A DNA stretch of 64,000 nucleotides from Gammaproteobacteria bacterium (GTDB lineage Bacteria > Pseudomonadota > Gammaproteobacteria > Enterobacterales > Psychrobiaceae), in contig JABSRT010000004.1 in NCBI GenBank assembly GCA_013214945.1, positions 62,001-126,000 of the forward strand, given 5' to 3'. Under the pieces are notes generated by a model that was not told the origin of the DNA, ran no database searches, and saw only the letters and a list, made by a program, of their open reading frames with translations. This document shows positions 1-64,000 of this stretch, in pieces. The translations under genes were made by a program, and so were the position numbers. Each line of letters opens with the position of its first letter. Within the stretch, counting starts at the first letter, position 1.

Positions 1-451
1 AGTTCAATACATCGATATGAAGACTTATTTGGTCGGAGATATATTAACTAAAGTAGACCGGGCTAGCATGGCACACAGCTTGGAAGTACGAGTTCCGCTG
101 CTCGATCATCAGTTTATTGAGTGGGCTGCCAATATTCCATCGAGTGAACGGTTAGCACAAGGGCAGGGTAAAGCGGTGTTTAAGCAAGCCTTAGAGCCTC
201 ATTTACCTAATGATGTGCTTTATCGTCAAAAAATGGGCTTTAGCATCCCTCTAGCTCAATGGTTTAGAGGACCGCTTAAAGAAAAGCTCGAACAAGGATT
301 ATTGTCTAATATCATGCTCAATAGCGGTATCTTTGATCCTGCAGCGTTAAAGTGGCTGCTAAAAAGCCATATCAATGGTTCTAGAGATAATAGCGCAGCA
401 CTGTGGTCGCTATTAATGTTTGAGCGCTTTTTAGCAAGCGAACTAAAATGA
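1..451 (+). CDS. Asparagine synthase-type amidotransferase, C-terminal part (5' end outside window)
   Basis: Only the last 150 or so residues are present; the reading frame is open to the left edge, so the gene starts outside the window. The visible part carries the asparagine synthetase C-terminal motif with [19 protein letters not shown] followed by LLDH, which belongs to the ATP-pyrophosphatase (synthetase) domain of glutamine-dependent asparagine synthases. The next gene starts inside its stop codon (ATGA, 4-nt overlap), so the two are translationally coupled. In exopolysaccharide clusters of the exosortase-A type, an AsnB-like amidotransferase is a regular member and probably amidates a sugar or lipid-linked intermediate instead of making free asparagine. 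That role is inferred from the downstream O-glycosylation ligase. The glutaminase domain cannot be seen here. Confidence 0.85.
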
Positions 452-1521
452 ACATTGCTGTCATTGGGCCGATACCACCACCGAGTGGCGGCATGGCGAT
501 GCAAACAGAGCAGCTGTGTCGGTTATTGGAACAAGCGGGGCATGAGGTAACGGCCATAGCTACAAATAGCGCCTATCGTCCGCAGTGGATCGGACGGGTA
601 TTTATGCTGCGCGCATTGTTCCGGCTATTTCACTATTGTTGGCTGCTACTTTCGCAGTTAAAAAAACAGCAAGTAGTTCATCTAATGGCTAATTCAGGTT
701 GGTCATTCTATCTGTTTGCAATGCCAGCGATTTATATCGCCTCATGGTATAAAGTGCCAGTTATTGTCAACTACCGTGGTGGTAATGCTAAGCCGTTTTT
801 TGCTAAATCTTGGCCTTACATCAAAGGTGCCTTTCACCGTGTTGATGCTATTATTGTGCCAAGTGAATTCTTGCGTCAAATATTTAGTCAATACGACTTA
901 CCGTCGCAAGTCGTGCCTAATATTGTCGATTTATCAATTTTTGATTATCAAGAACCTGACCTGTCGGTTGGCTGTTTGCACCTTGTAGTGACTCGAAATT
1001 TAGAGCTTATTTATGATAACGCCACAGCAATTAAAGCCTTTGCACTCTTTTGCAACAATCATCCTAATACAAAGTTAACGATAGCAGGCAGTGGCAGCGA
1101 ATTAACGGCATTAGAGCAGCTAACCATACAGTTGGAAGTCAGTGATAAGGTTAACTTTGTTGGGCGGTTAAGTCGCAGTGAAATCGCTAAACTGTATCAA
1201 TCATCCGATATTTTATTAAATACCAGTATTGTCGACAATACCCCCAATTCTATTATTGAAGCATTAGCATGTGGCGTTATTGTTATCACTAGTAATGTCG
1301 GAGGAATTCCATTTTTAGTTAAAGATGGTTGCCAAGCGTTGCTTGTTCCGCCAGAACAGCCGACAGCCATTGCACAAAAACTGGCATTGGTTATTGCGGA
1401 CCTTAAGCTGAGTTTGAAGTTAGCGCAGGGGGGACGTGAGATGGTGCAGCAATTTTCACCATTGGAGGTTATTCCATTACTTGAACAAATCTACCACAAG
1501 GTGATAAATCAAGATGCGTGA
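448..1521 (+). CDS. GT4-family glycosyltransferase of exopolysaccharide cluster
   Basis: 357-aa protein with the layout of a GT-B retaining glycosyltransferase. The N-terminus [17 protein letters not shown] is the glycine-rich start of the GT4 N-domain; the C-terminal half contains a nucleotide-sugar binding segment with the E-X7-E-like motif D263 to E271 ([14 protein letters not shown]), the first Glu being Asp as in many family members. It presumably adds a sugar to a lipid-linked repeat unit on the cytoplasmic face of the inner membrane; donor and acceptor are unknown. It overlaps the preceding amidotransferase by 4 nt and the following ligase by 8 nt, so all three are one operon. Family assignment is firm; substrate is not. 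Confidence 0.88.
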
Positions 1522-2812
1522 TATTGTACTGTTGGTCATTATCATTGGTCTGATCATTATGACCTTAAAAAAACCATTTTATGGGGTGCTTACTTGGTGT
1601 TGGATTAGTTATATGTTGCCGCATAAATTGTCTTGGGGTTTCATGTTGCATTTCCCTTCGGCCCAGCTTGTCGCAATCGCGTTTATAATTTCCTTGATGT
1701 TAAGTAAAGAGAAAAAAACGATTAATTGGCACTCTCCCATTGTCTGGTTATTGATCTTTAATCTATCGATGTTGCTATCGACACTGATTGGCTCGAAAGA
1801 TTTTGGTGCCTTGCAAATTTACACTCAAACTTTAAAAGTGCAGTTTTTTACTTTTCTAATTTATATGATGTTAACTAATCGCGAGAGGATCGATCAGGCG
1901 TTGTGGGTTATTTGCGCTAGCATTGGTTTTTATGGCGTAAAAGGCGGGATTTTTGTTATATTAAATGGTGGTAAAGATCGCGTGTGGGGACCGCCAGGTG
2001 GTTATTTTGAAGGTAACAACGAATTAGGTCTGACTTTGCTGATGATTGTGCCAGTGATGTATTACTTGATGCATACAGTCGATAAAAAATGGTGCAAACA
2101 TTTAATAGCGATAAGTATATTGTTATGTGTTGCTGCGGTGCTCGGTACTCACTCTCGCGGTGCCTTGGTCGCACTAATCGCATTGGCTGGTTTCTTTGTC
2201 TTAAAGAGTGATAAAAAGTTTATCGCCATAATACTACTAATTTTCTTATTACCAATTGGCTATCAGTTTATGCCTGACTCTTGGCATCAGCGGATGTCGA
2301 GTATTGTTCAAAATGATGAAGCCTCTTATGATGGCTCTATTCAAGGGCGATTCAACGCATGGCGCATGGCGTTTAACTTAGCCGCTGTTCATCCGGTCGG
2401 TGATGGTTTTGGCGCATTTAATCGAGTTAACTTTGCCCTCTACTCACCTGATCCTGAAAACTTTCATGATGCCCATAGTATTTACTTTAAAGTATTAGCT
2501 CAGCAAGGCTGGCTTGGTTTAGGCATCTATATCGCGATGTGGCTTTCAGCATGGCGACTGGCTAATAAAGTTCAAAAAGTTGCCAAAAAACATCAAGATT
2601 TACAGTGGGCAGATCTGCTGTGTCGAATGTTACAACTTAGTCTTATTGCCTATGCTAGCGGGGGGATGTTCTTAGGTTTATCGTATTTTGACTTGCCTTA
2701 TCACATGTTAATTACTATTTGTGCGGTCTATTTTGTTGTGATGCAGCAATTAAAAGAAAAAGCAAAAGTTACAGAAGTATCAAATGATCCTGCTTTACAA
2801 CGTGTTGGCTAA
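1514..2812 (+). CDS. Putative O-glycosylation ligase, exosortase A system-associated (Wzy/O-antigen ligase-like)
   Basis: 432-aa polytopic membrane protein with about ten or more hydrophobic segments. The N-terminus ([21 protein letters not shown], then WCWISYMLPHKLSWGF) and the segment WGPPGGYFEGNNELGLTLL near residue 160-175 match what I recall of the exosortase-A-associated O-ligase family. The large periplasmic loop with FHDAHSIYFKVLAQQGWLG (His318, His321) is typical of the Wzy_C/O-antigen ligase superfamily. It probably transfers or polymerises polysaccharide at the outer face of the inner membrane. It overlaps the upstream glycosyltransferase by 8 nt. The assignment implies that an exosortase (xrtA) and PEP-CTERM proteins should be encoded elsewhere in the genome, probably just left of the window; neither is visible. 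Confidence 0.82.
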   Translation: MRDIVLLVIIIGLIIMTLKKPFYGVLTWCWISYMLPHKLSWGFMLHFPSAQLVAIAFIISLMLSKEKKTINWHSPIVWLLIFNLSMLLSTLIGSKDFGALQIYTQTLKVQFFTFLIYMMLTNRERIDQALWVICASIGFYGVKGGIFVILNGGKDRVWGPPGGYFEGNNELGLTLLMIVPVMYYLMHTVDKKWCKHLIAISILLCVAAVLGTHSRGALVALIALAGFFVLKSDKKFIAIILLIFLLPIGYQFMPDSWHQRMSSIVQNDEASYDGSIQGRFNAWRMAFNLAAVHPVGDGFGAFNRVNFALYSPDPENFHDAHSIYFKVLAQQGWLGLGIYIAMWLSAWRLANKVQKVAKKHQDLQWADLLCRMLQLSLIAYASGGMFLGLSYFDLPYHMLITICAVYFVVMQQLKEKAKVTEVSNDPALQRVG

Positions 2813-2860
2813 TGCGGTATACCTAGATAGTCGTCAACGAGCATTGAGAAGCTGATATTA

Positions 2861-3154
2861 ATGATAAAAGTAATTATAGAGCGTGTGCTAGCAGAAGATA
2901 TGGGCAGTACTTATGATCGCGAAATAAAAAAAACCTTAGTTGCGGTGATGGCTGCCAAAGGTTTTATTTCAGGCACATCTTATGGTGATGTTAATAGCCC
3001 CAACATTCGAACCATTATTACCAACTGGGATAATGTTCGTTGTTGGGAGCGCTGGTATCAATCGCAGTCGCGCCGCGATGCTAATAAGTCGATTCAGCTG
3101 ATGTTGAAATATGACGAAAAAGTTAAAATATTAAGCCCGCAAGCCTTGTCATAA
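2861..3154 (+). CDS. Small antibiotic biosynthesis monooxygenase (ABM)-domain-like protein
   Basis: 97-aa soluble protein. It starts MIKVIIERVLAEDMGSTYDREI and contains GFISGTSYGDVNSPNIRTIITNW followed by WERWYQSQSRRD, the pattern of the ABM/dimeric alpha-beta barrel family (beta strand, long helix, G-F-x-S-G, then a W-x-x-W-x-W-Y helix). It lies 48 nt after the ligase in the same direction and may be read from the exopolysaccharide operon. Members of this family occur beside exosortase/EPS loci and as stand-alone heme- or quinone-related enzymes; no catalytic role can be deduced. The fold call is good, the function is unknown. Confidence 0.72.
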   Translation: MIKVIIERVLAEDMGSTYDREIKKTLVAVMAAKGFISGTSYGDVNSPNIRTIITNWDNVRCWERWYQSQSRRDANKSIQLMLKYDEKVKILSPQALS

Positions 3155-3187
3155 TCCTGTCAGCCCAAATCGACTTTTGACTCAAAG

Positions 3188-3955
3188 TTAGTTAACTTTT
3201 GGTGTTCGCTTTTCGATAAAATCACTTAGGGCTTCACGCGCTTCATCACTGTCGAGGTGCGTCATGAAAACTTCAGCCTCAGCTAAAATGGCTTGCTTAA
3301 TTGGCTCAACAAATGGCGCTTTTATTACTGCTTTACTCGCTTGTATTGCCTTTGGGGGTTGACTTGCCATTGCTTGTGCAACCGATATCGCCTGTTGTAT
3401 TACTTCTCCCTCATCACACACCTGATTGATTATGCCGAGCGTTAACGCTGTCTGGGCATCAAAGCTCTTAGCGAGTAAAATAAGCTCAGCTGCTTTTCTG
3501 TGGCCCATTAATTGGGTCAATAATAAGCTTGAACCTCCTTCAGGAGTCAAACCAAGGCTAGTGAATGGCATTTTAAATAAGGTGTTGTTACTGGAAACTA
3601 CATAATCACAATGCAATAACATCGTGGTGCCGATGCCAATAGCTGGTCCTGCAGTTGCTGCTATTAGTGGCTTTTTTAATTGGTGAATGGTGATTAAAAA
3701 CTTAAAGGCCGGCGCATTAATATCCTGAGGCGGATTTCTTAAGAAATCTTTTAAATCATTGCCAGCACAAAAAACATTTTCATCACCGGAAATTATGATC
3801 GCACGAATATTATTATCACAGTCTGCCTGTGTTAACGCCTGAACCAGTTCAAGGTACATCGCACCGGTTAAGGCGTTTTTAGCCTTTGTCCGGTTGATCA
3901 CAATGTGTTTAATAGTGTTATTGATGGTTGTGCTAAGTATATGTGGATTGATCAT
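3188..3955 (-). CDS. Enoyl-CoA hydratase/isomerase family protein
   Basis: 255-aa crotonase-superfamily enzyme. The oxyanion-hole segment VFCAGNDLKDF and the second conserved block GPAIGIGTTMLLHCDYVV, followed by FKMPFTSLGLTPEGGSSLLL, are in the expected order. The Glu in PEGG matches one catalytic glutamate of the family, while the other hydratase glutamate position (in the FTSLGL stretch) is not Glu, so an isomerase-like enzyme or another crotonase activity is as likely as a hydratase. It starts with ATG and is transcribed toward the exopolysaccharide operon, converging with it. It stands alone without other fatty-acid oxidation genes. Confidence 0.85.
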   Translation of the reverse strand: MINPHILSTTINNTIKHIVINRTKAKNALTGAMYLELVQALTQADCDNNIRAIIISGDENVFCAGNDLKDFLRNPPQDINAPAFKFLITIHQLKKPLIAATAGPAIGIGTTMLLHCDYVVSSNNTLFKMPFTSLGLTPEGGSSLLLTQLMGHRKAAELILLAKSFDAQTALTLGIINQVCDEGEVIQQAISVAQAMASQPPKAIQASKAVIKAPFVEPIKQAILAEAEVFMTHLDSDEAREALSDFIEKRTPKVN

Positions 3956-4040
3956 ATCGCTACTGGCCTTGTTAAACGCTTGTTTTAATTTGAACAGTAT
4001 AAGATTTGAACTCTTGATGCAAGCATACTAACCAGGCTAA

Positions 4041-4069
4041 TCAAATGGCAACACTTTAGTACAACATAG
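4041..4069. repeat. 29-bp dispersed repeat, copy 1
   Basis: This 29-bp stretch, beginning TCAAATGGCAACAC and ending AGTACAACATAG, matches 27 of 29 bases of 47639-47667 in the same orientation. It lies in the gap between the enoyl-CoA hydratase gene and the NUDIX gene, upstream of the former and downstream of the latter. The second copy sits at the end of a longer structured block after clpX, so this may be a truncated copy of an intergenic repeat family. Confidence 0.6.
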
Positions 4070-4101
4070 CCGACCATTATAGTTATAACGGCCAAGAGTT
4101 C

Positions 4102-4614
4102 TTACAATAACTCTTGAGATATCAACTTGAGTAAAAAAGTTTCCCTTTCTATCGACATCCCTTTCTTTTCGCTGTGCTTTAGTGTGTTTTCATTGTGCGC
4201 AATCGCATCAAAAATATTAATCCAAACAGGGCGCATACCATTGGTCACTTCATAGTCTTCAAAGCTCGTTTGGCCAAGATCTGTATCAATTGAACAGGTA
4301 TAGCAAAACGATTCCATATGCATGGTATCAAAATCATCTTTGTACCAGGGGCGGAATTCTTCGTAGTTACCAAATGGGACAATGTTGGAAATGTTATTAG
4401 CTCCGGTCTCTTCTTGTAACTCACGGATTAAGCCAGCAATTAAATCTTCGCCTTCATCAACGCCACCCCCGGGTAAGGTGTAGTCATGATAACGTTCAGT
4501 GTAGAGCATTAAGATATTGGTGCCGCTAAGTACAATGGCTCGAGTTGCTTGACGGTGAAATGAGCGGCCCCCGGTTATAACATCTGGGTGGCAACTGGAT
4601 TTTAATAGGCGCAT
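4102..4614 (-). CDS. NUDIX hydrolase
   Basis: 170-aa protein from the chosen ATG at 4614. The Nudix box G-X5-E-X7-R-E-L-Q-E-E-T-G-A (GGGVDEGED, then GLIRELQEETGA) is intact, so it should cleave a nucleoside diphosphate linked to another moiety using Mg2+. An in-frame TTG at 4656 would add 14 residues, but a perfect TATAAT hexamer on the minus strand lies just inside that extension, so the shorter start is preferred. No clear Shine-Dalgarno precedes 4614. It lies directly downstream of acnB, separated by a terminator hairpin. The substrate cannot be predicted; the N-terminal HPDVITGGRSFHRQATRAIVL block is typical of an uncharacterised gammaproteobacterial subgroup. Confidence 0.85.
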   Translation of the reverse strand: MRLLKSSCHPDVITGGRSFHRQATRAIVLSGTNILMLYTERYHDYTLPGGGVDEGEDLIAGLIRELQEETGANNISNIVPFGNYEEFRPWYKDDFDTMHMESFCYTCSIDTDLGQTSFEDYEVTNGMRPVWINIFDAIAHNENTLKHSEKKGMSIERETFLLKLISQELL

Positions 4615-4646
4615 ATAAAAATTAATGATTGAAGATAGAAAGCGCT

Positions 4647-4652
4647 CATTAT
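4647..4652 (-). promoter_or_regulatory. Predicted -10 box of the NUDIX gene
   Basis: On the minus strand this is a perfect TATAAT, 33 nt before the preferred NUDIX start codon and just downstream of the T-run of the acnB terminator. No convincing -35 hexamer is visible because the upstream side is the terminator stem. It could let the NUDIX gene be transcribed independently of acnB. Confidence 0.35.
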
Positions 4653-4653
4653 A

Positions 4654-4679
4654 CAAAAAAAGCCTCGCTATGCGAGGCT
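4654..4679 (-). terminator. Intrinsic terminator after acnB
   Basis: Read on the minus strand, the hairpin AGCCTCGC-ATA-GCGAGGCT is followed by a run of seven T. It lies 32 nt after the acnB stop codon and fits a strong Rho-independent terminator. Confidence 0.85.
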
Positions 4680-4710
4680 CCTGTCAGATAGTAATTAAAT
4701 CAACTAGCAC

Positions 4711-7308
4711 TTAAGCAGGTTGTTGGATAATCACGTTGTCTGCTTTCTTGGTATACGCTTCCATCTTATCGAAGTTCAAGTAGCGGTACGTATCAGCAGC
4801 AGTGGCATCTAGTTGCGCTGCATAGCTCATGTATTCTTCAACAGTAGGTAGTTTACCCAATATTGATGAAACCGCTGCAACTTCTGCCGAAGATAGGTAA
4901 ACGTTAGCGCCGTTACCTAGACGGTTAGGGAAGTTACGAGTCGAGGTTGAAACAACAGTTACCTTATCACCAACACGGGCTTGGTTACCCATACATAGTG
5001 AACAACCAGGTGCTTCTGTACGAGCGCCGGCTTTGCCGAAGATGCTGTAGTAACCTTCAGCAGTTAACTGAGCTGCATCCATTTTCGTTGGTGGTGTTAC
5101 CCATAAACGTGTTGGCAAGGTGCCGCCGTAGTTTTCAAGTAATTTACCTGCGGCGCGGAAATGGCCGATGTTAGTCATACAAGAACCGATGAACACTTCA
5201 TCAATCTTAGTACCAGCTAGCTTAGAAAGCAGCTCAACATCATCTGGGTCATTTGGACACGCTAGAATAGGCTCTTTAACATCAGCTAAATCGATTTCGA
5301 TAATTTCAGCATATTCTGCATCTTTATCGGCTTCCATTAGTTCTGGGTTAGCAATCCATTCCTGCATCGCAAGTACGCGACGTTCAATAGTACGAACATC
5401 GCCGTAGCCTTCGCTGATCATCCACTTAAGCATAACGATGTTAGACTCTAAGTATTCGATGATTGGTTCTTTGTCTAGTTTAATGGTACAACCAGCAGCA
5501 GAACGTTCAGCAGAAGCATCTGTTAGTTCGAACGCTTGCTCAACTTTAAGTTGGCTCAGGCCTTCAATCTCAAGAATTTTACCAGAGAAAGCATTGATTT
5601 TACCCGCTTTCTCAACGGTCAATAGACCTTTTTCAATCGCGTAGTATGGGATTGCATTAACCAAATCACGTAGGGTAATACCTGGGTTTAGTTCACCTTT
5701 AAAGCGAACTAGGATTGATTCAGGCATATCAAGTGGCATTACACCCGTTGCCGCAGCAAATGCGACTAGACCAGAACCCGCTGGGAACGAAATACCTAAT
5801 GGGAAACGCGTATGTGAATCACCACCAGTACCAACGGTATCAGGTAGTAACATCCGGTTTAGCCACGAGTGAATCACACCATCGTTTGGACGAAGTGAAA
5901 CGCCGCCACGGTTCATGATGAAATCAGGAAGCGTATGGTGAGTGTTTACATCAACTGGCTTAGGGTAAGCCGACGTGTGACAGAAAGACTGCATCGTTAA
6001 GTCAGCTGAGAAACCTAGACAAGCTAAATCTTTAAGCTCATCACGAGTCATTGGACCGGTAGTATCTTGAGAACCAACGGTAGTCATCTTAGGCTCACAA
6101 TATTGACCAGGACGGATGCCGTCAACGCCACATGCTTTACCAACCATTTTCTGACCAAGAGTAAAGCCTTTGTCACTTGCTTCAATATCGACTGGCTTAC
6201 GGAATAAATCAGTTTCACCAAGACCAAGAGAAGTACGAGCGCGAGCGGTTAGGCCACGACCGATGATTAATGGTATACGGCCACCGGCACGAACTTCATC
6301 GAATAATACTTCGGTTTTAAGCGAGAATTTAGTGATGATCTCTTCTGAACCGTGTGCGGTTACTTTACCTTTGTATGGGTAAACGTCGATAACATCGCCC
6401 ATGTTTAGGTTTGATACATCAAATTCTAATGGTAATGCGCCAGAATCTTCCATGGTGTTAAAGAAGATCGGAGCGATTTTAGCACCGATACAGATACCGC
6501 CGCCGCGCTTATTAGGAATATAAGGAATATCATCGCCCATAAACCAAAGCACAGAGTTGGTCGCCGACTTACGAGAAGAACCCGTACCAACAACATCACC
6601 CACGTATGCTAATGGGAAACCTTTGGCTTGTAGTGCTTCAATTTGTTTGATTGGGCCAATTTCACCGTCGTCATCTGGATTAATGCCTTCACGCTCGATT
6701 TTAAGCATCGCTAGTGCGTGCAATGGGATATCTGGACGAGACCAAGCATCTGGTGCTGGAGATAAGTCATCGGTGTTGGTTTCGCCAGTCACTTTAAAAA
6801 CAGTGAGGCTAAGCTTTTCAGCGACAGCAGGTTTAGCAGTAAACCATTCGCCAGCAGCCCAAGATTCCATCACTTGTTGTGCCGCTGCGTTACCCGCCTT
6901 GGCTTTTTCTTCAACGTCATGGAACGCATCAAACATTAATAAGGTATGAGAAAGTGCAGTGGCAGCAATCGAAGCCAACGCGTCATTGTCTAATGCATTG
7001 ATTAATGGGTCGATATTGTAACCGCCCTGCATGGTGCCTAGCAATTGCGTGGCATGCTCAGCTGAGATAAGTGGCGAACTTGCTTCACCAGTCGTTAGCG
7101 CCGCTAAAAAACCCGCTTTAACATAAGCTGCGTCATCAACACCTGGTGGTACACGGTTAGTGATAAGGTCGACGATGAACTCTTCTTCACCTGCTGGTGG
7201 ATTTTTAAGTAGTGCTACTAGTCCATTTACTTGCTCGGCGTTTAGTGGCAAGGGTACGATGCCCTGACTTGCACGTTCTTCAACGTGGCTACGATATGCT
7301 GTTAACAC
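4711..7308 (-). CDS. acnB: Aconitate hydratase B (bifunctional aconitase / 2-methylisocitrate dehydratase)
   Basis: 865 aa, the same length as the E. coli AcnB protein. The three cysteine ligands of the 4Fe-4S cluster are at the expected places: C710 ([13 protein letters not shown]) and C769/C772 ([11 protein letters not shown]). The N-terminal HEAT-like and swivelling domains precede the catalytic core, the AcnB-specific order. It interconverts citrate and isocitrate in the TCA cycle and probably also hydrates 2-methyl-cis-aconitate. The start is GTG at 7308, preceded by AGAGGA; the first residues [12 protein letters not shown] align with known AcnB N-termini. The gene is a single transcription unit with a terminator after it and a 495-nt upstream region containing three inverted repeats. 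Confidence 0.97.
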
Positions 7309-7400
7309 GACAATTCCTCTTTATTCATAATTTGAAAATTATGTTATTTATAATCATGCAGTAAAATTGCAAGGTATGCTTGCCCTGGTCCATTTCAATT

Positions 7401-7430
7401 GCTTTTTGATAATATGGGTTATCAAAAAGC
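7401..7430. repeat. Perfect 12-bp inverted repeat upstream of acnB
   Basis: GCTTTTTGATAA and TTATCAAAAAGC are exact reverse complements separated by 6 nt (TATGGG). No T-run follows on either strand, so it does not look like a terminator. It lies about 95 nt before the acnB start and could be an operator or a leader hairpin. Confidence 0.6.
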
Positions 7431-7441
7431 CAATAAACTAA

Positions 7442-7459
7442 TAACTATTATAATAGTTA
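7442..7459. repeat. Perfect 18-bp palindrome upstream of acnB
   Basis: TAACTATTATAATAGTTA is identical to its reverse complement. Its centre lies 35 bp from the centre of the neighbouring 12-bp inverted repeat. It also contains TATAAT-like sequence on both strands, so it may overlap a promoter. Binding factor unknown. Confidence 0.5.
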
Positions 7460-7803
7460 CCTTGTACGGCAATGTGAATGCTAGAGTTTGCAGCAAGGCA
7501 ATGAAATAAAGCGCAGGCCGAAGTCTTCCAATTTATGCACCTAGATTGAGTTAGGTAAATTTACCAAAAACGGCTAACTAAAAAGATTAGACGTATGGCT
7601 AGATGAGCCATATTATGCCTTAAAACGATATAAGTTTGGATTATACTTGGTATTTCTTTCGTGAATGCACTGGTGGGTAATGTTCACCGGTCGATTGCAG
7701 CGACAATAGATTAAAAAAGTTGAACTATTAGACAAAAATATTGGTCTGTTTACCGTGCTAATATTACGTATCATTAGCAGCATATTTTAGGTGAGAAACG
7801 ATA

Positions 7804-8337
7804 ATGACAAGCCCAGAGGTAGAAAAGTATAGTTATGTAAGCCGGATCCTGCATTGGATTGCAGCGTTGTTGATTTTTGGGCTATTTGGTCTTGGTTTAT
7901 GGATGACCGATCTCGATTATTATTCAACCTGGTATCAAACGGCGCCACAGCTTCATGTGCTGATTGGTTTGTTTTTGTTGCTTATTATGAGCAGTCGTGT
8001 GATTGCGCGACTATTTACCGCGGCACCTGCAGCCTTACCTCAATTGTCTCAGTTCGAAGTCGCTGCGTCCCATTTTGCGCACTTGTTATTGTACTTGGTG
8101 ACATTTATTATTTTGGTCAGTGGTTACCTGATAGTGGCCAGTGGCCAACCCATGATCCTGTTTGATTTGTTAGAAGTTCCTATTATAGGTAAGATTTTTG
8201 ACCAACAAGAAGACATAGCAGGTGATATCCATTATTGGTCTGCTTGGTTGGTGGTTGTCCTTGCACTCGGTCATGGCGCAGCGGCAATAAAACATCATCT
8301 TATTAGCGGCGATGACACATTACGCCGGATGCTGTAA
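7804..8337 (+). CDS. Cytochrome b561 family protein
   Basis: 177-aa integral membrane protein with four predicted transmembrane helices. Histidines placed for two b-type hemes are visible in RILHWIAALLIF, PQLHVLIGLF, HFAHLLLYLV and LALGHGAAAIKHH. Proteins of this bacterial cytochrome b561 family move electrons between the quinone pool and other acceptors, including superoxide, in the inner membrane. The ATG follows AGGTGAGAAACGATA. The downstream yceI-family gene is 45 nt away on the same strand, the same pairing as yceJ-yceI in E. coli, so the two are probably co-transcribed. Confidence 0.88.
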   Translation: MTSPEVEKYSYVSRILHWIAALLIFGLFGLGLWMTDLDYYSTWYQTAPQLHVLIGLFLLLIMSSRVIARLFTAAPAALPQLSQFEVAASHFAHLLLYLVTFIILVSGYLIVASGQPMILFDLLEVPIIGKIFDQQEDIAGDIHYWSAWLVVVLALGHGAAAIKHHLISGDDTLRRML

Positions 8338-8382
8338 TGTGTATAAAAATAAATTTTTAAATAAAAAATATAAGGTTATAAC

Positions 8383-8967
8383 ATGAAACTACGTAACACG
8401 GTTGTTGCAACAGCCCTAGTATTAGTTGCTGGATTTAGCTCGGTGGCTCAGGCTGCAGAATACAAGATTGATACTAAAGATACTCACTCTTTTATTCAGT
8501 TTAAGATCCAACATTTAGGATACAGCTGGTTATTAGGTCGCTTTAATAAGTTTGAGGGTGATTTTAGCTATGATCAAAACAATGAAGCTGCCAGTAAAAT
8601 ATCAGTAACAATTGATACCGCAAGTGTCGACTCTAATCATGAACGACGGGACAAGCACCTACGCAGTGATGACTTCTTAGATGTAGACAAATTTGAACAG
8701 GCTTCGTTTGTTAGTACCAGCTATAAGCCAGGCACTGAAGGTAAGGGTAAATTAATGGGCCAGTTCACGTTACATGGCGTGACTAAGTCAATTACGATTG
8801 ACGTAAACAAAATAGGTGAAGGTCAAGATCCGTGGGGAGGTTACCGTGCTGGTTTTGAAGGCAGCACCACGTTGAAGCTTACTGATTACAATATTATGAA
8901 AAATCTTGGGCCAAAATCTCAAGAAGTTGAACTTTACTTCTCGTTTGAAGGAATTCAACAAAAGTAG
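8383..8967 (+). CDS. YceI family periplasmic protein
   Basis: 194-aa precursor with a clear Sec signal peptide ending VAQAA. The mature part (EYKIDTKDTHSFIQFKIQHLGYSW, then FNKFEGDFSYD, and DFLDVDKFEQASFVS, then GKLMGQFTLHGVTKS) is the YceI lipocalin-like fold that binds polyisoprenoid lipids. Its place after a cytochrome b561 gene suggests a role with quinone-like isoprenoids in the periplasm, which is inference. A strong terminator follows, closing a two-gene unit. Confidence 0.93.
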   Translation: MKLRNTVVATALVLVAGFSSVAQAAEYKIDTKDTHSFIQFKIQHLGYSWLLGRFNKFEGDFSYDQNNEAASKISVTIDTASVDSNHERRDKHLRSDDFLDVDKFEQASFVSTSYKPGTEGKGKLMGQFTLHGVTKSITIDVNKIGEGQDPWGGYRAGFEGSTTLKLTDYNIMKNLGPKSQEVELYFSFEGIQQK

Positions 8968-8993
8968 TTACAAAACAAATCTTCCTTTGTTTT

Positions 8994-9018
8994 AGCCAGT
9001 CATCGACTGGCTTTTTTG
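8994..9018 (+). terminator. Intrinsic terminator after yceI-family gene
   Basis: The stem AGCCAGTC-ATC-GACTGGCT is perfect and is followed by a run of six T. It lies 26 nt after the stop codon. Confidence 0.85.
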
Positions 9019-9090
9019 TGCGCGCTAATTAAGCAATGGTTAACCCGACTTGAGCCATTATTTCCTTAATATATTTAGTAAGAAGAAAAC

Positions 9091-9333
9091 ATGAGTTATT
9101 TTGTATGGATTTCATTGGGTTTTGTGGCCGGCATGCTCGCAAAATGGCTAATGCCAGATAAAGACGGTGGTGGTTTTATTAAAACAACCTTGTTAGGCAT
9201 CGCTGGGGCGTTTGTTGGCAGTAAATTAGGGGGTGGCGCAACCGACAGTTTTAATTTAGTCAGTATAGTAACGGCAACTACTGGGGCGTTTGTTTTGCTT
9301 TTTATTTATAACAAAGTTAATAGTTATTTGTAA
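9091..9333 (+). CDS. GlsB/YeaQ/YmgE family stress-response membrane protein
   Basis: 80-aa very hydrophobic protein with three short transmembrane segments rich in glycine (GFVAGMLAKWLMPDKDGGGF, then LGIAGAFVGSKLGG), the transglycosylase-associated (YeaQ/GlsB) family pattern. Family members are induced by stress in several bacteria, but the molecular function is unknown. It is monocistronic, following the yceI terminator. A stem with 8-bp arms lies just after the stop at 9337-9362 but lacks a T-run. Confidence 0.85.
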   Translation: MSYFVWISLGFVAGMLAKWLMPDKDGGGFIKTTLLGIAGAFVGSKLGGGATDSFNLVSIVTATTGAFVLLFIYNKVNSYL

Positions 9334-9336
9334 TCA

Positions 9337-9362
9337 GCAGCGACTTCACTATGGGTCGCTGC
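9337..9362. repeat. Hairpin after the GlsB/YeaQ-like gene
   Basis: GCAGCGAC and GTCGCTGC form an 8-bp perfect stem with a 10-nt loop between two convergent genes. There is no T-run, so it is a weak or Rho-assisted terminator candidate. Confidence 0.4.
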
Positions 9363-9377
9363 AATTGCGTATTGAAG

Positions 9378-9689
9378 TTACGCAGGAAATAACTGAGTTA
9401 ACTTAGTTGCCAACATCATGTTGCCAGTGGCTTTAATTTTTCCCATCATAAATGCTGTCATACCATTAACGCTGCCATCTAATAAACCAATTAGAGTTTT
9501 ATTAGCTAAAGATAAGGTTACCGAAGGATCATCGTGTTCACCGTCTAAAAGCTCATAAGCACCGTCGGCAATAACTAAATGAAAATAGCTACCCTCTAGA
9601 TCAAATTGAAATATTTCATCAACACCGCTTGCGGCATTGGCATTAAATTTACTGGCTAAAATTTCTTGGTACTCGTTAATTACTGACAT
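9378..9689 (-). CDS. SCP2 sterol-binding domain protein
   Basis: 103 aa. The order of blocks (GVDEIFQFDLEGSYFHLVIADGAYELLDGEHDDPSVTLSLANKTLIGLLDGSVNGMTAFMMGKIKATGNM summarised as FDLEG, DPSVTLSL, GKIKATGNM) is the SCP2 fold, a hydrophobic pocket that binds lipids or acyl groups. A good ribosome-binding site, GGAGAAATT, precedes the ATG. Single-domain SCP2 proteins of this length are common in Alteromonadales. The ligand is unknown. Confidence 0.85.
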   Translation of the reverse strand: MSVINEYQEILASKFNANAASGVDEIFQFDLEGSYFHLVIADGAYELLDGEHDDPSVTLSLANKTLIGLLDGSVNGMTAFMMGKIKATGNMMLATKLTQLFPA

Positions 9690-9848
9690 AATTTCTCCAA
9701 ATATAATAATGTGGTACGTGGTCTGACCTCTAAGTTATCACGTCGCTTGATGATGTCAAATATTTTTGTACACCGCTATTTTTGTTCAATAGTTCAAACA
9801 ACGCAGCTTTGATTGTTTCTTTAATGGCTTATTTTTAGTTAAATCGGC

Positions 9849-9854
9849 TATAAT
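9849..9854 (+). promoter_or_regulatory. Predicted -10 box of prfC
   Basis: A perfect TATAAT lies 35 nt before the prfC start codon. The -35 side is weak (TGGCTT with an 18-nt spacer). Confidence 0.4.
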
Positions 9855-9889
9855 TGCGCGGTTTTAAATTACAGAGATGCCCACTAGCT

Positions 9890-11470
9890 ATGACAACCTT
9901 TACTGACGCGGTGAATAAACGCCGTACCTTCGCGATCATATCGCACCCCGATGCGGGTAAAACAACCATTACAGAAAAAGTATTATTGTTTGGACAGGCG
10001 CTGCAAAAAGCGGGCACGGTAAAGGGCAAGAAGTCGGGTCAGCACGCAAAATCTGACTGGATGGACATAGAAAAAGAGCGTGGTATTTCGATCACCACAT
10101 CAGTGATGCAATTTCCTTATGCTGGTTCAGTTATTAATTTACTCGATACTCCCGGCCACGCTGATTTCTCGGAAGATACCTACCGTACCCTAACCGCTGT
10201 TGACTCATGTTTAATGGTGATTGATGCAGCAAAAGGGGTCGAAGCCCGTACCATTAAATTAATGGAAGTAACGCGACTGCGCACAACCCCCATTGTTACC
10301 TTTATGAATAAGCTCGATCGCGATGTACTTGACCCACTCGAAGTCATGGACGAAGTTGAAACCGTATTAAACATTATATGTGCACCTATTACTTGGCCAA
10401 TTGGCATGGGTAAAGAATTTAAAGGGATTTATCATCTTTTGCGTGATGAAGTTATCCTTTATCAATCTGGCCAGGGACATACGATTCAGGAAGTTCGAAG
10501 CATCAAAGGTTTAGACAACCCTGAAGTAGACGAAGCCTTAGGTGATTATGCCCAGGAATTGCGTGAGTCGATGGAACTTATCCAAGGTGCATCTAACCCT
10601 TTTGATTTAGAAATGTATTTAGCGGGCGAGTTAACCCCAGTATTTTTTGGTACCGCGATGGGTAACTTTGGCGTTGACCATATGCTCGACGGCATCGTTG
10701 AATGGGCACCAAAACCAATTAATCGCATTGCTGAACAGCGTGAAGTTGCAGTGACTGAAGAAAAGTTTACTGGTTTTGTTTTTAAAATTCAGGCCAATAT
10801 GGATCCGAAACACCGTGATCGTATTGCATTTATGCGAGTTTGTTCTGGTAAATATAACAAGGGCATGAAAATGCGCCATGTGCGCATAGGCAAAGACGTT
10901 AACGTTTCAGACGCATTAACCTTTATGGCGGGCGATCGCACCCAGGCAGAGGAAGCTGTAGCGGGTGATATCATTGGTTTGCATAACCACGGCACTATTC
11001 AAATTGGTGATACTTTTACGCAGGGTGAAGCGTTGAAGTTTACTGGTATTCCTAATTTTGCCCCTGAATTGTTCCGTCGAATTTTGTTAAAAGATCCGTT
11101 GAAGATGAAGCAGCTGCAAAAAGGCTTAATTCAGCTTTCTGAAGAGGGCGCAGTGCAAGTATTTAGACCACTGCGTTCTAACGAATTAATTTTAGGTGCG
11201 GTCGGCATACTCCAGTTCGATGTGGTAGTCGCACGATTAAAATCAGAATACAAAGTTGAAGCTATTTATGAGGCAGTTGGAGTTTCAACCGCTCGTTGGG
11301 TGTCGTGTGATGACGCTATTAAGTTGGAAAAATTCAAGAAAAAAGCTTTTGATAACTTAGCATTAGATGGTGGTAATAATTTAACTTACATTGCGCCAAC
11401 TCGCGTTAATTTAAGCTTAGCTTACGAGCGTCACCCTGAGATCACTTTCAGAGAGACCCGCGAAAACTAA
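9890..11470 (+). CDS. prfC: Peptide chain release factor 3 (RF3)
   Basis: 526-aa translational GTPase from the ATG at 9890. G1 (SHPDAGKTT, about residues 18-26), G3 ([14 protein letters not shown]) and G4 (NKLD) motifs are intact, followed by domain II and the RF3-specific C-terminal domain. RF3 recycles RF1 and RF2 from the ribosome after peptide release. An in-frame upstream ATG at 9854 overlaps the predicted -10 box; the shorter start gives [21 protein letters not shown], as in other RF3 proteins. It is a single-gene unit with its own terminator. Confidence 0.97.
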
Positions 11471-11515
11471 TCGCAGTCATTTACAAAGCTCTTAACCACA
11501 GTTAAGAATAAAAGA

Positions 11516-11549
11516 AACCGTAGGCATGCATAATGACCTGCGGTTTTTT
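11516..11549 (+). terminator. Intrinsic terminator after prfC
   Basis: AACCGTAGG and CCTGCGGTT form a 9-bp stem (one G-T pair) around a 12-nt loop, followed by TTTTTT, 45 nt after the prfC stop. Confidence 0.8.
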
Positions 11550-12588
11550 ATTATGTCACCAGCTTAACCCATCATTAAAACTTACTAGAAACCCTCTGCA
11601 GCGTTGCTTAGTCGTCGCTAAATAATCACAGACAGTTTTCCGTTGCCGGTATTGCCATAGATGCTTTCTAAAATTTAGCGAGTAATAACTAGCGTATCAT
11701 CTCACTCATTATTTGAGGCGTTATCTTTTACTGTAAAAAATAAGCGTCGCGGAAATGATTGCTAGCGATAAATTTAACGTTAATCAGAAAAACTGACCGC
11801 AAAGGTCTCATAACACTTCTAAGTATAACGTTGAGTTTTTACCCATCTTGTAGTACCTAAACCCTAGCACTTGTAAGTAAAATGTTAATTTGTGAATTTA
11901 TTTTTGTGATAAGTGCACAATAAAATTGACATTGGTGGTGGTTTTTGGCTTAAATACACCAGCTGGCCAGTACGTGATGTGAACTTATTGTTAGTTTTGT
12001 TGTCAGTGTCATGTCAAGTTCAGGATGAAAAAGTGAAAATGCGTTCGAGTTACGTTAGAGCAAGATCGATTTTTTTTGATAATGAATACGACTGAAAAAT
12101 AATAAACACAAAAAAAAGCCAATAAAAGTTAATGATTGGTTCATTTTTGAACGAAATTGTTTTAGAGTTGTCCCTGGCTTAACTACTTGAAATTTATATG
12201 TATAGTTTAATTTATCTAGAGTTTAAATAAATTTTAATAAAAAAAATAACAATTTTCATTTGCACATTGAACTGTTTTGCATTAAAAATGTATACGTTTT
12301 TAAGCAATGGCAACAAGATATAAGCCACTGTTTAGCCAATATTTAAAAATATACGATAAATTGAAGCACTGAAGTTTGGTTGGGAAATACCAAAAAAAGA
12401 GTAATTCGATTCGCGCTATAATTTGGCGTTCGAAATAAAAAAGAGTCTTTATCTAAAAATTTGCTAACTAAAATTAGCCCTGCGAATTTTTAGATAAGTG
12501 CTAAGTAAAGTTTAGTGGGTGTTGCGACTGATAATCAGTTACAATGTTGCGAGGCTAAGTTAAGCGCTAAAAATTACAAACCTTAAGG
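11550..12588. other. Long AT-rich non-coding region between prfC and the porin gene
   Basis: About 1 kb with only short, unsupported reading frames (for example 11913-12095, 60 codons, no recognisable protein). It is strongly AT-rich with A and T runs. It contains a long imperfect hairpin at 12448-12497 and a TATAAT at 12417-12422. It may carry porin regulatory sites or a small RNA, but no known RNA family was recognised. Confidence 0.5.
12448..12497. repeat. Long hairpin upstream of the porin gene
   Basis: The segment around TATCTAAAAATTTGC (12449-12464) pairs with GCGAATTTTTAGATAAG (12482-12497), with one bulge and one mismatch, around a 17-nt loop. It begins about 26 nt after a TATAAT at 12417-12422 and lies 285 nt before the porin gene. 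It could be part of a small RNA or an attenuator; there is no T-run after it. Confidence 0.45.
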
Positions 12589-12617
12589 TTGACAAGGTTT
12601 TTAACTAAAATTTACAT
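12589..12617 (+). promoter_or_regulatory. Predicted sigma-70 promoter of the porin gene
   Basis: TTGACA, a 17-nt spacer and TTACAT lie about 165 nt before the porin start codon, giving an untranslated leader of roughly 155 nt. The -35 hexamer matches the consensus exactly. The pair GACAAG/CTTGTC flanks the spacer and could be an operator. Confidence 0.6.
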
Positions 12618-12779
12618 CTTGTCATCTAATTGACACAATTTTTTATTATTAATAGATGCTTTGAAAATCTAGATAAAAAATTTGTAAATTTTTAATAAAC
12701 AGGGGGCAACCCCTTCAATTTAAATTTTCACTAAGAAAAATTTAATTGAGATAACTAACATACACAAAGGAAGACCAAA

Positions 12780-13691
12780 ATGAATAAGACTATAATTGCT
12801 TCAGCAATCGCTGCTACATTACTATCTACTTCTGCTTTCGCTGCAGAAATGCCTACTATCTCAGGTAACATCCAACTAGCATGGACTCACTCTGATTCTG
12901 ACGTTAACGGTGGTGGTACTTCAGGTCTAGTTGATAACGGCTCAACTATTCGTTTTTCACACTCTCATCAAATCAATGATGAGCTTGAAGGCTTCTTGAA
13001 AATTGAATTTGACGGTGTTAACGCTGATGATAAATCTGGAGCTGTAGGTACTCTTAAACTAGATGAAGCTTATGTTGGTGTTAAAGGTAGCTTTGGTAAA
13101 GTTTGGGTTGGTTCTGACGATTCTGTGTACGAACAGTTTATCGATAAAGGTAATGACTTCGAAGCACTAGGTGTTGCAACTTCAGATAACTACACAACTG
13201 GTGAAGGCGATTTAGTTCAGTTCGTTTCATCTTCAATGGAAGGTTTCCAGGTATTCGCAGCAGTTGAATTAGACGCTTCTGATGATGACCGTTCAAACGC
13301 ATTCCAAGTTGGTGTTGCTTACAGCGCTGATGCATTAACTGTTGCACTTGGTATGGATTCTAACGATACTGCTGGCGACGACGCGAAAAGCACTTTCGGT
13401 GTTAGCGCAACTTACACTATGGATAACCTAAAGCTAGTTGGTTCTTTCCACACACGTGATAATGTATCTGACATTGCTATAGCTAACGCTATCTACACTG
13501 CCGGTGCTAACCAGTACGTATTATCTCTATCTCATACTTCAGAAGAGAATGATGACAAAACTTCAGTTGTTGGTGTTCAAGCGCTACACAACCTGTCTAG
13601 CAACATGTATGTTTACGCTGAAGCTGCATTCTTCAACATGGAAGAATCAGACAGTACAGACGTTGCTGTTGGTGTAACTTACTTCTTCTAA
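12780..13691 (+). CDS. Gram-negative porin (outer-membrane beta-barrel)
   Basis: 303-aa precursor with a signal peptide ending AFAAE (cleavage about residue 21). The mature chain alternates short hydrophobic strands with acidic, Gly/Asn/Asp-rich loops and ends in VAVGVTYFF; the terminal Phe is the BAM recognition signature. Segments such as SGNIQLAWTHSDSD, FLKIEFDGVN and EAYVGVKGSFGKVWVGSDDS match the general trimeric porin family. Codon use differs from its neighbours (more GCT, GGT, AAC), as expected for a highly expressed gene. A good ribosome-binding site (AAAGGAAGACCAAA) and a strong terminator flank it. Solute specificity is unknown. Confidence 0.93.
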   Translation: MNKTIIASAIAATLLSTSAFAAEMPTISGNIQLAWTHSDSDVNGGGTSGLVDNGSTIRFSHSHQINDELEGFLKIEFDGVNADDKSGAVGTLKLDEAYVGVKGSFGKVWVGSDDSVYEQFIDKGNDFEALGVATSDNYTTGEGDLVQFVSSSMEGFQVFAAVELDASDDDRSNAFQVGVAYSADALTVALGMDSNDTAGDDAKSTFGVSATYTMDNLKLVGSFHTRDNVSDIAIANAIYTAGANQYVLSLSHTSEENDDKTSVVGVQALHNLSSNMYVYAEAAFFNMEESDSTDVAVGVTYFF

Positions 13692-13719
13692 GCCTGACTT
13701 AGTTTAATTATGTTATCGA

Positions 13720-13743
13720 AACCGGCCTTTGGGCCGGTTTTTT
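13720..13743 (+). terminator. Intrinsic terminator after the porin gene
   Basis: AACCGGCC-TTTG-GGCCGGTT is a perfect 8-bp GC-rich stem followed by a T-run, 29 nt after the stop. Confidence 0.92.
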
Positions 13744-13838
13744 AATGCTTAAAATAAAGTACTAATCTGGTTATACTAACCAGATGAAATCATGTAAAAC
13801 TCTTTCTTACATCACCACTCCTAGCATAAGTACCCCTT

Positions 13839-14663
13839 GTGAAACATAATCCTTACGTAACTAATCCTTATGTAGCTAACCCCCACGCAACTAGTCCCTT
13901 AAGCTACATCGATAGCCATTGCCACCTTGATTTTGCTCGAATGGGCGAGGTCCAGTTACAAATTTCAGCCGCTAAAGCGGTCGGGGTTGACGGAATAATA
14001 GTACCGAGCATTAGCTGCGACAACTGGCAAGCTGTGTTGGCATTAGGCCTAGCACATCAGCATGTTTATCCGGCTTTGGGCATTCACCCTTATTTTTTGC
14101 AAGCTAATAATCAACTTGAACGTTTAGTGAGTTTGGCAACAAGCAATCGCCAGCAGATTATCGCGATTGGTGAAATTGGTCTTGATGGTGCGATTGATAC
14201 GCCGTTACATGCTCAACTCGAAGTATTAGTGCCGCAACTAAAATTAGCCAGTGAGTTAGAATTACCGGTGATTTGTCATGCCCATAAAGCCTATGATCCG
14301 CTCTTAAAGCAACTACGCCGTTTTAAGCTTAAACGTGGCGGCGTGGTGCACGGTTTTAGTGGCAGTGCCGTGCAGGCCAATGAGTTTATAAAACTTGGCT
14401 TTAAGCTTGGGATCGGCGGGGTGATTACTTACCCACGAGCGAGCAAAATACGCGGCTTGGTTAGTCAGCTTGATTTGGTCAATCTAGTCTTAGAAACCGA
14501 CGCCCCAGACATGCCATTGCATGGCATGCAAGGCCAAGTGAATCGACCTGTTAATATTGCGCTGATTGCACAAACCTTGAGTGAGTTAACCGGAACCGAT
14601 TTAGCGACAATAGCTGCGACGACAACAACTAATTGTCGCGAAATGTTTTTGTTACAAATGTGA
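13839..14663 (+). CDS. yjjV: TatD family metal-dependent hydrolase (YjjV-like)
   Basis: 274 aa. TatD metal ligands are in place: HCHLDF near residues 28-30, GEIGLD, VICHAHKAYD, VVHGFSG and ETDAPD. Members are Mg2+-dependent DNases, some acting on DNA 3' ends. The neighbouring deoCABD operon matches the E. coli yjjV-deo arrangement, which supports the YjjV subgroup. The start is GTG at 13839; upstream of the domain lie three degenerate 15-nt units encoding NPYVT, NPYVA and NPHAT, which are not part of the TatD fold and may be a recent slippage expansion. The Shine-Dalgarno is weak, so the real start is somewhat uncertain. Confidence 0.9.
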   Translation: MKHNPYVTNPYVANPHATSPLSYIDSHCHLDFARMGEVQLQISAAKAVGVDGIIVPSISCDNWQAVLALGLAHQHVYPALGIHPYFLQANNQLERLVSLATSNRQQIIAIGEIGLDGAIDTPLHAQLEVLVPQLKLASELELPVICHAHKAYDPLLKQLRRFKLKRGGVVHGFSGSAVQANEFIKLGFKLGIGGVITYPRASKIRGLVSQLDLVNLVLETDAPDMPLHGMQGQVNRPVNIALIAQTLSELTGTDLATIAATTTTNCREMFLLQM

Positions 14664-14764
14664 TCACATAGCAATTGTTGAACTTTAAATCAGCCCAAAT
14701 TTGACTCGTACCTCGCTGTCCAACTAATCTTGATATAACTTATAATTCTTTACTGGAATGTCTA

Positions 14765-15538
14765 ATGACTGATCTTGAACGCGCCGCGTATTATGGGATC
14801 CAATTAATGGATTTAACCACGCTCAATGACGACGATACCGAGCAAAAGGTGATTGAACTTTGTCATAAAGCGGTATCACCCGCGGGTAAAACCGCTGCTA
14901 TTTGCATTTATCCCCAGTTCATTGCAGTTGCTAAGCAAACCCTGCGTCAATTAAAATCAACCGATGTATTAATTGCTACCGTCGCTAATTTTCCGCACGG
15001 CAATAGTGACGTTGCAGCAGCTGTTAATGAAACAGCCCAAGCGGTTGCGTTAGGCGCAGATGAAGTTGATGTTGTTTTTCCTTACCGAGCATTACTTGGC
15101 GGAGATCGCGAGATAGGCAGTCAATTGGTCCAGGCTTGTAAAAAAGCATGTGGCGAACAGGTCATTTTAAAAGTCATTTTAGAAACCGGTGAATTAAAAG
15201 ATCCCGCCTTAATTAAAGAAGCGAGTTTAATCGCGATAGCGGCTGGGGCCGATTTTATTAAAACCTCAACCGGCAAGGTCGCGGTTAATGCCACCCTTGA
15301 GGCGGCACAGGCGATGTTTGAAGCGATTGTTGAAACAGGTGGCCATTGTGGCTTTAAAGCCGCTGGCGGTGTTAAAAATGCTGTAGATGTTGCTGCTTAT
15401 CTTGCAATCGCTCAGTCAAGTTTGTCTAGCGAATGGATTGGGCCAGAAAACTTCCGATTTGGCGCCAGCAGTTTATTAGATAATTTACTTCATACCTTAG
15501 ATAAATCACATAATATGGCGAAATCACAAGGATATTAA
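14765..15538 (+). CDS. deoC: Deoxyribose-phosphate aldolase
   Basis: 257 aa, close to the E. coli length (259). The Schiff-base lysine is in FIKTSTGK (K166), and [11 protein letters not shown] and GFKAAGGVK carry the other catalytic residues. It cleaves 2-deoxyribose-5-phosphate to acetaldehyde and glyceraldehyde-3-phosphate. It is the first gene of a deoCABD operon; deoA follows one nucleotide after its stop codon. No DeoR- or CytR-type regulator gene is nearby and no clear operator was recognised upstream. Confidence 0.97.
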
Positions 15539-15539
15539 G

Positions 15540-16880
15540 ATGCAATATTTACCACAAGAAATTATTCGACGCAAACGTAATGGCCAAGAGCTAACCGATG
15601 CTGAAATCGCTTTTTTTGTTGCTGGCATTACCGACAACAGCATCAGTGAAGGGCAAATCGGTGCGTTTGCCATGGCAACCTATTTTCAGAATATGACCAT
15701 GAAAGAGCGAATTGCCCTCACCAAAGGCATGCGTGATTCTGGCGAAGTACTTAATTGGCAATCGTTACATTTAGCCGGCCCGGTGGTTGATAAGCATTCG
15801 ACTGGGGGCGTTGGCGATTTAGTGAGTTTAATGTTGGGGCCTATTGTCGCCGCTTGTGGTGGTTATGTGCCAATGATCGCTGGTCGTGGTTTGGGCCATA
15901 CCGGCGGTACCTTAGACAAATTCGACGCTATTCCTGGTTACACGACCGTGCCGAGCAACGCACTATTTCGCGATACCGTGAAAGAAGTTGGTGTTGCGAT
16001 TATTGGCCAAACCGGTGACTTAGCGCCGGCCGACAAACGTTTATACGGTATTCGCGATGTGACTTCGACCGTGGAGTCTGTGCCATTGATCACGGCTTCT
16101 ATCTTGGCTAAAAAACTGGCCGCAGGTCTTGATGCCCTAGTGATGGATGTTAAGACTGGCAGTGGCGCATTTATGGCCGAATTGGGTCAAGCACAGGAAT
16201 TAGCGCACAGCATTGTTAACGTTGCTACTGGCGCAGGGGTAAAAACCAGCGCGCTAATTACCGACATGGATCAGTTATTAGCAGCAAGTGCCGGCAACGC
16301 CGTTGAAATGGTCGACGCGGTTAAATATTTACGTAATGAACTGCACAACCCGCGTTTACACGAAGTTACGGTCGCGTTAGCGGCAGAAATGCTGACGTTA
16401 AGCGGCTTGGCGGCGACCGACGAATTGGCACGGATCAAAGTTAATCAGGTGATAAGCAACGGTCAGGCGGCGGAAGTGTTTGCCAAAATGGTTGCTAAAC
16501 TTGGTGGCCCAGTTGATTTTGTTGATAATTATCAGCAGTATTTGCCGCAAGCGAAAATTATTCGCCCAGTATTTGCCAAGCAAAGCGGTATTTTACAGCG
16601 GATCGACACTCGCCAAATTGGACTTAGTGTGGTTGAACTTGGTGGTGGTCGCCGCCGTGCTGACGATATTATCGATTATTCAGTTGGTTTGTCAGGCGTT
16701 GCAACCGTTGGTCAGCACCTTGATAACCAGCAGCCGATTGCCATGGTCCATGCGGCGACGATGGATGACTTTAACCGTGCACAGAGTATGATTGAACAGT
16801 CTATTGTCATTGCTGACTCGACCACTGAGCTGCCGGCTTCGTTACCAACAGTGCATGAAGTGATTCGCTATCAGCAATAA
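15540..16880 (+). CDS. deoA: Thymidine phosphorylase
   Basis: 446 aa (E. coli 440). The family signature near residue 83-96, KHSTGGVGD, is intact, and so are the glycine-rich [13 protein letters not shown] and the [21 protein letters not shown] segment. It phosphorolyses thymidine and deoxyuridine to the base and 2-deoxyribose-1-phosphate. It sits between deoC and deoB with spacings of 1 and 9 nt, so all are in one transcript. Confidence 0.97.
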
Positions 16881-16889
16881 GGGGTCAAG

Positions 16890-18104
16890 ATGAAACGTGT
16901 AACAATAATGATGCTCGACTCGCTGGGCATTGGTGCCAGTGAAGACGCGATCGATTTTGGTGATGTCGGGGCAAATACCTTTGGCAGCATTGCTAAAGCT
17001 TGCGCCAGCGGTAAAGCCGATGTAAACCGGCAAGGGCTGCTGACCTTACCTAATCTAAATAAACTGGGGCTAGGCCATGCCTGTTTTGGCAGCTCGGATT
17101 ATTTTCCGGCCGGACTTGATCAATCAATAACGCCAATCGCTAAATACGGTTACGCCAAAGAGATTAGTTCAGGTAAAGATACCCCAAGCGGACACTGGGA
17201 AATTGCCGGTGCGCCAGTATTATATGACTGGGGTTACTTTAGTGAGCTAGAAAATTCTTTTCCCGAGGAGTTAATTGCTGCCATAGTTAAACGTTGTAAT
17301 TTACCGGGTATTTTAGGCAACTGTCATGCTTCTGGCACCACCATTTTAGAACAACTGGGCGCTGAGCACATGGCGACTGGCAAGCCGATATTTTATACCT
17401 CAAGTGATAGCGTATTTCAGATTGCTTGTCATGAAGAAAGCTTTGGCTTAGAGCCGCTGCTAGAGCTGTGCCTGGTTGTGCGTGAAGAACTCGAGAGTTA
17501 TAACATTGGTCGCGTGATAGCCAGGCCGTTTATTGGCAATGACGCCAGTGATTTCGCCCGAACCGGTAATCGCCGTGACTTTTCGGTGTTGCCACCGTCA
17601 AAAACCTTACTTGATTTCGCGGCTGATGCCGGACACGAGGTTATAAGTGTCGGTAAAATAGCTGATATTTATGCTCAGCAAGGCATTACTCAAAAAATTA
17701 AGGCGACCGGATTAGCCGATTTATTTGATGCTACCTTAATCGCGCATCAAACGGCGCCAAGTAACAGCATTATTTTTACTAACTTTGTTGATTTTGATTC
17801 GGCTTATGGTCATCGCCGCGACGTTGCTGGTTATGCCGCAGCGCTGGAATATTTTGATACAAGGTTACCAGAATTTATTGCCCAAATGGGCGATGATGAT
17901 TTACTGGTGTTAACCGCTGATCACGGCTGTGATCCCACTTGGCCTGGCAGTGACCATACCCGCGAACACATTCCGGTAATCTTTTTCAGCCGATCATTTC
18001 CCGGTGGCGATCTTGGCCTGCGTGATACGTTTGCCGACATCGGACAAAGCATTGCGACTTACTTACAACTTGAGCCACTTGCTTATGGCAAGTCGTTTTT
18101 ATAA
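16890..18104 (+). CDS. deoB: Phosphopentomutase
   Basis: 404 aa (E. coli 407). Alkaline-phosphatase-superfamily metal sites are visible in [14 protein letters not shown], in [11 protein letters not shown] (Thr as phosphorylated residue) and in [22 protein letters not shown]. It converts deoxyribose-1-phosphate to the 5-phosphate, linking DeoA/DeoD to DeoC. The ribosome-binding site is AAGGGG, 9 nt after deoA. Confidence 0.97.
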
Positions 18105-18128
18105 CAATTAATACATAAAGGATACCTT

Positions 18129-18833
18129 ATGGCTACTCCACATATTAGTGCCAACGTTGGCGATTTTGCCGAATCAATTTTGTTGCCAGGCGATCCGCTG
18201 CGTGCAAAATACATTGCCGATACATTTCTAACCGACGTTGTTCAGGTTAATGACGTTCGCAACATGCTGGGTTACACCGGTTTTTACAAAGGTAAAAAAG
18301 TTTCTGTGATGGGCACCGGCATGGGCATTCCGTCTATTTCTATTTACGCCAAAGAACTTATTACTGAGTACGGGGTTAAAAACCTGATCCGTGTTGGCAC
18401 TGCCGGCGCTATTTCATTAGACGTTAAAATTCGCGATGTTATTATTGCGATGGGTGCGTGTACTGACTCAGGCGTTAACCGTGGTCGTTTTCAAGGGCAC
18501 GACTTTGCCGCGATCGCCAATTATGAGCTACTGGCTAACGCTGTTACTGCGGCTAAAGCCAAAGGCGTCAGTGCTAAGGTCGGCAATGTTTATACCGCAG
18601 ATTTATTTTATTCACCTAATGAAACGATGTTTGATACCTGTGAAAAGATGAATGTGTTGGCAGTTGAAATGGAAGCGGCGGGTTTATACGGTGTTGCTGC
18701 TGAATATGGCGCTAATGCACTTTGTGTTGTCACCATTTCTGATCATATCAGAACTGGCGAAGTCACTACAGCGCAAGAGCGTCAAACCACGTTCAATGAC
18801 ATGATTGAATTGACGCTAGAGTCGCTGATTTAA
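18129..18833 (+). CDS. deoD: Purine nucleoside phosphorylase DeoD-type
   Basis: 234 aa (E. coli 239). The hexameric bacterial PNP family is recognised from the N-terminus [31 protein letters not shown] (shortened: [18 protein letters not shown]), the phosphate-binding GTGMGIPS and RVGTAG, and the catalytic Asp in [10 protein letters not shown]. It phosphorolyses purine (deoxy)nucleosides. It is the last deo gene; it converges with ytjB, whose stop codon lies only 4 nt away, and no terminator is visible in the gap. Confidence 0.97.
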
Positions 18834-18837
18834 ATCG

Positions 18838-19461
18838 TTATTTTTCGCTTATGTCTGGGCTGTTATGTGCAATAAGTTGTTGCTTAGCAGCCTGTTTTTT
18901 TTGATTACGCCACACAGAATTTCTTAGCTGATAGCGTGCTCGCTTTTGCGACAAGGCGCGTGCTAATAAAAAACCAATAATACCTGCCAGTACTAAAGAC
19001 CACTGATGCCATTGCAATTGCTGTTGCTGTATCGCGACAATTGGCGCAATAAATTCATTTTTATTGAGGCTTAGTTTTAAATAACCAAGCAACTTATCCT
19101 GACGCACTTCAGTCACCAGCAAGATTGACTCGCCGGGCATTGCCTTAGTTGATTCGGCCATTAATGTGCCATCAGCTCGGTGGATCCATACCCCATTAAG
19201 TAGCGGAGACTCACTCAGTGATTGCGCTAACCATTGCAACTGCTGTTGCTGATTTAATTTAAGCCCCATCGTTGCCGCGAGGCCAAGTTGTTGTTTCAGT
19301 AATTCAGTTACTGCTTGCTGTTGCTGCTGGCGTAATTGCTGAGATTGTTGGTCAGAAAACCACAACAAGCTGGCTAAAAAGAGTAACAGCAAAATCGCCA
19401 GCGATAACTGACTTAAGCGATTAATGATAATGTGCTTGTTAAGGGCTCGAATGCTGATCAC
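18838..19461 (-). CDS. ytjB: AhpA/YtjB (Smp) family membrane protein
   Basis: 207 aa. An N-terminal transmembrane helix (about residues 17-32) is followed by a Gln-rich coiled segment (QQSQQLRQQQQQAVTELL), a periplasmic domain and a second transmembrane helix (about residues 143-162). The position, convergent to deoD and divergent from serB, is the conserved place of ytjB/smp in enterobacteria. Function is unknown. The Gln-rich stretch is encoded by repeated CAA/CAG codons and could vary in length. Confidence 0.8.
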   Translation of the reverse strand: MISIRALNKHIIINRLSQLSLAILLLLFLASLLWFSDQQSQQLRQQQQQAVTELLKQQLGLAATMGLKLNQQQQLQWLAQSLSESPLLNGVWIHRADGTLMAESTKAMPGESILLVTEVRQDKLLGYLKLSLNKNEFIAPIVAIQQQQLQWHQWSLVLAGIIGFLLARALSQKRARYQLRNSVWRNQKKQAAKQQLIAHNSPDISEK

Positions 19462-19713
19462 TGCCGTTCCTTAAAATTTGTCCGTTTAAGATTAGTTTAT
19501 CCGGTACTCAGGTTATATTAAACGAGAGTTACACGGTTAGTCTTCACTTTGAAATACTACTAGCTATTTGAATAAAAGGTAATTATTTATTTGAAAAGAC
19601 AAAAGGCCGGCAAGTTAATATTATTTGCTAATATCAATTGTTGTTATTTTTTGATAGGTTAGTGTCGTTTTTTAGCAAGTCTAATCCAAAATTTCATTGT
19701 CGAAGGGGTTGTT

Positions 19714-20766
19714 GTGTCACAGTATAATGCTTATGTTGCTGATTCTTTAAATGTTTATGATTATTTGTCTGGCGAGCATCACAGTAAAACCTGTGTTGCG
19801 ATTGGTGAGAGTGGTGTGCCAGCCGTATTGTTGCCCTGCAACGATGCGGTACCAACGGTCCAACCATTATTAAGTATATCGGCAAAACAAATTGCTTGGC
19901 CAGCGGCGCTCGAACGCTTGGTAATTACGGCACCAGTGATTAGTCGTGAGCTGTTTACGCGTTGTTGCGAGTATGCTGCAAGTAATCTGTTAGCGATGTT
20001 GCCAATTAAACAAACACTTAATTGCCAATCTTTTGAATTACTGTCTAACAACCATCTTGACTTGGTCTCTTTGAACGCCATTGCGGCTCAATGGGGGGGC
20101 GACGTGAATGTGGTACGCGAATTACCACGGCTTGATTTGCCAGGGCTAGTGGTACTGGACATGGATTCAACCAGTATTACTATTGAGTGCATCGATGAAA
20201 TAGCCAAATTAGCTGGGGTTGGCGAAGAAGTATCACAGATAACTGAGCTAGCGATGCAGGGGAAATTAGACTTTGCTCAAAGTTTACGAGCGCGCGTTGC
20301 TAAGCTGCAAGGCATTAAATTGTCGTTACTTGACCGCATTGCGACCGATTTACCCTTAATGCCAGGCATGGTCGAACTCGTTGCACAGTTTAAAGCCAGC
20401 GGCTGGAAAGTGGCGATTGCCTCGGGCGGTTTTACCTATTTTGCTGATAACTTAAAACAGCAATTGGGGCTTGATGATGCGGTATCTAATGTACTTTCAG
20501 TTTGCGATGGCGCGTTAACTGGTGAGGTGACAGGGCGGATTGTTGATGCGCAAGTTAAAGCTGAAACAGTGGTTGAACTTGCGGCTAAATACAATGTGCC
20601 ATTAAGCCAAACGATTGCGATTGGTGACGGTGCCAATGACCTGCTGATGATGGAGCAAGCTGGTTTAGGCATAGCATTTCATGCTAAACCTTTAGTGCAG
20701 CAGCAAGCGAGCATTACAATTAATCAGGGTGATTTAGGCGCTGTAATCGCGTTGCTGACTAGGTAA
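19714..20766 (+). CDS. serB: Phosphoserine phosphatase
   Basis: 350 aa. HAD motif I DMDSTSITIECIDE (nucleophile Asp), motif II SGGFTYFAD, and motif III/IV GDGANDLLMM are intact in the C-terminal two thirds; the N-terminal 130 residues form the SerB regulatory extension. It makes L-serine from phosphoserine, the last step of serine synthesis. The start is GTG, preceded at the right distance by GAAGGGG. Divergent from ytjB, as in E. coli. A hairpin with a T-run lies after the stop. Confidence 0.95.
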   Translation: MSQYNAYVADSLNVYDYLSGEHHSKTCVAIGESGVPAVLLPCNDAVPTVQPLLSISAKQIAWPAALERLVITAPVISRELFTRCCEYAASNLLAMLPIKQTLNCQSFELLSNNHLDLVSLNAIAAQWGGDVNVVRELPRLDLPGLVVLDMDSTSITIECIDEIAKLAGVGEEVSQITELAMQGKLDFAQSLRARVAKLQGIKLSLLDRIATDLPLMPGMVELVAQFKASGWKVAIASGGFTYFADNLKQQLGLDDAVSNVLSVCDGALTGEVTGRIVDAQVKAETVVELAAKYNVPLSQTIAIGDGANDLLMMEQAGLGIAFHAKPLVQQQASITINQGDLGAVIALLTR

Positions 20767-20882
20767 TTGCTCGAGACACCATGAACCAATACGCAGTCAA
20801 ATACTCGGCCGTTTAATTAGCCCAGTATTTTTCTGCCGTTCATCTTTGCGCTCATCTCTTCGCTCCAACTCTGCAAGGCAAC

Positions 20883-20915
20883 TTATAGCCCCGTTATTGG
20901 CTATAACGATTTTTT
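20883..20915 (+). terminator. Probable terminator after serB, overlapping the end of the PilZ gene
   Basis: TTATAGCC and GGCTATAA form a perfect 8-bp stem with an 8-nt loop, followed by CGATTTTTT on the plus strand. It overlaps the last codons of the convergent PilZ gene. Confidence 0.6.
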
Positions 20916-23314
20916 ACTTCCTCGGTAATATCGATTAGTTCGGCAACCGCGACAATGCTGTCAAGTTCAGCCTGCAATTGGCGGGTTTTAAAACTGGCTT
21001 GCTTAGCCGCGTAAATAATTTCTCGTGACACGCATTTATAATCAATTTTATCGGTTAATTTAACCGCTACTCTAATCGCGTAAAACTGGCCTTGTGGTTG
21101 TTCTATAAACTCTCGGTGCTGCTCTTCCGTGGTAAGTTCCGCAGCAATTTTCGTGACATAAGTATATTCGCTGCCACGAGTACCGCGGTTAAGTTGAATA
21201 TATATTTCGTTAGTGATGCTTATCGGTGTAGATGATAGCTGTTTGATCGGCTGCTCAAAGATGGCCTTAAACAAATTGTTTCTGGTTAAGGGCGCCATAT
21301 TGCACCATTGCGGATCGGCCGATAATACCGAGAATAAATTAAACAGACGATTACTGTCAGATGGCTTAACCACTTTGGCAATTTTATAGTTGATACCTTG
21401 CTTGGCGATCATCAAATATAAACTACTAATATGATTAGAAAACAGTAAATTAAGAGATTTAGTTAATAGCGGTGGCGGTGAAACTTGCGCCGTTAATTTA
21501 TGTTTATTCTTTTTTATTAGTAAATAAAGCTGTTTGGGACCATCGCTGTACTCGCTTGAGCTGATGACTTTCAGGTTCAACGTTTTACCGTCAGGGGTAA
21601 CTCGCATCACTTCGTAACTGATAAAGGATGCTTTTTCACTGCCTGAAGAGCGCTCTAACAATGGCATTTGAATGTTAACGGTATCTTGCTTTTGGCAAGC
21701 GATAGAACGTGTCAGTTGAATTTGCATGCCTTGGGTTGAAAAATCAATGGTTTTTCCAGTGACTACTTCTTTGTTATGGTGAAGAAATACTTTTGTTTGA
21801 TAGCTGTATCTGTCTTCTAGGCGCAGGGCAAATTGATTGGTGTCGATCAAACTAAGCCCTTCAGGTACCGAATCACTGTGACCAAATTGTTTTAATTGGG
21901 AAAGGTCTCTATTGGCGACTGTTCGCTGCTGATAGAGAGTTTTACTCGTTTGATCTGATATTGGAATTAAGTAAGCCATTACTTCGATATTGTGCAACTT
22001 TAGTAAGTGCTTGTGTTGCTCTGCTGATATCTTTTCTTGTTTAATCAAATGAGTTGGCAGTACCTCAGGTAATTGCCATTGATAATTCATGGTTGGGCAT
22101 AAGGTCAGTTGGTAAACCTGCCAGCTGTCTTTAGCACCGCCAAAAGAGCTGAATAAATCAAATAAACCAGTTTGTGCTAATTCTTGTGCGGTGGCACTGT
22201 AAAAATATTTTTTGCCTCGGGCTACATGGGTAAAGCAATATAAAATGGTGCTGTGAATATCATACGAACCCGCTAATAATTGCTTTAAGCGTTTTGTTGG
22301 GAAAGCAGCAGCGATTTTTTGCAGATTACTTTGATTTTGCCAGTAAGTTAAAATTTGTTTGTTATCGTAATTACATAAGGCCAACTCAAGCTTATATTGA
22401 TTGTCGTGCTGACTAAAAAACAACGGAATACCCGATACTTTATTTATAAGAAGCTGCTGATAACCAATGCTTCGAATTGCTTCGATAATATGCGAAGTAT
22501 CAACGGTTGAGGCTTGACGCTGAGCTTTAATAAATTGATGGATGAATTGTGATACTGCCATATCTTTATGCTGACGCACACAATTAATCCATAACATATC
22601 ATTATGTTGAGTAACCCCTAGCACAGTATAAGCGATGTCCTTAATCAGTTGTTGCTCATCGTTACGCTCAATAGCTAAATAATTAATATAAATAGTTTGA
22701 TCTATGCTGATCTGATACTGAGCTGGTATTTTAATTTTGCAGCCACTTACAGATACATTCGACGTTATCCCGTGCAAGTGGTGGCCGTTGAACAAGCGAG
22801 TTTGGATTTTTGTTACGATATTAATACGTTCTTCACAACGCTGATGAAAATCGCTTAACGAGATAAGTTCGCTATGATGAAGTGGCAGGGTTTGTTCTGT
22901 TGTATTAGTTGGGGTTACGCGCAAATGTTGATTTTTTAACTTATCACGACGCGTCTGATCTTGTTGTTGTTGTTTCGCGCGATAGCTGTTTTGTGCATTG
23001 GTGACTTCTTCATATACCCCCATGGTATAGCTGTTATACGTTGCCAATGAATGCTCAAACAATTCAAGAGCGGTTGGATCTAAGTAATGAGTTTTACCTA
23101 AATGTTCAAACGGTTGGCAAGGGGTGTCTACTTTACCGCGTAAGTCGATGCTACGTGGGCACGGGGCAAATAGTCGTTTAAGTTCCATTTTTAATAAAAA
23201 GCGTTGAGATTTTGACAATTGATGAGTCGCTCGATCAAAGCGAGTGTCAAAATTTTGTTCATTAAAATAAGGGATTACTGTTTGAAGCAGCTTGTGTTCA
23301 GTCTCTGTCGTCAT
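20894..23314 (-). CDS. Large PilZ-domain protein (predicted c-di-GMP receptor)
   Basis: 806 aa. Two PilZ-like segments are visible: a first with NVSVSGCKIKIPAQ near residue 186 and a second with LRLEDRYSYQTKVFLHH, then DFSTQGMQIQL near residue 524, matching the D/N-x-S-x-x-G core. The basic R-x-x-x-R is only approximate in both, so c-di-GMP binding is likely but not certain. The first 100 residues include a helical region with a cysteine (LFAPCPRSIDLRG). No transmembrane segment is visible. The gene lies between serB and radA, as in other Alteromonadales. Partner and output are unknown. Confidence 0.8.
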   Translation of the reverse strand: MTTETEHKLLQTVIPYFNEQNFDTRFDRATHQLSKSQRFLLKMELKRLFAPCPRSIDLRGKVDTPCQPFEHLGKTHYLDPTALELFEHSLATYNSYTMGVYEEVTNAQNSYRAKQQQQDQTRRDKLKNQHLRVTPTNTTEQTLPLHHSELISLSDFHQRCEERINIVTKIQTRLFNGHHLHGITSNVSVSGCKIKIPAQYQISIDQTIYINYLAIERNDEQQLIKDIAYTVLGVTQHNDMLWINCVRQHKDMAVSQFIHQFIKAQRQASTVDTSHIIEAIRSIGYQQLLINKVSGIPLFFSQHDNQYKLELALCNYDNKQILTYWQNQSNLQKIAAAFPTKRLKQLLAGSYDIHSTILYCFTHVARGKKYFYSATAQELAQTGLFDLFSSFGGAKDSWQVYQLTLCPTMNYQWQLPEVLPTHLIKQEKISAEQHKHLLKLHNIEVMAYLIPISDQTSKTLYQQRTVANRDLSQLKQFGHSDSVPEGLSLIDTNQFALRLEDRYSYQTKVFLHHNKEVVTGKTIDFSTQGMQIQLTRSIACQKQDTVNIQMPLLERSSGSEKASFISYEVMRVTPDGKTLNLKVISSSEYSDGPKQLYLLIKKNKHKLTAQVSPPPLLTKSLNLLFSNHISSLYLMIAKQGINYKIAKVVKPSDSNRLFNLFSVLSADPQWCNMAPLTRNNLFKAIFEQPIKQLSSTPISITNEIYIQLNRGTRGSEYTYVTKIAAELTTEEQHREFIEQPQGQFYAIRVAVKLTDKIDYKCVSREIIYAAKQASFKTRQLQAELDSIVAVAELIDITEEVKNRYSQ

Positions 23315-23513
23315 TTAATTCGGTGCCTCAAATCATGAAAATATTCTGTACATCAGGGGGTAATTTATTATCGTAACGCACAAATACTAAAAAAATAACC
23401 ATGATCGTGATAAATTAGCGCCATCAAGGGTAGTACGTGCAATTTATTGTGCTGATGTTTAATAATGAATCATGCAAAAAGTGCGCCTAAAGTACAAATA
23501 ATAAATGAGAGCT

Positions 23514-24893
23514 ATGGCAAAGATAAAATCAGTTTATGTCTGTAATGATTGTGGCAGCGAGCATGCCCGATGGCAAGGGCAGTGTGGTGCCTGTAAAGAG
23601 TGGAACACTATTACGGAAATGCGTCTTGAGACAGCGAAAGATACCAAAGCGAATGAGCGCAGTGATCGTTTTTCTGGTTATGCAGGAGCGAGTGATAATA
23701 CATTGCAAACCTTGGATCAAATTTCATTAACCGCGTTGCCACGAATTCCGAGCGGCTATCAGGAATTTGATCGAGTGCTCGGCGGGGGAATAGTGCCAGG
23801 TTCCGCTATTTTAATCGGCGGCAGCCCTGGCGCAGGTAAAAGCACCTTGTTACTGCAAGTGATGTGTCGATTGGCGGCTAACATGCCGGCTTTGTATGTC
23901 ACTGGGGAGGAATCGCTATCACAGGTTGCCATGCGGGCCAACCGCTTAGGATTACCCACTGACAAACTGAAAATGTTGTCTGAAACCTCAGTGGAAGCTA
24001 TTTGTGAAGTCGCCAATAGAGAACGGCCTAAAATTATGGTGATTGACTCGATTCAGGTTGTGCATGTGGGCGATATTCAATCGGCCCCAGGTAGTGTCGC
24101 GCAAGTCAGAGAATCAGCTGCCTTTTTAACCCGATTTGCCAAGCAAGTTGGGGTGGCAATATTCTTAGTTGGTCACGTCACTAAAGACGGTGCGCTGGCT
24201 GGGCCCAAGGTATTAGAGCACTGCGTTGATTGCTCGATTATGCTTGATGGTACGACTGATAGTCGATTTAGAACAATGCGAAGTCATAAAAATCGCTTTG
24301 GCGCGATCAACGAATTAGGTGTGTTTGCGATGACGGGCAAAGGCTTAAAAGAAGTCACTAACCCGTCAGCAATCTTTTTAAGTCGTGACGACGAAGAAAG
24401 TCCGGGCTCTGTGGTATTGGTGCTATGGGAAGGAACGCGGCCCTTATTGGTTGAGTTGCAAGCGTTAGTCGATTACTCACAAATGCCTAATCCACGGCGG
24501 ATAGCGGTGGGTCTTGAGCAAAATAGAATGGCTATTTTATTAGCGGTATTACATCGTCATGCAGGCATTCAAATGTCGGATCAAGATGTATTTGCCAATG
24601 TCGTTGGTGGGGTGAAAATTACCGAAACTGCCGCTGATTTAGCGTTATTGATGGCGATGATGTCGAGCTTTAAAAACCAGGCGCTGCCGCATAACTTAGT
24701 GGTATTTGGCGAAGTTGGCTTAGCGGGGGAAATAAGACCGGTGCCCAGTGGTCAAGAACGTTTAAACGAAGCGGCCAAGCACGGGTTTACTAGGGCGATA
24801 GTACCGGCTGCTAATGTGCCTAAGATATTACCCGCCGGCATGGAAGTTATTGGAGTTAAAAAACTAACCCAAGCAATTGAGGCGCTTTTTTGA
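23514..24893 (+). CDS. radA: DNA repair protein RadA
   Basis: 459 aa from the ATG at 23514. An N-terminal zinc finger (CNDCGSEHARWQGQCGACKEW), a RecA-like core with Walker A GGSPGAGKST (Lys near residue 109), the RadA-specific KNRFG motif (SHKNRFGAINE) and a C-terminal Lon-like domain are in the standard order. RadA is a branch-migration helicase-like ATPase in recombination. An in-frame ATG at 23505 would add three residues, but GAGAG suits the inner ATG better and other RadA proteins begin MAK. Flanked by PilZ genes on both sides. Confidence 0.96.
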   Translation: MAKIKSVYVCNDCGSEHARWQGQCGACKEWNTITEMRLETAKDTKANERSDRFSGYAGASDNTLQTLDQISLTALPRIPSGYQEFDRVLGGGIVPGSAILIGGSPGAGKSTLLLQVMCRLAANMPALYVTGEESLSQVAMRANRLGLPTDKLKMLSETSVEAICEVANRERPKIMVIDSIQVVHVGDIQSAPGSVAQVRESAAFLTRFAKQVGVAIFLVGHVTKDGALAGPKVLEHCVDCSIMLDGTTDSRFRTMRSHKNRFGAINELGVFAMTGKGLKEVTNPSAIFLSRDDEESPGSVVLVLWEGTRPLLVELQALVDYSQMPNPRRIAVGLEQNRMAILLAVLHRHAGIQMSDQDVFANVVGGVKITETAADLALLMAMMSSFKNQALPHNLVVFGEVGLAGEIRPVPSGQERLNEAAKHGFTRAIVPAANVPKILPAGMEVIGVKKLTQAIEALF

Positions 24894-24950
24894 TCTTGGC
24901 TAGCCCGTTTATTTTCGCATTGAGAACATCAATTTTGAAAATGCTGATGA

Positions 24951-25304
24951 TTAACGGGCTAACTCAGCAAGTTGACGGTGCAGCAACTCATCATTGCCAA
25001 GGTTGAGTTCAACCAGTCGCTTTAGTTCCGAAATGCTATCAATATCGATATCGTGATTATCAAAACCAAGTAACTGATTATCAATATGAACAAGTTTGGC
25101 ATTGATGGTAATGCTGTGTTGATCATCAAGTTTTAGCACTAAGCTGGCAAGATGATTAAGCTGCATAGTTGAATTAGCCGGTTCGGTGCATAAGAAACCA
25201 TGAAGCGACAGATCCAGGATCTGAATTGGCCATTTGCCCGTAGCATCGACCAAAGTGGCGTCGTGGCTAAAGAGTATCCGTTGAAATAGTCGCTTTTCTT
25301 CCAT
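24951..25304 (-). CDS. Small PilZ-domain protein
   Basis: 117 aa with one PilZ domain: KRLFQRILFSHDATLV near residue 4 gives the arginine pair and ILDLSLHGFLC near residue 28 gives the D-x-S-x-x-G motif. It should bind c-di-GMP. The gene converges with radA, and a 9-bp inverted repeat, TAGCCCGTT/AACGGGCTA at 24901-24961, spans the gap and its stop codon. The target of the signal is unknown. Confidence 0.85.
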   Translation of the reverse strand: MEEKRLFQRILFSHDATLVDATGKWPIQILDLSLHGFLCTEPANSTMQLNHLASLVLKLDDQHSITINAKLVHIDNQLLGFDNHDIDIDSISELKRLVELNLGNDELLHRQLAELAR

Positions 25305-25455
25305 TGTCCTGATCCCTAGATTATTTTCAAAAAACCCTTCTAATTATAGCCTAAGATAGCTAAGGCGTGATTGGCAAGTTTTTTTTGTTTTAAATCAATG
25401 GCTGAAGCAGGCGATAACAGACCTCAACCATGATTTACACTGAGTATAGTCGGAC

Positions 25456-27120
25456 TTATGAAATACGTTTGTATTTTATTCTATGCGGTTGAGTGGCGGC
25501 TTCACCTAAGGTTTCCTTGAGCCATTTTTCGTAGTCGCTGTAGTTTCCTTCATAGAAATTTATCTTACCCTCGTCACGATAATCAAGGATATGGGTGGCG
25601 ACTCGATCTAAAAACCAGCGATCGTGAGAAATAACCAAGGCACAGCCCGGGAAATCAAGCAAGGCATCTTCGAGTGCACGTAAGGTTTCAACATCGAGAT
25701 CATTGGTTGGTTCATCGAGTAAAATAACATTGGCACCCGCTCTGAGTAACTTAGCTAGGTGTACTCTGTTACGTTCGCCACCCGACAAATCACCAATGCG
25801 TTTTTGCTGATCGCCGCCTTTAAAGTTAAAGCGACCGACATAAGCTCGTGACTGGATCTGTAAGGTACCGACGGTTAAAATGTCTTGATCATCGGTAATT
25901 TCTTGAAATACGGTATTGGAGTCTTTCATGTCATCGCGGAACTGGTCGACACTGGCTAAACTTACTGAGTCGCCAATGACTATCGTGCCAGAGTCTGGCT
26001 GCTCACGGCCGGTGATCATGTTGAACAGGGTCGATTTACCCGCGCCGTTAGGACCAATAATGCCAACGATAGCCCCTTTGGGAATGCTAAAGCTTAAATC
26101 GTCAATCAGCACTCGGCCATCATAAGACTTAGTCAGGTTGTTAATATCAATAACCTGATCGCCAAGGCGTGGTCCTGGTGGAATAAAGAGCTCGTTGGTT
26201 TCATTACGCAGTTGAAAATCAGCTTGGTTTAGTTCTTCAAAACGTGACATCCGTGCTTTGCTTTTTGCTTGGCGACCTTTTGCGTTTGAGCGAACCCATT
26301 CCAGCTCTTTGGCAATCGATTTTTGGCGGGCTTTCTCTTGTGATTTTTCTTGACTTAAGCGGGCGTCTTTTTGTTCTAGCCAGCTTGAGTAATTACCTTC
26401 CCATGGAATGCCCTGACCACGGTCTAGCTCTAAGATCCAGCCTGCGACATTATCGAGGAAATATCTATCGTGGGTAATGGCGACCACCGTGCCTGGGTAA
26501 TCATGTAAGAAACGTTCCAGCCATGCCACTGATTCTGCGTCAAGGTGGTTGGTTGGCTCATCAAGCAATAACATATCGGGTTTTTCAAGCAGTAAACGAC
26601 AAAGTGCGACTCGGCGGCGTTCACCACCCGACAATATACCTATTTTACGATCCCAATCAGGCAGGCGTAGTGCATCGGCCGCACGTTCAAGGGCATTATC
26701 AAGATTATGACCATCTTGCGTTTGAATTAATGCTTCTAAATCGCCTTGCTCTTTGGCTAATTTGTCAAAATCAGCATTCTCTTCGGCGTATTCAGCATAA
26801 ACCTGATCTAGCCGTACTAAGGCATTTTTAACCTCTTTAAAAGCTTCTTCGACCGACTCGCGCACTGTTTTTTCATTATCTAATACGGGTTCTTGCGGCA
26901 GGTAACCAATTCGGATATCGGCCAACGCACGAGCTTCACCTTCAATATCGGTATCAAGTCCGGCCATAATGCGCAGTAAAGTTGACTTACCTGAACCGTT
27001 TAATCCGAGCACACCAATTTTTGCGCCAGGAAAAAAGCTGAGAGAAATGTCTTTTAAGATATGCTTTTTCGGTGGCACGACTTTGCCAACCCGATGCATT
27101 GAATAAATAAATTGAGCCAT
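25456..27120 (-). CDS. ettA: Energy-dependent translational throttle protein EttA (ABC-F)
   Basis: 554 aa, the E. coli EttA length. Two ABC ATPase domains are joined by an ABC-F linker: Walker A GLNGSGKST and GPNGAGKST, signatures LSGGERRRVALCR and LSGGERNRVHLAK, and LLDEPTNHLD / LLDEPTNDLD. The sequence MHRVGKVVPPKKHILKDISLSFFPGAKIG (first part MAQFIYSMHRVGKVVPPK) is typical of EttA. It binds the ribosomal E site and gates early elongation according to the ATP/ADP ratio. Monocistronic. Confidence 0.96.
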   Translation of the reverse strand: MAQFIYSMHRVGKVVPPKKHILKDISLSFFPGAKIGVLGLNGSGKSTLLRIMAGLDTDIEGEARALADIRIGYLPQEPVLDNEKTVRESVEEAFKEVKNALVRLDQVYAEYAEENADFDKLAKEQGDLEALIQTQDGHNLDNALERAADALRLPDWDRKIGILSGGERRRVALCRLLLEKPDMLLLDEPTNHLDAESVAWLERFLHDYPGTVVAITHDRYFLDNVAGWILELDRGQGIPWEGNYSSWLEQKDARLSQEKSQEKARQKSIAKELEWVRSNAKGRQAKSKARMSRFEELNQADFQLRNETNELFIPPGPRLGDQVIDINNLTKSYDGRVLIDDLSFSIPKGAIVGIIGPNGAGKSTLFNMITGREQPDSGTIVIGDSVSLASVDQFRDDMKDSNTVFQEITDDQDILTVGTLQIQSRAYVGRFNFKGGDQQKRIGDLSGGERNRVHLAKLLRAGANVILLDEPTNDLDVETLRALEDALLDFPGCALVISHDRWFLDRVATHILDYRDEGKINFYEGNYSDYEKWLKETLGEAATQPHRIKYKRIS

Positions 27121-27369
27121 TGTGGTTCCTTAGCGTTAATCAATTTTGAGTCTAGGACTAGTGTAAACAAAAAATCGTAATCAGTGTATGGCTAATTAGC
27201 TTGGTACTCTACGCGGCAAGTTATTTGGTCAATAAACGATAAATCAGCAGTCGATTGAACTGCATTACTGATCGCTTGATCCGTAAGGTTCGTTGGCACA
27301 ATGTCGAAAATATTCAATAAACGTGCTGGTTAAATATTTAATATTAAGTTTTTAACCAGAGGCAAGATC

Positions 27370-27831
27370 ATGACAAAACGATTAAATCACTTCACGATAT
27401 CACCGCAAGCGATGACGATCTTAATTGAACAGGAAAAATACCTAAACCAGCAGTTCACGAGCGAGCATACCGTGACAATGGCAATTTGGGAGTTAGTTAA
27501 ACTGCGAATTTCTCAAATTAACCAATGCGCCTATTGCATCGACATGCATACCAAAGATGCGTTTAAGCTTGGCGAAACATCCGAGCGAATTATCGGCTTA
27601 AGCGCCTGGCGCGATATGCCATTATATTCCCAGCATGAGCAAAGTGCTTTAACATGGAGTGAGTCAGTTACCAGCGGGCAAACAATAAACGATGCAGATT
27701 ATCAAGCGGCGGTTAAAATTTTTGGTGAGCGTGGTTTGTTTGATTTGACGATTGCGGTTAATGCCATCAACAGTTGGAATAGAATTGTCAAAGCCTTTAA
27801 ACCCGAAGTTGGCATTTATCAGCCCAGTTAA
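27370..27831 (+). CDS. Carboxymuconolactone decarboxylase / AhpD-like family protein
   Basis: 153 aa. The AhpD-core redox motif C-x-x-C is in INQCAYCIDMHTKDA, followed by the conserved E and W positions in LSAWRDMPLYSQHEQSALTW. Such proteins are peroxidase-like disulfide enzymes. The start is ATG after AGAGGCAAGATC. An AraC-type regulator gene follows 16 nt downstream, so the two may form one unit. Substrate unknown. Confidence 0.9.
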   Translation: MTKRLNHFTISPQAMTILIEQEKYLNQQFTSEHTVTMAIWELVKLRISQINQCAYCIDMHTKDAFKLGETSERIIGLSAWRDMPLYSQHEQSALTWSESVTSGQTINDADYQAAVKIFGERGLFDLTIAVNAINSWNRIVKAFKPEVGIYQPS

Positions 27832-27847
27832 AGCCGTTATAAATCAC

Positions 27848-28645
27848 GTGGAGTCCAGTATCGATTTTACACTCTTTCAGCCTCAAGCATTATTATCGAC
27901 CCATATCCAGGGGTTGTGGGTTGCATCGACCTCACTAAACCAGCAGCAGTCGCTGACTCGGTGGTTATATGGCGATGCTGGCAGCGGTATTATATTTAAT
28001 TTAACGAGAAACATTGAGTTGGCAGGGGTGACACATTCGCCGGGAGTGATTTTGCAACCCGTGTCGACACAAGCGCAGACCATTAGCCTGGCGCCAGGCT
28101 CACAACTGGTGGGGGTGCGCTTTCATCCGGCGGCAGCTCTGGGAGTATTGACCGTGTTTGCCGAACAGTCGCTGGCTTTAGAGCCGCAAGGTCAGCATTT
28201 GCCAGCGCTTAATGCTTTGTTTAACGATTTAAGCAAGGTCAGCGGTCATTACGCACAAATCGTTATCTTATATCGTTGGTTACATCAGTTGCTCGGTGTA
28301 GCGCAATCGCCTCCTTACTCATTGACCCAAGCACTTGATGACTTACAAAGGCGTCAATCGACGGGGCATTTAACGGGCGACATTGCAAAAATCAGTGGCA
28401 ATATCGGGCTAAGTCAACGGCAACTCGAACGTCAATGTCAAAAATGGCTTGGCATTACCGCCAAACATTATCAAAGGATTATGCGTGTTAATGATACCCG
28501 TAACTCACTTAAACATAATCCTGATATTGATTTGGCAACTCTGGCGTTAGAAAAGGGCTTTACCGATCAGGCTCACATGACGCGAGAATTTAAAAATATT
28601 GCCCAAATCACACCGAAAAAATTTACTCTGTTGCTAAAAGCGTAA
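27848..28645 (+). CDS. AraC family transcriptional regulator
   Basis: 265 aa from GTG at 27848, which avoids an 80-nt overlap with the upstream gene that an in-frame ATG at 27752 would impose; no strong ribosome-binding site supports either. The C-terminal 100 residues hold the two helix-turn-helix units of the AraC DNA-binding domain (SGNIGLSQRQLERQCQKWLG, then LATLALEKGFTDQAHMTREFKNIAQITPKKF). The N-terminal ligand domain resembles those of uncharacterised AraC regulators. It probably controls the adjacent AhpD-like gene. Confidence 0.85.
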   Translation: MESSIDFTLFQPQALLSTHIQGLWVASTSLNQQQSLTRWLYGDAGSGIIFNLTRNIELAGVTHSPGVILQPVSTQAQTISLAPGSQLVGVRFHPAAALGVLTVFAEQSLALEPQGQHLPALNALFNDLSKVSGHYAQIVILYRWLHQLLGVAQSPPYSLTQALDDLQRRQSTGHLTGDIAKISGNIGLSQRQLERQCQKWLGITAKHYQRIMRVNDTRNSLKHNPDIDLATLALEKGFTDQAHMTREFKNIAQITPKKFTLLLKA

Positions 28646-28669
28646 ATTTAATTTGCAACCGCTGATCTT

Positions 28670-29044
28670 TTATTGCTGATTCAGCCCCAGCTCGCGTTGC
28701 TTGGTTTTGGTCAAATTCAAAGAGGCTAAGCGATACGATTCTTTAAGGTAATATTGTAGCGCGTCGGGATCCTGTGTGACGTCATAAGCCTGAATCCATT
28801 TCATGCCGCGGTTGGCAAAATAGGGCGCTGGTCGATAACCCGGCTGTTGTTTTAAAAATTCATAATTGAGCGCCGAGGTTTTAAAGGTAAATGCGGGGTT
28901 ATCACCGTTGCCCCAACCACCAATAGCGAATACTTTACCACTCGTTTTGTCTCCCACTTTCCAGACATCAGAATTGCCCCATTGCACAACGTGTGAAGTA
29001 ACAGGCAAAGAGCCGCAAAAAATATTGAATTGATCATATGTCAT
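28670..29044 (-). CDS. MmcQ/YjbR family protein
   Basis: 124 aa. MTYDQFNIFCGSLPVTSHVVQWGNSDVWKVGDKTSG and GMKWIQAYDVTQDPDALQYYLKESYRL (cited here by their cores FCGSLP, WKVGDKTSGKVFA and LKESYRL) are the YjbR/CyaY-like double-wing DNA-binding fold. Members are small cytoplasmic proteins of unknown function. It is convergent with the AraC gene, 24 nt away. Confidence 0.85.
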   Translation of the reverse strand: MTYDQFNIFCGSLPVTSHVVQWGNSDVWKVGDKTSGKVFAIGGWGNGDNPAFTFKTSALNYEFLKQQPGYRPAPYFANRGMKWIQAYDVTQDPDALQYYLKESYRLASLNLTKTKQRELGLNQQ

Positions 29045-29124
29045 GTTTATTCCCGCACTTATTCATCGGTATTAGTCATCTGTATTATTCATCGATATTA
29101 GTCATAGTATTAATCACGGCCAAT

Positions 29125-30042
29125 TTAAGCTGTGGTATTGGTTGGTCTCGTCGAAAATTGGCGTCGATATTGGCTTGGTGAAATCAACAGTTGTTGGCGG
29201 AAATAATGTCGCATGTTCATCGCATTATTAAAGCCCGTTTGCTCTGATATATGCTCGATAGTGTGGCTAGTACTTTCTAACAAGGATTTGGCCAGTTGCA
29301 ATCGTTGGCTTGTCAGCCATTCTTTGGGACTCATTCCAATACTTGCTCTAAAATGGCGATCAAAACTACGCCGTGACATGGCTGATTTTGTCGCCATTTC
29401 GTCAATACTCATTGGGCGCTGTAAATTTTCAATCGCCCAGTCTAAAGTACTGGCAAACAGCGACTGATGTTCGACCATCGGGGTTTCGACAAATTGCGAT
29501 TGACCGCCATCACGGTGGGCTGGGATCACCAAACGCCGAGCTATCTGGTTGGCAATTTGATGGCTAAAGTCTCGCCTGACCACTTCAAGACAAAAATCGA
29601 GCGCTGCAGCACTGCCTGCTGAGCAGCCAATGCGATCTTGATAAACATAAAGTACATCTTTAACAAATCGGACGTCGGGATAGTTTTGTTTAAACCTGTC
29701 GGCATAACGCCAGTGAGTGGTGGCATCTCGGCCGGCCAACAGGCCACATTGTGCAATGAAAAAAGAGCCGGAGCAAAAAGATAATAGCTTGCCGCCTTGC
29801 TGATGAAAATCGACAACCAATTGCTTTATGTGCTCGGATAATTCGGGATTGATGGGATCCCAGCTTGGAATAACCAAAATATTATAGTCAGCTAAGTTAT
29901 CAATTTTTTTAACGCGCAGTTCAATGCCGCCGGCCGATGAGACGAGCGAGTCAGTAAAGCTGACCACTTCACCTTGATACCAGTTGTCATACTCGGGTCT
30001 GGGCAGGGTAAAAAATTCAGTAGCACACCCTAGCTCAAACAA
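29125..30042 (-). CDS. GlxA family transcriptional regulator (DJ-1/PfpI domain plus AraC HTH)
   Basis: 305 aa from TTG at 30042. The N-terminal two thirds are a DJ-1/PfpI-like domain with KLLSFCSGSFFIAQCGLL as the nucleophile-elbow region; the C-terminus is an AraC HTH pair (TKSAMSRRSFDRHFRASIG, then ISEQTGFNNAMNMRHYFRQ). The frame stays open upstream to about 30112 and reads KVAILSYQNVSLFELGCA, the usual first beta strand of this family, but contains no ATG, GTG or TTG before 30042. An ATG at 30098 is in another frame. Either a rare start is used or a one-base frameshift broke the 5' end. Probably regulates the rhodanese/DUF1272 genes next door. Confidence 0.82.
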   Translation of the reverse strand: MFELGCATEFFTLPRPEYDNWYQGEVVSFTDSLVSSAGGIELRVKKIDNLADYNILVIPSWDPINPELSEHIKQLVVDFHQQGGKLLSFCSGSFFIAQCGLLAGRDATTHWRYADRFKQNYPDVRFVKDVLYVYQDRIGCSAGSAAALDFCLEVVRRDFSHQIANQIARRLVIPAHRDGGQSQFVETPMVEHQSLFASTLDWAIENLQRPMSIDEMATKSAMSRRSFDRHFRASIGMSPKEWLTSQRLQLAKSLLESTSHTIEHISEQTGFNNAMNMRHYFRQQLLISPSQYRRQFSTRPTNTTA

Positions 30043-30201
30043 AGAGACATTTTGATAGCTTAATATCGCGACTTTATTGATAACTTTATACCTGACATGG
30101 AGCTTGGCTTAATCTTAACGTAATGTGTCTTATAAGCCAATTATGAATGGGCGAGTAACTGGCTAAGATAAGTATTCAATCAATAAATGAGATCACCCAA
30201 T

Positions 30202-30630
30202 ATGTCATCAGCCGTCTCTAGGCCCGCTGCAGCAGTTAGTGCAGACGCGTTAGCCCATTTTGAAAACTTACTTAAATATGAAACGGATTGCTGGGATGTT
30301 CACCATGCCATCAGCAATAACCGGCAAGACTTCGTGTTGTTTGATGTCAGAGGTACGGTTATGTATCAACAAGCTCATATCGCTGGAGCGCTTAGCATGC
30401 CAGTGCAAAAAATTACGGCTGAGTCTTTGGTGGGTTTCGCCGACAATAGCTTCTTTGTGGTTTACTGCGCCGGGCCACATTGCAATGCCACCGAAAAAGC
30501 GGCGATTAGATTGGCAAAACTTAATCGGCCGGTCAAAAAAATGATTGGCGGTGTTACTGGCTGGTTAGATGAGGGGTTCTCTTTGGTTCAAGCTGATGTG
30601 TCTTCACTGCAATCCGTTACTGTCGAATAA
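30202..30630 (+). CDS. Rhodanese-like domain protein
   Basis: 142 aa from the ATG at 30202 (an in-frame ATG at 30187 would add five residues; neither has a strong ribosome-binding site). The single rhodanese domain has FVLFDVRGTVMYQQAHIAGA and the active-site loop VVYCAGPHCNATEKAA with the catalytic Cys. It could transfer sulfane sulfur. It is divergent from the GlxA-type regulator and 42 nt upstream of the DUF1272-NIPSNAP gene, a neighbourhood often seen with GlxA regulators. Confidence 0.9.
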   Translation: MSSAVSRPAAAVSADALAHFENLLKYETDCWDVHHAISNNRQDFVLFDVRGTVMYQQAHIAGALSMPVQKITAESLVGFADNSFFVVYCAGPHCNATEKAAIRLAKLNRPVKKMIGGVTGWLDEGFSLVQADVSSLQSVTVE

Positions 30631-30672
30631 CGTAATAGCCTGTTTTTCTAATTTTTAAGCTAAGGAATTGTA

Positions 30673-31308
30673 ATGTTAGTTTTAAGACCAAATTGCGAAT
30701 GCTGTGACAAGGACCTGCCACCGCAATCAACCGAGGCAGTTATTTGTAGTTTCGAGTGTACTTTTTGTGCGCATTGCGCCAGCACTGTGTTAAATGCTAC
30801 TTGTCCAAACTGTGCTGGTAATTTTGTGCCACGACCGATCAGGCCAGCCGCTGCATTAGTAAATAACCCTGCGTCAACCGAGCGGGTATTAAAAGCACAT
30901 CGCAGGGTTGGTAAAGCCGCTGAGCAGAGTATCACTGAAGCTAATATCACAGGCCCGAGTATCACAGAACCGAATATCATAGAAGAGGGTATTGTTGAAC
31001 ATACAGTCGCTTGTTATTTACGTTATGTGATTGATCCAAATAAACTGGTTGAATTCGAACACTATGCAAAATTATGGATCCCGTTAGTGAATCAGTTTGG
31101 CGGAAATCATCTTGGCTATTTCTTGCCATCGGAAGGGGCCAATAATATTGCATTGGCGATATTTAGTTTTCCAAGCCTTGGCGCTTATGAAATTTACCGC
31201 TGCAAGGCGGCTAAAGATAATAGATGTATCGCGGCATTTGAGTACGCCCAAGCAACACGCTGTATTGTCAGCTATGAGCGTAGTTTCTTACGACCCGTTT
31301 TCAGTTAA
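30673..31308 (+). CDS. DUF1272-NIPSNAP fusion protein
   Basis: 211 aa with two separate domains. Residues 1-58 are a cysteine-rich DUF1272 domain (LRPNCECCDKDLPP, then ICSFECTFCAHCA, then CPNCAGNFVPRPIRP), probably zinc-binding. Residues about 107-211 are a NIPSNAP-type dimeric alpha-beta barrel (CYLRYVIDPNKLVEFEHYA, then GGNHLGYFLPSEGANNIALA, then RCIVSYERSF). The two are usually separate genes. The linker (about residues 86-105) is a tandem 10-residue repeat, SITEANITGP and SITEPNIIEE. A good ribosome-binding site (TAAGGAATTGTA) precedes the ATG. Function unknown; the rhodanese gene is just upstream. Confidence 0.85.
   Translation: MLVLRPNCECCDKDLPPQSTEAVICSFECTFCAHCASTVLNATCPNCAGNFVPRPIRPAAALVNNPASTERVLKAHRRVGKAAEQSITEANITGPSITEPNIIEEGIVEHTVACYLRYVIDPNKLVEFEHYAKLWIPLVNQFGGNHLGYFLPSEGANNIALAIFSFPSLGAYEIYRCKAAKDNRCIAAFEYAQATRCIVSYERSFLRPVFS
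30928..30987 (+). repeat. Tandem 30-nt repeat in the DUF1272-NIPSNAP linker
   Basis: Two adjacent 30-nt units, 30928-30957 and 30958-30987, both begin AGTATCAC and encode SITEANITGP and SITEPNIIEE. Shorter ATATCAC/ATATCAT echoes lie inside each unit. The repeat lies exactly between the two domains. Confidence 0.6.
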
Positions 31309-31350
31309 TTGACTGATTAGTCGGCGATGGGTGTCAATTGTTCGCAATAG

Positions 31351-32109
31351 CTACGCCGTGACAGGATCCGTTTTAAATATTGCAACGATATTTCTGCCTT
31401 GGCCTTTCGCTTGGTAAAGCGCTTCATCGGCTTGGTTTAATATTTGCTCTACTTTAATGAACTCATGAGCTGGGCTGGTAGATATACCAATGCTTATTGT
31501 CACGCTGATCTTATTATCTTGGTGAGTGAGCTTTTGATTATGGATTTGTTGGCGTAACTTTTCGGCGAACGCCTCGGCTTGGGAGCAAATGGTGTTAGGC
31601 AAAAATACCGCAAACTCTTCGCCGCCGAGTCGACCCTTGATGTCGCTTTCACGGCACATTTGACTTAATAACTCGCCAAACTCAGCCAGTACCTTATCGC
31701 CACAAGCATGGCCGAACTGGTCATTTATCTGTTTAAAAAAATCCATATCAATTGCAAGAATACTGTAAGGCTGTTGGTTGCGCTGTGCCAAGTTATAAGC
31801 GATGTCACAAGATACAAAGAAAGCTCGGCGATTAAAAAGCCCGGTTAATGAATCGTAAGAGGCAAGAAAGGTCATTTCTTTTTCAAGTTTATCTAATTTG
31901 TATAATAAGCCAACGAGGTACCAAGACAGCAAGGGCGTAACAATTAATGCAATGACAAAAGTTTTTATGTTAGATCGCAATAAATGTTCAAAATTATGAG
32001 TAATGAAATAAATAATAGCCGTGTTAAGACTGAGGGTTAAAATAATAGCCAAACAGGTGATTAATAAGACCAAGTTGCCTCGGCCAAGCGGCTCTAGTCG
32101 ATGTCTCAT
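31351..32109 (-). CDS. Membrane-bound GGDEF diguanylate cyclase
   Basis: 252 aa. Two transmembrane helices (about residues 13-37 and 47-69) are followed by a GGDEF domain with signature GRLGGEEF (about residue 162) and FLASYDSLTGLFNRRAFF at its start. The GGEEF motif is the active form, so it should make c-di-GMP. No separate sensory domain fits between the helices, so the signal may be membrane-related. It is monocistronic and converges with the DUF1272-NIPSNAP gene. PilZ proteins in this window are possible receivers of the same messenger, though no direct link is shown. Confidence 0.93.
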   Translation of the reverse strand: MRHRLEPLGRGNLVLLITCLAIILTLSLNTAIIYFITHNFEHLLRSNIKTFVIALIVTPLLSWYLVGLLYKLDKLEKEMTFLASYDSLTGLFNRRAFFVSCDIAYNLAQRNQQPYSILAIDMDFFKQINDQFGHACGDKVLAEFGELLSQMCRESDIKGRLGGEEFAVFLPNTICSQAEAFAEKLRQQIHNQKLTHQDNKISVTISIGISTSPAHEFIKVEQILNQADEALYQAKGQGRNIVAIFKTDPVTA

Positions 32110-32557
32110 GGGGTTAAATCCTTGTTATAACCATTTTACACAGACCATTAACAGCGGCTGGTGTTTTGGTTAGTCGCTAATTATAGTCGCTCGTTGTAAA
32201 TATGACGGATAATTTTGACCAGAGAGTGGCTGCTAATACGATCTGAGGGATTAAGATCGGGACAAGACCTTAAATATTAGGGGGATATTGGCCACATAAA
32301 CACCGGTATTTATAGTCAATTAAGTAGACATAGCAGCGCCTGCTAATACGAAAATTACTCACTTTGTGGTGAATTAAGCAGAGACTTACTCAGTCACCAC
32401 CTTAACGTGAAATTAGTCCGTGATGGCTATCATAATATTAAGATATAACACTAGACATTTTTGAATTGAAAAAGGCTGATTTTGGCTAGGATTTATAACG
32501 TTTGGCAGGTAGAATAGCGCCATTATTTTTTATATTAACTATCTGCGGAGCTTAATG
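32110..32557. other. Intergenic region upstream of glyA
   Basis: 448 nt between divergent genes, AT-rich, with no credible reading frame. It must contain the glyA and GGDEF promoters. A TAGAAT at 32510-32515 may be the glyA -10 box but its -35 partner is poor. No glycine or SAM riboswitch pattern was recognised. Confidence 0.4.
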
Positions 32558-33808
32558 ATGCTTAAACGTGATATGACCATTGCCGATTTCGATCCTGAAT
32601 TGTTTGAAGCTATTTCCCAAGAAACTACCCGTCAAGAAGAGCACATTGAATTAATTGCTTCAGAAAACTACTGTAGTCCTCGTGTTTTAGAAGCACAAGG
32701 CTCACAGCTTACTAATAAGTATGCTGAAGGTTACCCGGGCAAGCGCTACTACGGTGGTTGTGAGTACGTTGATAAAGCTGAATTTTTAGCGATTGACCGT
32801 GCTAAAGAATTATTTGGTGCCGATTACGCTAACGTGCAACCGCACTCAGGTTCACAAGCTAATTCAGCGGTATTTTTAGCGCTACTTGAGCACGGCGATA
32901 CTGTATTAGGTATGAGCTTGGCTCACGGTGGTCACTTAACTCACGGTTCTCATGTTAGCTTTTCTGGCAAATTATATAACGCCAAGCAATACGGCTTAAA
33001 TGACGCGGGTGATATTGATTACGCACAAGTTGAAGCATTGGCACTTGAGCACAAGCCTAAAATGATTATTGCTGGTTTCTCAGCATTCTCTGGCATTGTT
33101 GATTGGCAGCGTTTTCGTGACATCGCCGATAAAGTAGGTGCCTACTTATTCGTTGATATGGCTCACGTTGCAGGTCTTGTTGCTGCGGGTCTTTACCCGA
33201 ACCCAGTACCCATTGCTGATGTTGTAACGACGACTACCCATAAAACGCTGGCTGGTCCTCGTGGCGGTTTAATCTTGGCTCGTGCAAACGAAGCGGTAGA
33301 AAAGAAATTAAACTCAGCCGTATTCCCTGGTGGTCAAGGTGGCCCATTAATGCACGTTATCGCGGCTAAAGCGGTAGCATTTAAAGAAGCGTTACAACCA
33401 GAATTCAAAGTTTATCAGCAAGCGGTATTAGATAACGCTAATGCAATGGTTGAAGTATTAATCGAACGTGGTTACAAAGTAGTGTCTAACGGTACGACTA
33501 ACCACCTATTATTACTTGATTTAATCGGTAAAGACTACACTGGTAAAGATGCTGACGCCGCGTTGGGTCGTGCATTTATTACGGTAAACAAAAACTCGGT
33601 TCCTAATGATCCGCGTTCACCGTTTATCACGTCAGGTTTGCGTTTAGGCACGCCAGCTATTACTCGTCGTGGTTTTACAGTTAGCGATACTAAAGCACTA
33701 ACGGGTTGGATTTGTGATGTTCTTGACAACATCGGTGACGAAACAGTTACTGAGCGCGTTAAGAAAAGCGTGTTAGAAATTTGTGCTCGTTTGCCTGTAT
33801 ATGGCTAA
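32558..33808 (+). CDS. glyA: Serine hydroxymethyltransferase (housekeeping copy)
   Basis: 416 aa from ATG at 32558, giving [14 protein letters not shown] as in other gammaproteobacteria; an ATG directly upstream at 32555 is too close to the GCGGAG ribosome-binding site. The PLP lysine is K229 in [15 protein letters not shown]. It interconverts serine and glycine with tetrahydrofolate. The gene is followed by nrdR and the rib operon, the usual gammaproteobacterial order. A second, divergent glyA lies at 54251-55546. Confidence 0.97.
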
Positions 33809-33859
33809 TCAGTTGGCTTAATTGTCACGAGGGTACACCCCTTATCTGAGAATATGTAT

Positions 33860-33891
33860 AATGGTCGCTTTGGCGGCCATTATTCGTTTTT
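33860..33891 (+). terminator. Terminator after glyA
   Basis: AATGGTCGC-TTTG-GCGGCCATT (one G-T pair) forms a 9-bp stem, followed after ATTCG by a T-run. It lies 51 nt after the glyA stop. Confidence 0.65.
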
Positions 33892-33967
33892 GGCTGTACT
33901 AACCAGCTAACCTAACAGTTTGTTCATAATTAAGTTTTGTTGGTCACGGTAAGGGTTAAGGTAAGTT

Positions 33968-34423
33968 ATGCATTGTCCATTTTGTCGAGCCGGTGAAACC
34001 AAGGTTATCGATTCACGTCTAGTGTCCGACGGTGCTCAGGTACGTCGTCGTCGTCAATGTACCAGCTGTCAGGAGCGTTTTACCACGTTTGAGCAAGCTG
34101 AGTTGGTGATGCCTCGAATTATTAAAACCACCGGCGCGCGCGAGCCCTTTAATGAAGACAAGTTACGTGACGGCATGTTGCGGGCTCTTGAACGGCGCCC
34201 TGTCGGCATTGATCTGATTGAACAGTCGATTCATCAAATTAAATCGAAACTGCGCGCAACGGGTGAGCGCGAACTTGAAACCGCTTTTGTTGGTAATTTA
34301 GTGATGGACGAATTAAAGCAGCTTGATAAAGTCGCTTACATTCGATTTGCCTCGGTTTATCGCGCGTTTGAAGATGTTGAAGAATTTGGTAAAGAGATAG
34401 CCAAGCTGGATAACAACGAATGA
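33968..34423 (+). CDS. nrdR: Transcriptional repressor NrdR
   Basis: 151 aa. A zinc ribbon ([13 protein letters not shown], then [17 protein letters not shown]) is followed by an ATP-cone domain ([21 protein letters not shown]). It represses ribonucleotide reductase genes in response to nucleotide levels. The ribD start codon overlaps its stop by 4 nt (ATGA), so they are coupled. Confidence 0.96.
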
Positions 34424-35529
34424 GTGAGCAATGCGACCGCCAATACATGCAACAGGCGATTAATCTCGCTAAGTTAGGCCGCTTTACGACGTCGCCTAAC
34501 CCGAATGTCGGCTGTATTTTAGTTAAAAACAAGCAAATCATTGGCGGTGGTTATCATCAGCGCGCCGGTGAAGGTCATGCTGAAGTGAATGCATTGCGCG
34601 AGGCAGGATCTGAGGCCGTTGGTGCAACGGCCTATGTTACGCTTGAGCCGTGTAGTCATTTTGGTCGAACACCACCTTGCGCCAATGGCTTAATTGACGC
34701 TGGCATTACCCGAGTTGTGATTGCGATGGTTGATCCTAATCCGCAAGTGGCAGGGCGTGGTATCGCCAAACTCGAACAAGCGGGCATACAAGTAAGCTCT
34801 GGCTTGTTAGAGAGCCAGGCACAAGCACTTAACCCGGGTTTTATTAAACGCATGACCACTGACATGCCTTGGGTAACCGTTAAGTTAGGGGTAACTCTCG
34901 ATGGTTGCACCGCGCTAAATAACGGCGTTAGCCAATGGATTACCGGCCCTGATGCCCGGATTGATGTTCAGCAGTTTAGGGCCCAGCATTGCGCAATTTT
35001 AACCGGCTCTGACACCGTATTAAGCGATAACCCAAGCTTGAATTTACGCTGGGATGAACTCGGTGGCGTCCGTGATGTTATTAATCAAGCGCAGTTACGC
35101 CAACCTATTAGGGTAGTCATTGACAGCGGCAACAAGATTTTACCTAGCCATAAAATGGTCGGCATAAAATCGCCGATTATTTTAGTGCGCAGAGCACAAG
35201 ATAATAATCAGTGGCCCCAGCATGTCGAGCAATTGATAATTGCAGGAGACGGTCAGTTTGATTTAAGCCAGGTATTAAAAATATTGGCTAACCGCAGCAT
35301 TAATTCGATATGGGTGGAAGCGGGTGCTGGCTTATGTGGCGCTTTGTTAAGTCAGCAGTTAGTTGATAAACTTGTGGTATATCAGGCGCCAAAATTAATT
35401 GGCGATTTGGGCAAAGGTTTATTTAACTTGCCACAGATGAGCGCAATGGATCAGTTAGTTGAGCTGACGTTTGACGATGTACGCATGGTCGGCCGTGATA
35501 TTCGGATTGTGGCCACGCCTAATTATTAA
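34420..35529 (+). CDS. ribD: Bifunctional diaminohydroxyphosphoribosylaminopyrimidine deaminase / 5-amino-6-(5-phosphoribosylamino)uracil reductase
   Basis: 369 aa. The N-terminal cytidine-deaminase-like domain has zinc ligands in GHAEVNAL and [16 protein letters not shown]; the C-terminal half is the NADPH reductase domain ([17 protein letters not shown], then [15 protein letters not shown]). It performs steps two and three of riboflavin synthesis. It overlaps nrdR by 4 nt and is followed by ribE at 18 nt. Confidence 0.96.
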
Positions 35530-35547
35530 ATAAATTGAGAAAAAACA

Positions 35548-36201
35548 ATGTTCACTGGAATTATTGAAGCGGTAGGTCAGCTGAAAAAATTGGTAAATTG
35601 CGGCAGTGATTATCAAGTAGAAATTAGCACCAATGGTCTAGATTTAGCCGATGTAAAATTGGGCGATAGCATTGCCAGTAATGGTATTTGCTTAACCGTC
35701 GTTAAATTAACCCCCAGCAGTTTTTTTGCTGATGTGTCGTCTGAAACAATACGTTTGACCGGATTTGCCAATTATCAGCTCGGTCAAAAAATAAATTTAG
35801 AAAAAGCCGTTACGCCAACCACAAGGTTAGGCGGCCATATGGTCAGTGGTCATGTTGATGGTGTTGGCACTGTCGAGCGGATTATTAGCAATGGCCGTAG
35901 CACCGATTATTGGATTAAAGCACCGACTGAGCTAATGCGCTATATTGCGCACAAAGGCTCAATTACTGTTGACGGTATTAGCCTGACGGTTAATGGGCTT
36001 GAGCAAGACAGTTTACGTTTGACTATCGTGCCACATACCGCGAGTGAAACAACCATTAGCCAATTTAGAATTGGCAGCCGAGTTAATCTGGAAGTTGATC
36101 AAATTGCGCGTTACCTTGAACGGCTAATGCAAGTGAATAAGCAAGAGCAGCAAGGTTCGGTCACCATGGATTTATTAGCACGCAGCGGTTTTTTAAAATA
36201 A
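35548..36201 (+). CDS. ribE: Riboflavin synthase alpha subunit
   Basis: 217 aa with the two tandem lumazine-binding repeats of riboflavin synthase: MFTGIIEAVGQL with GLDLADVKLGDSIASNGICLTV, and MVSGHVDGVGTV with GSITVDGISLTVNGL. It converts two molecules of 6,7-dimethyl-8-ribityllumazine to riboflavin. Named ribC in E. coli. It lies between ribD and ribBA in one direction. Confidence 0.96.
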   Translation: MFTGIIEAVGQLKKLVNCGSDYQVEISTNGLDLADVKLGDSIASNGICLTVVKLTPSSFFADVSSETIRLTGFANYQLGQKINLEKAVTPTTRLGGHMVSGHVDGVGTVERIISNGRSTDYWIKAPTELMRYIAHKGSITVDGISLTVNGLEQDSLRLTIVPHTASETTISQFRIGSRVNLEVDQIARYLERLMQVNKQEQQGSVTMDLLARSGFLK

Positions 36202-36342
36202 ATGTTAAACTAGGCCTTGAAAAAGGTCGGGTTCAAACACATGTATAACAAACTATCTACCTGTAAAAAACGATTTAATCATTATCGTCCGTCGTATTTC
36301 GCTCTCATAAGAGCTTTAGCAGCACATACTTAAGGTTTCGTC

Positions 36343-37452
36343 ATGGCATTGAACAAAATTGAAGACATTATCGAAGATATCCGTTTAGGAAAAATGGTTA
36401 TTTTAATGGATGATGAAGATCGTGAAAATGAGGGCGACCTTATTATTGCGGCAGATAAAATCACTCCACAAGGGATTAACTTCATGGCAACGCATGGTCG
36501 CGGCTTAATTTGCCTGACGTTGACCAAAGCACGTTGTGAGTTGCTTAACCTTCCGTTGATGGTTGATGCCAATAAAGCACAGTTTTCGACTAACTTTACC
36601 GTGTCGATTGAAGCGACTACGGGTGTCACAACCGGAATTTCAGCCGCTGATCGCTCGCGCACTGTGGAAGCGGCAGTAGGTGTTAATGCAACGGCGGCCG
36701 ATATTGTGCAGCCGGGTCATATATTTCCGCTGATGGCGCAAGATGGTGGCGTGCTAACCCGCGCTGGTCATACTGAAGCTGGCTGTGATTTAGCACGCTT
36801 AGCGGGTTGTGAACCGGCCAGTGTGATTGTTGAAATTTTAAAAGAAGACGGCAGCATGGCGCGACGTCCTGATTTAGAAATTTTTGCTGAGCAACACGGA
36901 ATTAAAATTGGCACCATCGCTGATTTAATCGAATACCGTAACGCTAACGAAACGACTATCATTAAAGAGTCACAGTGTAAATTACCGACTCGTTACGGTG
37001 AGTTTGACTTAGTAACCTACCGTGACACGATTGATGATCAACTGCACTACGCGATGATTAAAGGTGATATCGATAGCGACAGCGTGACTAACGTTCGGGT
37101 TCACTTGCAAAACACGTTTAATGATTTGTTAGCAAGCGATCGCTCACAAAACCGGAGCTGGCCATTAGATAAAGCGATGGCGCGTATTGCCGAGCAAAAT
37201 GGCGTATTAATCTTGCTCGCAAATAAGCAAAGCAACGAAGAAGTATTGGCGCAGTTGAAAGCGTTTGAGCTAGAAGACAACGGCGAAAAGCCAGTGGCTG
37301 CTAAATGGCAGGGCACTTCTCGTCGCGTTGGTGTTGGATCGCAAATTTTAGCTAACCTAGGCGTTAGTAAAATGAATTTGTTGAGTTCAGTTAAACGTTA
37401 TCATGCGTTATCTGGCTTTGGTCTGGAAGTGGTTGAGTACATTGCTGACTAA
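36343..37452 (+). CDS. ribB: 3,4-dihydroxy-2-butanone-4-phosphate synthase fused to a degenerate GTP cyclohydrolase II domain (RibBX type)
   Basis: 369 aa. Residues 1-205 form an intact RibB domain with [17 protein letters not shown] and [17 protein letters not shown]. Residues from about 212 on ([15 protein letters not shown]) are homologous to GTP cyclohydrolase II but lack the three zinc cysteines: where active enzymes have a C-x10-C-x-C pattern, this protein reads [20 protein letters not shown]. The second domain should therefore be inactive for GTP hydrolysis, a known proteobacterial hybrid (RibBX). A separate ribA gene must exist elsewhere. A strong terminator follows. Confidence 0.9.
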
Positions 37453-37486
37453 CCATTAATACTAAAAATTTGTTCGCAAATTTATT

Positions 37487-37525
37487 AAAAGACAAGCGCA
37501 GTATTTTACTGGCTTGTCTTTTTTT
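37487..37525 (+). terminator. Intrinsic terminator after ribBA
   Basis: AAAAGACAAGC and GCTTGTCTTTT are exact reverse complements around a 14-nt loop, with the T-run continuing. It lies 35 nt after the stop and separates ribBA from ribH. Confidence 0.85.
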
Positions 37526-37686
37526 GTTTAAAATTTAGCCCTAGATCACTTTAGCCACTCTTTACGCATAATGCTGATGCGTTTTTTGCAGATGCTGTGT
37601 TATCATTGCGGCACTTTTTTCCAGCGCTATCACCTAGTGTTCTGGGAATACATAAACCAGCATATTGATAGAAATAAGGTCAAATC

Positions 37687-38157
37687 ATGAAAGTTATTGA
37701 AGGTAATCTTCAGGTTCAAAATGCCAAGGTGGCAATTGTTGTTTCACGTTTTAACAGCTTTATCGTTGATTCACTTGTGTCAGGCGCATTAGATACGTTA
37801 CTGCGCGTTGGTGGCATGAGTGAAGATGATGTCACTCTTGTTCGTGTTCCTGGTGCTGTTGAATTACCAGTGGCAACTCAAAAAGTTGCTGCTAAAGGTG
37901 AGTTTGATGCAATTATTACCCTAGGTGCAGTTATTCGTGGCGGTACGCCTCATTTCGAATTTGTTGCTGGTGAATGTAATAAAGGCTTAGCACAGGTTGC
38001 TATGCAATATACTATTCCAGTAGCCTTTGGAGTACTAACCACCGACACGATCGAGCAAGCTATTGAACGTGCAGGAACTAAAGCCGGAAATAAAGGTGCT
38101 GAAGCAGCGCTTAGTGCCTTAGAAATGATTAATGTAATGCGTCAGCTAGACGCATAA
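37687..38157 (+). CDS. ribH: 6,7-dimethyl-8-ribityllumazine synthase
   Basis: 156 aa, standard length. Active-site segments [29 protein letters not shown] and [17 protein letters not shown] (catalytic His in HFEF) are intact. It condenses the ribBA and ribD products. nusB follows 16 nt downstream, the usual ribH-nusB pair. Confidence 0.97.
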
Positions 38158-38173
38158 ATAGGAAGAGAAGTAG

Positions 38174-38590
38174 ATGAAACCATCTGAACGCCGCAAGGCA
38201 CGCCGTCTTGCACTACAAGCCATTTATTCATGGCAAATGACGGATAATGCCGTGGCTGAAGTTGAACTTGAGTTTTTGACTAACCACGACATTAAAGGGG
38301 TCGATGTTGAGTATTTCCGTAAGTTACTACTTGGGGTAACCCAAAATAGTTTCGACCTTGATGATATTTACCGTCCTTATTTAAATCGTGGTGTTAATGA
38401 AGTTGATCAAATTGATCGCGCTATTCTGCGTCTAGCAACTTACGAATTAAGAGATTTATCAGACACACCATTTAAAGTGATTATCAATGAAGCTATTGAG
38501 CTGGCTAAAGCATTTGCTGCCGACGATAGCCATAAATTTGTTAACGGTGTTTTAGATAAAACTTTAGCGCGTTTGCGTAAACAAAAATAG
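38174..38590 (+). CDS. nusB: Transcription antitermination factor NusB
   Basis: 138 aa. The all-helical NusB fold is recognised from [21 protein letters not shown], with RRKARRLA as the basic boxA-RNA-binding part, and [26 protein letters not shown] at the C-terminus. With NusE it binds boxA RNA in ribosomal operons. thiL follows after 8 nt. Confidence 0.97.
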
Positions 38591-38598
38591 TAGGTTTT

Positions 38599-39561
38599 AT
38601 GGCTTGTGGTGAATTTGAGCTAATTGAGCGGTTTTTTAAAAACCGCCAACAGCAACGAACGGATGTCGTTTTACCTATTGGAGATGACTGCGCTTTGTTA
38701 GCGCCACAGGCTGAACAATTACTGGCTGTTTCCACAGATACCTTAGTATCTGGGGTTCATTTCTTTCCTGACATTCCTGCTCATGCCCTTGGTTACAAGA
38801 GCTTAGCTATCAATTTAAGTGATCTGGCGGCCATGGGGGCAACCCCAAGCTGGGTATCGTTAGCGATCACACTGCCATCAGTCGATGAAACTTGGCTTGA
38901 AAGTTTTAGTGCCGGCTTTTTTGAAGCGGCTGACTACTTTAATATTCAACTCATTGGTGGTGATGTCACGAAAGGGCCTTTAAGCCTGACTTTGACCGTT
39001 CAAGGGCAAGTCGCTAAAGGCCAGCAATTGACGCGTAGTGGTGCTAATGTTGGTGATTGGATCTGTGTCACTGGTAATTTAGGCGATTCAGCTCTCGGGC
39101 TGCAAAGCTTAGCTGGTACGGTAGAATTATCGCCAGACGATCACGATAAATTACTGAAAAAGCATTATTACCCGACCCCAAGGTTATTGGCCGGCCAAGC
39201 GCTACGTGGTGTCGCGACAGCGGCGATTGATATTTCTGATGGCTTAGCGGCCGATGTTGGTCATATTGCCAAAGCATCAGGCTACAAGGCCGTGATCGAT
39301 ATTGACAGCATTCCGTTGTCTGATGCCTTGTTGGCCAATACGGACCATGAACTGGGGATCAAGCTTGGACTTGGTGGTGGTGAAGACTATGAACTGTGCT
39401 TTACCGTGCCGCCTGCCGCATTAGGCTCACTTGACACGCTGCTAGCACATACCGGAGTCTCGGTTCATTGTGTTGGCCAAATTCATAATGGTAGTGGGGT
39501 TGAGTTTGTTAAAAACAATAAACCAGCCACTATTGATATCAAGGGGTTTAGCCACTTTTGA
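38599..39561 (+). CDS. thiL: Thiamine-monophosphate kinase
   Basis: 320 aa. PurM-like ATP-binding motifs are present: GDDCALLAP near residue 27, STDTLVSGVHFFPD, SLAINLSDLAAMGATP and IDISDGLAADVGHI. It phosphorylates thiamine monophosphate to the diphosphate. pgpA starts inside its stop codon. Confidence 0.96.
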   Translation: MACGEFELIERFFKNRQQQRTDVVLPIGDDCALLAPQAEQLLAVSTDTLVSGVHFFPDIPAHALGYKSLAINLSDLAAMGATPSWVSLAITLPSVDETWLESFSAGFFEAADYFNIQLIGGDVTKGPLSLTLTVQGQVAKGQQLTRSGANVGDWICVTGNLGDSALGLQSLAGTVELSPDDHDKLLKKHYYPTPRLLAGQALRGVATAAIDISDGLAADVGHIAKASGYKAVIDIDSIPLSDALLANTDHELGIKLGLGGGEDYELCFTVPPAALGSLDTLLAHTGVSVHCVGQIHNGSGVEFVKNNKPATIDIKGFSHF

Positions 39562-40052
39562 AACATCGTGATCCTAGCTTAGCTAAGCTATCTCTTACTA
39601 ATCCTATTCATTTTTTAGCCCTTGGTTTTGGCACGGGTTTAGCCCCTAAAGCGCCGGGAACTTTTGGCACATTGGCCGCCTTTCCGTTGTACTATTTGAT
39701 GATGGATTTGTCGCTGACCGCATATCTGCTGATTACATTGGTTATCACTGTCGTCGGTTTTTGGCTTTGTGAAAGAACGGCCAATGACATGGCGGTACAT
39801 GATCATGGTGCGATTGTGTGGGACGAAATTGCTGGCATGTTAATTACCTTAATCGCGGCACCTGTTAGTTGGTTGGCTGTTCTGATTGGGTTTGCGCTGT
39901 TTCGATTTTTTGATATTCTCAAACCTTGGCCAATAAAATTACTAGATCGTCATGTTAAAGGTGGCTTTGGCATAATGATTGATGATGTTTTAGCCGGTAT
40001 TTTTGCAGCAATTTGTTTGCAAGGTATTCATGCTTATTACCCACTGGGCTAG
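39558..40052 (+). CDS. pgpA: Phosphatidylglycerophosphatase A
   Basis: 164-aa membrane enzyme with FGTGLAPKAPGTFGTL and the IVWDEIAGMLITL motif of PgpA. It dephosphorylates phosphatidylglycerophosphate. The start is TTG at 39558 and overlaps the thiL stop by 4 nt (TTGA), matching the coupled arrangement in related genomes. A 56-codon membrane ORF follows after 9 nt. Confidence 0.93.
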   Translation: MKHRDPSLAKLSLTNPIHFLALGFGTGLAPKAPGTFGTLAAFPLYYLMMDLSLTAYLLITLVITVVGFWLCERTANDMAVHDHGAIVWDEIAGMLITLIAAPVSWLAVLIGFALFRFFDILKPWPIKLLDRHVKGGFGIMIDDVLAGIFAAICLQGIHAYYPLG

Positions 40053-40061
40053 CGAGCTATA

Positions 40062-40232
40062 ATGCGAAATATTGCAACGCACTGGTTATTTGCCGCACTA
40101 GTTGTCGCGTTTGTTATCATGGCACTGTTTGACGTGTTGCCTTTCCCTGTTTTGGCTATTCTGCTATTGGTTAGCTGGTGTGTCTTGGCGGTGGTGGTAT
40201 TAATTGTTGAGCGCTGGTTAGCGCGACAATAA
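40062..40232 (+). CDS. Small hydrophobic membrane protein (56 aa)
   Basis: A 56-codon frame starting ATG at 40062, 9 nt after pgpA, with GCGAG as a plausible ribosome-binding site. The product has two hydrophobic stretches (about residues 8-22 and 29-50) separated by DVLPFP and a C-terminus RWLARQ, a positive-inside pattern for a two-helix membrane protein. A strong terminator immediately follows its stop codon, so it is the last cistron of the nusB-thiL-pgpA unit. I do not recognise a family. The layout makes it more likely real than chance. Confidence 0.6.
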   Translation: MRNIATHWLFAALVVAFVIMALFDVLPFPVLAILLLVSWCVLAVVVLIVERWLARQ

Positions 40233-40250
40233 TAGCAAGTGGCGAGATCA

Positions 40251-40282
40251 AAAAAGGCGTTGATATTATCAACGCCTTTTTT
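40251..40282. terminator. Bidirectional terminator between the pgpA unit and folD
   Basis: AAAAAGGCGTTGA and TCAACGCCTTTTT are exact reverse complements with a 5-nt loop, giving a T-run on both strands. It serves the plus-strand nusB-thiL-pgpA unit and the minus-strand folD gene, which ends 36 nt away. Confidence 0.92.
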
Positions 40283-40317
40283 AGTTAACCTGAATTCTGG
40301 TTAATTAACTACTATGA

Positions 40318-41175
40318 TTAATTTTTCTGATGATTCTTTGCTGCAATTAACGTATTTTCAATTAGGGTAGCCACGGTCATTGGGCCGACGCCACCAGGAA
40401 CTGGGGTGATCCAAGCCGCTTTCTCTTTAGCAACATCAAAACAGATATCACCAACCAAACGACCATTGTCGAGGCGGTTGATCCCAACATCGATCACAAT
40501 CGCGCCTTCTTTAATCCACTCTCCTGGGATAAAACCTGGTTTACCTACTGCAACGACTAATAAGTCAGCAGCACGAACCTTTTGTTCTAAGTTTTTAGTG
40601 AAGCGGTGACAAGTAGTTGTGGTGCAGCCTGCGAGTAGCAACTCAAGCGTCATAGGTCGGCCGACGATATTAGAAGCGCCAACAATGACAGCATCTAAGC
40701 CATGAGTTTTGATCCCCGTAGATTCAATCAGCGTCATGATGCCTTTAGGCGTGCAAGGACGTAATGCCGGGTTACGTTGCGCAAGACGGCCAATATTGTA
40801 GGGATGAAAACCATCAACATCTTTATGCGGCAGAATATGCTCAAGTACCATTATGGTATTGATATGACCAGGTAGCGGTAGCTGCACTAAAATACCGTCG
40901 ATGCTTGGATCATCATTAAGCTCGTCAATAAGCGCCAGTAAGCTTTCCTCGGACGTATCGCTAGGTAAATCGTACGAACGTGAGATAAAGCCTACTTGTT
41001 CGCAGGCTTTACGTTTGTTATTGACGTAAACTTGAGAGGCTGGGTCTAGTCCAACCAAGATCACGGCTAAGCCTGGGATCCGTTGGCCAGCTTCTTTAAG
41101 GATTGCTACTTCATTCGCAACGTTATTTCGTACTTTTTGTGCAACGGCTTTGCCATCAATAATCCGAGCGCTCAT
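40318..41175 (-). CDS. folD: Bifunctional methylenetetrahydrofolate dehydrogenase / methenyltetrahydrofolate cyclohydrolase
   Basis: 285 aa. FolD motifs present: [25 protein letters not shown] (core [11 protein letters not shown] and KRKACE), [11 protein letters not shown] with Q, and [13 protein letters not shown] for NADP binding, then [12 protein letters not shown]. It supplies one-carbon units for purine and formyl-methionine synthesis, working with GlyA. The ATG follows AAGGAAATAAATAGGTCG. A tRNA cluster lies upstream in the opposite direction. Confidence 0.97.
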
Positions 41176-41446
41176 CGACCTATTTATTTCCTTAAATTCA
41201 AGAGCGGCTATTATGCCATACCTGCAAAAGTGTGACTACGATCAATGTTATTATTAATCTCGATATTAAAAGCAAAGCAGGGGCTACTAGCCCTGTTGTA
41301 TGCTAAATGAGCGAACGAAATTAATTGTCGAAAAAGGTTTGACGGCTGGGAATAACCTCTGTAATATCCGCTTCCGTCGTCAAGGAGTAATTCTTGTAGA
41401 TAACAATTTGTTAGATTAACTAGGTTGTTAAGGTAATAGATTATGT

Positions 41447-41523
<77 letters not shown>

Positions 41524-41547
41524 CTTATTTTAAATTAAGTGTGCAGA

Positions 41548-41624
<77 letters not shown>

Positions 41625-41653
41625 TTAATTTAGTAAGTAAGCAATACTCAGTG

Positions 41654-41729
41654 GTGGCTATAGCTCAGTTGGTAGAGTCCCGGATTGTGATTCCGGTTGT
41701 CGTGGGTTCGAGCCCCATTAGCCACCCCA
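41654..41729 (+). tRNA. tRNA-His (anticodon GTG)
   Basis: 76 nt with encoded CCA, starting GTGGCTA and ending TAGCCAC-C-CCA. The discriminator C and the preceding G at 41653 supply the G-1:C73 pair that identifies tRNA-His. The anticodon loop ATTGTGATT gives GTG. Confidence 0.97.
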
Positions 41730-41785
41730 TTAGTTTGCAAAGAAAACCCAAGTGTAAAACCTTGGCAGTAAGATAGAAAATATGT

Positions 41786-41862
<77 letters not shown>

Positions 41863-41865
41863 CTT

Positions 41866-42310
41866 TTTCTAACCCATCTAGTAAAACTTCCAGTTCCAAT
41901 CTAAGTAAAACCCATAGCTAAATTTCAATAAAAATAAATAAATTCTCTGTTTTAAATTCAAGTTTCATTCTAGTTTCAAAATCAAACCAACTTATACCTG
42001 CATTGTCCAATTTCTCATTACAATTAAATGTTATACCAATCCCATTAATTAATTCTCTCGACGCATAACAAAATCATAAATTTAATTGGTATTATTAGTT
42101 CATTGTATTTTAGTCGATGTTTTTTCTCTAGCATTACAAAAATGATTAGGGCACACAGATATCGTCTCGGCTCAATAAATTGTGTCAATGCACAACAGGA
42201 TAAGAATTTACTGTCATTAGCTTTACGAGTTGGTAGGGGAGGGGTGTTGATAAACCTTGACCCATCAGTTGCTATAGGGCCAAGGTGATGCTCAATTATA
42301 GAAATAAACG
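41866..42310. other. AT-rich non-coding region between the tRNA cluster and DUF3334
   Basis: About 445 nt without a supportable gene; the longest frame (42103-42288) is short and unlike any protein I know. It contains a small inverted pair ATACCAAT (42033-42040) and ATTGGTAT (42085-42092), about 45 nt apart, which resembles the ends of a short repeat unit. Nothing else was recognised. Confidence 0.4.
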
Positions 42311-42988
42311 TTAAATGCCTAATTCGTCCATTAGGTCTATTTCGCTACTAGTTTCAACAGGGGTATCAGTAACTTGTGGAATGTTTTGGTGCTGTTCAAT
42401 TAACGTGTCTGGATCGTATTCTTGATCCGCTTCTTCAAACTCTTTTATTTGAATAAATTCTGTTTGATCAATAGAAAATTCAAGATAAAACACATTACCC
42501 TGAGCTGTTGTAAACGAAACTCGGCGAGAAATTGGCTGATAAAGATTTGATTCTATTGAAATAGTAAGCTGTTGGTTAACCGTTAACATTTTAGGTTGGC
42601 TTTGGTTTATCGATGTTTGCAGATCTCGACTTATCGTAGCAATAAATTTACCTAGAATTTGATTCATCAATTCACCCATCACATTACTGACGTCGTCAGA
42701 CAAGTGATTTTTGGCTAATTCTTCTTCTGGCATGCTCATGCTAATTAGGTAGTCGCGATAAATCTCCATGGCTGATGCCGCGGTGAAGTTGATAATTACT
42801 AGCCCTGAGAAACCACCGTCAAAAATAACGAAACAACCAATATCAGGTTTTAAACTGGTTCGAGCAATTTTTTGGACCATCGCTGCATGATTAATTTTTT
42901 TATGGGTTGCCGCGCTTAGTACACCCGAGACCGAGTTGCATAATTTAAGCAGAATATCGTCGGTTGTTACAACAGTTGTTTTACTCAT
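42311..42988 (-). CDS. DUF3334 family protein (CheX-like domain)
   Basis: 225 aa. The sequence KPDIGCFVIFDGGFSGLVIINFTAASAMEIYRDY (core FDGGFSGLVIINF) followed by DDVSNVMGELMNQILGKF is a CheX/CheC-like domain in the DUF3334 family, common in Alteromonadales and Vibrionales beside the trigger-factor gene. The CheC-family E-x-x-N motif is present as GELMN. The last 45 residues are acidic and low-complexity. It may be a phosphatase-like or scaffold protein in signalling; no activity is established. Confidence 0.82.
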   Translation of the reverse strand: MSKTTVVTTDDILLKLCNSVSGVLSAATHKKINHAAMVQKIARTSLKPDIGCFVIFDGGFSGLVIINFTAASAMEIYRDYLISMSMPEEELAKNHLSDDVSNVMGELMNQILGKFIATISRDLQTSINQSQPKMLTVNQQLTISIESNLYQPISRRVSFTTAQGNVFYLEFSIDQTEFIQIKEFEEADQEYDPDTLIEQHQNIPQVTDTPVETSSEIDLMDELGI

Positions 42989-43403
42989 GTATTTTTCCGT
43001 CCTTCATTGTAATTTAAATGCCAATATATTAGATAATATACAATAAAAAACAAATTGAAATCTACAACAAAGTACTTAGATACTTTACGCCGTTTAATTA
43101 TGGCGATAGCGATGATTTTTGGATTAAATAGAGGTTTTTTAGAAAAAAAATCGACAAGCCCTTGTTTTTTTGCCCGCCAGCCCTAATAAAGTAGCTTGAT
43201 GACATTAAACTATATTTACGTGATACTCGACTCTATGGGGTAGCATCGTTATAATGTCGCGTCCGAAATATTAGTCTCGTTACTGTGGAGTATATTAGTC
43301 GTCATTTGGCGCGGTGCTTTCGTAACGTGAAATTTTACATTTATGGTTATTTAACTATAAAGACCGAGCCCGCAGGGCCTATTGATATATTTGAGGTATG
43401 CAG
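42989..43403. other. Intergenic region between DUF3334 and tig
   Basis: 415 nt between divergent genes. It holds the predicted tig promoter (43227-43255) and a small hairpin ACAAG-CC-CTTGT (43154-43165) flanked by A-run and T-run sequence on both sides, which could terminate in either direction but has a tight loop. No gene was recognised. Confidence 0.5.
43227..43255 (+). promoter_or_regulatory. Predicted sigma-70 promoter of tig
   Basis: TCGACT, a 17-nt spacer and a perfect TATAAT lie about 150 nt before the tig start. The -35 matches four of six consensus bases. Confidence 0.5.
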
Positions 43404-44711
43404 ATGCAAGTTTCAGTTGAAACGACTCAGGGCCTAGAGCGCCGTCTAACCATTACAGTAGAAGCTAAGCAAGTAGATACTGAAGTAAAAACCCGTCTTG
43501 GCCAATTGTCTAAGACTCAGCGTATTGACGGTTTCCGTCCAGGTAAAGTACCTGCCACTGTTATTCGTAAACGTTACGGCGCTGCCGTACGTCAAGAAGT
43601 AGCTGGTGAATTAATGCAGCGTAACTTCTACAGCGCTGTTGTAGAACAAAAATTAAACCCAGCTGGAATGCCAGAATTAGATATCGTTAAAAACGAACAC
43701 GGTTCTGATTTAGAATTTACTGCGACTTTTGAAATTTACCCTGAATTTGAAGTTAAAAACTTAGATCAAGTTAAAGTTGAAAAGCCAATCGTTGAAGTAA
43801 CTGACAAAGATTTAGAAGAAATGTTAGTGACGCTTACTAAGCAACACGCTACTTTCAAGTCAGTAGCACGTAAGTCTAAGAAAGGCGATCGTGTTATTTT
43901 AGACTTCTCTGGTTCAATTGACGGCGAAGACTTCGAAGGCGGAAAAGCACAAGATTTCACTTTAAACCTAGGTGAAGAACGCATGATCCCTGGTTTTGAA
44001 AAGCAAGTTATCGGCCACAAAGCCGGTGAAGAGTTTGATATCGAAGTAACATTCCCTGAAGATTACCACGCTGAAAACCTTAAAGGTAAATCAGCGGTAT
44101 TCGCTGTGAACTTAAAGACAGTTGAAGGCCAAACGTTGCCAACGCTTGATGACGAATTTGCAGTAAAATTCGGTGTTGAGGAAGGTGGTGTTGAGAAGCT
44201 GAAAGCTGACGTGCGTAAGAACATGGAACGCGAGCTGACTCAATCAGTAAAATCTAACGTTAAGCAGCAAGCTATCGATGGCTTAATCGAAGTAAACGAA
44301 ATTGAAGTACCAGCTGCGCTAATTAAAGGCGAAGTTGATGTTTTACGTCAACAAGCGATGCAGCGTTTTGGTGGTAAAGTTGACCCAGCAAACATGCCAC
44401 AACTACCTGATGAATTGTTTGCAGAGCAAGCAAAACGTCGCGTTCAAGTTGGTCTGTTACTAGGTGAAATCATCAAAGTTAACAAGCTTGAAGCTAACGA
44501 TGCACAAGTATCAGAAATGATCAATGGCATGGCAGCTGCGTACGAAGATCCAAAAGAAGTAGTCGACTACTACAACAGCGACGAAAAATTAATGCAGCAA
44601 ATGAAAGATCTTGCTGTAGAAGATCAAGCAATTGAATTTATTCTTGCAGCAGCGACAGTTACTGAAGCGGCAAAAGCATTTAACGATATGATCCAGCAGC
44701 AATCTGCTTAA
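43404..44711 (+). CDS. tig: Trigger factor (ribosome-associated chaperone and prolyl isomerase)
   Basis: 435 aa from the ATG at 43404, giving [18 protein letters not shown]; an ATG six bases upstream is too close to the GAGG ribosome-binding site. The ribosome-binding signature FRPGKVP is present near residue 43, followed by the FKBP-type isomerase domain ([20 protein letters not shown]) and the long helical C-terminal arms. It precedes clpP and clpX, the standard gammaproteobacterial order. Confidence 0.97.
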
Positions 44712-44735
44712 TTAATTCGTTAATATAAAATAAAG

Positions 44736-44766
44736 CTCGTATGGGGTCACCCATGCGAGTTTTTTG
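44736..44766 (+). terminator. Intrinsic terminator after tig
   Basis: CTCGTATGGG-GTCA-CCCATGCGAG (one G-T pair) followed by TTTTTT lies 24 nt after the tig stop. Confidence 0.9.
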
Positions 44767-45125
44767 TATTTAGCTGGTATGACTTATTGTTAAGCTGAAT
44801 AAATTACTACCTGTATGATGAAAATACTTAATAGCCAAGCTCGGGGCTTTACTGTTGCCGCCAATGCATTACAGTGCAATGGTATGGCATTTGACAGTAA
44901 GAGCTTGCACGGCGGTCGGTTATTGCGCACACTGATAATAACAGCTAGTGCAGACCAAGGGTTTGGTCGATTAAAATACCCGTTCAGGGCGATGATTTGT
45001 TGATTAAAGCCAGTTGTATATTTAAATCGGCATTAAACTTCAATGTAAGTGAATTTTTACTTTATAAAATCGTTGTTTACAGGTATAAATAATTACATAA
45101 CAGGAATTTTTAGGGATATAAATTA
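44767..45125. other. Intergenic region upstream of clpP
   Basis: About 360 nt without a supportable gene (a 62-codon frame at 44815-45003 looks like chance). It should contain the clpP promoter; TATAAA-like sequence lies near 45084, but no heat-shock sigma-32 signature was convincing. Confidence 0.4.
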
Positions 45126-45737
45126 ATGCAAAATAATTATAACTTGTCACCACAAAACGTTTTAGTGCCTATGGTTGTTGAACAAACGCCTAAGGGAGAG
45201 CGTTCGTTTGATATCTATTCACGTTTGTTGAAAGAGCGTGTTATATTTTTGGTTGGCCCAGTAGAAGATAATATGGCTAACCTTGTGGTTGCTCAATTGT
45301 TATTTCTTGAAGCTGATAATCCAGATAAAGATATTTTCCTATATATCAATTCGCCAGGCGGTTCTGTAACTGCTGGTATGGCTATTTACGATACAATGCA
45401 ATTTATTAAGCCAAACGTAAGCACTGTTTGTATTGGTCAAGCTGCTAGCATGGGCGCATTCCTATTAGCAGGCGGCGCGCAAGGCAAACGTCATTGTTTA
45501 CCTAACTCTCGCGTGATGATTCATCAGCCACTTGGCGGGTTCCAAGGCCAAGCTTCTGATATTGCCATCCATGCGCAAGAAATCTTAGGCATCAAGAATA
45601 AATTAAATAGCTTGTTGGCTGAACATACTGGCCAAGAACTTGAAGTCGTTGAGAAAGACACTGATAGAGATAACTTTATGAGCGCTCAACAATCAGTTGA
45701 TTATGGTTTAGTTGATTCAATTTTGACTAAACGTTAA
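45126..45737 (+). CDS. clpP: ATP-dependent Clp protease proteolytic subunit
   Basis: 203 aa. The catalytic Ser is S108 in [14 protein letters not shown] and the His is H133 in [14 protein letters not shown]; the Asp follows in the [12 protein letters not shown] region. The N-terminal [21 protein letters not shown] is a typical processed leader and axial-loop segment. It forms tetradecameric chambers with ClpX or ClpA. clpX follows after 97 nt. Confidence 0.97.
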
Positions 45738-45834
45738 TTGGTTTAAAGTCTCCTTTTGCACACCCGAGTGTTGGGTTTCGGCTCAGTTTGTAATACACTC
45801 GTAATATAAATATTTTATCCAGTGAGGATACTCA

Positions 45835-47112
45835 ATGACCGACACCACCAAAGGCGATAGCGATAGCAAAACACTGCTATATTGTTCTTTCTGTGGCAAA
45901 AGCCAACACGAAGTTCGTAAGTTAATTGCTGGTCCTTCTGTCTATATATGTGATGAGTGTGTTGATTTATGCACTGACATAATTACAGAAGAAGTAAAAG
46001 AAAAGATCGAAGCGAGCGAGACAGATAAACTGCCTACGCCACATGAAATCCGTGCTAATTTAGACGATTATGTGATTGGTCAGCAACATGCGAAAAAAGT
46101 GTTATCGGTGGCTGTCTATAATCACTATAAGCGTTTACAAAACGCTGATAAGTCTCAAGGCGTTGAGTTAGGCAAAAGTAATATCTTACTCATTGGCCCA
46201 ACCGGTAGTGGTAAAACGCTATTAGCCGAAACAATGGCAAGAATGTTAGACGTGCCTTTTACCATGGCTGATGCTACCACGCTAACCGAAGCCGGTTATG
46301 TCGGGGAAGATGTTGAGAATATCATACAAAAGTTGTTGCAAAAGTGTGATTACGATGTCGAAAAAGCACAACGTGGTATTGTTTATGTAGATGAAATTGA
46401 TAAGATTTCACGTAAATCAGACAATCCGTCAATTACTCGTGATGTTTCAGGTGAAGGCGTGCAACAAGCATTGCTTAAGCTCATTGAAGGAACGATTGCC
46501 GCGGTACCTCCACAAGGGGGCCGTAAGCACCCACAGCAAGAATTTTTACAGGTCGACACCTCTAAAATATTGTTTATTTGTGGCGGCGCTTTTTCTGGCT
46601 TAGACAAAGTGATTGAGCAACGCGCTCATACTGGCTCTGGCATTGGTTTTGGCGCGCAGGTTAAAGACGTTAACAAACAGAGTTTATCGGATACCTTTGC
46701 TAAGGTTGAGCCGGAAGATTTAGTGAAGTATGGTCTTATTCCTGAGTTTATCGGTCGTTTACCTGTTGTTGCGACATTAACTGAGTTAGACGAAGAAGCA
46801 TTAATTCAAATTCTATGTCAGCCTAAAAATGCACTAACTAAGCAATACGCTGCGTTATTGGCATTGGAAGGAGTCGAGCTTGAATTTAGAGAAGACGCCC
46901 TAACAGCTATTGCTGCCAAGGCTATGGCTCGTAAAACAGGTGCACGTGGTTTGCGTTCAATCGTAGAGCAAGTATTACTTGATACGATGTATGACTTACC
47001 ATCGATTGAAGGTGTGGTTAAATGTGTTATCGATGACTCGGTAATTAAGGGTGAATCTGCCCCGATTTTAATCTATGAAAACCAGTCAAAAACAGCCTCT
47101 GCTCAAGATTAA
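45835..47112 (+). CDS. clpX: ATP-dependent Clp protease ATP-binding subunit ClpX
   Basis: 425 aa. An N-terminal C4 zinc-binding domain ([14 protein letters not shown], then [11 protein letters not shown]) binds substrates and adaptors; the AAA+ core has Walker A GPTGSGKT, Walker B VYVDEIDK and [11 protein letters not shown] in sensor 2. It unfolds tagged proteins for ClpP. A strong terminator follows. lon, which often comes next, is not present. Confidence 0.97.
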
Positions 47113-47127
47113 TCTTAATTAGAGCAC

Positions 47128-47156
47128 AAAAAAGGAGCCATTGGCTCCTTTTTTTT
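47128..47156. terminator. Intrinsic terminator after clpX
   Basis: AAAAAAGGAGCC-ATT-GGCTCCTTTTTT is a near-symmetric stem with a long T-run, 15 nt after the clpX stop. Its symmetry means it could also stop transcription coming from the right. Confidence 0.93.
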
Positions 47157-47408
47157 ATCTTCAATAATAGACTATTACCCGCTTCGATAATTAAGAAATC
47201 AGCCCCTTATCTACGTCCTGTAGGCAACAGCGTTATTTATTTTCCATGTAGAGTGACTACACATGTAAATAAATCCCTTGTTCTCATTCGTTTCTTTTAC
47301 TATCAATTGACTAGTCACTTAATACCATCGGCTCTGTTCTCCTTAACTGTTGCCTATGCTCGTAGTCGATTGAAAGGGTTGGTATTGGATAAAGCCTGCT
47401 TGAGCAGC

Positions 47409-47434
47409 ATGTTCTTACACGAATGTAAGACATG
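47409..47434. repeat. Hairpin in the post-clpX block
   Basis: CATGTTCTTACA and TGTAAGACATG form an 11-bp stem with one bulged T around the tetraloop CGAA. Confidence 0.5.
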
Positions 47435-47576
47435 AGGACAATGCATTTAGGCTATGGACGGCCGTAACTAGAGTAATGCAGTAGTTCAGGGATGAACGAC
47501 TCTAAAATGACGCAGGAGCAGTTATCGAGGAGCAATTGTCGGGATGCTGATCCAGAGCCCCGAACGCAGGCCGAAT

Positions 47577-47597
47577 CCTGATGCCATTGGCATCAGG
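47577..47597. repeat. 10-bp inverted repeat in the post-clpX block
   Basis: CCTGATGCCA and TGGCATCAGG are exact reverse complements around a single central T. No T-run follows. Confidence 0.6.
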
Positions 47598-47638
47598 AAC
47601 TCCGCCGATGTAGCGATGGATTTACGACGACTTGCTGT

Positions 47639-47667
47639 TCAAATGACAACACTTTAGTACAACGTAG
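47639..47667. repeat. 29-bp dispersed repeat, copy 2
   Basis: It matches 4041-4069 at 27 of 29 positions in the same orientation, the differences being at positions 8 and 26. It closes the structured block after clpX. Confidence 0.6.
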
Positions 47668-47676
47668 AAAGCGGTA

Positions 47677-48018
47677 TTAAATACTTAATGTAACCATTTT
47701 AATCGTGGTGACTAAAAAGCTACAACCAATTAACAACGTTGTGCCAGCGACCACTTGGCTTAAACGATTTTTCGTAAAGAAAAGCAATGAAAAGTTAGCT
47801 ATAGCCGTCGTTACCAAGGCTATAAGTCCGTATTGCCAACCGTGTAGTGTTACCCATAATACCCCGGTAAACGCTAGGCTAACAATGCCGATAATACGAC
47901 ATAGGCTTGCAATTTGCTGCGTAAACAAGGGGTTTTTTTGTTGAGAGGACTTAGGGTCCCCTAACGAAACGAATATTAGTATGCTGGAGTAGAATGTTGT
48001 AATGAGTAACCAAATCAT
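47677..48018 (-). CDS. Small membrane protein, possibly DUF3325 family (iron-uptake associated)
   Basis: 113-aa hydrophobic protein with three or four predicted transmembrane segments (about residues 1-19, 37-58, 60-82 and 90-110). The segment LWVTLHGWQYGLIALVTTAI (core GWQYGLI) recalls DUF3325 proteins, small membrane proteins found in siderophore and iron-uptake operons; I am not certain of this family. A near-perfect Fur box lies 21-39 nt upstream of the start codon, independently suggesting iron regulation. No TonB receptor or PepSY gene is beside it, so it may be a remnant or a relocated gene. Confidence 0.6.
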   Translation of the reverse strand: MIWLLITTFYSSILIFVSLGDPKSSQQKNPLFTQQIASLCRIIGIVSLAFTGVLWVTLHGWQYGLIALVTTAIANFSLLFFTKNRLSQVVAGTTLLIGCSFLVTTIKMVTLSI

Positions 48019-48038
48019 TAGAGAGCCCTTAATTATCC

Positions 48039-48057
48039 CTTAGTGATAATCATTATC
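48039..48057. promoter_or_regulatory. Predicted Fur box
   Basis: This 19-bp site contains GATAATCATTATC and matches 16 of 19 bases of the classical Fur consensus. It ends 21 nt upstream of the start of the minus-strand membrane protein gene, where it would block transcription under iron-replete conditions. The plus-strand gene at 48417 is 360 nt away and less likely a target. Confidence 0.7.
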
Positions 48058-48416
48058 ATTTAGATCTTGGTCGTTGTCAATCATTGTTCACCAGCTTGCG
48101 ATGAATCTTTTTTAAACGTATTAAAATCTAATCTACTGGACGTTTATAGCATTCCAGTAATGGTAATAAAACCAGACTATTGGCCTTGGAAATGCAATAT
48201 TTTGGCTAGTTTTTGCTCGATTATTATTAAGGGAAAATACACATATCGTCCTATTTTGTCTTAAGTTTGACTTAAAATTAAGCAAAGCACTTGACAATCT
48301 TTACTCATTTGGCCATCTTTAAATCTCTTACGCGCTAAGTTCCGGCAGTAAAACTTACGCATCTATTTTAATATAGAACTAATATAAACGTAGTATCCAT
48401 TGCATTAGGAACCTTG
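48058..48416. other. Intergenic region between the Fur-linked gene and the small secreted protein
   Basis: About 360 nt with no supportable gene (a 65-codon frame at 48067-48264 has no recognisable features). It carries the promoter side of both divergent genes. No other regulatory motif was recognised. Confidence 0.4.
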
Positions 48417-48917
48417 ATGACAATATATGCTATTAAACGCCTGCACTTTACGCCAAAGTATTTAGTTTTGATGGTGTTTTGCTGGTCTTTTGTTAGTGCG
48501 AATGTCCGAGCCGATCAACCGCTTAACGACATTAACATTTCTGCTGCTCAAACTGACTATATGGCCATGAACAATACCGACCTTTCATTTTGGCTCAATC
48601 AATATATCGGAGTCGGGCTTGACCAGCGGCAATTAACCTTAGTGAATAAAGATGAAGCAGTAACAGCGACTAATTTGGTGATTGGCACCCAGGTTTATGA
48701 TCGCTTTATTGTGTCAGGAAATGCCGGACTTTTATCATGGTCAGCCAATAATAATGAATATATTTTGTCGAAACAACAGGACTCACTTTACTGGGGCCTT
48801 TCTACTCATTGGCGCTTAAATAAGCGAATTTCACTTAAGGCACAATGGCAGCAGATTGAATTTAAGAAGAAAGAGCAGAGATTACTGATGGGCATTGATG
48901 TCAAACTAAACTTCTAA
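48417..48917 (+). CDS. Hypothetical secreted or outer-membrane protein
   Basis: 166 aa from ATG at 48417, six nt after AGGA; a TTG directly upstream is less likely. The first 30 residues end with a signal peptide (LVLMVFCWSFVSANVRAD). The mature part alternates short polar and hydrophobic stretches, repeatedly W- and Q-rich (LYWGLSTHWRLNKRISLKAQWQQIEFKKKEQRLLMGIDVKLNF, quoted here only by its ends LYWGLSTHWRL and GIDVKLNF), and ends in Phe, which suits a small outer-membrane beta-barrel. I recognise no family. A 15-bp perfect hairpin lies after it. Confidence 0.65.
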   Translation: MTIYAIKRLHFTPKYLVLMVFCWSFVSANVRADQPLNDINISAAQTDYMAMNNTDLSFWLNQYIGVGLDQRQLTLVNKDEAVTATNLVIGTQVYDRFIVSGNAGLLSWSANNNEYILSKQQDSLYWGLSTHWRLNKRISLKAQWQQIEFKKKEQRLLMGIDVKLNF

Positions 48918-48936
48918 GCAGCTTGAATGATGATTT

Positions 48937-48972
48937 TCCCTATCAAGGACCTTATGTGGTCCTTGATAGGGA
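48937..48972. repeat. Perfect 15-bp inverted repeat between convergent genes
   Basis: TCCCTATCAAGGACC and GGTCCTTGATAGGGA pair exactly around the 6-nt loop TTATGT. It lies between the convergent ends of the secreted protein gene (stop 48917) and the arginase-family gene (stop 48984). There is no T-run on either side, so it is probably a strong structural terminator or RNA-stabilising hairpin. Confidence 0.7.
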
Positions 48973-48983
48973 GAGAGAGTTAG

Positions 48984-50084
48984 TTAACTCATTGCATTAA
49001 TTAATAGCGCACTAATCTCACTACCTGCCGCGAGGGTTTTCTCGCGATCGTTGCCACCGTCTTCATTGGTATTTAAAAATGGTGCAATCTCAACCATATC
49101 AGCCCCCGTTATTTTAAAGACTTTAGCCAATTCACTCAAAATAGTGACGGCTTGGCTTGGTGATAGTCCGTCGGGCTCAGGGGTGCCTGTTGCTGCTGCA
49201 TAATGAGCATCGAGTGCATCAATATCAAAACTGACGTACAGCTCTTCAATACCATTGGCCTGAAGCTTTTCAATGACTTCACTAACAACGGTTTGAGCGC
49301 CGCGTTCATTGATGTCTTTGGTCCAATACTGGCGAACACCAAAGGTTGACTCCCAATGCTCGCGCGGTTTGCCAGATGAACGGATCCCAAACTGAAATGC
49401 CATGTCGCGGCTTGGTAAATCGTCTAGGATATGGGTAACCCAAGAGCCAAAACAGATGTCGATGCCTAAACGCTCAACCAATAAATCGGTATGAGCATCA
49501 AAATGGATTAGCGCGACCTTTTTACCTTGGGCTTTTTTTGCTTTTAAGTAGCTTTTTACCAGTGGGTAACTGACTGAATGATCGCCACCAATGGCAAAAA
49601 GGTTTTTGTTTGGAAAGGTCTGATAAAAATCGTCACAGAAATCTTCGGTAATAGAAAGCGGACTTACCGGTAAACTTGAATTAGCATCGCCATAAAGCGC
49701 TTTACGACAATTGCTGATAGTCGCTTCATTGAGATATTTATCATGCAGCAGGTGAGGAATGACGCGAATGTCGCCCAGATCAAAATAATCGGTTTTAAAT
49801 TCACTCGCGATCAACGCTTGGCGTAAAAATAGTGGTCCCCAGTTGGCGCCACGTAAAATGCCACCACCGGTATCACTGCAAACACCTAACAGAGCGGGGC
49901 GGTTGTCTTGTGCCAGCTCGGTAATTTGTTGCTGCCACGCTTGCTCAACATTTTCAGTTGAACCATAAAGGTGCTTATGCAGGGACGCTTTACGTTCTTG
50001 CGCCGTATTAACCGTAAATACCCCATTGCCTGGAGGGCAAAGGCATTGATTTATTTTTGTCTGTAATTGTGACCAATTAGTCAT
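48984..50084 (-). CDS. Arginase/agmatinase/formimidoylglutamase family (ureohydrolase) protein
   Basis: 366 aa. The Mn2+-binding motifs are intact: GGDHSVSYPL, then HFDAHTDLLVERLG, then SFDIDALDAHYA. This is a binuclear manganese ureohydrolase. The extra length and N-terminus (SQLQTKINQCLCPPGNGVF, then LHKHLYGS) are not those of classical arginase or agmatinase, so the substrate (arginine, agmatine, formimidoylglutamate or another guanidino compound) cannot be named. No polyamine or histidine genes lie nearby. The ATG follows AGGAGTCCTT-like sequence. Confidence 0.85.
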   Translation of the reverse strand: MTNWSQLQTKINQCLCPPGNGVFTVNTAQERKASLHKHLYGSTENVEQAWQQQITELAQDNRPALLGVCSDTGGGILRGANWGPLFLRQALIASEFKTDYFDLGDIRVIPHLLHDKYLNEATISNCRKALYGDANSSLPVSPLSITEDFCDDFYQTFPNKNLFAIGGDHSVSYPLVKSYLKAKKAQGKKVALIHFDAHTDLLVERLGIDICFGSWVTHILDDLPSRDMAFQFGIRSSGKPREHWESTFGVRQYWTKDINERGAQTVVSEVIEKLQANGIEELYVSFDIDALDAHYAAATGTPEPDGLSPSQAVTILSELAKVFKITGADMVEIAPFLNTNEDGGNDREKTLAAGSEISALLINAMS

Positions 50085-50165
50085 AAGGACTCCTGCGAAT
50101 GTTACAAATATCGGGCTATTTAATCAGAAGTCTCAACTTTATCAAGTGTCACTCGGCCATGGCGC

Positions 50166-50202
50166 TTACTCGTAATGAATGGCTATGCGCATTTACGAGT
50201 AA
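50166..50202. repeat. 10-bp inverted repeat between the arginase-family gene and ybbP
   Basis: TTACTCGTAA and TTACGAGTAA are exact reverse complements with a 17-nt spacer. It lies 82 nt upstream of the arginase-family start and downstream of ybbP, so it may act in either context. Confidence 0.45.
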
Positions 50203-50288
50203 CTATGCAAAAGCCAGCAGATAATGGCTGCAATCGTGCCAATTGCAGCATAAAAATCAAAGTTAATTTATTTTGCTTTTTGTTAACA

Positions 50289-52826
50289 CTAGGATAAATT
50301 CCGAATCAATTGACTGGGCGATAATATCATTAACTGTCGGCAGGCTCGGGTGCCAACCAGTGCGACAAACACCGCGCCGCCAAGCGTTGCCAGCAACCAT
50401 AGGTAAGGGTGCGGCTGCCAAGTCATTTCAATGACATAGGTTTGAATTAACCATAACGCTAACTCTGTGGTTAAGCTGGCAATAAAGCCGGCTAATGCGC
50501 CCATCATCAAAAACTCTAATCTAATCGCCTGTTGCAGCAGTTTTTTACTTGCGCCTAAGGTTCGCATAATCACTAAATCTTGATGGCGCTGTTGATAACT
50601 TGCCTGAATTTGGACCAATAAAACCAATAAACAAGCGCAAACCACTAACACCATGATATACATTAGCGCGAGGGCGACATGTTCAATAATTGTCTGCAGC
50701 TTATTAATAATTCGATTAACCTTGATCACTGAGAGGGTTGGATAACTTCGCAGTAACGTATCGAGCATTGGGTGTTGGTCGCGCGGTAAATAAAATGATG
50801 ATATATAGGTTGAAGGGACGTGACCAAGTGCTGCGCGATTAAATATCAATAAAAAATTCGGGCTCATGCTGCGCCAGTTCACTTTTCGAATGCTGCTCAC
50901 GTGTGCGGTTAACTCGTCTTGTCCGATTAAAATGGTCAGCCGATCGCCAAGCGAAATCGATAAGCGTTTGGCGACGCCTTGCTCAATCGACACTAAATTC
51001 TCGGTTTCATCACCTTGCCACCATTGTCCGGCAACTAATGGATTATTGGTCGGCCTGTTGGTACGCCAAGTTAAATTCAATTCGCGACCAAAGCCTTTTC
51101 GGCCAGTGTTGTTAGCCTGAGAGTGAGGTTTGTTTTCACTGTCATAGCCACTAATTTTGTCTTGGTTGATTGCAGAAACCCGACCGCGGGTCACCGGGTA
51201 TAGATCGCTATTTTTAATCTGATGCTGCTTCATCAGAGCTTTAATTGGGCCTATTTGATCTGGGGTGATATTCGCTAAAAAATGGTTCGCACCATCACTT
51301 GGGATCTGCTTGCGCCATTCATCAACCAACTCATTGTTAAGCAAAGTAATAATTAACATCAGCATAATTGCAATTGCGATACTGGCAATCTGGCTGCTGG
51401 CTTGTAATGTTCGCTGGTGCAGCGAGCTAATGGCTAGCTGCCATGGGCTGGCGGCGTTAAATTTGCGTCGATGTAATAGGCCAATAAAAACGGCGGCCAA
51501 GACACTTAACAGCAGGCCGATGATGACAGCGACTAGCCAAATAATAAAACTGAGGGTGAAATTTTTGCTGTAGAGCCACAGCAAGCAAAATATCGCGACG
51601 GAAAAGATGACGCCGTTGAGCCAGCGGTTATTGTGACCACCGGTGAGGTCGCGTTTTATCACCCGCATAACTGGTACCTGAAACAGTTTGAGCATTGGTG
51701 TGACACTGAACATAATGGTGCAAATAAGCCCGGTTAATACACTAATCACGATGGAATTTACACTAATACCAGGTAAGTCTTGCGGTAAACTCTGGGGTAA
51801 ATAATAGCCGACTAACGCAAAGGCTGATTGCTGCAAGACATAACCTGCGATCAAGCCAATGACGATACTGCCACCAAGGATCGTTGCGAGTTGAAAGGTA
51901 AACATTTTAACGATAACTCGGTCTGGTGTGCCTAAGGTTTTTAATAACGCGACGGTGTCTAGTTGACGCTGACTATAGCTTGATGCCGTGACAAAAATAG
52001 CGGTCGCGGCGAGAATAATCCCTAATAAACTCGCTAACATTAAAAAACGACTAGCACGCTCTAGCGCATGACCCAGTGGTGATCGCTCATTTTTGATGTC
52101 TTGCCAGCTTTGGTTGCTTTGCAATGACGGTTTTATCGCCTGATAATACGACTTTAACTGGGCATCGGTGCCGCTAAATAAATAGCGATATTGTAACCTT
52201 GCGCCGGGTTGAACAATTTGGGTGGCCGCAATGTCGGCTAAATTAACAATAATGCGTGGCGCCATCGCGAAAATGTTTAAGGTTGCGTCGGGTTCAAAGG
52301 TAATAATGCCCGAGATAATAAAATCTGACTCACCAATGGCGACTAGACTGCCAATGCTAACGTCTAATTTTATCAGGATCTCAGGTGCAACCCATACTTC
52401 CCCGCGCGGTGGCGGGCCTGAAATTATGGCGCCCTGTTGCTCTAGTCTGGCGTCGGTTAACGGCTGCTGGCTAACTCGCAGTTGGCCCCGTAATGGATAA
52501 GGACCCGCAATCGCTTTGCTATTGCTTAACGTCATCTCCTGATCGCTAAAGACCACCGAGTTAAACGTTAAGTATTGGGCGTGACGCAATGCATAGTTGT
52601 CTGCTTGCTTTAATAATGATTCGGGCAGGGGATGGGCCGAGGACAATATCCGATCGGCGGCTAAAAAATCACTGCTTTTTTGGGTCAATGCTAAATTTAA
52701 GCGTTCGCCAAAACCGCTTAACGAAAATACCGAACTAACCGCCAGCACAATTGCGACTATCAAAATTGTTAATTCACCGCGTTTTAGCTGCTTTATAAGC
52801 ATTTGTTTGGCAGGTTTAAACCACAT
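50289..52826 (-). CDS. ybbP: ABC transporter permease, YbbP/FtsX-like
   Basis: 845 aa from ATG at 52826, the start that overlaps the end of ybbA by 11 nt; upstream in-frame ATGs exist but would extend further into ybbA. Two FtsX-type permease domains are visible: a first helix near the N-terminus, a large extracytoplasmic loop, three helices in the middle, then a second set near the C-terminus. This is the YbbP subunit that pairs with the ATPase YbbA. The pair is beside tesA, as in E. coli; the substrate is unknown. Confidence 0.9.
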   Translation of the reverse strand: MWFKPAKQMLIKQLKRGELTILIVAIVLAVSSVFSLSGFGERLNLALTQKSSDFLAADRILSSAHPLPESLLKQADNYALRHAQYLTFNSVVFSDQEMTLSNSKAIAGPYPLRGQLRVSQQPLTDARLEQQGAIISGPPPRGEVWVAPEILIKLDVSIGSLVAIGESDFIISGIITFEPDATLNIFAMAPRIIVNLADIAATQIVQPGARLQYRYLFSGTDAQLKSYYQAIKPSLQSNQSWQDIKNERSPLGHALERASRFLMLASLLGIILAATAIFVTASSYSQRQLDTVALLKTLGTPDRVIVKMFTFQLATILGGSIVIGLIAGYVLQQSAFALVGYYLPQSLPQDLPGISVNSIVISVLTGLICTIMFSVTPMLKLFQVPVMRVIKRDLTGGHNNRWLNGVIFSVAIFCLLWLYSKNFTLSFIIWLVAVIIGLLLSVLAAVFIGLLHRRKFNAASPWQLAISSLHQRTLQASSQIASIAIAIMLMLIITLLNNELVDEWRKQIPSDGANHFLANITPDQIGPIKALMKQHQIKNSDLYPVTRGRVSAINQDKISGYDSENKPHSQANNTGRKGFGRELNLTWRTNRPTNNPLVAGQWWQGDETENLVSIEQGVAKRLSISLGDRLTILIGQDELTAHVSSIRKVNWRSMSPNFLLIFNRAALGHVPSTYISSFYLPRDQHPMLDTLLRSYPTLSVIKVNRIINKLQTIIEHVALALMYIMVLVVCACLLVLLVQIQASYQQRHQDLVIMRTLGASKKLLQQAIRLEFLMMGALAGFIASLTTELALWLIQTYVIEMTWQPHPYLWLLATLGGAVFVALVGTRACRQLMILSPSQLIRNLS

Positions 52827-53565
52827 CGGAAAGCTCTTTTTCGGTGTTAATGATGGTGCCACAATCCATGTTTAACACACGCTGGCAATGACTGGCGAGT
52901 TTCTGATCGTGGGTGACTAATACCAAGGTGGTTAAATGCTGACGGTTTAACTTGAACATCAGTTCGCTTATCCGATGACCATTTTCACTGTCTAGATTAC
53001 CGGTCGGCTCGTCGGCGAATAATATTTTAGGCGCGGTAATAAACGCTCGTGCTACTGCTACACGTTGTTGTTCGCCACCCGACAATTGATTTGGGTAGTG
53101 ATTAGCGCGCTCGCTCAGGCCTACGTCAACAAGCAACTGCCGCGCTTTTTGCTCGGCATCGGCAATATTAGCCAGTTGCGCTGGCAGCATAATGTTCTCT
53201 AGTGCGGTTAAGGCTGGTAACAGTAAAAAAGACTGGAAAATAAAGCCGACTTTTTTTCTGCGTTCATTGGTTCGTTGCTCTTCATCTAACTGGTGCAATG
53301 GCGCGCCATCGAGGAATACTTGACCCTGGCTTGGTGAGTCTAAACCTGCGAGCAAACTTAATAAGGTCGACTTGCCGCAACCTGAGGTGCCAACGATGGC
53401 GATTGATTCCCCCCGTTTTACCGTAAATGAGATAGACTTGAGTATTTCTAATGGGGCATTATTGACCCTAACTTGCTTACTAAGGTTGTTCACTATAATG
53501 ATATTTTGTTGCTCGGCAATGGCGCGAGTGGGTGCTTGCATGCTGCTTGTAGTTCGTTCCATCAT
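52816..53565 (-). CDS. ybbA: ABC transporter ATP-binding protein YbbA
   Basis: 249 aa. Walker [10 protein letters not shown], the signature [15 protein letters not shown] and Walker [13 protein letters not shown] match the LolD/MacB-type family. The best start is uncertain: ATGs at 53565, 53562 and 53541 are in frame, and the last overlaps the divergent tesA start region. It forms an exporter-like complex with YbbP. Divergent from tesA, the classical arrangement. Confidence 0.93.
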
Positions 53566-54172
53566 CTGTCATACCCTAACTAAACTGTTGTTGTGTTTTT
53601 GGTTGGCATTACCGGCGCATGCCAACAATATTTTACTCTTAGGTGATAGTCTCAGTGCTAGCTATGGAATGCAAGCGAGCGAAGGCTGGGTGATGCTGGC
53701 GCAACAGCAATTAGATAATGACAATCAAGATATTAATTTAATCAATTTCAGTGTGAGTGGTGAAACAACGGCCGGTGGTCGGGTGCGTTTATCGCAGCTC
53801 TTGGCGACGCATAAAATCGACATTTTGTGGATTGAATTAGGCGGTAACGATGGACTACGGGGTTACCCGATCCGCACTATCCGTGACAACTTGCGACAAA
53901 TGATTAAATTAGCTCAAGCTCAGAAAATTAAGGTTATTTTAACTCAAATCGATATTCCACCGAATTTAGGGCGGCGTTATTTGTCGTTATTTCGAGACAT
54001 TTTCCCTACGGTAGCCAAGCAAACGCAAAGTGACTTGATGCCATTTTTTATTAAGGATGTGGTGTTAGATAAAACGTTAATGCAAGCGGATGGTATTCAC
54101 CCTAATCGAGCTGCACAGCCGATTATTGCTAAGGTAGTGGTGAAGTTTTTGACTCAGTATTTATCGAATTGA
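53540..54172 (+). CDS. tesA: Multifunctional acyl-CoA thioesterase / lysophospholipase L1
   Basis: 210 aa from ATG at 53540. A Sec signal peptide ends PAHA (cleavage about residue 28). SGNH hydrolase blocks are intact: the nucleophile S37 in GDSLS, GGND, and DGIHP with catalytic Asp and His. It is a periplasmic thioesterase and lysophospholipase. Its start overlaps the 5' end of the divergent ybbA gene by up to 26 nt, so one of the two starts may lie slightly further in. Confidence 0.93.
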   Translation: MLLVVRSIICHTLTKLLLCFWLALPAHANNILLLGDSLSASYGMQASEGWVMLAQQQLDNDNQDINLINFSVSGETTAGGRVRLSQLLATHKIDILWIELGGNDGLRGYPIRTIRDNLRQMIKLAQAQKIKVILTQIDIPPNLGRRYLSLFRDIFPTVAKQTQSDLMPFFIKDVVLDKTLMQADGIHPNRAAQPIIAKVVVKFLTQYLSN

Positions 54173-54250
54173 TGACATAACCTCAGATCTATTACGGCGG
54201 ATATAAGTTCGCGCTTATATCCGCCGCCAATAACAGGCTATCGATGGTTG

Positions 54251-55546
54251 TTACTTATACAGTGGGAACTTTTGACAAAGCTGCATAACTTGCTCAAGTA
54301 CTTGCTGCTCAACAGCGCTATTATCATCAGGATTATTCACCAGACCATCGAGCACATCACCAATCCATTGACCAATTTTTTCAAATTCTGAGTGGCCAAA
54401 ACCACGGCTGGTTCCGGCTGGTGTACCCAAGCGGATACCCGAGGTTACCATTGGCTTTTCACTGTCGAACGGAATACCATTTTTGTTACAAGTAATGCCT
54501 GCGCGTTCTAGGCTCTCTTCGGCGCGGTTGCCTTTAAGTCCTTTAGGGCGTAGGTCAACCAGCATTAAATGGGTGTCGGTGCCGCCGGTTACGATATCAC
54601 AACCACGTTGCTGCAACGTTTCAGCTAATACTCGAGCATTACTTAGTACTTGCTTGATGTAACCGTGGAACTCTGGCTCCATCGCTTCGCCCAAGGCTAC
54701 TGCTTTGGCCGCAATAACGTGCATTAATGGACCGCCTTGCAATCCTGGGAATACAGCTGAATTAATCTTTTTCGCAATATCAGGGTTATTGGTCAGGATC
54801 ATACCGCCACGAGGGCCGCGCAATGTTTTATGGGTCGTCGTAGTAACAATATCAGCATAAGGTAACGGGTTTTGGTGATGGCCTGTCGCCACTAAACCGG
54901 CAATGTGCGCCATGTCGACCATCAATAAAGCGCCGACTTCATCAGCAATCGCTCTAAATTTAGCAAAGTCTATTTGGCGCGGAATAGCAGAACCACCGGC
55001 GATAATTATTTTAGGTTGATGCTCTTTCGCCAAGGTTAATACTTGATCATAATCTACGCGCAGGTCGTCTTTTTTAACCCCGTATTGAATTGCGTTAAAC
55101 CACTTTCCTGATTGTGCTGGGCGTGCACCGTGCGTTAGGTGGCCGCCAGCATCAAGTGACATACCAAGAATAGTGTCTCCTGGTTGCAGTAACGCCAGCA
55201 TAACCGCGCCATTGGCCTGGGCACCTGAGTGTGGCTGAACATTAACAAATTGAGCATCAAACAGTTGCTTAGCACGTTCAATTGCGAGCTCTTCAACCAG
55301 ATCAACGTATTCACAACCACCGTAATAGCGACGGCCAGGATAACCTTCGGCATATTTATTGGTTAATACGGTCCCCTGAGTTTCCATCACCGCTTTGGAG
55401 ACAATATTTTCAGAAGCAATGAGTTCTATTTGACGCTCTTGGCGAGTATTTTCTAATTCGATCGCCGCTTGGACCGCACCGTCTGTTACCGCTAGGCTCG
55501 ACGAAAAAAAGTGCTCTAATTCATACGATGTATATGTGCTTTTCAT
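54251..55546 (-). CDS. glyA: Serine hydroxymethyltransferase, second copy
   Basis: 431 aa. The PLP lysine lies in [15 protein letters not shown] near residue 240. Compared with the housekeeping copy at 32558-33808 it has a different N-terminus ([20 protein letters not shown]), [10 protein letters not shown] instead of [10 protein letters not shown], and a distinct C-terminus, so it is a divergent paralogue, not a recent duplicate. It is divergent from an XRE-cupin regulator, and a dyad GTTTCC-N4-GGAAAC lies in the gap. It probably serves catabolism or uptake-linked conversion of serine or glycine. Confidence 0.93.
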
Positions 55547-55672
55547 TATTATTATCCTTGCTCGGGGCCACTAAACCGCTTTTATTGTGCTTACACCGCT
55601 GGTTATCCCGTTGGCATTATTATCAAACCTTCAACTGTGGCATTATCAAACAGTCACGGTCTTGAATATTAA

Positions 55673-55698
55673 TACCTAAAATATTTAAATATTAGGTA
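55673..55698. repeat. AT-rich inverted repeat upstream of glyA2
   Basis: TACCTAA and TTAGGTA flank the internal palindrome ATATTTAAATAT. The dyad lies about 130 nt before the glyA2 start and is a second operator candidate. Confidence 0.45.
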
Positions 55699-55790
55699 CT
55701 CGTTTGATGTTGAATGTCGGCCAATACTTAAGCCGTGTCTATTTAACATCGTTTAAACATACCAGTCTTGGTTTCCTTGATCAACCAAAA

Positions 55791-55806
55791 GTTTCCAATA
55801 GGAAAC
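55791..55806. promoter_or_regulatory. Predicted operator GTTTCC-N4-GGAAAC, copy 1 (XRE-cupin regulator)
   Basis: A perfect 6-bp dyad with a 4-nt spacer AATA, extending to AAGTTTCC/GGAAACTT (55789-55808). It lies in the intergenic region of glyA2 and the XRE-cupin regulator. The same motif with the same spacing recurs upstream of the symporter. Confidence 0.6.
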
Positions 55807-55929
55807 TTATTGCTAGTTGGTTGCTGTTGCGCTGTCGTTATGTTAATGGTTTAGTGACATACGGCTTCTTTGCTTTCGTTGGATGTGTAACAATCTAAAG
55901 TAATTGAATTGCTTGATGGAAACGAATAA

Positions 55930-56562
55930 ATGAGTGAACAGCCTAGTACCGATACTTATCCGTCGATGACGGTGGAAAATAGTAAGCAAGAGGTTCGGCC
56001 TGTTGAGCAAATTAGTATCGGCAAACATGTTAAAGCTATTAGAACGACCAATAAATTGACCCTTGAAGAAGCGAGCAAACGCACCGGTCTGGCGCGCTCG
56101 ACTATTTCTAAAATTGAAAATGAACAGATTTCACCAACTTTTTCGGTGATGCAAAAGCTGGCTAATGGTTTAGATATCGAGCTGCCGCAACTCTTTACTA
56201 AACCTAAGCAGGTTCAGGCTACTGGCCGCAAAGACATTACCAAAAACGACGCTGGCACCCCTCATCTTACTCCAACTTATGAGCATGAATTACTGGCTGC
56301 ACAATTTAGTAATAAAAAAATGATGCCTTACAAAAGCCGAATACACGCCCGCTCATTTGATGACTTTGGCGAATGGATCCGTCATCAAGGCGAAGAGTTC
56401 TTATTGGTATTAGAAGGCGAGGTCCAGTTTCTGACTGAGTTTTACGAGCCAGTTAATTTGTGTCAGGGTGACAGTGTTTATTATGACGCGACGATGGGGC
56501 ATTTGATTGTTTCAGTAAGCGAGCAAGACGCCCATACGTTATGGGTTACTTCTAAAAATTAG
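55930..56562 (+). CDS. XRE family transcriptional regulator with C-terminal cupin domain
   Basis: 210 aa. An XRE HTH domain spans about residues 32-88 (SIGKHVKAIRTTNKLTLEEASKRTGLARSTISKIE, cited here by GLARSTISKIENEQ), followed by a cupin sensor domain (about 120-205; HQGEEFLLVLEGEVQFL, then YYDATMGHLIVSV). Such regulators sense a small metabolite through the cupin. It is divergent from glyA2 and 581 nt upstream of the amino-acid symporter, and is the likely reader of the GTTTCC-N4-GGAAA(C/T) sites. Confidence 0.9.
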   Translation: MSEQPSTDTYPSMTVENSKQEVRPVEQISIGKHVKAIRTTNKLTLEEASKRTGLARSTISKIENEQISPTFSVMQKLANGLDIELPQLFTKPKQVQATGRKDITKNDAGTPHLTPTYEHELLAAQFSNKKMMPYKSRIHARSFDDFGEWIRHQGEEFLLVLEGEVQFLTEFYEPVNLCQGDSVYYDATMGHLIVSVSEQDAHTLWVTSKN

Positions 56563-57143
56563 CCAAGAACAATATTATGAGTGCTGCCTCATGCTGCGCT
56601 CTATTGGCCTGAATTACTCCTCTCTTTCTTTTTTCGGTTGTTGTATCTCTTTGTTAAGTAATGGCTATCTAGCTAGCGTTCTTAAGCTGTGCAGGCTTAA
56701 GAAAACTCAATTTATACGCTGTTCATTGTCATACCATTGATTGATAACGCAACTTGTTCGGCTGTCAATTACGCTAAAAAAGTGTTCACTGTCCCTGCAA
56801 AAAATAGATCACTCTCATAATGCAACAGCTATTAATCAGCAGAATTATCTTTATTTAGCGCTAACTTTATTCTTAGTACGACTTATTGCTACTGACTTGG
56901 TTGAATTTAAATGCTTAAATCGATTTCCTATAACTGACTGTTATTTAAGGCTTAAAGCTGTTTCTTATGATGCCAGTAAATTCTTATTGAAAATTAAGGT
57001 TGAAATTTGTACTGTTTTTGCTTATTTTGTTTCCTATCGGAAATATTTGGCTAACATTGGGCGTTTGTTTTCGGTGTGCGTCATTAATGGTTCTTCGGTT
57101 AAGGCCGAACTCAAATAAAATATAATAATGTAATGAGGACTGT
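56563..57143. other. Leader region of the amino-acid symporter
   Basis: 581 nt between the regulator and the symporter. A 125-codon open frame (56741-57118) has no recognisable protein features and is probably chance in AT-rich DNA. The dyad GTTTCC-N4-GGAAAT lies at 57029-57044, about 100 nt before the symporter start. No glycine riboswitch pattern was found. Confidence 0.5.
57029..57044. promoter_or_regulatory. Predicted operator GTTTCC-N4-GGAAAT, copy 2
   Basis: The same half-sites and the same 4-nt spacer (TATC) as the site at 55791-55806, with one base different in the right half. It lies about 100 nt upstream of the symporter start codon. Confidence 0.55.
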
Positions 57144-58526
57144 ATGGAATTTCTAACAAATATAATATCGAGTATTAATAGTATCGTTTGGGGAGTACCG
57201 ATGCTGGTGATGATACTGGGTATCGGTTTATTTTTAACCCTTGGCTTACGTTTAATGCCAATTTTAAAGCTTGGCACCGGTTTTAAGTTACTGTGGCAAG
57301 GACGAATTCCTGATAAGGATAAGCAAAAGGCTGGTGAAATAAGCCCGTTTAATGCATTAATGACCTCTCTGTCAGCGACGATAGGCACCGGTAATATCGC
57401 AGGGGTTGCTACGGCTATTTTCCTTGGCGGCCCTGGTGCTTTATTTTGGATGTGGTGTACAGCCTTGCTGGGCATGGCAACTAAATTTGCCGAAGCGGTA
57501 CTGGCGGTAAGGTACCGAGAAGTGGATGCTAATGGCAATCACGTCGGCGGGCCGATGTATTACATCAAAAATGGTTTGGGCAGCAAATGGGCATGGTTAG
57601 GCACTGCTTTTGCAGTCTTTGGCGCGATTGCTGGTTTTGGTATTGGTAATACTGTACAAGCAAACTCAGTCGCTAATGCGATTGAATCAACCTTTGGTGT
57701 CGATCCCCTAGTCACAGGGATCGTAATGATGGTTCTGGTTGGTTTGGTATTAATGGGCGGTATTAAGCGCATTGGTGATGTCGCGGGTAAATTAGTACCG
57801 CTAATGGCTACTTTTTATATTGCGGCCGGTGCGATTGTCTTAATTATTAATATCTCTGAAATACCAGCAGCATTTGCGTTAATCATCAATAGTGCGTTTA
57901 CTGAAACTGCCGCAGAAGGTGGTTTTGCTGGCGCTGCTGTTTGGGCTGCTATTCGTTTCGGTGTGGCACGTGGGGTGTTCTCTAACGAAGCCGGTTTAGG
58001 CAGTGCGCCAATTGCTCATGCGGCTGCGCAAACTAAAAACCCAGTTGCTCAAGGTTTGGTCGCGATGCTAGGTACATTCATCGATACCTTGATTGTTTGT
58101 TCTATTACTGGTCTTGCGATTATTGTTACCGGTGAATGGACGTCAGGTGCTACTGGCGCTGAGTTAACATCGAACGCCTTTGCTAGTGCGATCCCCGGTG
58201 GTAATTACATTGTTGCTGTTGCGTTATCAGTATTTGCTTTCACCACTATTTTAGGTTGGAGCTTATACGGTGAGAAATGTGTACAGTATCTATTTGGGGT
58301 CAAAGCTATTATGCCATTTCGTATCTGTTGGGTTTTGGTTGTGCCAATTGGCGCTGCCGGTTCACTGGAGTTTATTTGGCTACTGGCCGATACGATGAAT
58401 GCTTTAATGGCGATACCTAACTTAATTGCACTGGGCTTATTAAGTCCGGTAGTATTTAAGCTAACGCGTGAATATTTTGCCAGCAATGGTGCTGAACCTG
58501 CTGAGCTAATGGCACAAGAGAAATAA
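57144..58526 (+). CDS. Sodium:alanine (AGCS family) amino-acid symporter
   Basis: 460-aa membrane protein with about ten or eleven transmembrane helices. AGCS signatures are present: GEISPFNALMTSLSATIGTGNIAGVATAIFLGGPGALFWMW (cores SATIGTGNIAG and GGPGALFWMW), GVFSNEAGLGSAPIAHAAAQT and MGGIKRIG. The family carries alanine or glycine with Na+. With glyA2 and the regulator it suggests a glycine/serine/alanine use module. A TAAGCCGCC-GCAA-GGCGGCTTA hairpin follows. Confidence 0.95.
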   Translation: MEFLTNIISSINSIVWGVPMLVMILGIGLFLTLGLRLMPILKLGTGFKLLWQGRIPDKDKQKAGEISPFNALMTSLSATIGTGNIAGVATAIFLGGPGALFWMWCTALLGMATKFAEAVLAVRYREVDANGNHVGGPMYYIKNGLGSKWAWLGTAFAVFGAIAGFGIGNTVQANSVANAIESTFGVDPLVTGIVMMVLVGLVLMGGIKRIGDVAGKLVPLMATFYIAAGAIVLIINISEIPAAFALIINSAFTETAAEGGFAGAAVWAAIRFGVARGVFSNEAGLGSAPIAHAAAQTKNPVAQGLVAMLGTFIDTLIVCSITGLAIIVTGEWTSGATGAELTSNAFASAIPGGNYIVAVALSVFAFTTILGWSLYGEKCVQYLFGVKAIMPFRICWVLVVPIGAAGSLEFIWLLADTMNALMAIPNLIALGLLSPVVFKLTREYFASNGAEPAELMAQEK

Positions 58527-58546
58527 CGTTAACCGTGGTTATTTTA

Positions 58547-58568
58547 TAAGCCGCCGCAAGGCGGCTTA
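58547..58568 (+). terminator. Terminator-like hairpin after the symporter
   Basis: TAAGCCGCC and GGCGGCTTA form a perfect 9-bp stem with a GCAA tetraloop, 20 nt after the stop codon. The T-run is missing. Confidence 0.6.
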
Positions 58569-58667
58569 GTAATGTCTACATTGATCCTACCTAATTATAT
58601 TTCCCCGATGTTTACACATCACCCTTAATTGAGGCATGAAGAAGATCAGCATCAATCCGGTGCCTGA

Positions 58668-60164
58668 TTAAACTTGCTTACGCACTCTGATATTGGCAAC
58701 ATAGCGCCGTGTTGATTCAATTAAACTGGTTTCAATCGCATGCTTATCACGGCTAAGACCCCAGAGCGCTAAAATAAATAAACTATACAAGCTAACGCCG
58801 AGCGCCAATTTAAACAACAGTAATAAACCAGTGCTCAGGTTAAAAATATCGGATATATTGATAACGATTGCATACATTAACAGGCCAGAGAAGACAGGTC
58901 GCCAAATGGCATTGATTATCTGCTTAAAGCTAACATCACAAAGTCGGGTCACTAGGATCGAGACCAAAAAGAACATTATCACGCCAATAAGCGCTCGCGT
59001 GTAGGCGATGCCTAGCAAGCCAAATGCTGAATAAGCAGGGTAGAGGCTTAATATTGTGATGATGGCTTGGCACCAGAATATATAGGCGGTGTATTTTACA
59101 TTACCGTTAATGGTCAATAAATTACCTGAAATCCCATAGAGCGCGGTGCACATAGCAAAAAAGACTAATGCTTCAACTAACGGCACCACCGGCAACCACT
59201 TATCACCACCTAAAAACAATGGAATAAGTTCATGGGATACTGCGCCAAACCCCAGCGCAACAGGAACTGAAATTATGGCCATAAAAGATAGGGCTTTTAG
59301 GTAAGCTGCAATGAGTTGTTGATGATTGTCTTTTATTTTTGCTAATCCGGGTAATAAAGCTCGGGAAAAGGGGAGCTGTACTTCAGATATTGCAATAAAG
59401 GAGAGCTCGCTGCTCCATTTGTAATAGCCGATGTTGGTCGGTGTTGCTAGCGCTGACAATACAATTATATCGCCTTGAGTTGAAATGTAATTAGCGATAT
59501 TTCTGATTAAAATCCATTGCGAAAAGCCCCATATATCGGAAAACTTAGTTAAGGTAAGTCGTGGGCGATAATCAATTATGCTATAGCTAATAACGACTTT
59601 TATAAGGCTATTGAGCAAGCTTGCAACCACCAGTGCATAATAAGACTGATAGTAAAACGCCAGTCCTATCGTGATAATCGTGGCAATAATTTTTGGCGTT
59701 ACATTGTATGAAAAGTCTTTGGAAAAATTCATTTCTTTTTGGAACTTGACGGTTCCTATATTTTCAAAGCCTTGAATAAACGTAGCTAACGCAATGATTA
59801 AACAGATCTCTTCTATTCTGGTATCACCATAGGCTTGGGCTATCTGTGGAGCAAAAACAGCGATTAGCGCTGCGATAATAATGGCTTGAATTATTCTGAT
59901 GGTCCAAGCGGTATTAAAGTGCTCATCACTGGCTTTATTATTTTGAATTAAAGCCCAGTTGACACCAAATTCAAATAATAAAGAGACAAACCCAAGTACG
60001 ACCATTACGGTAGCGACCAACCCAAAATCTTCCGGCACTAACAGGCGGGCCAATACGGCTGAACTAATGAAGCCTAAGCTTTTAATGCTCCAGCGCATCG
60101 CCATGTACCATTTAGTGCCGTGAGCAACTTCTTGTGATAGCGACTTGTTATCGGGTGTGCTCAT
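58668..60164 (-). CDS. Oligosaccharide flippase (Wzx-like, MOP superfamily)
   Basis: 498 aa with about 12-14 transmembrane helices. The N-terminus GTKWYMAMRWSIKSLGFISSAVLARLL, then PEDFGLVATVMV, is typical of WzxC-like lipopolysaccharide flippases that move undecaprenyl-linked saccharide units across the inner membrane. It stands alone, not in a polysaccharide cluster, so it may serve the exopolysaccharide genes at the left of the window or another locus. An 18-bp imperfect inverted repeat lies about 100 nt upstream. Confidence 0.88.
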   Translation of the reverse strand: MSTPDNKSLSQEVAHGTKWYMAMRWSIKSLGFISSAVLARLLVPEDFGLVATVMVVLGFVSLLFEFGVNWALIQNNKASDEHFNTAWTIRIIQAIIIAALIAVFAPQIAQAYGDTRIEEICLIIALATFIQGFENIGTVKFQKEMNFSKDFSYNVTPKIIATIITIGLAFYYQSYYALVVASLLNSLIKVVISYSIIDYRPRLTLTKFSDIWGFSQWILIRNIANYISTQGDIIVLSALATPTNIGYYKWSSELSFIAISEVQLPFSRALLPGLAKIKDNHQQLIAAYLKALSFMAIISVPVALGFGAVSHELIPLFLGGDKWLPVVPLVEALVFFAMCTALYGISGNLLTINGNVKYTAYIFWCQAIITILSLYPAYSAFGLLGIAYTRALIGVIMFFLVSILVTRLCDVSFKQIINAIWRPVFSGLLMYAIVINISDIFNLSTGLLLLFKLALGVSLYSLFILALWGLSRDKHAIETSLIESTRRYVANIRVRKQV

Positions 60165-60426
60165 GGCTATTGTTTAGTCAATAGTGCTAAATAGAGAAAA
60201 AATTTTTCGGTCATATTTCATATTCCTTATGGTGACAAACAAGCCATTAAGATCCCTTGGCATGAATAGTTTCTTGACTAAAATATTAGTACATAATTTA
60301 GTGAAGAAACTATTTAATATAGATTTAATTCATTGTGTTATTTATTGGATGAAATCATGACAAAAATGGTGCGCGATTTGACACGAATATCTTGAGTTTA
60401 GTTGATGTTTTCGTACCATTTAGCCG
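60165..60426. other. Intergenic region upstream of the flippase gene
   Basis: About 260 nt between the flippase start and the repeat after polB. It contains the large inverted repeat at 60266-60313. No gene was recognised. Confidence 0.5.
60266..60313. repeat. 17-18-bp near-perfect inverted repeat upstream of the flippase
   Basis: ATAGTTTCTTGACTAAA (60266-60282) and TTTAGTGAAGAAACTAT (60297-60313) are reverse complements with one mismatch, separated by 14 nt. An extra A-T pair extends the arms. There is no T-run; operator, leader hairpin or a mobile-element footprint are possible. Confidence 0.6.
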
Positions 60427-60453
60427 AATGCGGATATTGCTAATATCCGCATT
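60427..60453. repeat. Perfect 11-bp inverted repeat downstream of polB
   Basis: AATGCGGATAT and ATATCCGCATT pair exactly around the loop TGCTA, 17 nt after the polB stop (minus strand). It lacks a following T-run, so it is a possible Rho-independent-like or protective hairpin. Confidence 0.6.
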
Positions 60454-60469
60454 AAAATATGCCTAACGC

Positions 60470-62815
60470 TTAAAATAAGCCGAGCTGAGTAGCCGTGATT
60501 TGTTCAAATGACAGTTCAACAAAGGGTAGTATGCCATCGGCTATTGGTAATAATTGTTTATCAATATAATGCTGATAGTCAATTGGGCTTGTGGTGTATT
60601 CGACAGGTTCGGGGCCATTAATCGTGATGACATAATTAATAGTGCCATGATTTTGATATTGCAAAGTACGGCCTAGCTTGGCATTTTGCTCATCGGCTAT
60701 GCGCGCGGCTTTAACTTGAGGAGGAACATTTTTGACGTAATGTGATAGTTTTCGCCTAAGCCGCTTACTATAAACCAATTTGTGATCGTATTGACCTGTT
60801 TGGGTTTTTTCTAAAGTTTCTAATACCAAAGGCCGTGGATCTTGATCATCAAACACCAGTTGGTAAAGTTGTTGCTGAAAATCTTGCGCTAATATTGTCC
60901 AATCGCTGCGCACACTTTCCAAGCCTTTAAAAATCAACTCAGGCTTACCATTATTATTTAACAAACCGGCGTAACGTTTTTTACTGCCAGTTTCGCTGCC
61001 GCGGATCTTTGGCATTAAAAATCGCGCAAACAGCGTTTCATATTGCAGTTCCAAATGGCAATCTAGTTGATGCTCTTGAGCAATAAGTTGCTGCCAACGT
61101 TGATTAACGTCATCGGCTAATTGCTGACCTATTTTGTTGGCCTGTTTGGCATTATATTGTGGGCCAATAAACACAAATACTGAATCGGTATCACCATAAA
61201 TTACATCAAACTTTTCTTCAATCCACTGAGCTGTTTGCTGAATGATTTGATGACCTCGCATCGTGATTGAACTGGCCAGTCGGGTATCGTAAAAACAGCA
61301 ACCGCCAGAACCGAGCACGCCATAAAATGAGTTCATGATAATTTTTATGGCTTGCGACTTAGGATGATCTTTTTGTTGCTTGGCCTGATCACGCTGTTGC
61401 CATAAGTTGGTGATGATTTGGGGTAAAAAATGTTTATCGCGTGAAAATTTTGCCTGCTTAAAACCGTCAATAGCATGCTCTGGCGCTGCTAACCCTTCGA
61501 TAAGCCCCATCGGATCTATTTTAAAGGTCCGGATAATCGATGGATAAAGGCTTTTGAAATCGAGTACCAAAACATTGTGATATAAACCCGGTTGTGAATC
61601 CATTACATAACCACCGGGGCTAGCTAAACCGCCGTCGGGTGGGAGGTTCGGGGCAATAAAACCAGCACGATGTAATTTAGGTAAATATAAATTAGTAAAA
61701 GCGGCGACCGAGCCTCCCACACGGTTGAGTGGCAAACCAGTTAGTTTGGTTCTAAAGATTAAAAACTCAAGTAATTGGGTGTGCTCAAATATATCGCTAA
61801 CGAGGCGACAGTCTTCCAGGTTATAGGCCGCGAGTGCCGGTTTGTCATGCTTGAAATTGTGATTTATTTCAGCCATTCGATTATGGACATCATCGGTGTG
61901 TTTGCCACGGCCAAGTAAACTATGACCAACAAAGTCGAGGCTAAAGCTGGCAAAATGATAAGTCGCGGTTTTTAAGGCATCAATGCCATCGATAACGAGA
62001 CGTCCGGCAATGGTAATGTAGCCGTTATTATCGTTGTGTGAATCACGCCAGTGGGCAAAAGCTTGACCACGGCCCAGTCGTAATTTCATGCCATTGTATT
62101 GGGCGCGCTTAATCAGCAATCTAAAATCAAAATTAATCACATTCCAGCCAATGATAATATCAGGATCTGTCTCAGCGATGGTAATTTCTAATTGCTCTAA
62201 TAGTTCGCTTTCATCCTTTACCCACTGGATATAGGAGGGGCCGTCTTGCGGGGGGCCAATCATTATTACCCGCGAAAAATTACGCTGGTGAAAACCAATA
62301 CTGTAAAGTTCGCCATGTTGGGAGCATTCGATATCAATCGACAGTACCGATAATTGTGGCTGGTAATCGCTGGGTCGTAGCTTGACGTTGTGATATTGGG
62401 TGTAACCAATATTTGGTTGTGCCGTGGCATTAAACTCGATGCCGCCACAAATAAACCGCTCCATTAAGTACCGCTGATCAAGGCTGATATCGCTTTCATA
62501 AATAATCAGACCGGCTTGGCGCAACACGCTTTTTGCCGAGCGGGCATCTTTTATATTGCTAAAATAGAGTCCAGAAACCGGGCTGAAATCAAATCGGGTT
62601 AACGCCAGAGATTTATTGTGGTGATTAATTCGATGACGGTTTAATAACTCGACAGCCAGATCCAATTGCTCATTACTAATAAAAAACAGCGGTGATTGGT
62701 CATTGATAATCAGCTTAACCGGACCGTGATCGGTAATCAGCCACAGTAATATTTGCGACTTGCCATTGATATCGATGGCTTGTTGAGTCAGTAAAAAACC
62801 AGAGTGAGCTGTCAT
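60470..62815 (-). CDS. polB: DNA polymerase II (family B, translesion-capable)
   Basis: 781 aa (E. coli 783). Family-B motifs are intact: exonuclease DIECSQHGELYSIG (Exo I), motif A DFKSLYPSIIRTF, motif B KIIMNSFYGVLG, and motif C YGDTDSVFVF with the two catalytic Asp. Proofreading and polymerase domains are therefore complete. Pol II works in replication restart and lesion bypass, usually under SOS control; no LexA box was recognised upstream. It is monocistronic. Confidence 0.97.
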   Translation of the reverse strand: MTAHSGFLLTQQAIDINGKSQILLWLITDHGPVKLIINDQSPLFFISNEQLDLAVELLNRHRINHHNKSLALTRFDFSPVSGLYFSNIKDARSAKSVLRQAGLIIYESDISLDQRYLMERFICGGIEFNATAQPNIGYTQYHNVKLRPSDYQPQLSVLSIDIECSQHGELYSIGFHQRNFSRVIMIGPPQDGPSYIQWVKDESELLEQLEITIAETDPDIIIGWNVINFDFRLLIKRAQYNGMKLRLGRGQAFAHWRDSHNDNNGYITIAGRLVIDGIDALKTATYHFASFSLDFVGHSLLGRGKHTDDVHNRMAEINHNFKHDKPALAAYNLEDCRLVSDIFEHTQLLEFLIFRTKLTGLPLNRVGGSVAAFTNLYLPKLHRAGFIAPNLPPDGGLASPGGYVMDSQPGLYHNVLVLDFKSLYPSIIRTFKIDPMGLIEGLAAPEHAIDGFKQAKFSRDKHFLPQIITNLWQQRDQAKQQKDHPKSQAIKIIMNSFYGVLGSGGCCFYDTRLASSITMRGHQIIQQTAQWIEEKFDVIYGDTDSVFVFIGPQYNAKQANKIGQQLADDVNQRWQQLIAQEHQLDCHLELQYETLFARFLMPKIRGSETGSKKRYAGLLNNNGKPELIFKGLESVRSDWTILAQDFQQQLYQLVFDDQDPRPLVLETLEKTQTGQYDHKLVYSKRLRRKLSHYVKNVPPQVKAARIADEQNAKLGRTLQYQNHGTINYVITINGPEPVEYTTSPIDYQHYIDKQLLPIADGILPFVELSFEQITATQLGLF

Positions 62816-62955
62816 ATTGTTTAAGTTAGGTGACGGGGCATAGATTTGATTATAAATTAAATTTAGCTGCGAGTAAGCTCTTTGTCGCGACTATCAGTGT
62901 GATCTATTGACGAGCAAAGCGCTAATAACAGCCAGCCCGTCAACAGTTTTAGTCT

Positions 62956-64000
62956 TTAAATCGAGAAATCGACTACTTGATAACCCAATGCTTCGAGCTG
63001 TGGTTTTAAGGTGACGGCATCACCCACTACCACCATAAACATTTGTTCAAAAGCGAGATGCTTTTTCGCTAAGGCATTAATTTCATCGGCGCTAATGGTT
63101 GAAACTATGTCTGAACGCTGTTTAACAAATGTTGGGCTTAAGTTGTATTCTAACATTTGGGCTAAAAAGCTCAGCTTAGCGCGCGGAGTCTCGTATCGCA
63201 GGGCATCACGTTGGTTAATTGCACTGCGCATAAAGGCGAGCTCCTCAGGCGTAATTCCTTTATCGGCATAGAGTTTAACCTCTTTGGCAATTTCAACGAT
63301 TGCTTTGTCGGTAACATCGCGGCGAACTTCGGTGCCAATAACGAAGGCCCCGGTGTATTTATTGCCGTTAAAATAAGAGCTCGCCCCGTAACTATATCCT
63401 TTGTCTTCGCGCAGATTTAAGTTTATGCGACTATTAAACGCACCCCCTAGGGTAAAATTCATTAAATACGATTTGTAATATTCGCCAGTAATATCACGAA
63501 TAATCGCGCGCTTGCCAATGCGAATGGTCGATTGAGCTGCGCCTTGTTTATTGACTAAATAAATCACCCCAGTTTTGGTTGTTGATAATGCTAGGTCCAG
63601 CGTTAGTTCAGTTGCTTGACCTGTCCAATTATTAAATGTATTTAAACTGTCGCTTAGTGCCTGATGAGATATGCTTGATACGGCGATGATGTGGCTACCA
63701 TTGGGCTTAACCAATTGCTGATAAAAAGACTTTACCTGCGCTAGGGTTAACGCATTCAAACTTTTTTGAGTGCCACCGATTGGTGTGGCAGAGATATCGT
63801 CGGCATGCAGCAATTGACCAAAAGCGCTCGAGGCGAGATAACTAGCATCTCTTTTACTATTGATAATGCCTTGAACCGCATTATTTTTAATTCGGTTAAA
63901 TTCACTTTCGAGAAAAGCAGGCTGCAGCAACTTTTCTTTGACTAAGGTTAAAGTCGCGTCAAGGTGAGCACTTAAAGTATTAATGTTAACCAACAGGTAT
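62956..64000 (-). CDS. M16 family zinc peptidase, C-terminal part (5' end outside window)
   Basis: About 348 codons are visible and the frame stays open to the right edge, so the 5' end lies outside. The segment LQPAFLESEFNRIKN, then NPNG-like LVKPNGSHIIAV, and LGGAFNSRINLNLREDKGYSYGASSYF is the middle and C-terminal part of an M16 (insulinase/PqqL-like) peptidase. The HxxEH zinc motif would be outside the window. It is probably a periplasmic or outer-membrane-associated protease; nothing more can be said. Confidence 0.85.
   Translation of the reverse strand, partial: YLLVNINTLSAHLDATLTLVKEKLLQPAFLESEFNRIKNNAVQGIINSKRDASYLASSAFGQLLHADDISATPIGGTQKSLNALTLAQVKSFYQQLVKPNGSHIIAVSSISHQALSDSLNTFNNWTGQATELTLDLALSTTKTGVIYLVNKQGAAQSTIRIGKRAIIRDITGEYYKSYLMNFTLGGAFNSRINLNLREDKGYSYGASSYFNGNKYTGAFVIGTEVRRDVTDKAIVEIAKEVKLYADKGITPEELAFMRSAINQRDALRYETPRAKLSFLAQMLEYNLSPTFVKQRSDIVSTISADEINALAKKHLAFEQMFMVVVGDAVTLKPQLEALGYQVVDFSI

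Follow-up and report, generated by a model that had tools for sequence, protein, structure and literature searches.

NIPSNAP proteins (PF07978) and DUF1272 proteins (PF06906) are normally encoded by separate genes. Bacterial NIPSNAP structures have been solved, among them Atu5224 (1vqy) and Atu4242 (1vqs); their titles describe uncharacterized proteins or proteins of unknown function, or give only the family name. Across 5.39 million papers searched, we found no described function for DUF1272; a single paper mentions it, and none mentions it alongside NIPSNAP. In that paper, a genome comparison, a DUF1272 gene lies near a zms cluster in Dickeya (PMC9653667); a NIPSNAP protein is tabulated in a transcriptome of Acinetobacter under antibiotic exposure (PMC4201530). 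The literature on bacterial NIPSNAP and on FtrA likewise gave no function among the matches listed.

In the window, by which we mean the whole stretch of 64,000 nucleotides analysed, the two domains are encoded by a single gene (30673..31308, + strand, 211 aa and stop). The frame is intact, with an ATG start, AAGGA six bases 5' of it, and codon 212 as the sole stop. Pfam assigns residues 1–57 to DUF1272 with 93.8 bits (gathering cut-off 25.3, E = 6.6e-27), matching profile positions 1–57 of 57, i.e. the full length, and residues 117–209 to NIPSNAP with 57.9 bits (gathering cut-off 22.3, E = 1.3e-15), matching profile positions 5–98 of 102. An NCBIfam search with the fusion protein gave no matches. 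The domain calls and the fusion proposed in the earlier note are thereby borne out, as both domains, and not only one of the two, score far above their cut-offs in a single frame. The genome harbors one DUF1272 and one NIPSNAP domain, both within this gene. By alignment the halves reach slightly beyond the Pfam ranges: DUF1272 and the conserved tail at its C-terminus together span residues 1 to about 80 (30673..30912, + strand), followed by a linker (residues ~81–110) and the NIPSNAP domain (residues 111–211; 31003..31305, + strand).

The linker comprises approximately 30 residues, 25 of which we divide into five pentads (SITEA, NITGP, SITEP, NIIEE, GIVEH) encoded by five 15-bp units (30928..31002, + strand). 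Tandem Repeats Finder reports an imperfect array at 30930–30984 (period 15, 3.7 copies, 75% matches), the fifth unit being our extension of that array. We infer that the linker was born by tandem duplication. A usual start codon for NIPSNAP alone is absent: codons 53 to 118 contain no in-frame ATG, GTG or TTG, and the sole rarer start listed there is ATT at codon 107. A separate NIPSNAP protein from a usual start is therefore impossible. The lack of such a start, together with the imperfect 15-bp repeats of the linker, gives the gene the appearance of a true fusion, and on its sequence DUF1272-NIPSNAP looks like a genuine one.

The DUF1272 half retains the entire stand-alone protein, including the tail NPAST.RV.K, as seen in the alignment with stand-alone relatives. 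Eight cysteines (8, 11, 25, 29, 32, 35, 44 and 47) are invariant, and their spacing C-x2-C-x13-C-x3-C-x2-C-x2-C-x8-C-x2-C is identical in all 42 DUF1272 sequences, including that of the window. All 24 columns with a conservation of 95% or more among the 41 other rows, the window being left out of the definition, are retained. The family divides by tail length into a short-tail subtype (26 sequences, 72–86 aa) and a long-tail subtype (16 rows, 101–102 aa), separated by one well supported branch (98/97) with the window in the short-tail group. RING domains follow the consensus C-x2-C-x(9-39)-C-x(1-3)-[CH]-x(2-3)-C-x2-C-x(4-48)-C-x2-C, where the His position may also hold Cys. This consensus fits 42 of 42 DUF1272 sequences and none of 8400 shuffles, the usual His position being occupied by Cys. 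Modelled alone, DUF1272 reaches a mean pLDDT of 89. Foldseek places mostly RING and U-box structures in its top rows, all weak (best TRIM21 RING, E = 0.03, probability 0.93, TMq 0.41), and VIA-align gives RING rows of Z 3–4 below a best Z of 5.4, weak throughout. At the profile level, marginal matches to solved chains include the TRIM21 RING (E = 0.0034) and Nop10 (E = 0.012). Among 43 DUF1272 members, the Pfam profiles touched include the reverse-gyrase zinc finger (21 members, best E = 0.004), the double zinc ribbon (9, best E = 0.03), zf-RING_4 (8, best E = 0.04, fewer than the reverse-gyrase zinc finger) and, also marginally, the NOB1 zinc ribbon (2, best E = 0.003). Given this weak resemblance, we take DUF1272 as a "RING-like two-zinc module" rather than as a member of the RING family.

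The NIPSNAP half is similarly well preserved. Of 39 columns with a conservation of 95% or more among the 99 other rows, 38 are retained, defined again without the window; the sole deviating column is Ala 113, where the 99 other rows all have Thr. At the position of T111 in the window, 74 of 100 rows have Met. Neither half looks decayed, because both retain nearly all conserved residues. A sequence search for solved relatives of this half gave none below E = 0.1. The AlphaFold2 model has block-mean pLDDT values of 83–97 over residues 111–210 and superimposes on 1vqy (Z 13.0, 100 residues, rmsd 1.9) and 1vqs (Z 13.0, 103 residues, rmsd 2.3), which places the modelled half in the alpha/beta-barrel subunit fold. 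In the full-length model the DUF1272 part, for which no relatives were aligned, has low confidence, and the packing of the halves is not informed by it. NIPSNAP rows aligned poorly in a joint alignment of both halves, and modelling was done without that alignment.

The fusion is very rare: it is found in one genome. With the whole protein as query, a match over residues 1–211 occurs only in the genome of the window among the matches listed for 394 genomes of the order, 369 of the class and 398 of the phylum, samples that partly overlap; the matches listed for the phylum exclude the weak end, where a full-length match is not expected. Thirteen genomes of the order have both domains, together only in that of the window. 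Among eight other genomes of the genus, one (G041) carries the two domains on a single contig at a distance of 571 kb, two (G061 and G125) carry them on different contigs, one (G096) has NIPSNAP without DUF1272, and four have no match. A scan of 84,980 species genomes, which used exact peptides as candidate patterns so that further cases could escape it, yielded 546 confirmed loci; among the best 80, only those of Grimontia celer and G. marina span residues 1–210, each by way of two genes, and HMMs likewise find DUF1272 at two of these 80 NIPSNAP loci, both Grimontia. Matching plasmid records (183) include none that covers 80% of the query, and the single matching locus in the viral collection matches DUF1272 alone. 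As the fusion is known from one genome only, its usefulness is unsupported by conservation.

Two groups of further candidates were rejected. Long NIPSNAP matches extend upstream as far as residues 64–79 at eight loci of Sinorhizobium/Ensifer and Pseudomonas seleniipraecipitans; translation of three of them (L072, L067 and L069) gave no DUF1272 in the ~100 residues upstream, and we do not count these matches as fusions. A similar long match (residues 73–211) lies within an unannotated stretch of Burkholderia arboris. At 20 other loci with DUF1272 or NIPSNAP (L260–L279), most of which have long frames, HMMs find no frame with both domains, and these too are not the same fusion.

Pfam annotation of 10 of these 20 loci revealed eight single-domain proteins and two other DUF1272 fusions, both with the eight cysteines retained. 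One (L266:1992-2678, + strand, genome G312, 229 aa) combines DUF1272 with a Cass2/GyrI-like effector-binding domain, the other (L260:1059-2282, − strand, genome G582, 408 aa) with an alpha/beta hydrolase. Counting NIPSNAP, DUF1272 is thus seen attached N-terminally to at least three types of domain with small molecules as ligands or substrates.

The closest arrangement elsewhere is a gene pair in G. celer (L066). The DUF1272 gene ends at 6309 and the NIPSNAP gene starts with ATG at 6349, 39 bp apart on the same strand, with GGGAGAG before the ATG. Domain order and strand are as in the fusion, whereas the G. celer domains are encoded by two genes and its DUF1272 belongs to the long-tail subtype. 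The difference in subtype suggests that the pairing arose separately in the two lineages, which we regard as probable, if tentative given the short alignments compared. Neither a rhodanese nor an FtrA-like gene was detected in the 12.6 kb of G. celer sequence that contains the pair. In G. marina (L125, ~585–830) the NIPSNAP frame is broken by in-frame stops beside a whole DUF1272 gene, and the two genes are therefore not inseparable.

We next consider the genomic neighborhood. A single-domain rhodanese-like protein (30187..30630, + strand, Pfam) is encoded directly upstream of the fusion gene and ends 42 bp before it; a GlxA/FtrA-type regulator with DJ-1/PfpI and AraC HTH domains (29125..30042, − strand, Pfam) is divergent from the rhodanese gene. 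The regulator scores below the NCBIfam FtrA cut-off (NF006902, 341 versus 425 bits) and is therefore named FtrA-like or GlxA-type here. A promoter scan listed neither a sigma-70-like nor a terminator-like site in the 42-bp gap; one promoter-like and one terminator-like site lie within the fusion gene (shuffle means 3.1 and 1.6). The rhodanese and fusion genes are probably on the same transcript. Further away (27370–28645), the window contains a CMD/AhpD-like gene whose end is overlapped by the frame of an AraC-type regulator on the same strand with a weak DUF6597 match.

The regulator-rhodanese pair itself is common. Among the best 30 rhodanese loci from order genomes, 27 keep it, own included (loci of ~3.4 kb, built for 30 of the 52 order genomes with a match). 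Within these 30 loci, the pair is followed by DUF1272 in the window and in one other genome (G374), and by NIPSNAP in the window alone; in the class sample, another genome (G535) has regulator, rhodanese and DUF1272 together. In one genome of the window's genus (G125; L289:332-1426, − strand) the pair is followed by neither DUF1272 nor NIPSNAP: a molybdopterin-binding oxidoreductase resembling MsrP occupies the place. The earlier note recognized the regulator and the rhodanese beside the fusion correctly, and its statement that DUF1272 and NIPSNAP genes usually occur near such genes does not hold. In flanks of up to 8 kb around 40 DUF1272 loci, an FtrA-like gene is present at 4 and a rhodanese at 2; in flanks of up to 6 kb around the best 80 NIPSNAP loci of the species-genome scan, FtrA-like, rhodanese and DUF1272 genes are present at 1, 1 and 2, respectively. 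Two DUF1272 loci outside the 40 (L263 and L264, 2 kb flanks) also have an FtrA-like gene. The neighborhoods of both families vary widely. No cluster besides DUF1272 itself occurs at more than 4 of the 40 DUF1272 loci, in a crude gene picking that recovered DUF1272 at 28 of 40 and may let neighbors escape; NIPSNAP neighbors recur mostly within Rhizobiaceae, probably reflecting shared ancestry.

Pairwise associations are nevertheless seen. In order genomes that have both genes, rhodanese adjoins NIPSNAP in 7 of 15 and DUF1272 in 2 of 22, counts that include the window's genome; in G059 rhodanese and DUF1272 lie 3 kb apart. Each of the three pairs that DUF1272, NIPSNAP and rhodanese can form is adjacent in genomes other than that of the window, and the window unites all three. 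If a genome has ~4000 genes, we roughly estimate the chance that a particular pair is adjacent at 5e-4 per genome; against this rough figure, each pair is adjacent in more genomes than random genes would be, the genomes being non-independent. The earlier note held that a fusion implies joint action of the two domains. The Grimontia neighbors and the pairing of each family with rhodanese elsewhere speak in its favor; the joint action itself is a step beyond these observations.

A second rhodanese-NIPSNAP arrangement is found at six loci (L243, L244, L245, L246, L247 and L133), where a LysR-like regulator is divergent from a rhodanese gene that is followed by NIPSNAP. The genomes concerned are G096, of the window's genus, G144, G069, G236, G001 and a Colwellia. 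In four of the six a GNAT-like gene is next; Pfam confirms L245 and the acetyltransferase of L133. As in the window, rhodanese lies directly upstream of NIPSNAP; unlike the window, the regulator is LysR instead of GlxA/FtrA-type, and DUF1272 was not detected. In the NIPSNAP tree, all six belong with the window's NIPSNAP to a group of 12 with weak support (83/68). The arrangement is seen across several families and has possibly moved horizontally.

Taken as a whole, we read the gene as a lineage-specific in-frame fusion that places a zinc-bound, RING-like head on a NIPSNAP dimer with rhodanese as its partner, a reading that we hold tentatively and at slightly less than an even chance. The NIPSNAP half would dimerize as alpha/beta-barrels in the usual manner and have a pocket for small molecules, and each subunit would carry a DUF1272 head on the flexible linker, its eight cysteines holding two zinc ions. 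Such a head may serve as a docking or thiol-bearing module, and the fusion would fix DUF1272 and NIPSNAP at 1:1. The likely partner would be the presumably co-expressed rhodanese encoded just upstream, whereby DUF1272, NIPSNAP and rhodanese would form a small cassette, handling sulfur compounds or electrophiles under the divergent GlxA/FtrA-type regulator.

The same gene could have arisen by a chance, near-neutral fusion, in which a stop was lost between genes brought together and each domain keeps an unrelated job. The occurrence in one genome only, among the matches listed, would fit such an origin, as would the separate location of DUF1272 and NIPSNAP in most genomes and a long repeat linker that would permit independent folding. 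Against it, the same pair is adjacent in G. celer with the other DUF1272 subtype, an adjacency expected by chance at only the rough estimate given above, and the conserved residues of both domains show no decay; we consider a chance fusion somewhat unlikely. An error of sequencing or assembly that joined two adjacent genes is very unlikely. A single genome and a tandem repeat at the junction, where assemblers can slip, are what such an error might leave behind, but one missing base hardly removes both a stop and a start, and codons 53–118 are devoid of the usual starts. Moreover, the linker repeat keeps the reading frame from end to end and, being imperfect, does not resemble an assembly duplication. 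Nothing in the sequence points to an artefact.

A different function would follow if DUF1272 were a zinc-dependent nucleic-acid binder and NIPSNAP a ligand sensor, the fusion then being a one-component regulator. This idea is consistent with the weak profile matches between DUF1272 and families of zinc fingers and zinc ribbons (reverse gyrase, NOB1, double zinc ribbon); the best VIA-align row (Z 5.4) comes from a zinc protein in the ribosomal subunit of an archaeon, and a Cass2/GyrI-like effector-binding domain is the partner in one of the other DUF1272 fusions. The zinc-family scores are marginal, however, Pfam reports no DNA-binding domain in the fusion, listing two families in all up to E = 1, and a dedicated regulator already adjoins the locus; we consider a one-component regulator quite improbable. 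To return to the zinc-bound head with a rhodanese partner, a broader form of that reading would make DUF1272 an all-cysteine, RING-like adaptor that docks varied small-molecule domains, namely NIPSNAP here, Cass2/GyrI-like in L266 and an alpha/beta hydrolase in L260, to a sulfurtransferase or another partner, as part of an undescribed persulfide- or electrophile-detoxifying cassette. We consider this generalization speculative and unlikely.

The joining of two normally separate domains hints at joint work; otherwise it is an ordinary gene fusion. Together with the adjacent pair and the rhodanese neighbors, it provides a first testable list of partners for DUF1272 and NIPSNAP, and the protein is a compact construct for structure work. 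Compared with the stand-alone families, residues 1–80 are up to 75% identical to a DUF1272 protein of genome G134 (14 compared) and 78% identical to one encoded on a Pseudoalteromonas plasmid, and the eight cysteines are spaced as in the stand-alone proteins. Unlike the fusion, the 41 stand-alone DUF1272 proteins collected end after 72–102 aa, with starts set at the domain boundary. Residues 111–211 have the fold of stand-alone NIPSNAP proteins, including the solved Atu5224 and Atu4242, in common and are up to 76% identical to NIPSNAP proteins of Rhizobium (among the best 80 of 546 loci); the stand-alone proteins are about 100 aa long and mostly have Met at the place of T111, whereas the fusion has no usual start there. 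The fusion joins known families in a new architecture, and its value lies chiefly in the handle that it offers on DUF1272.
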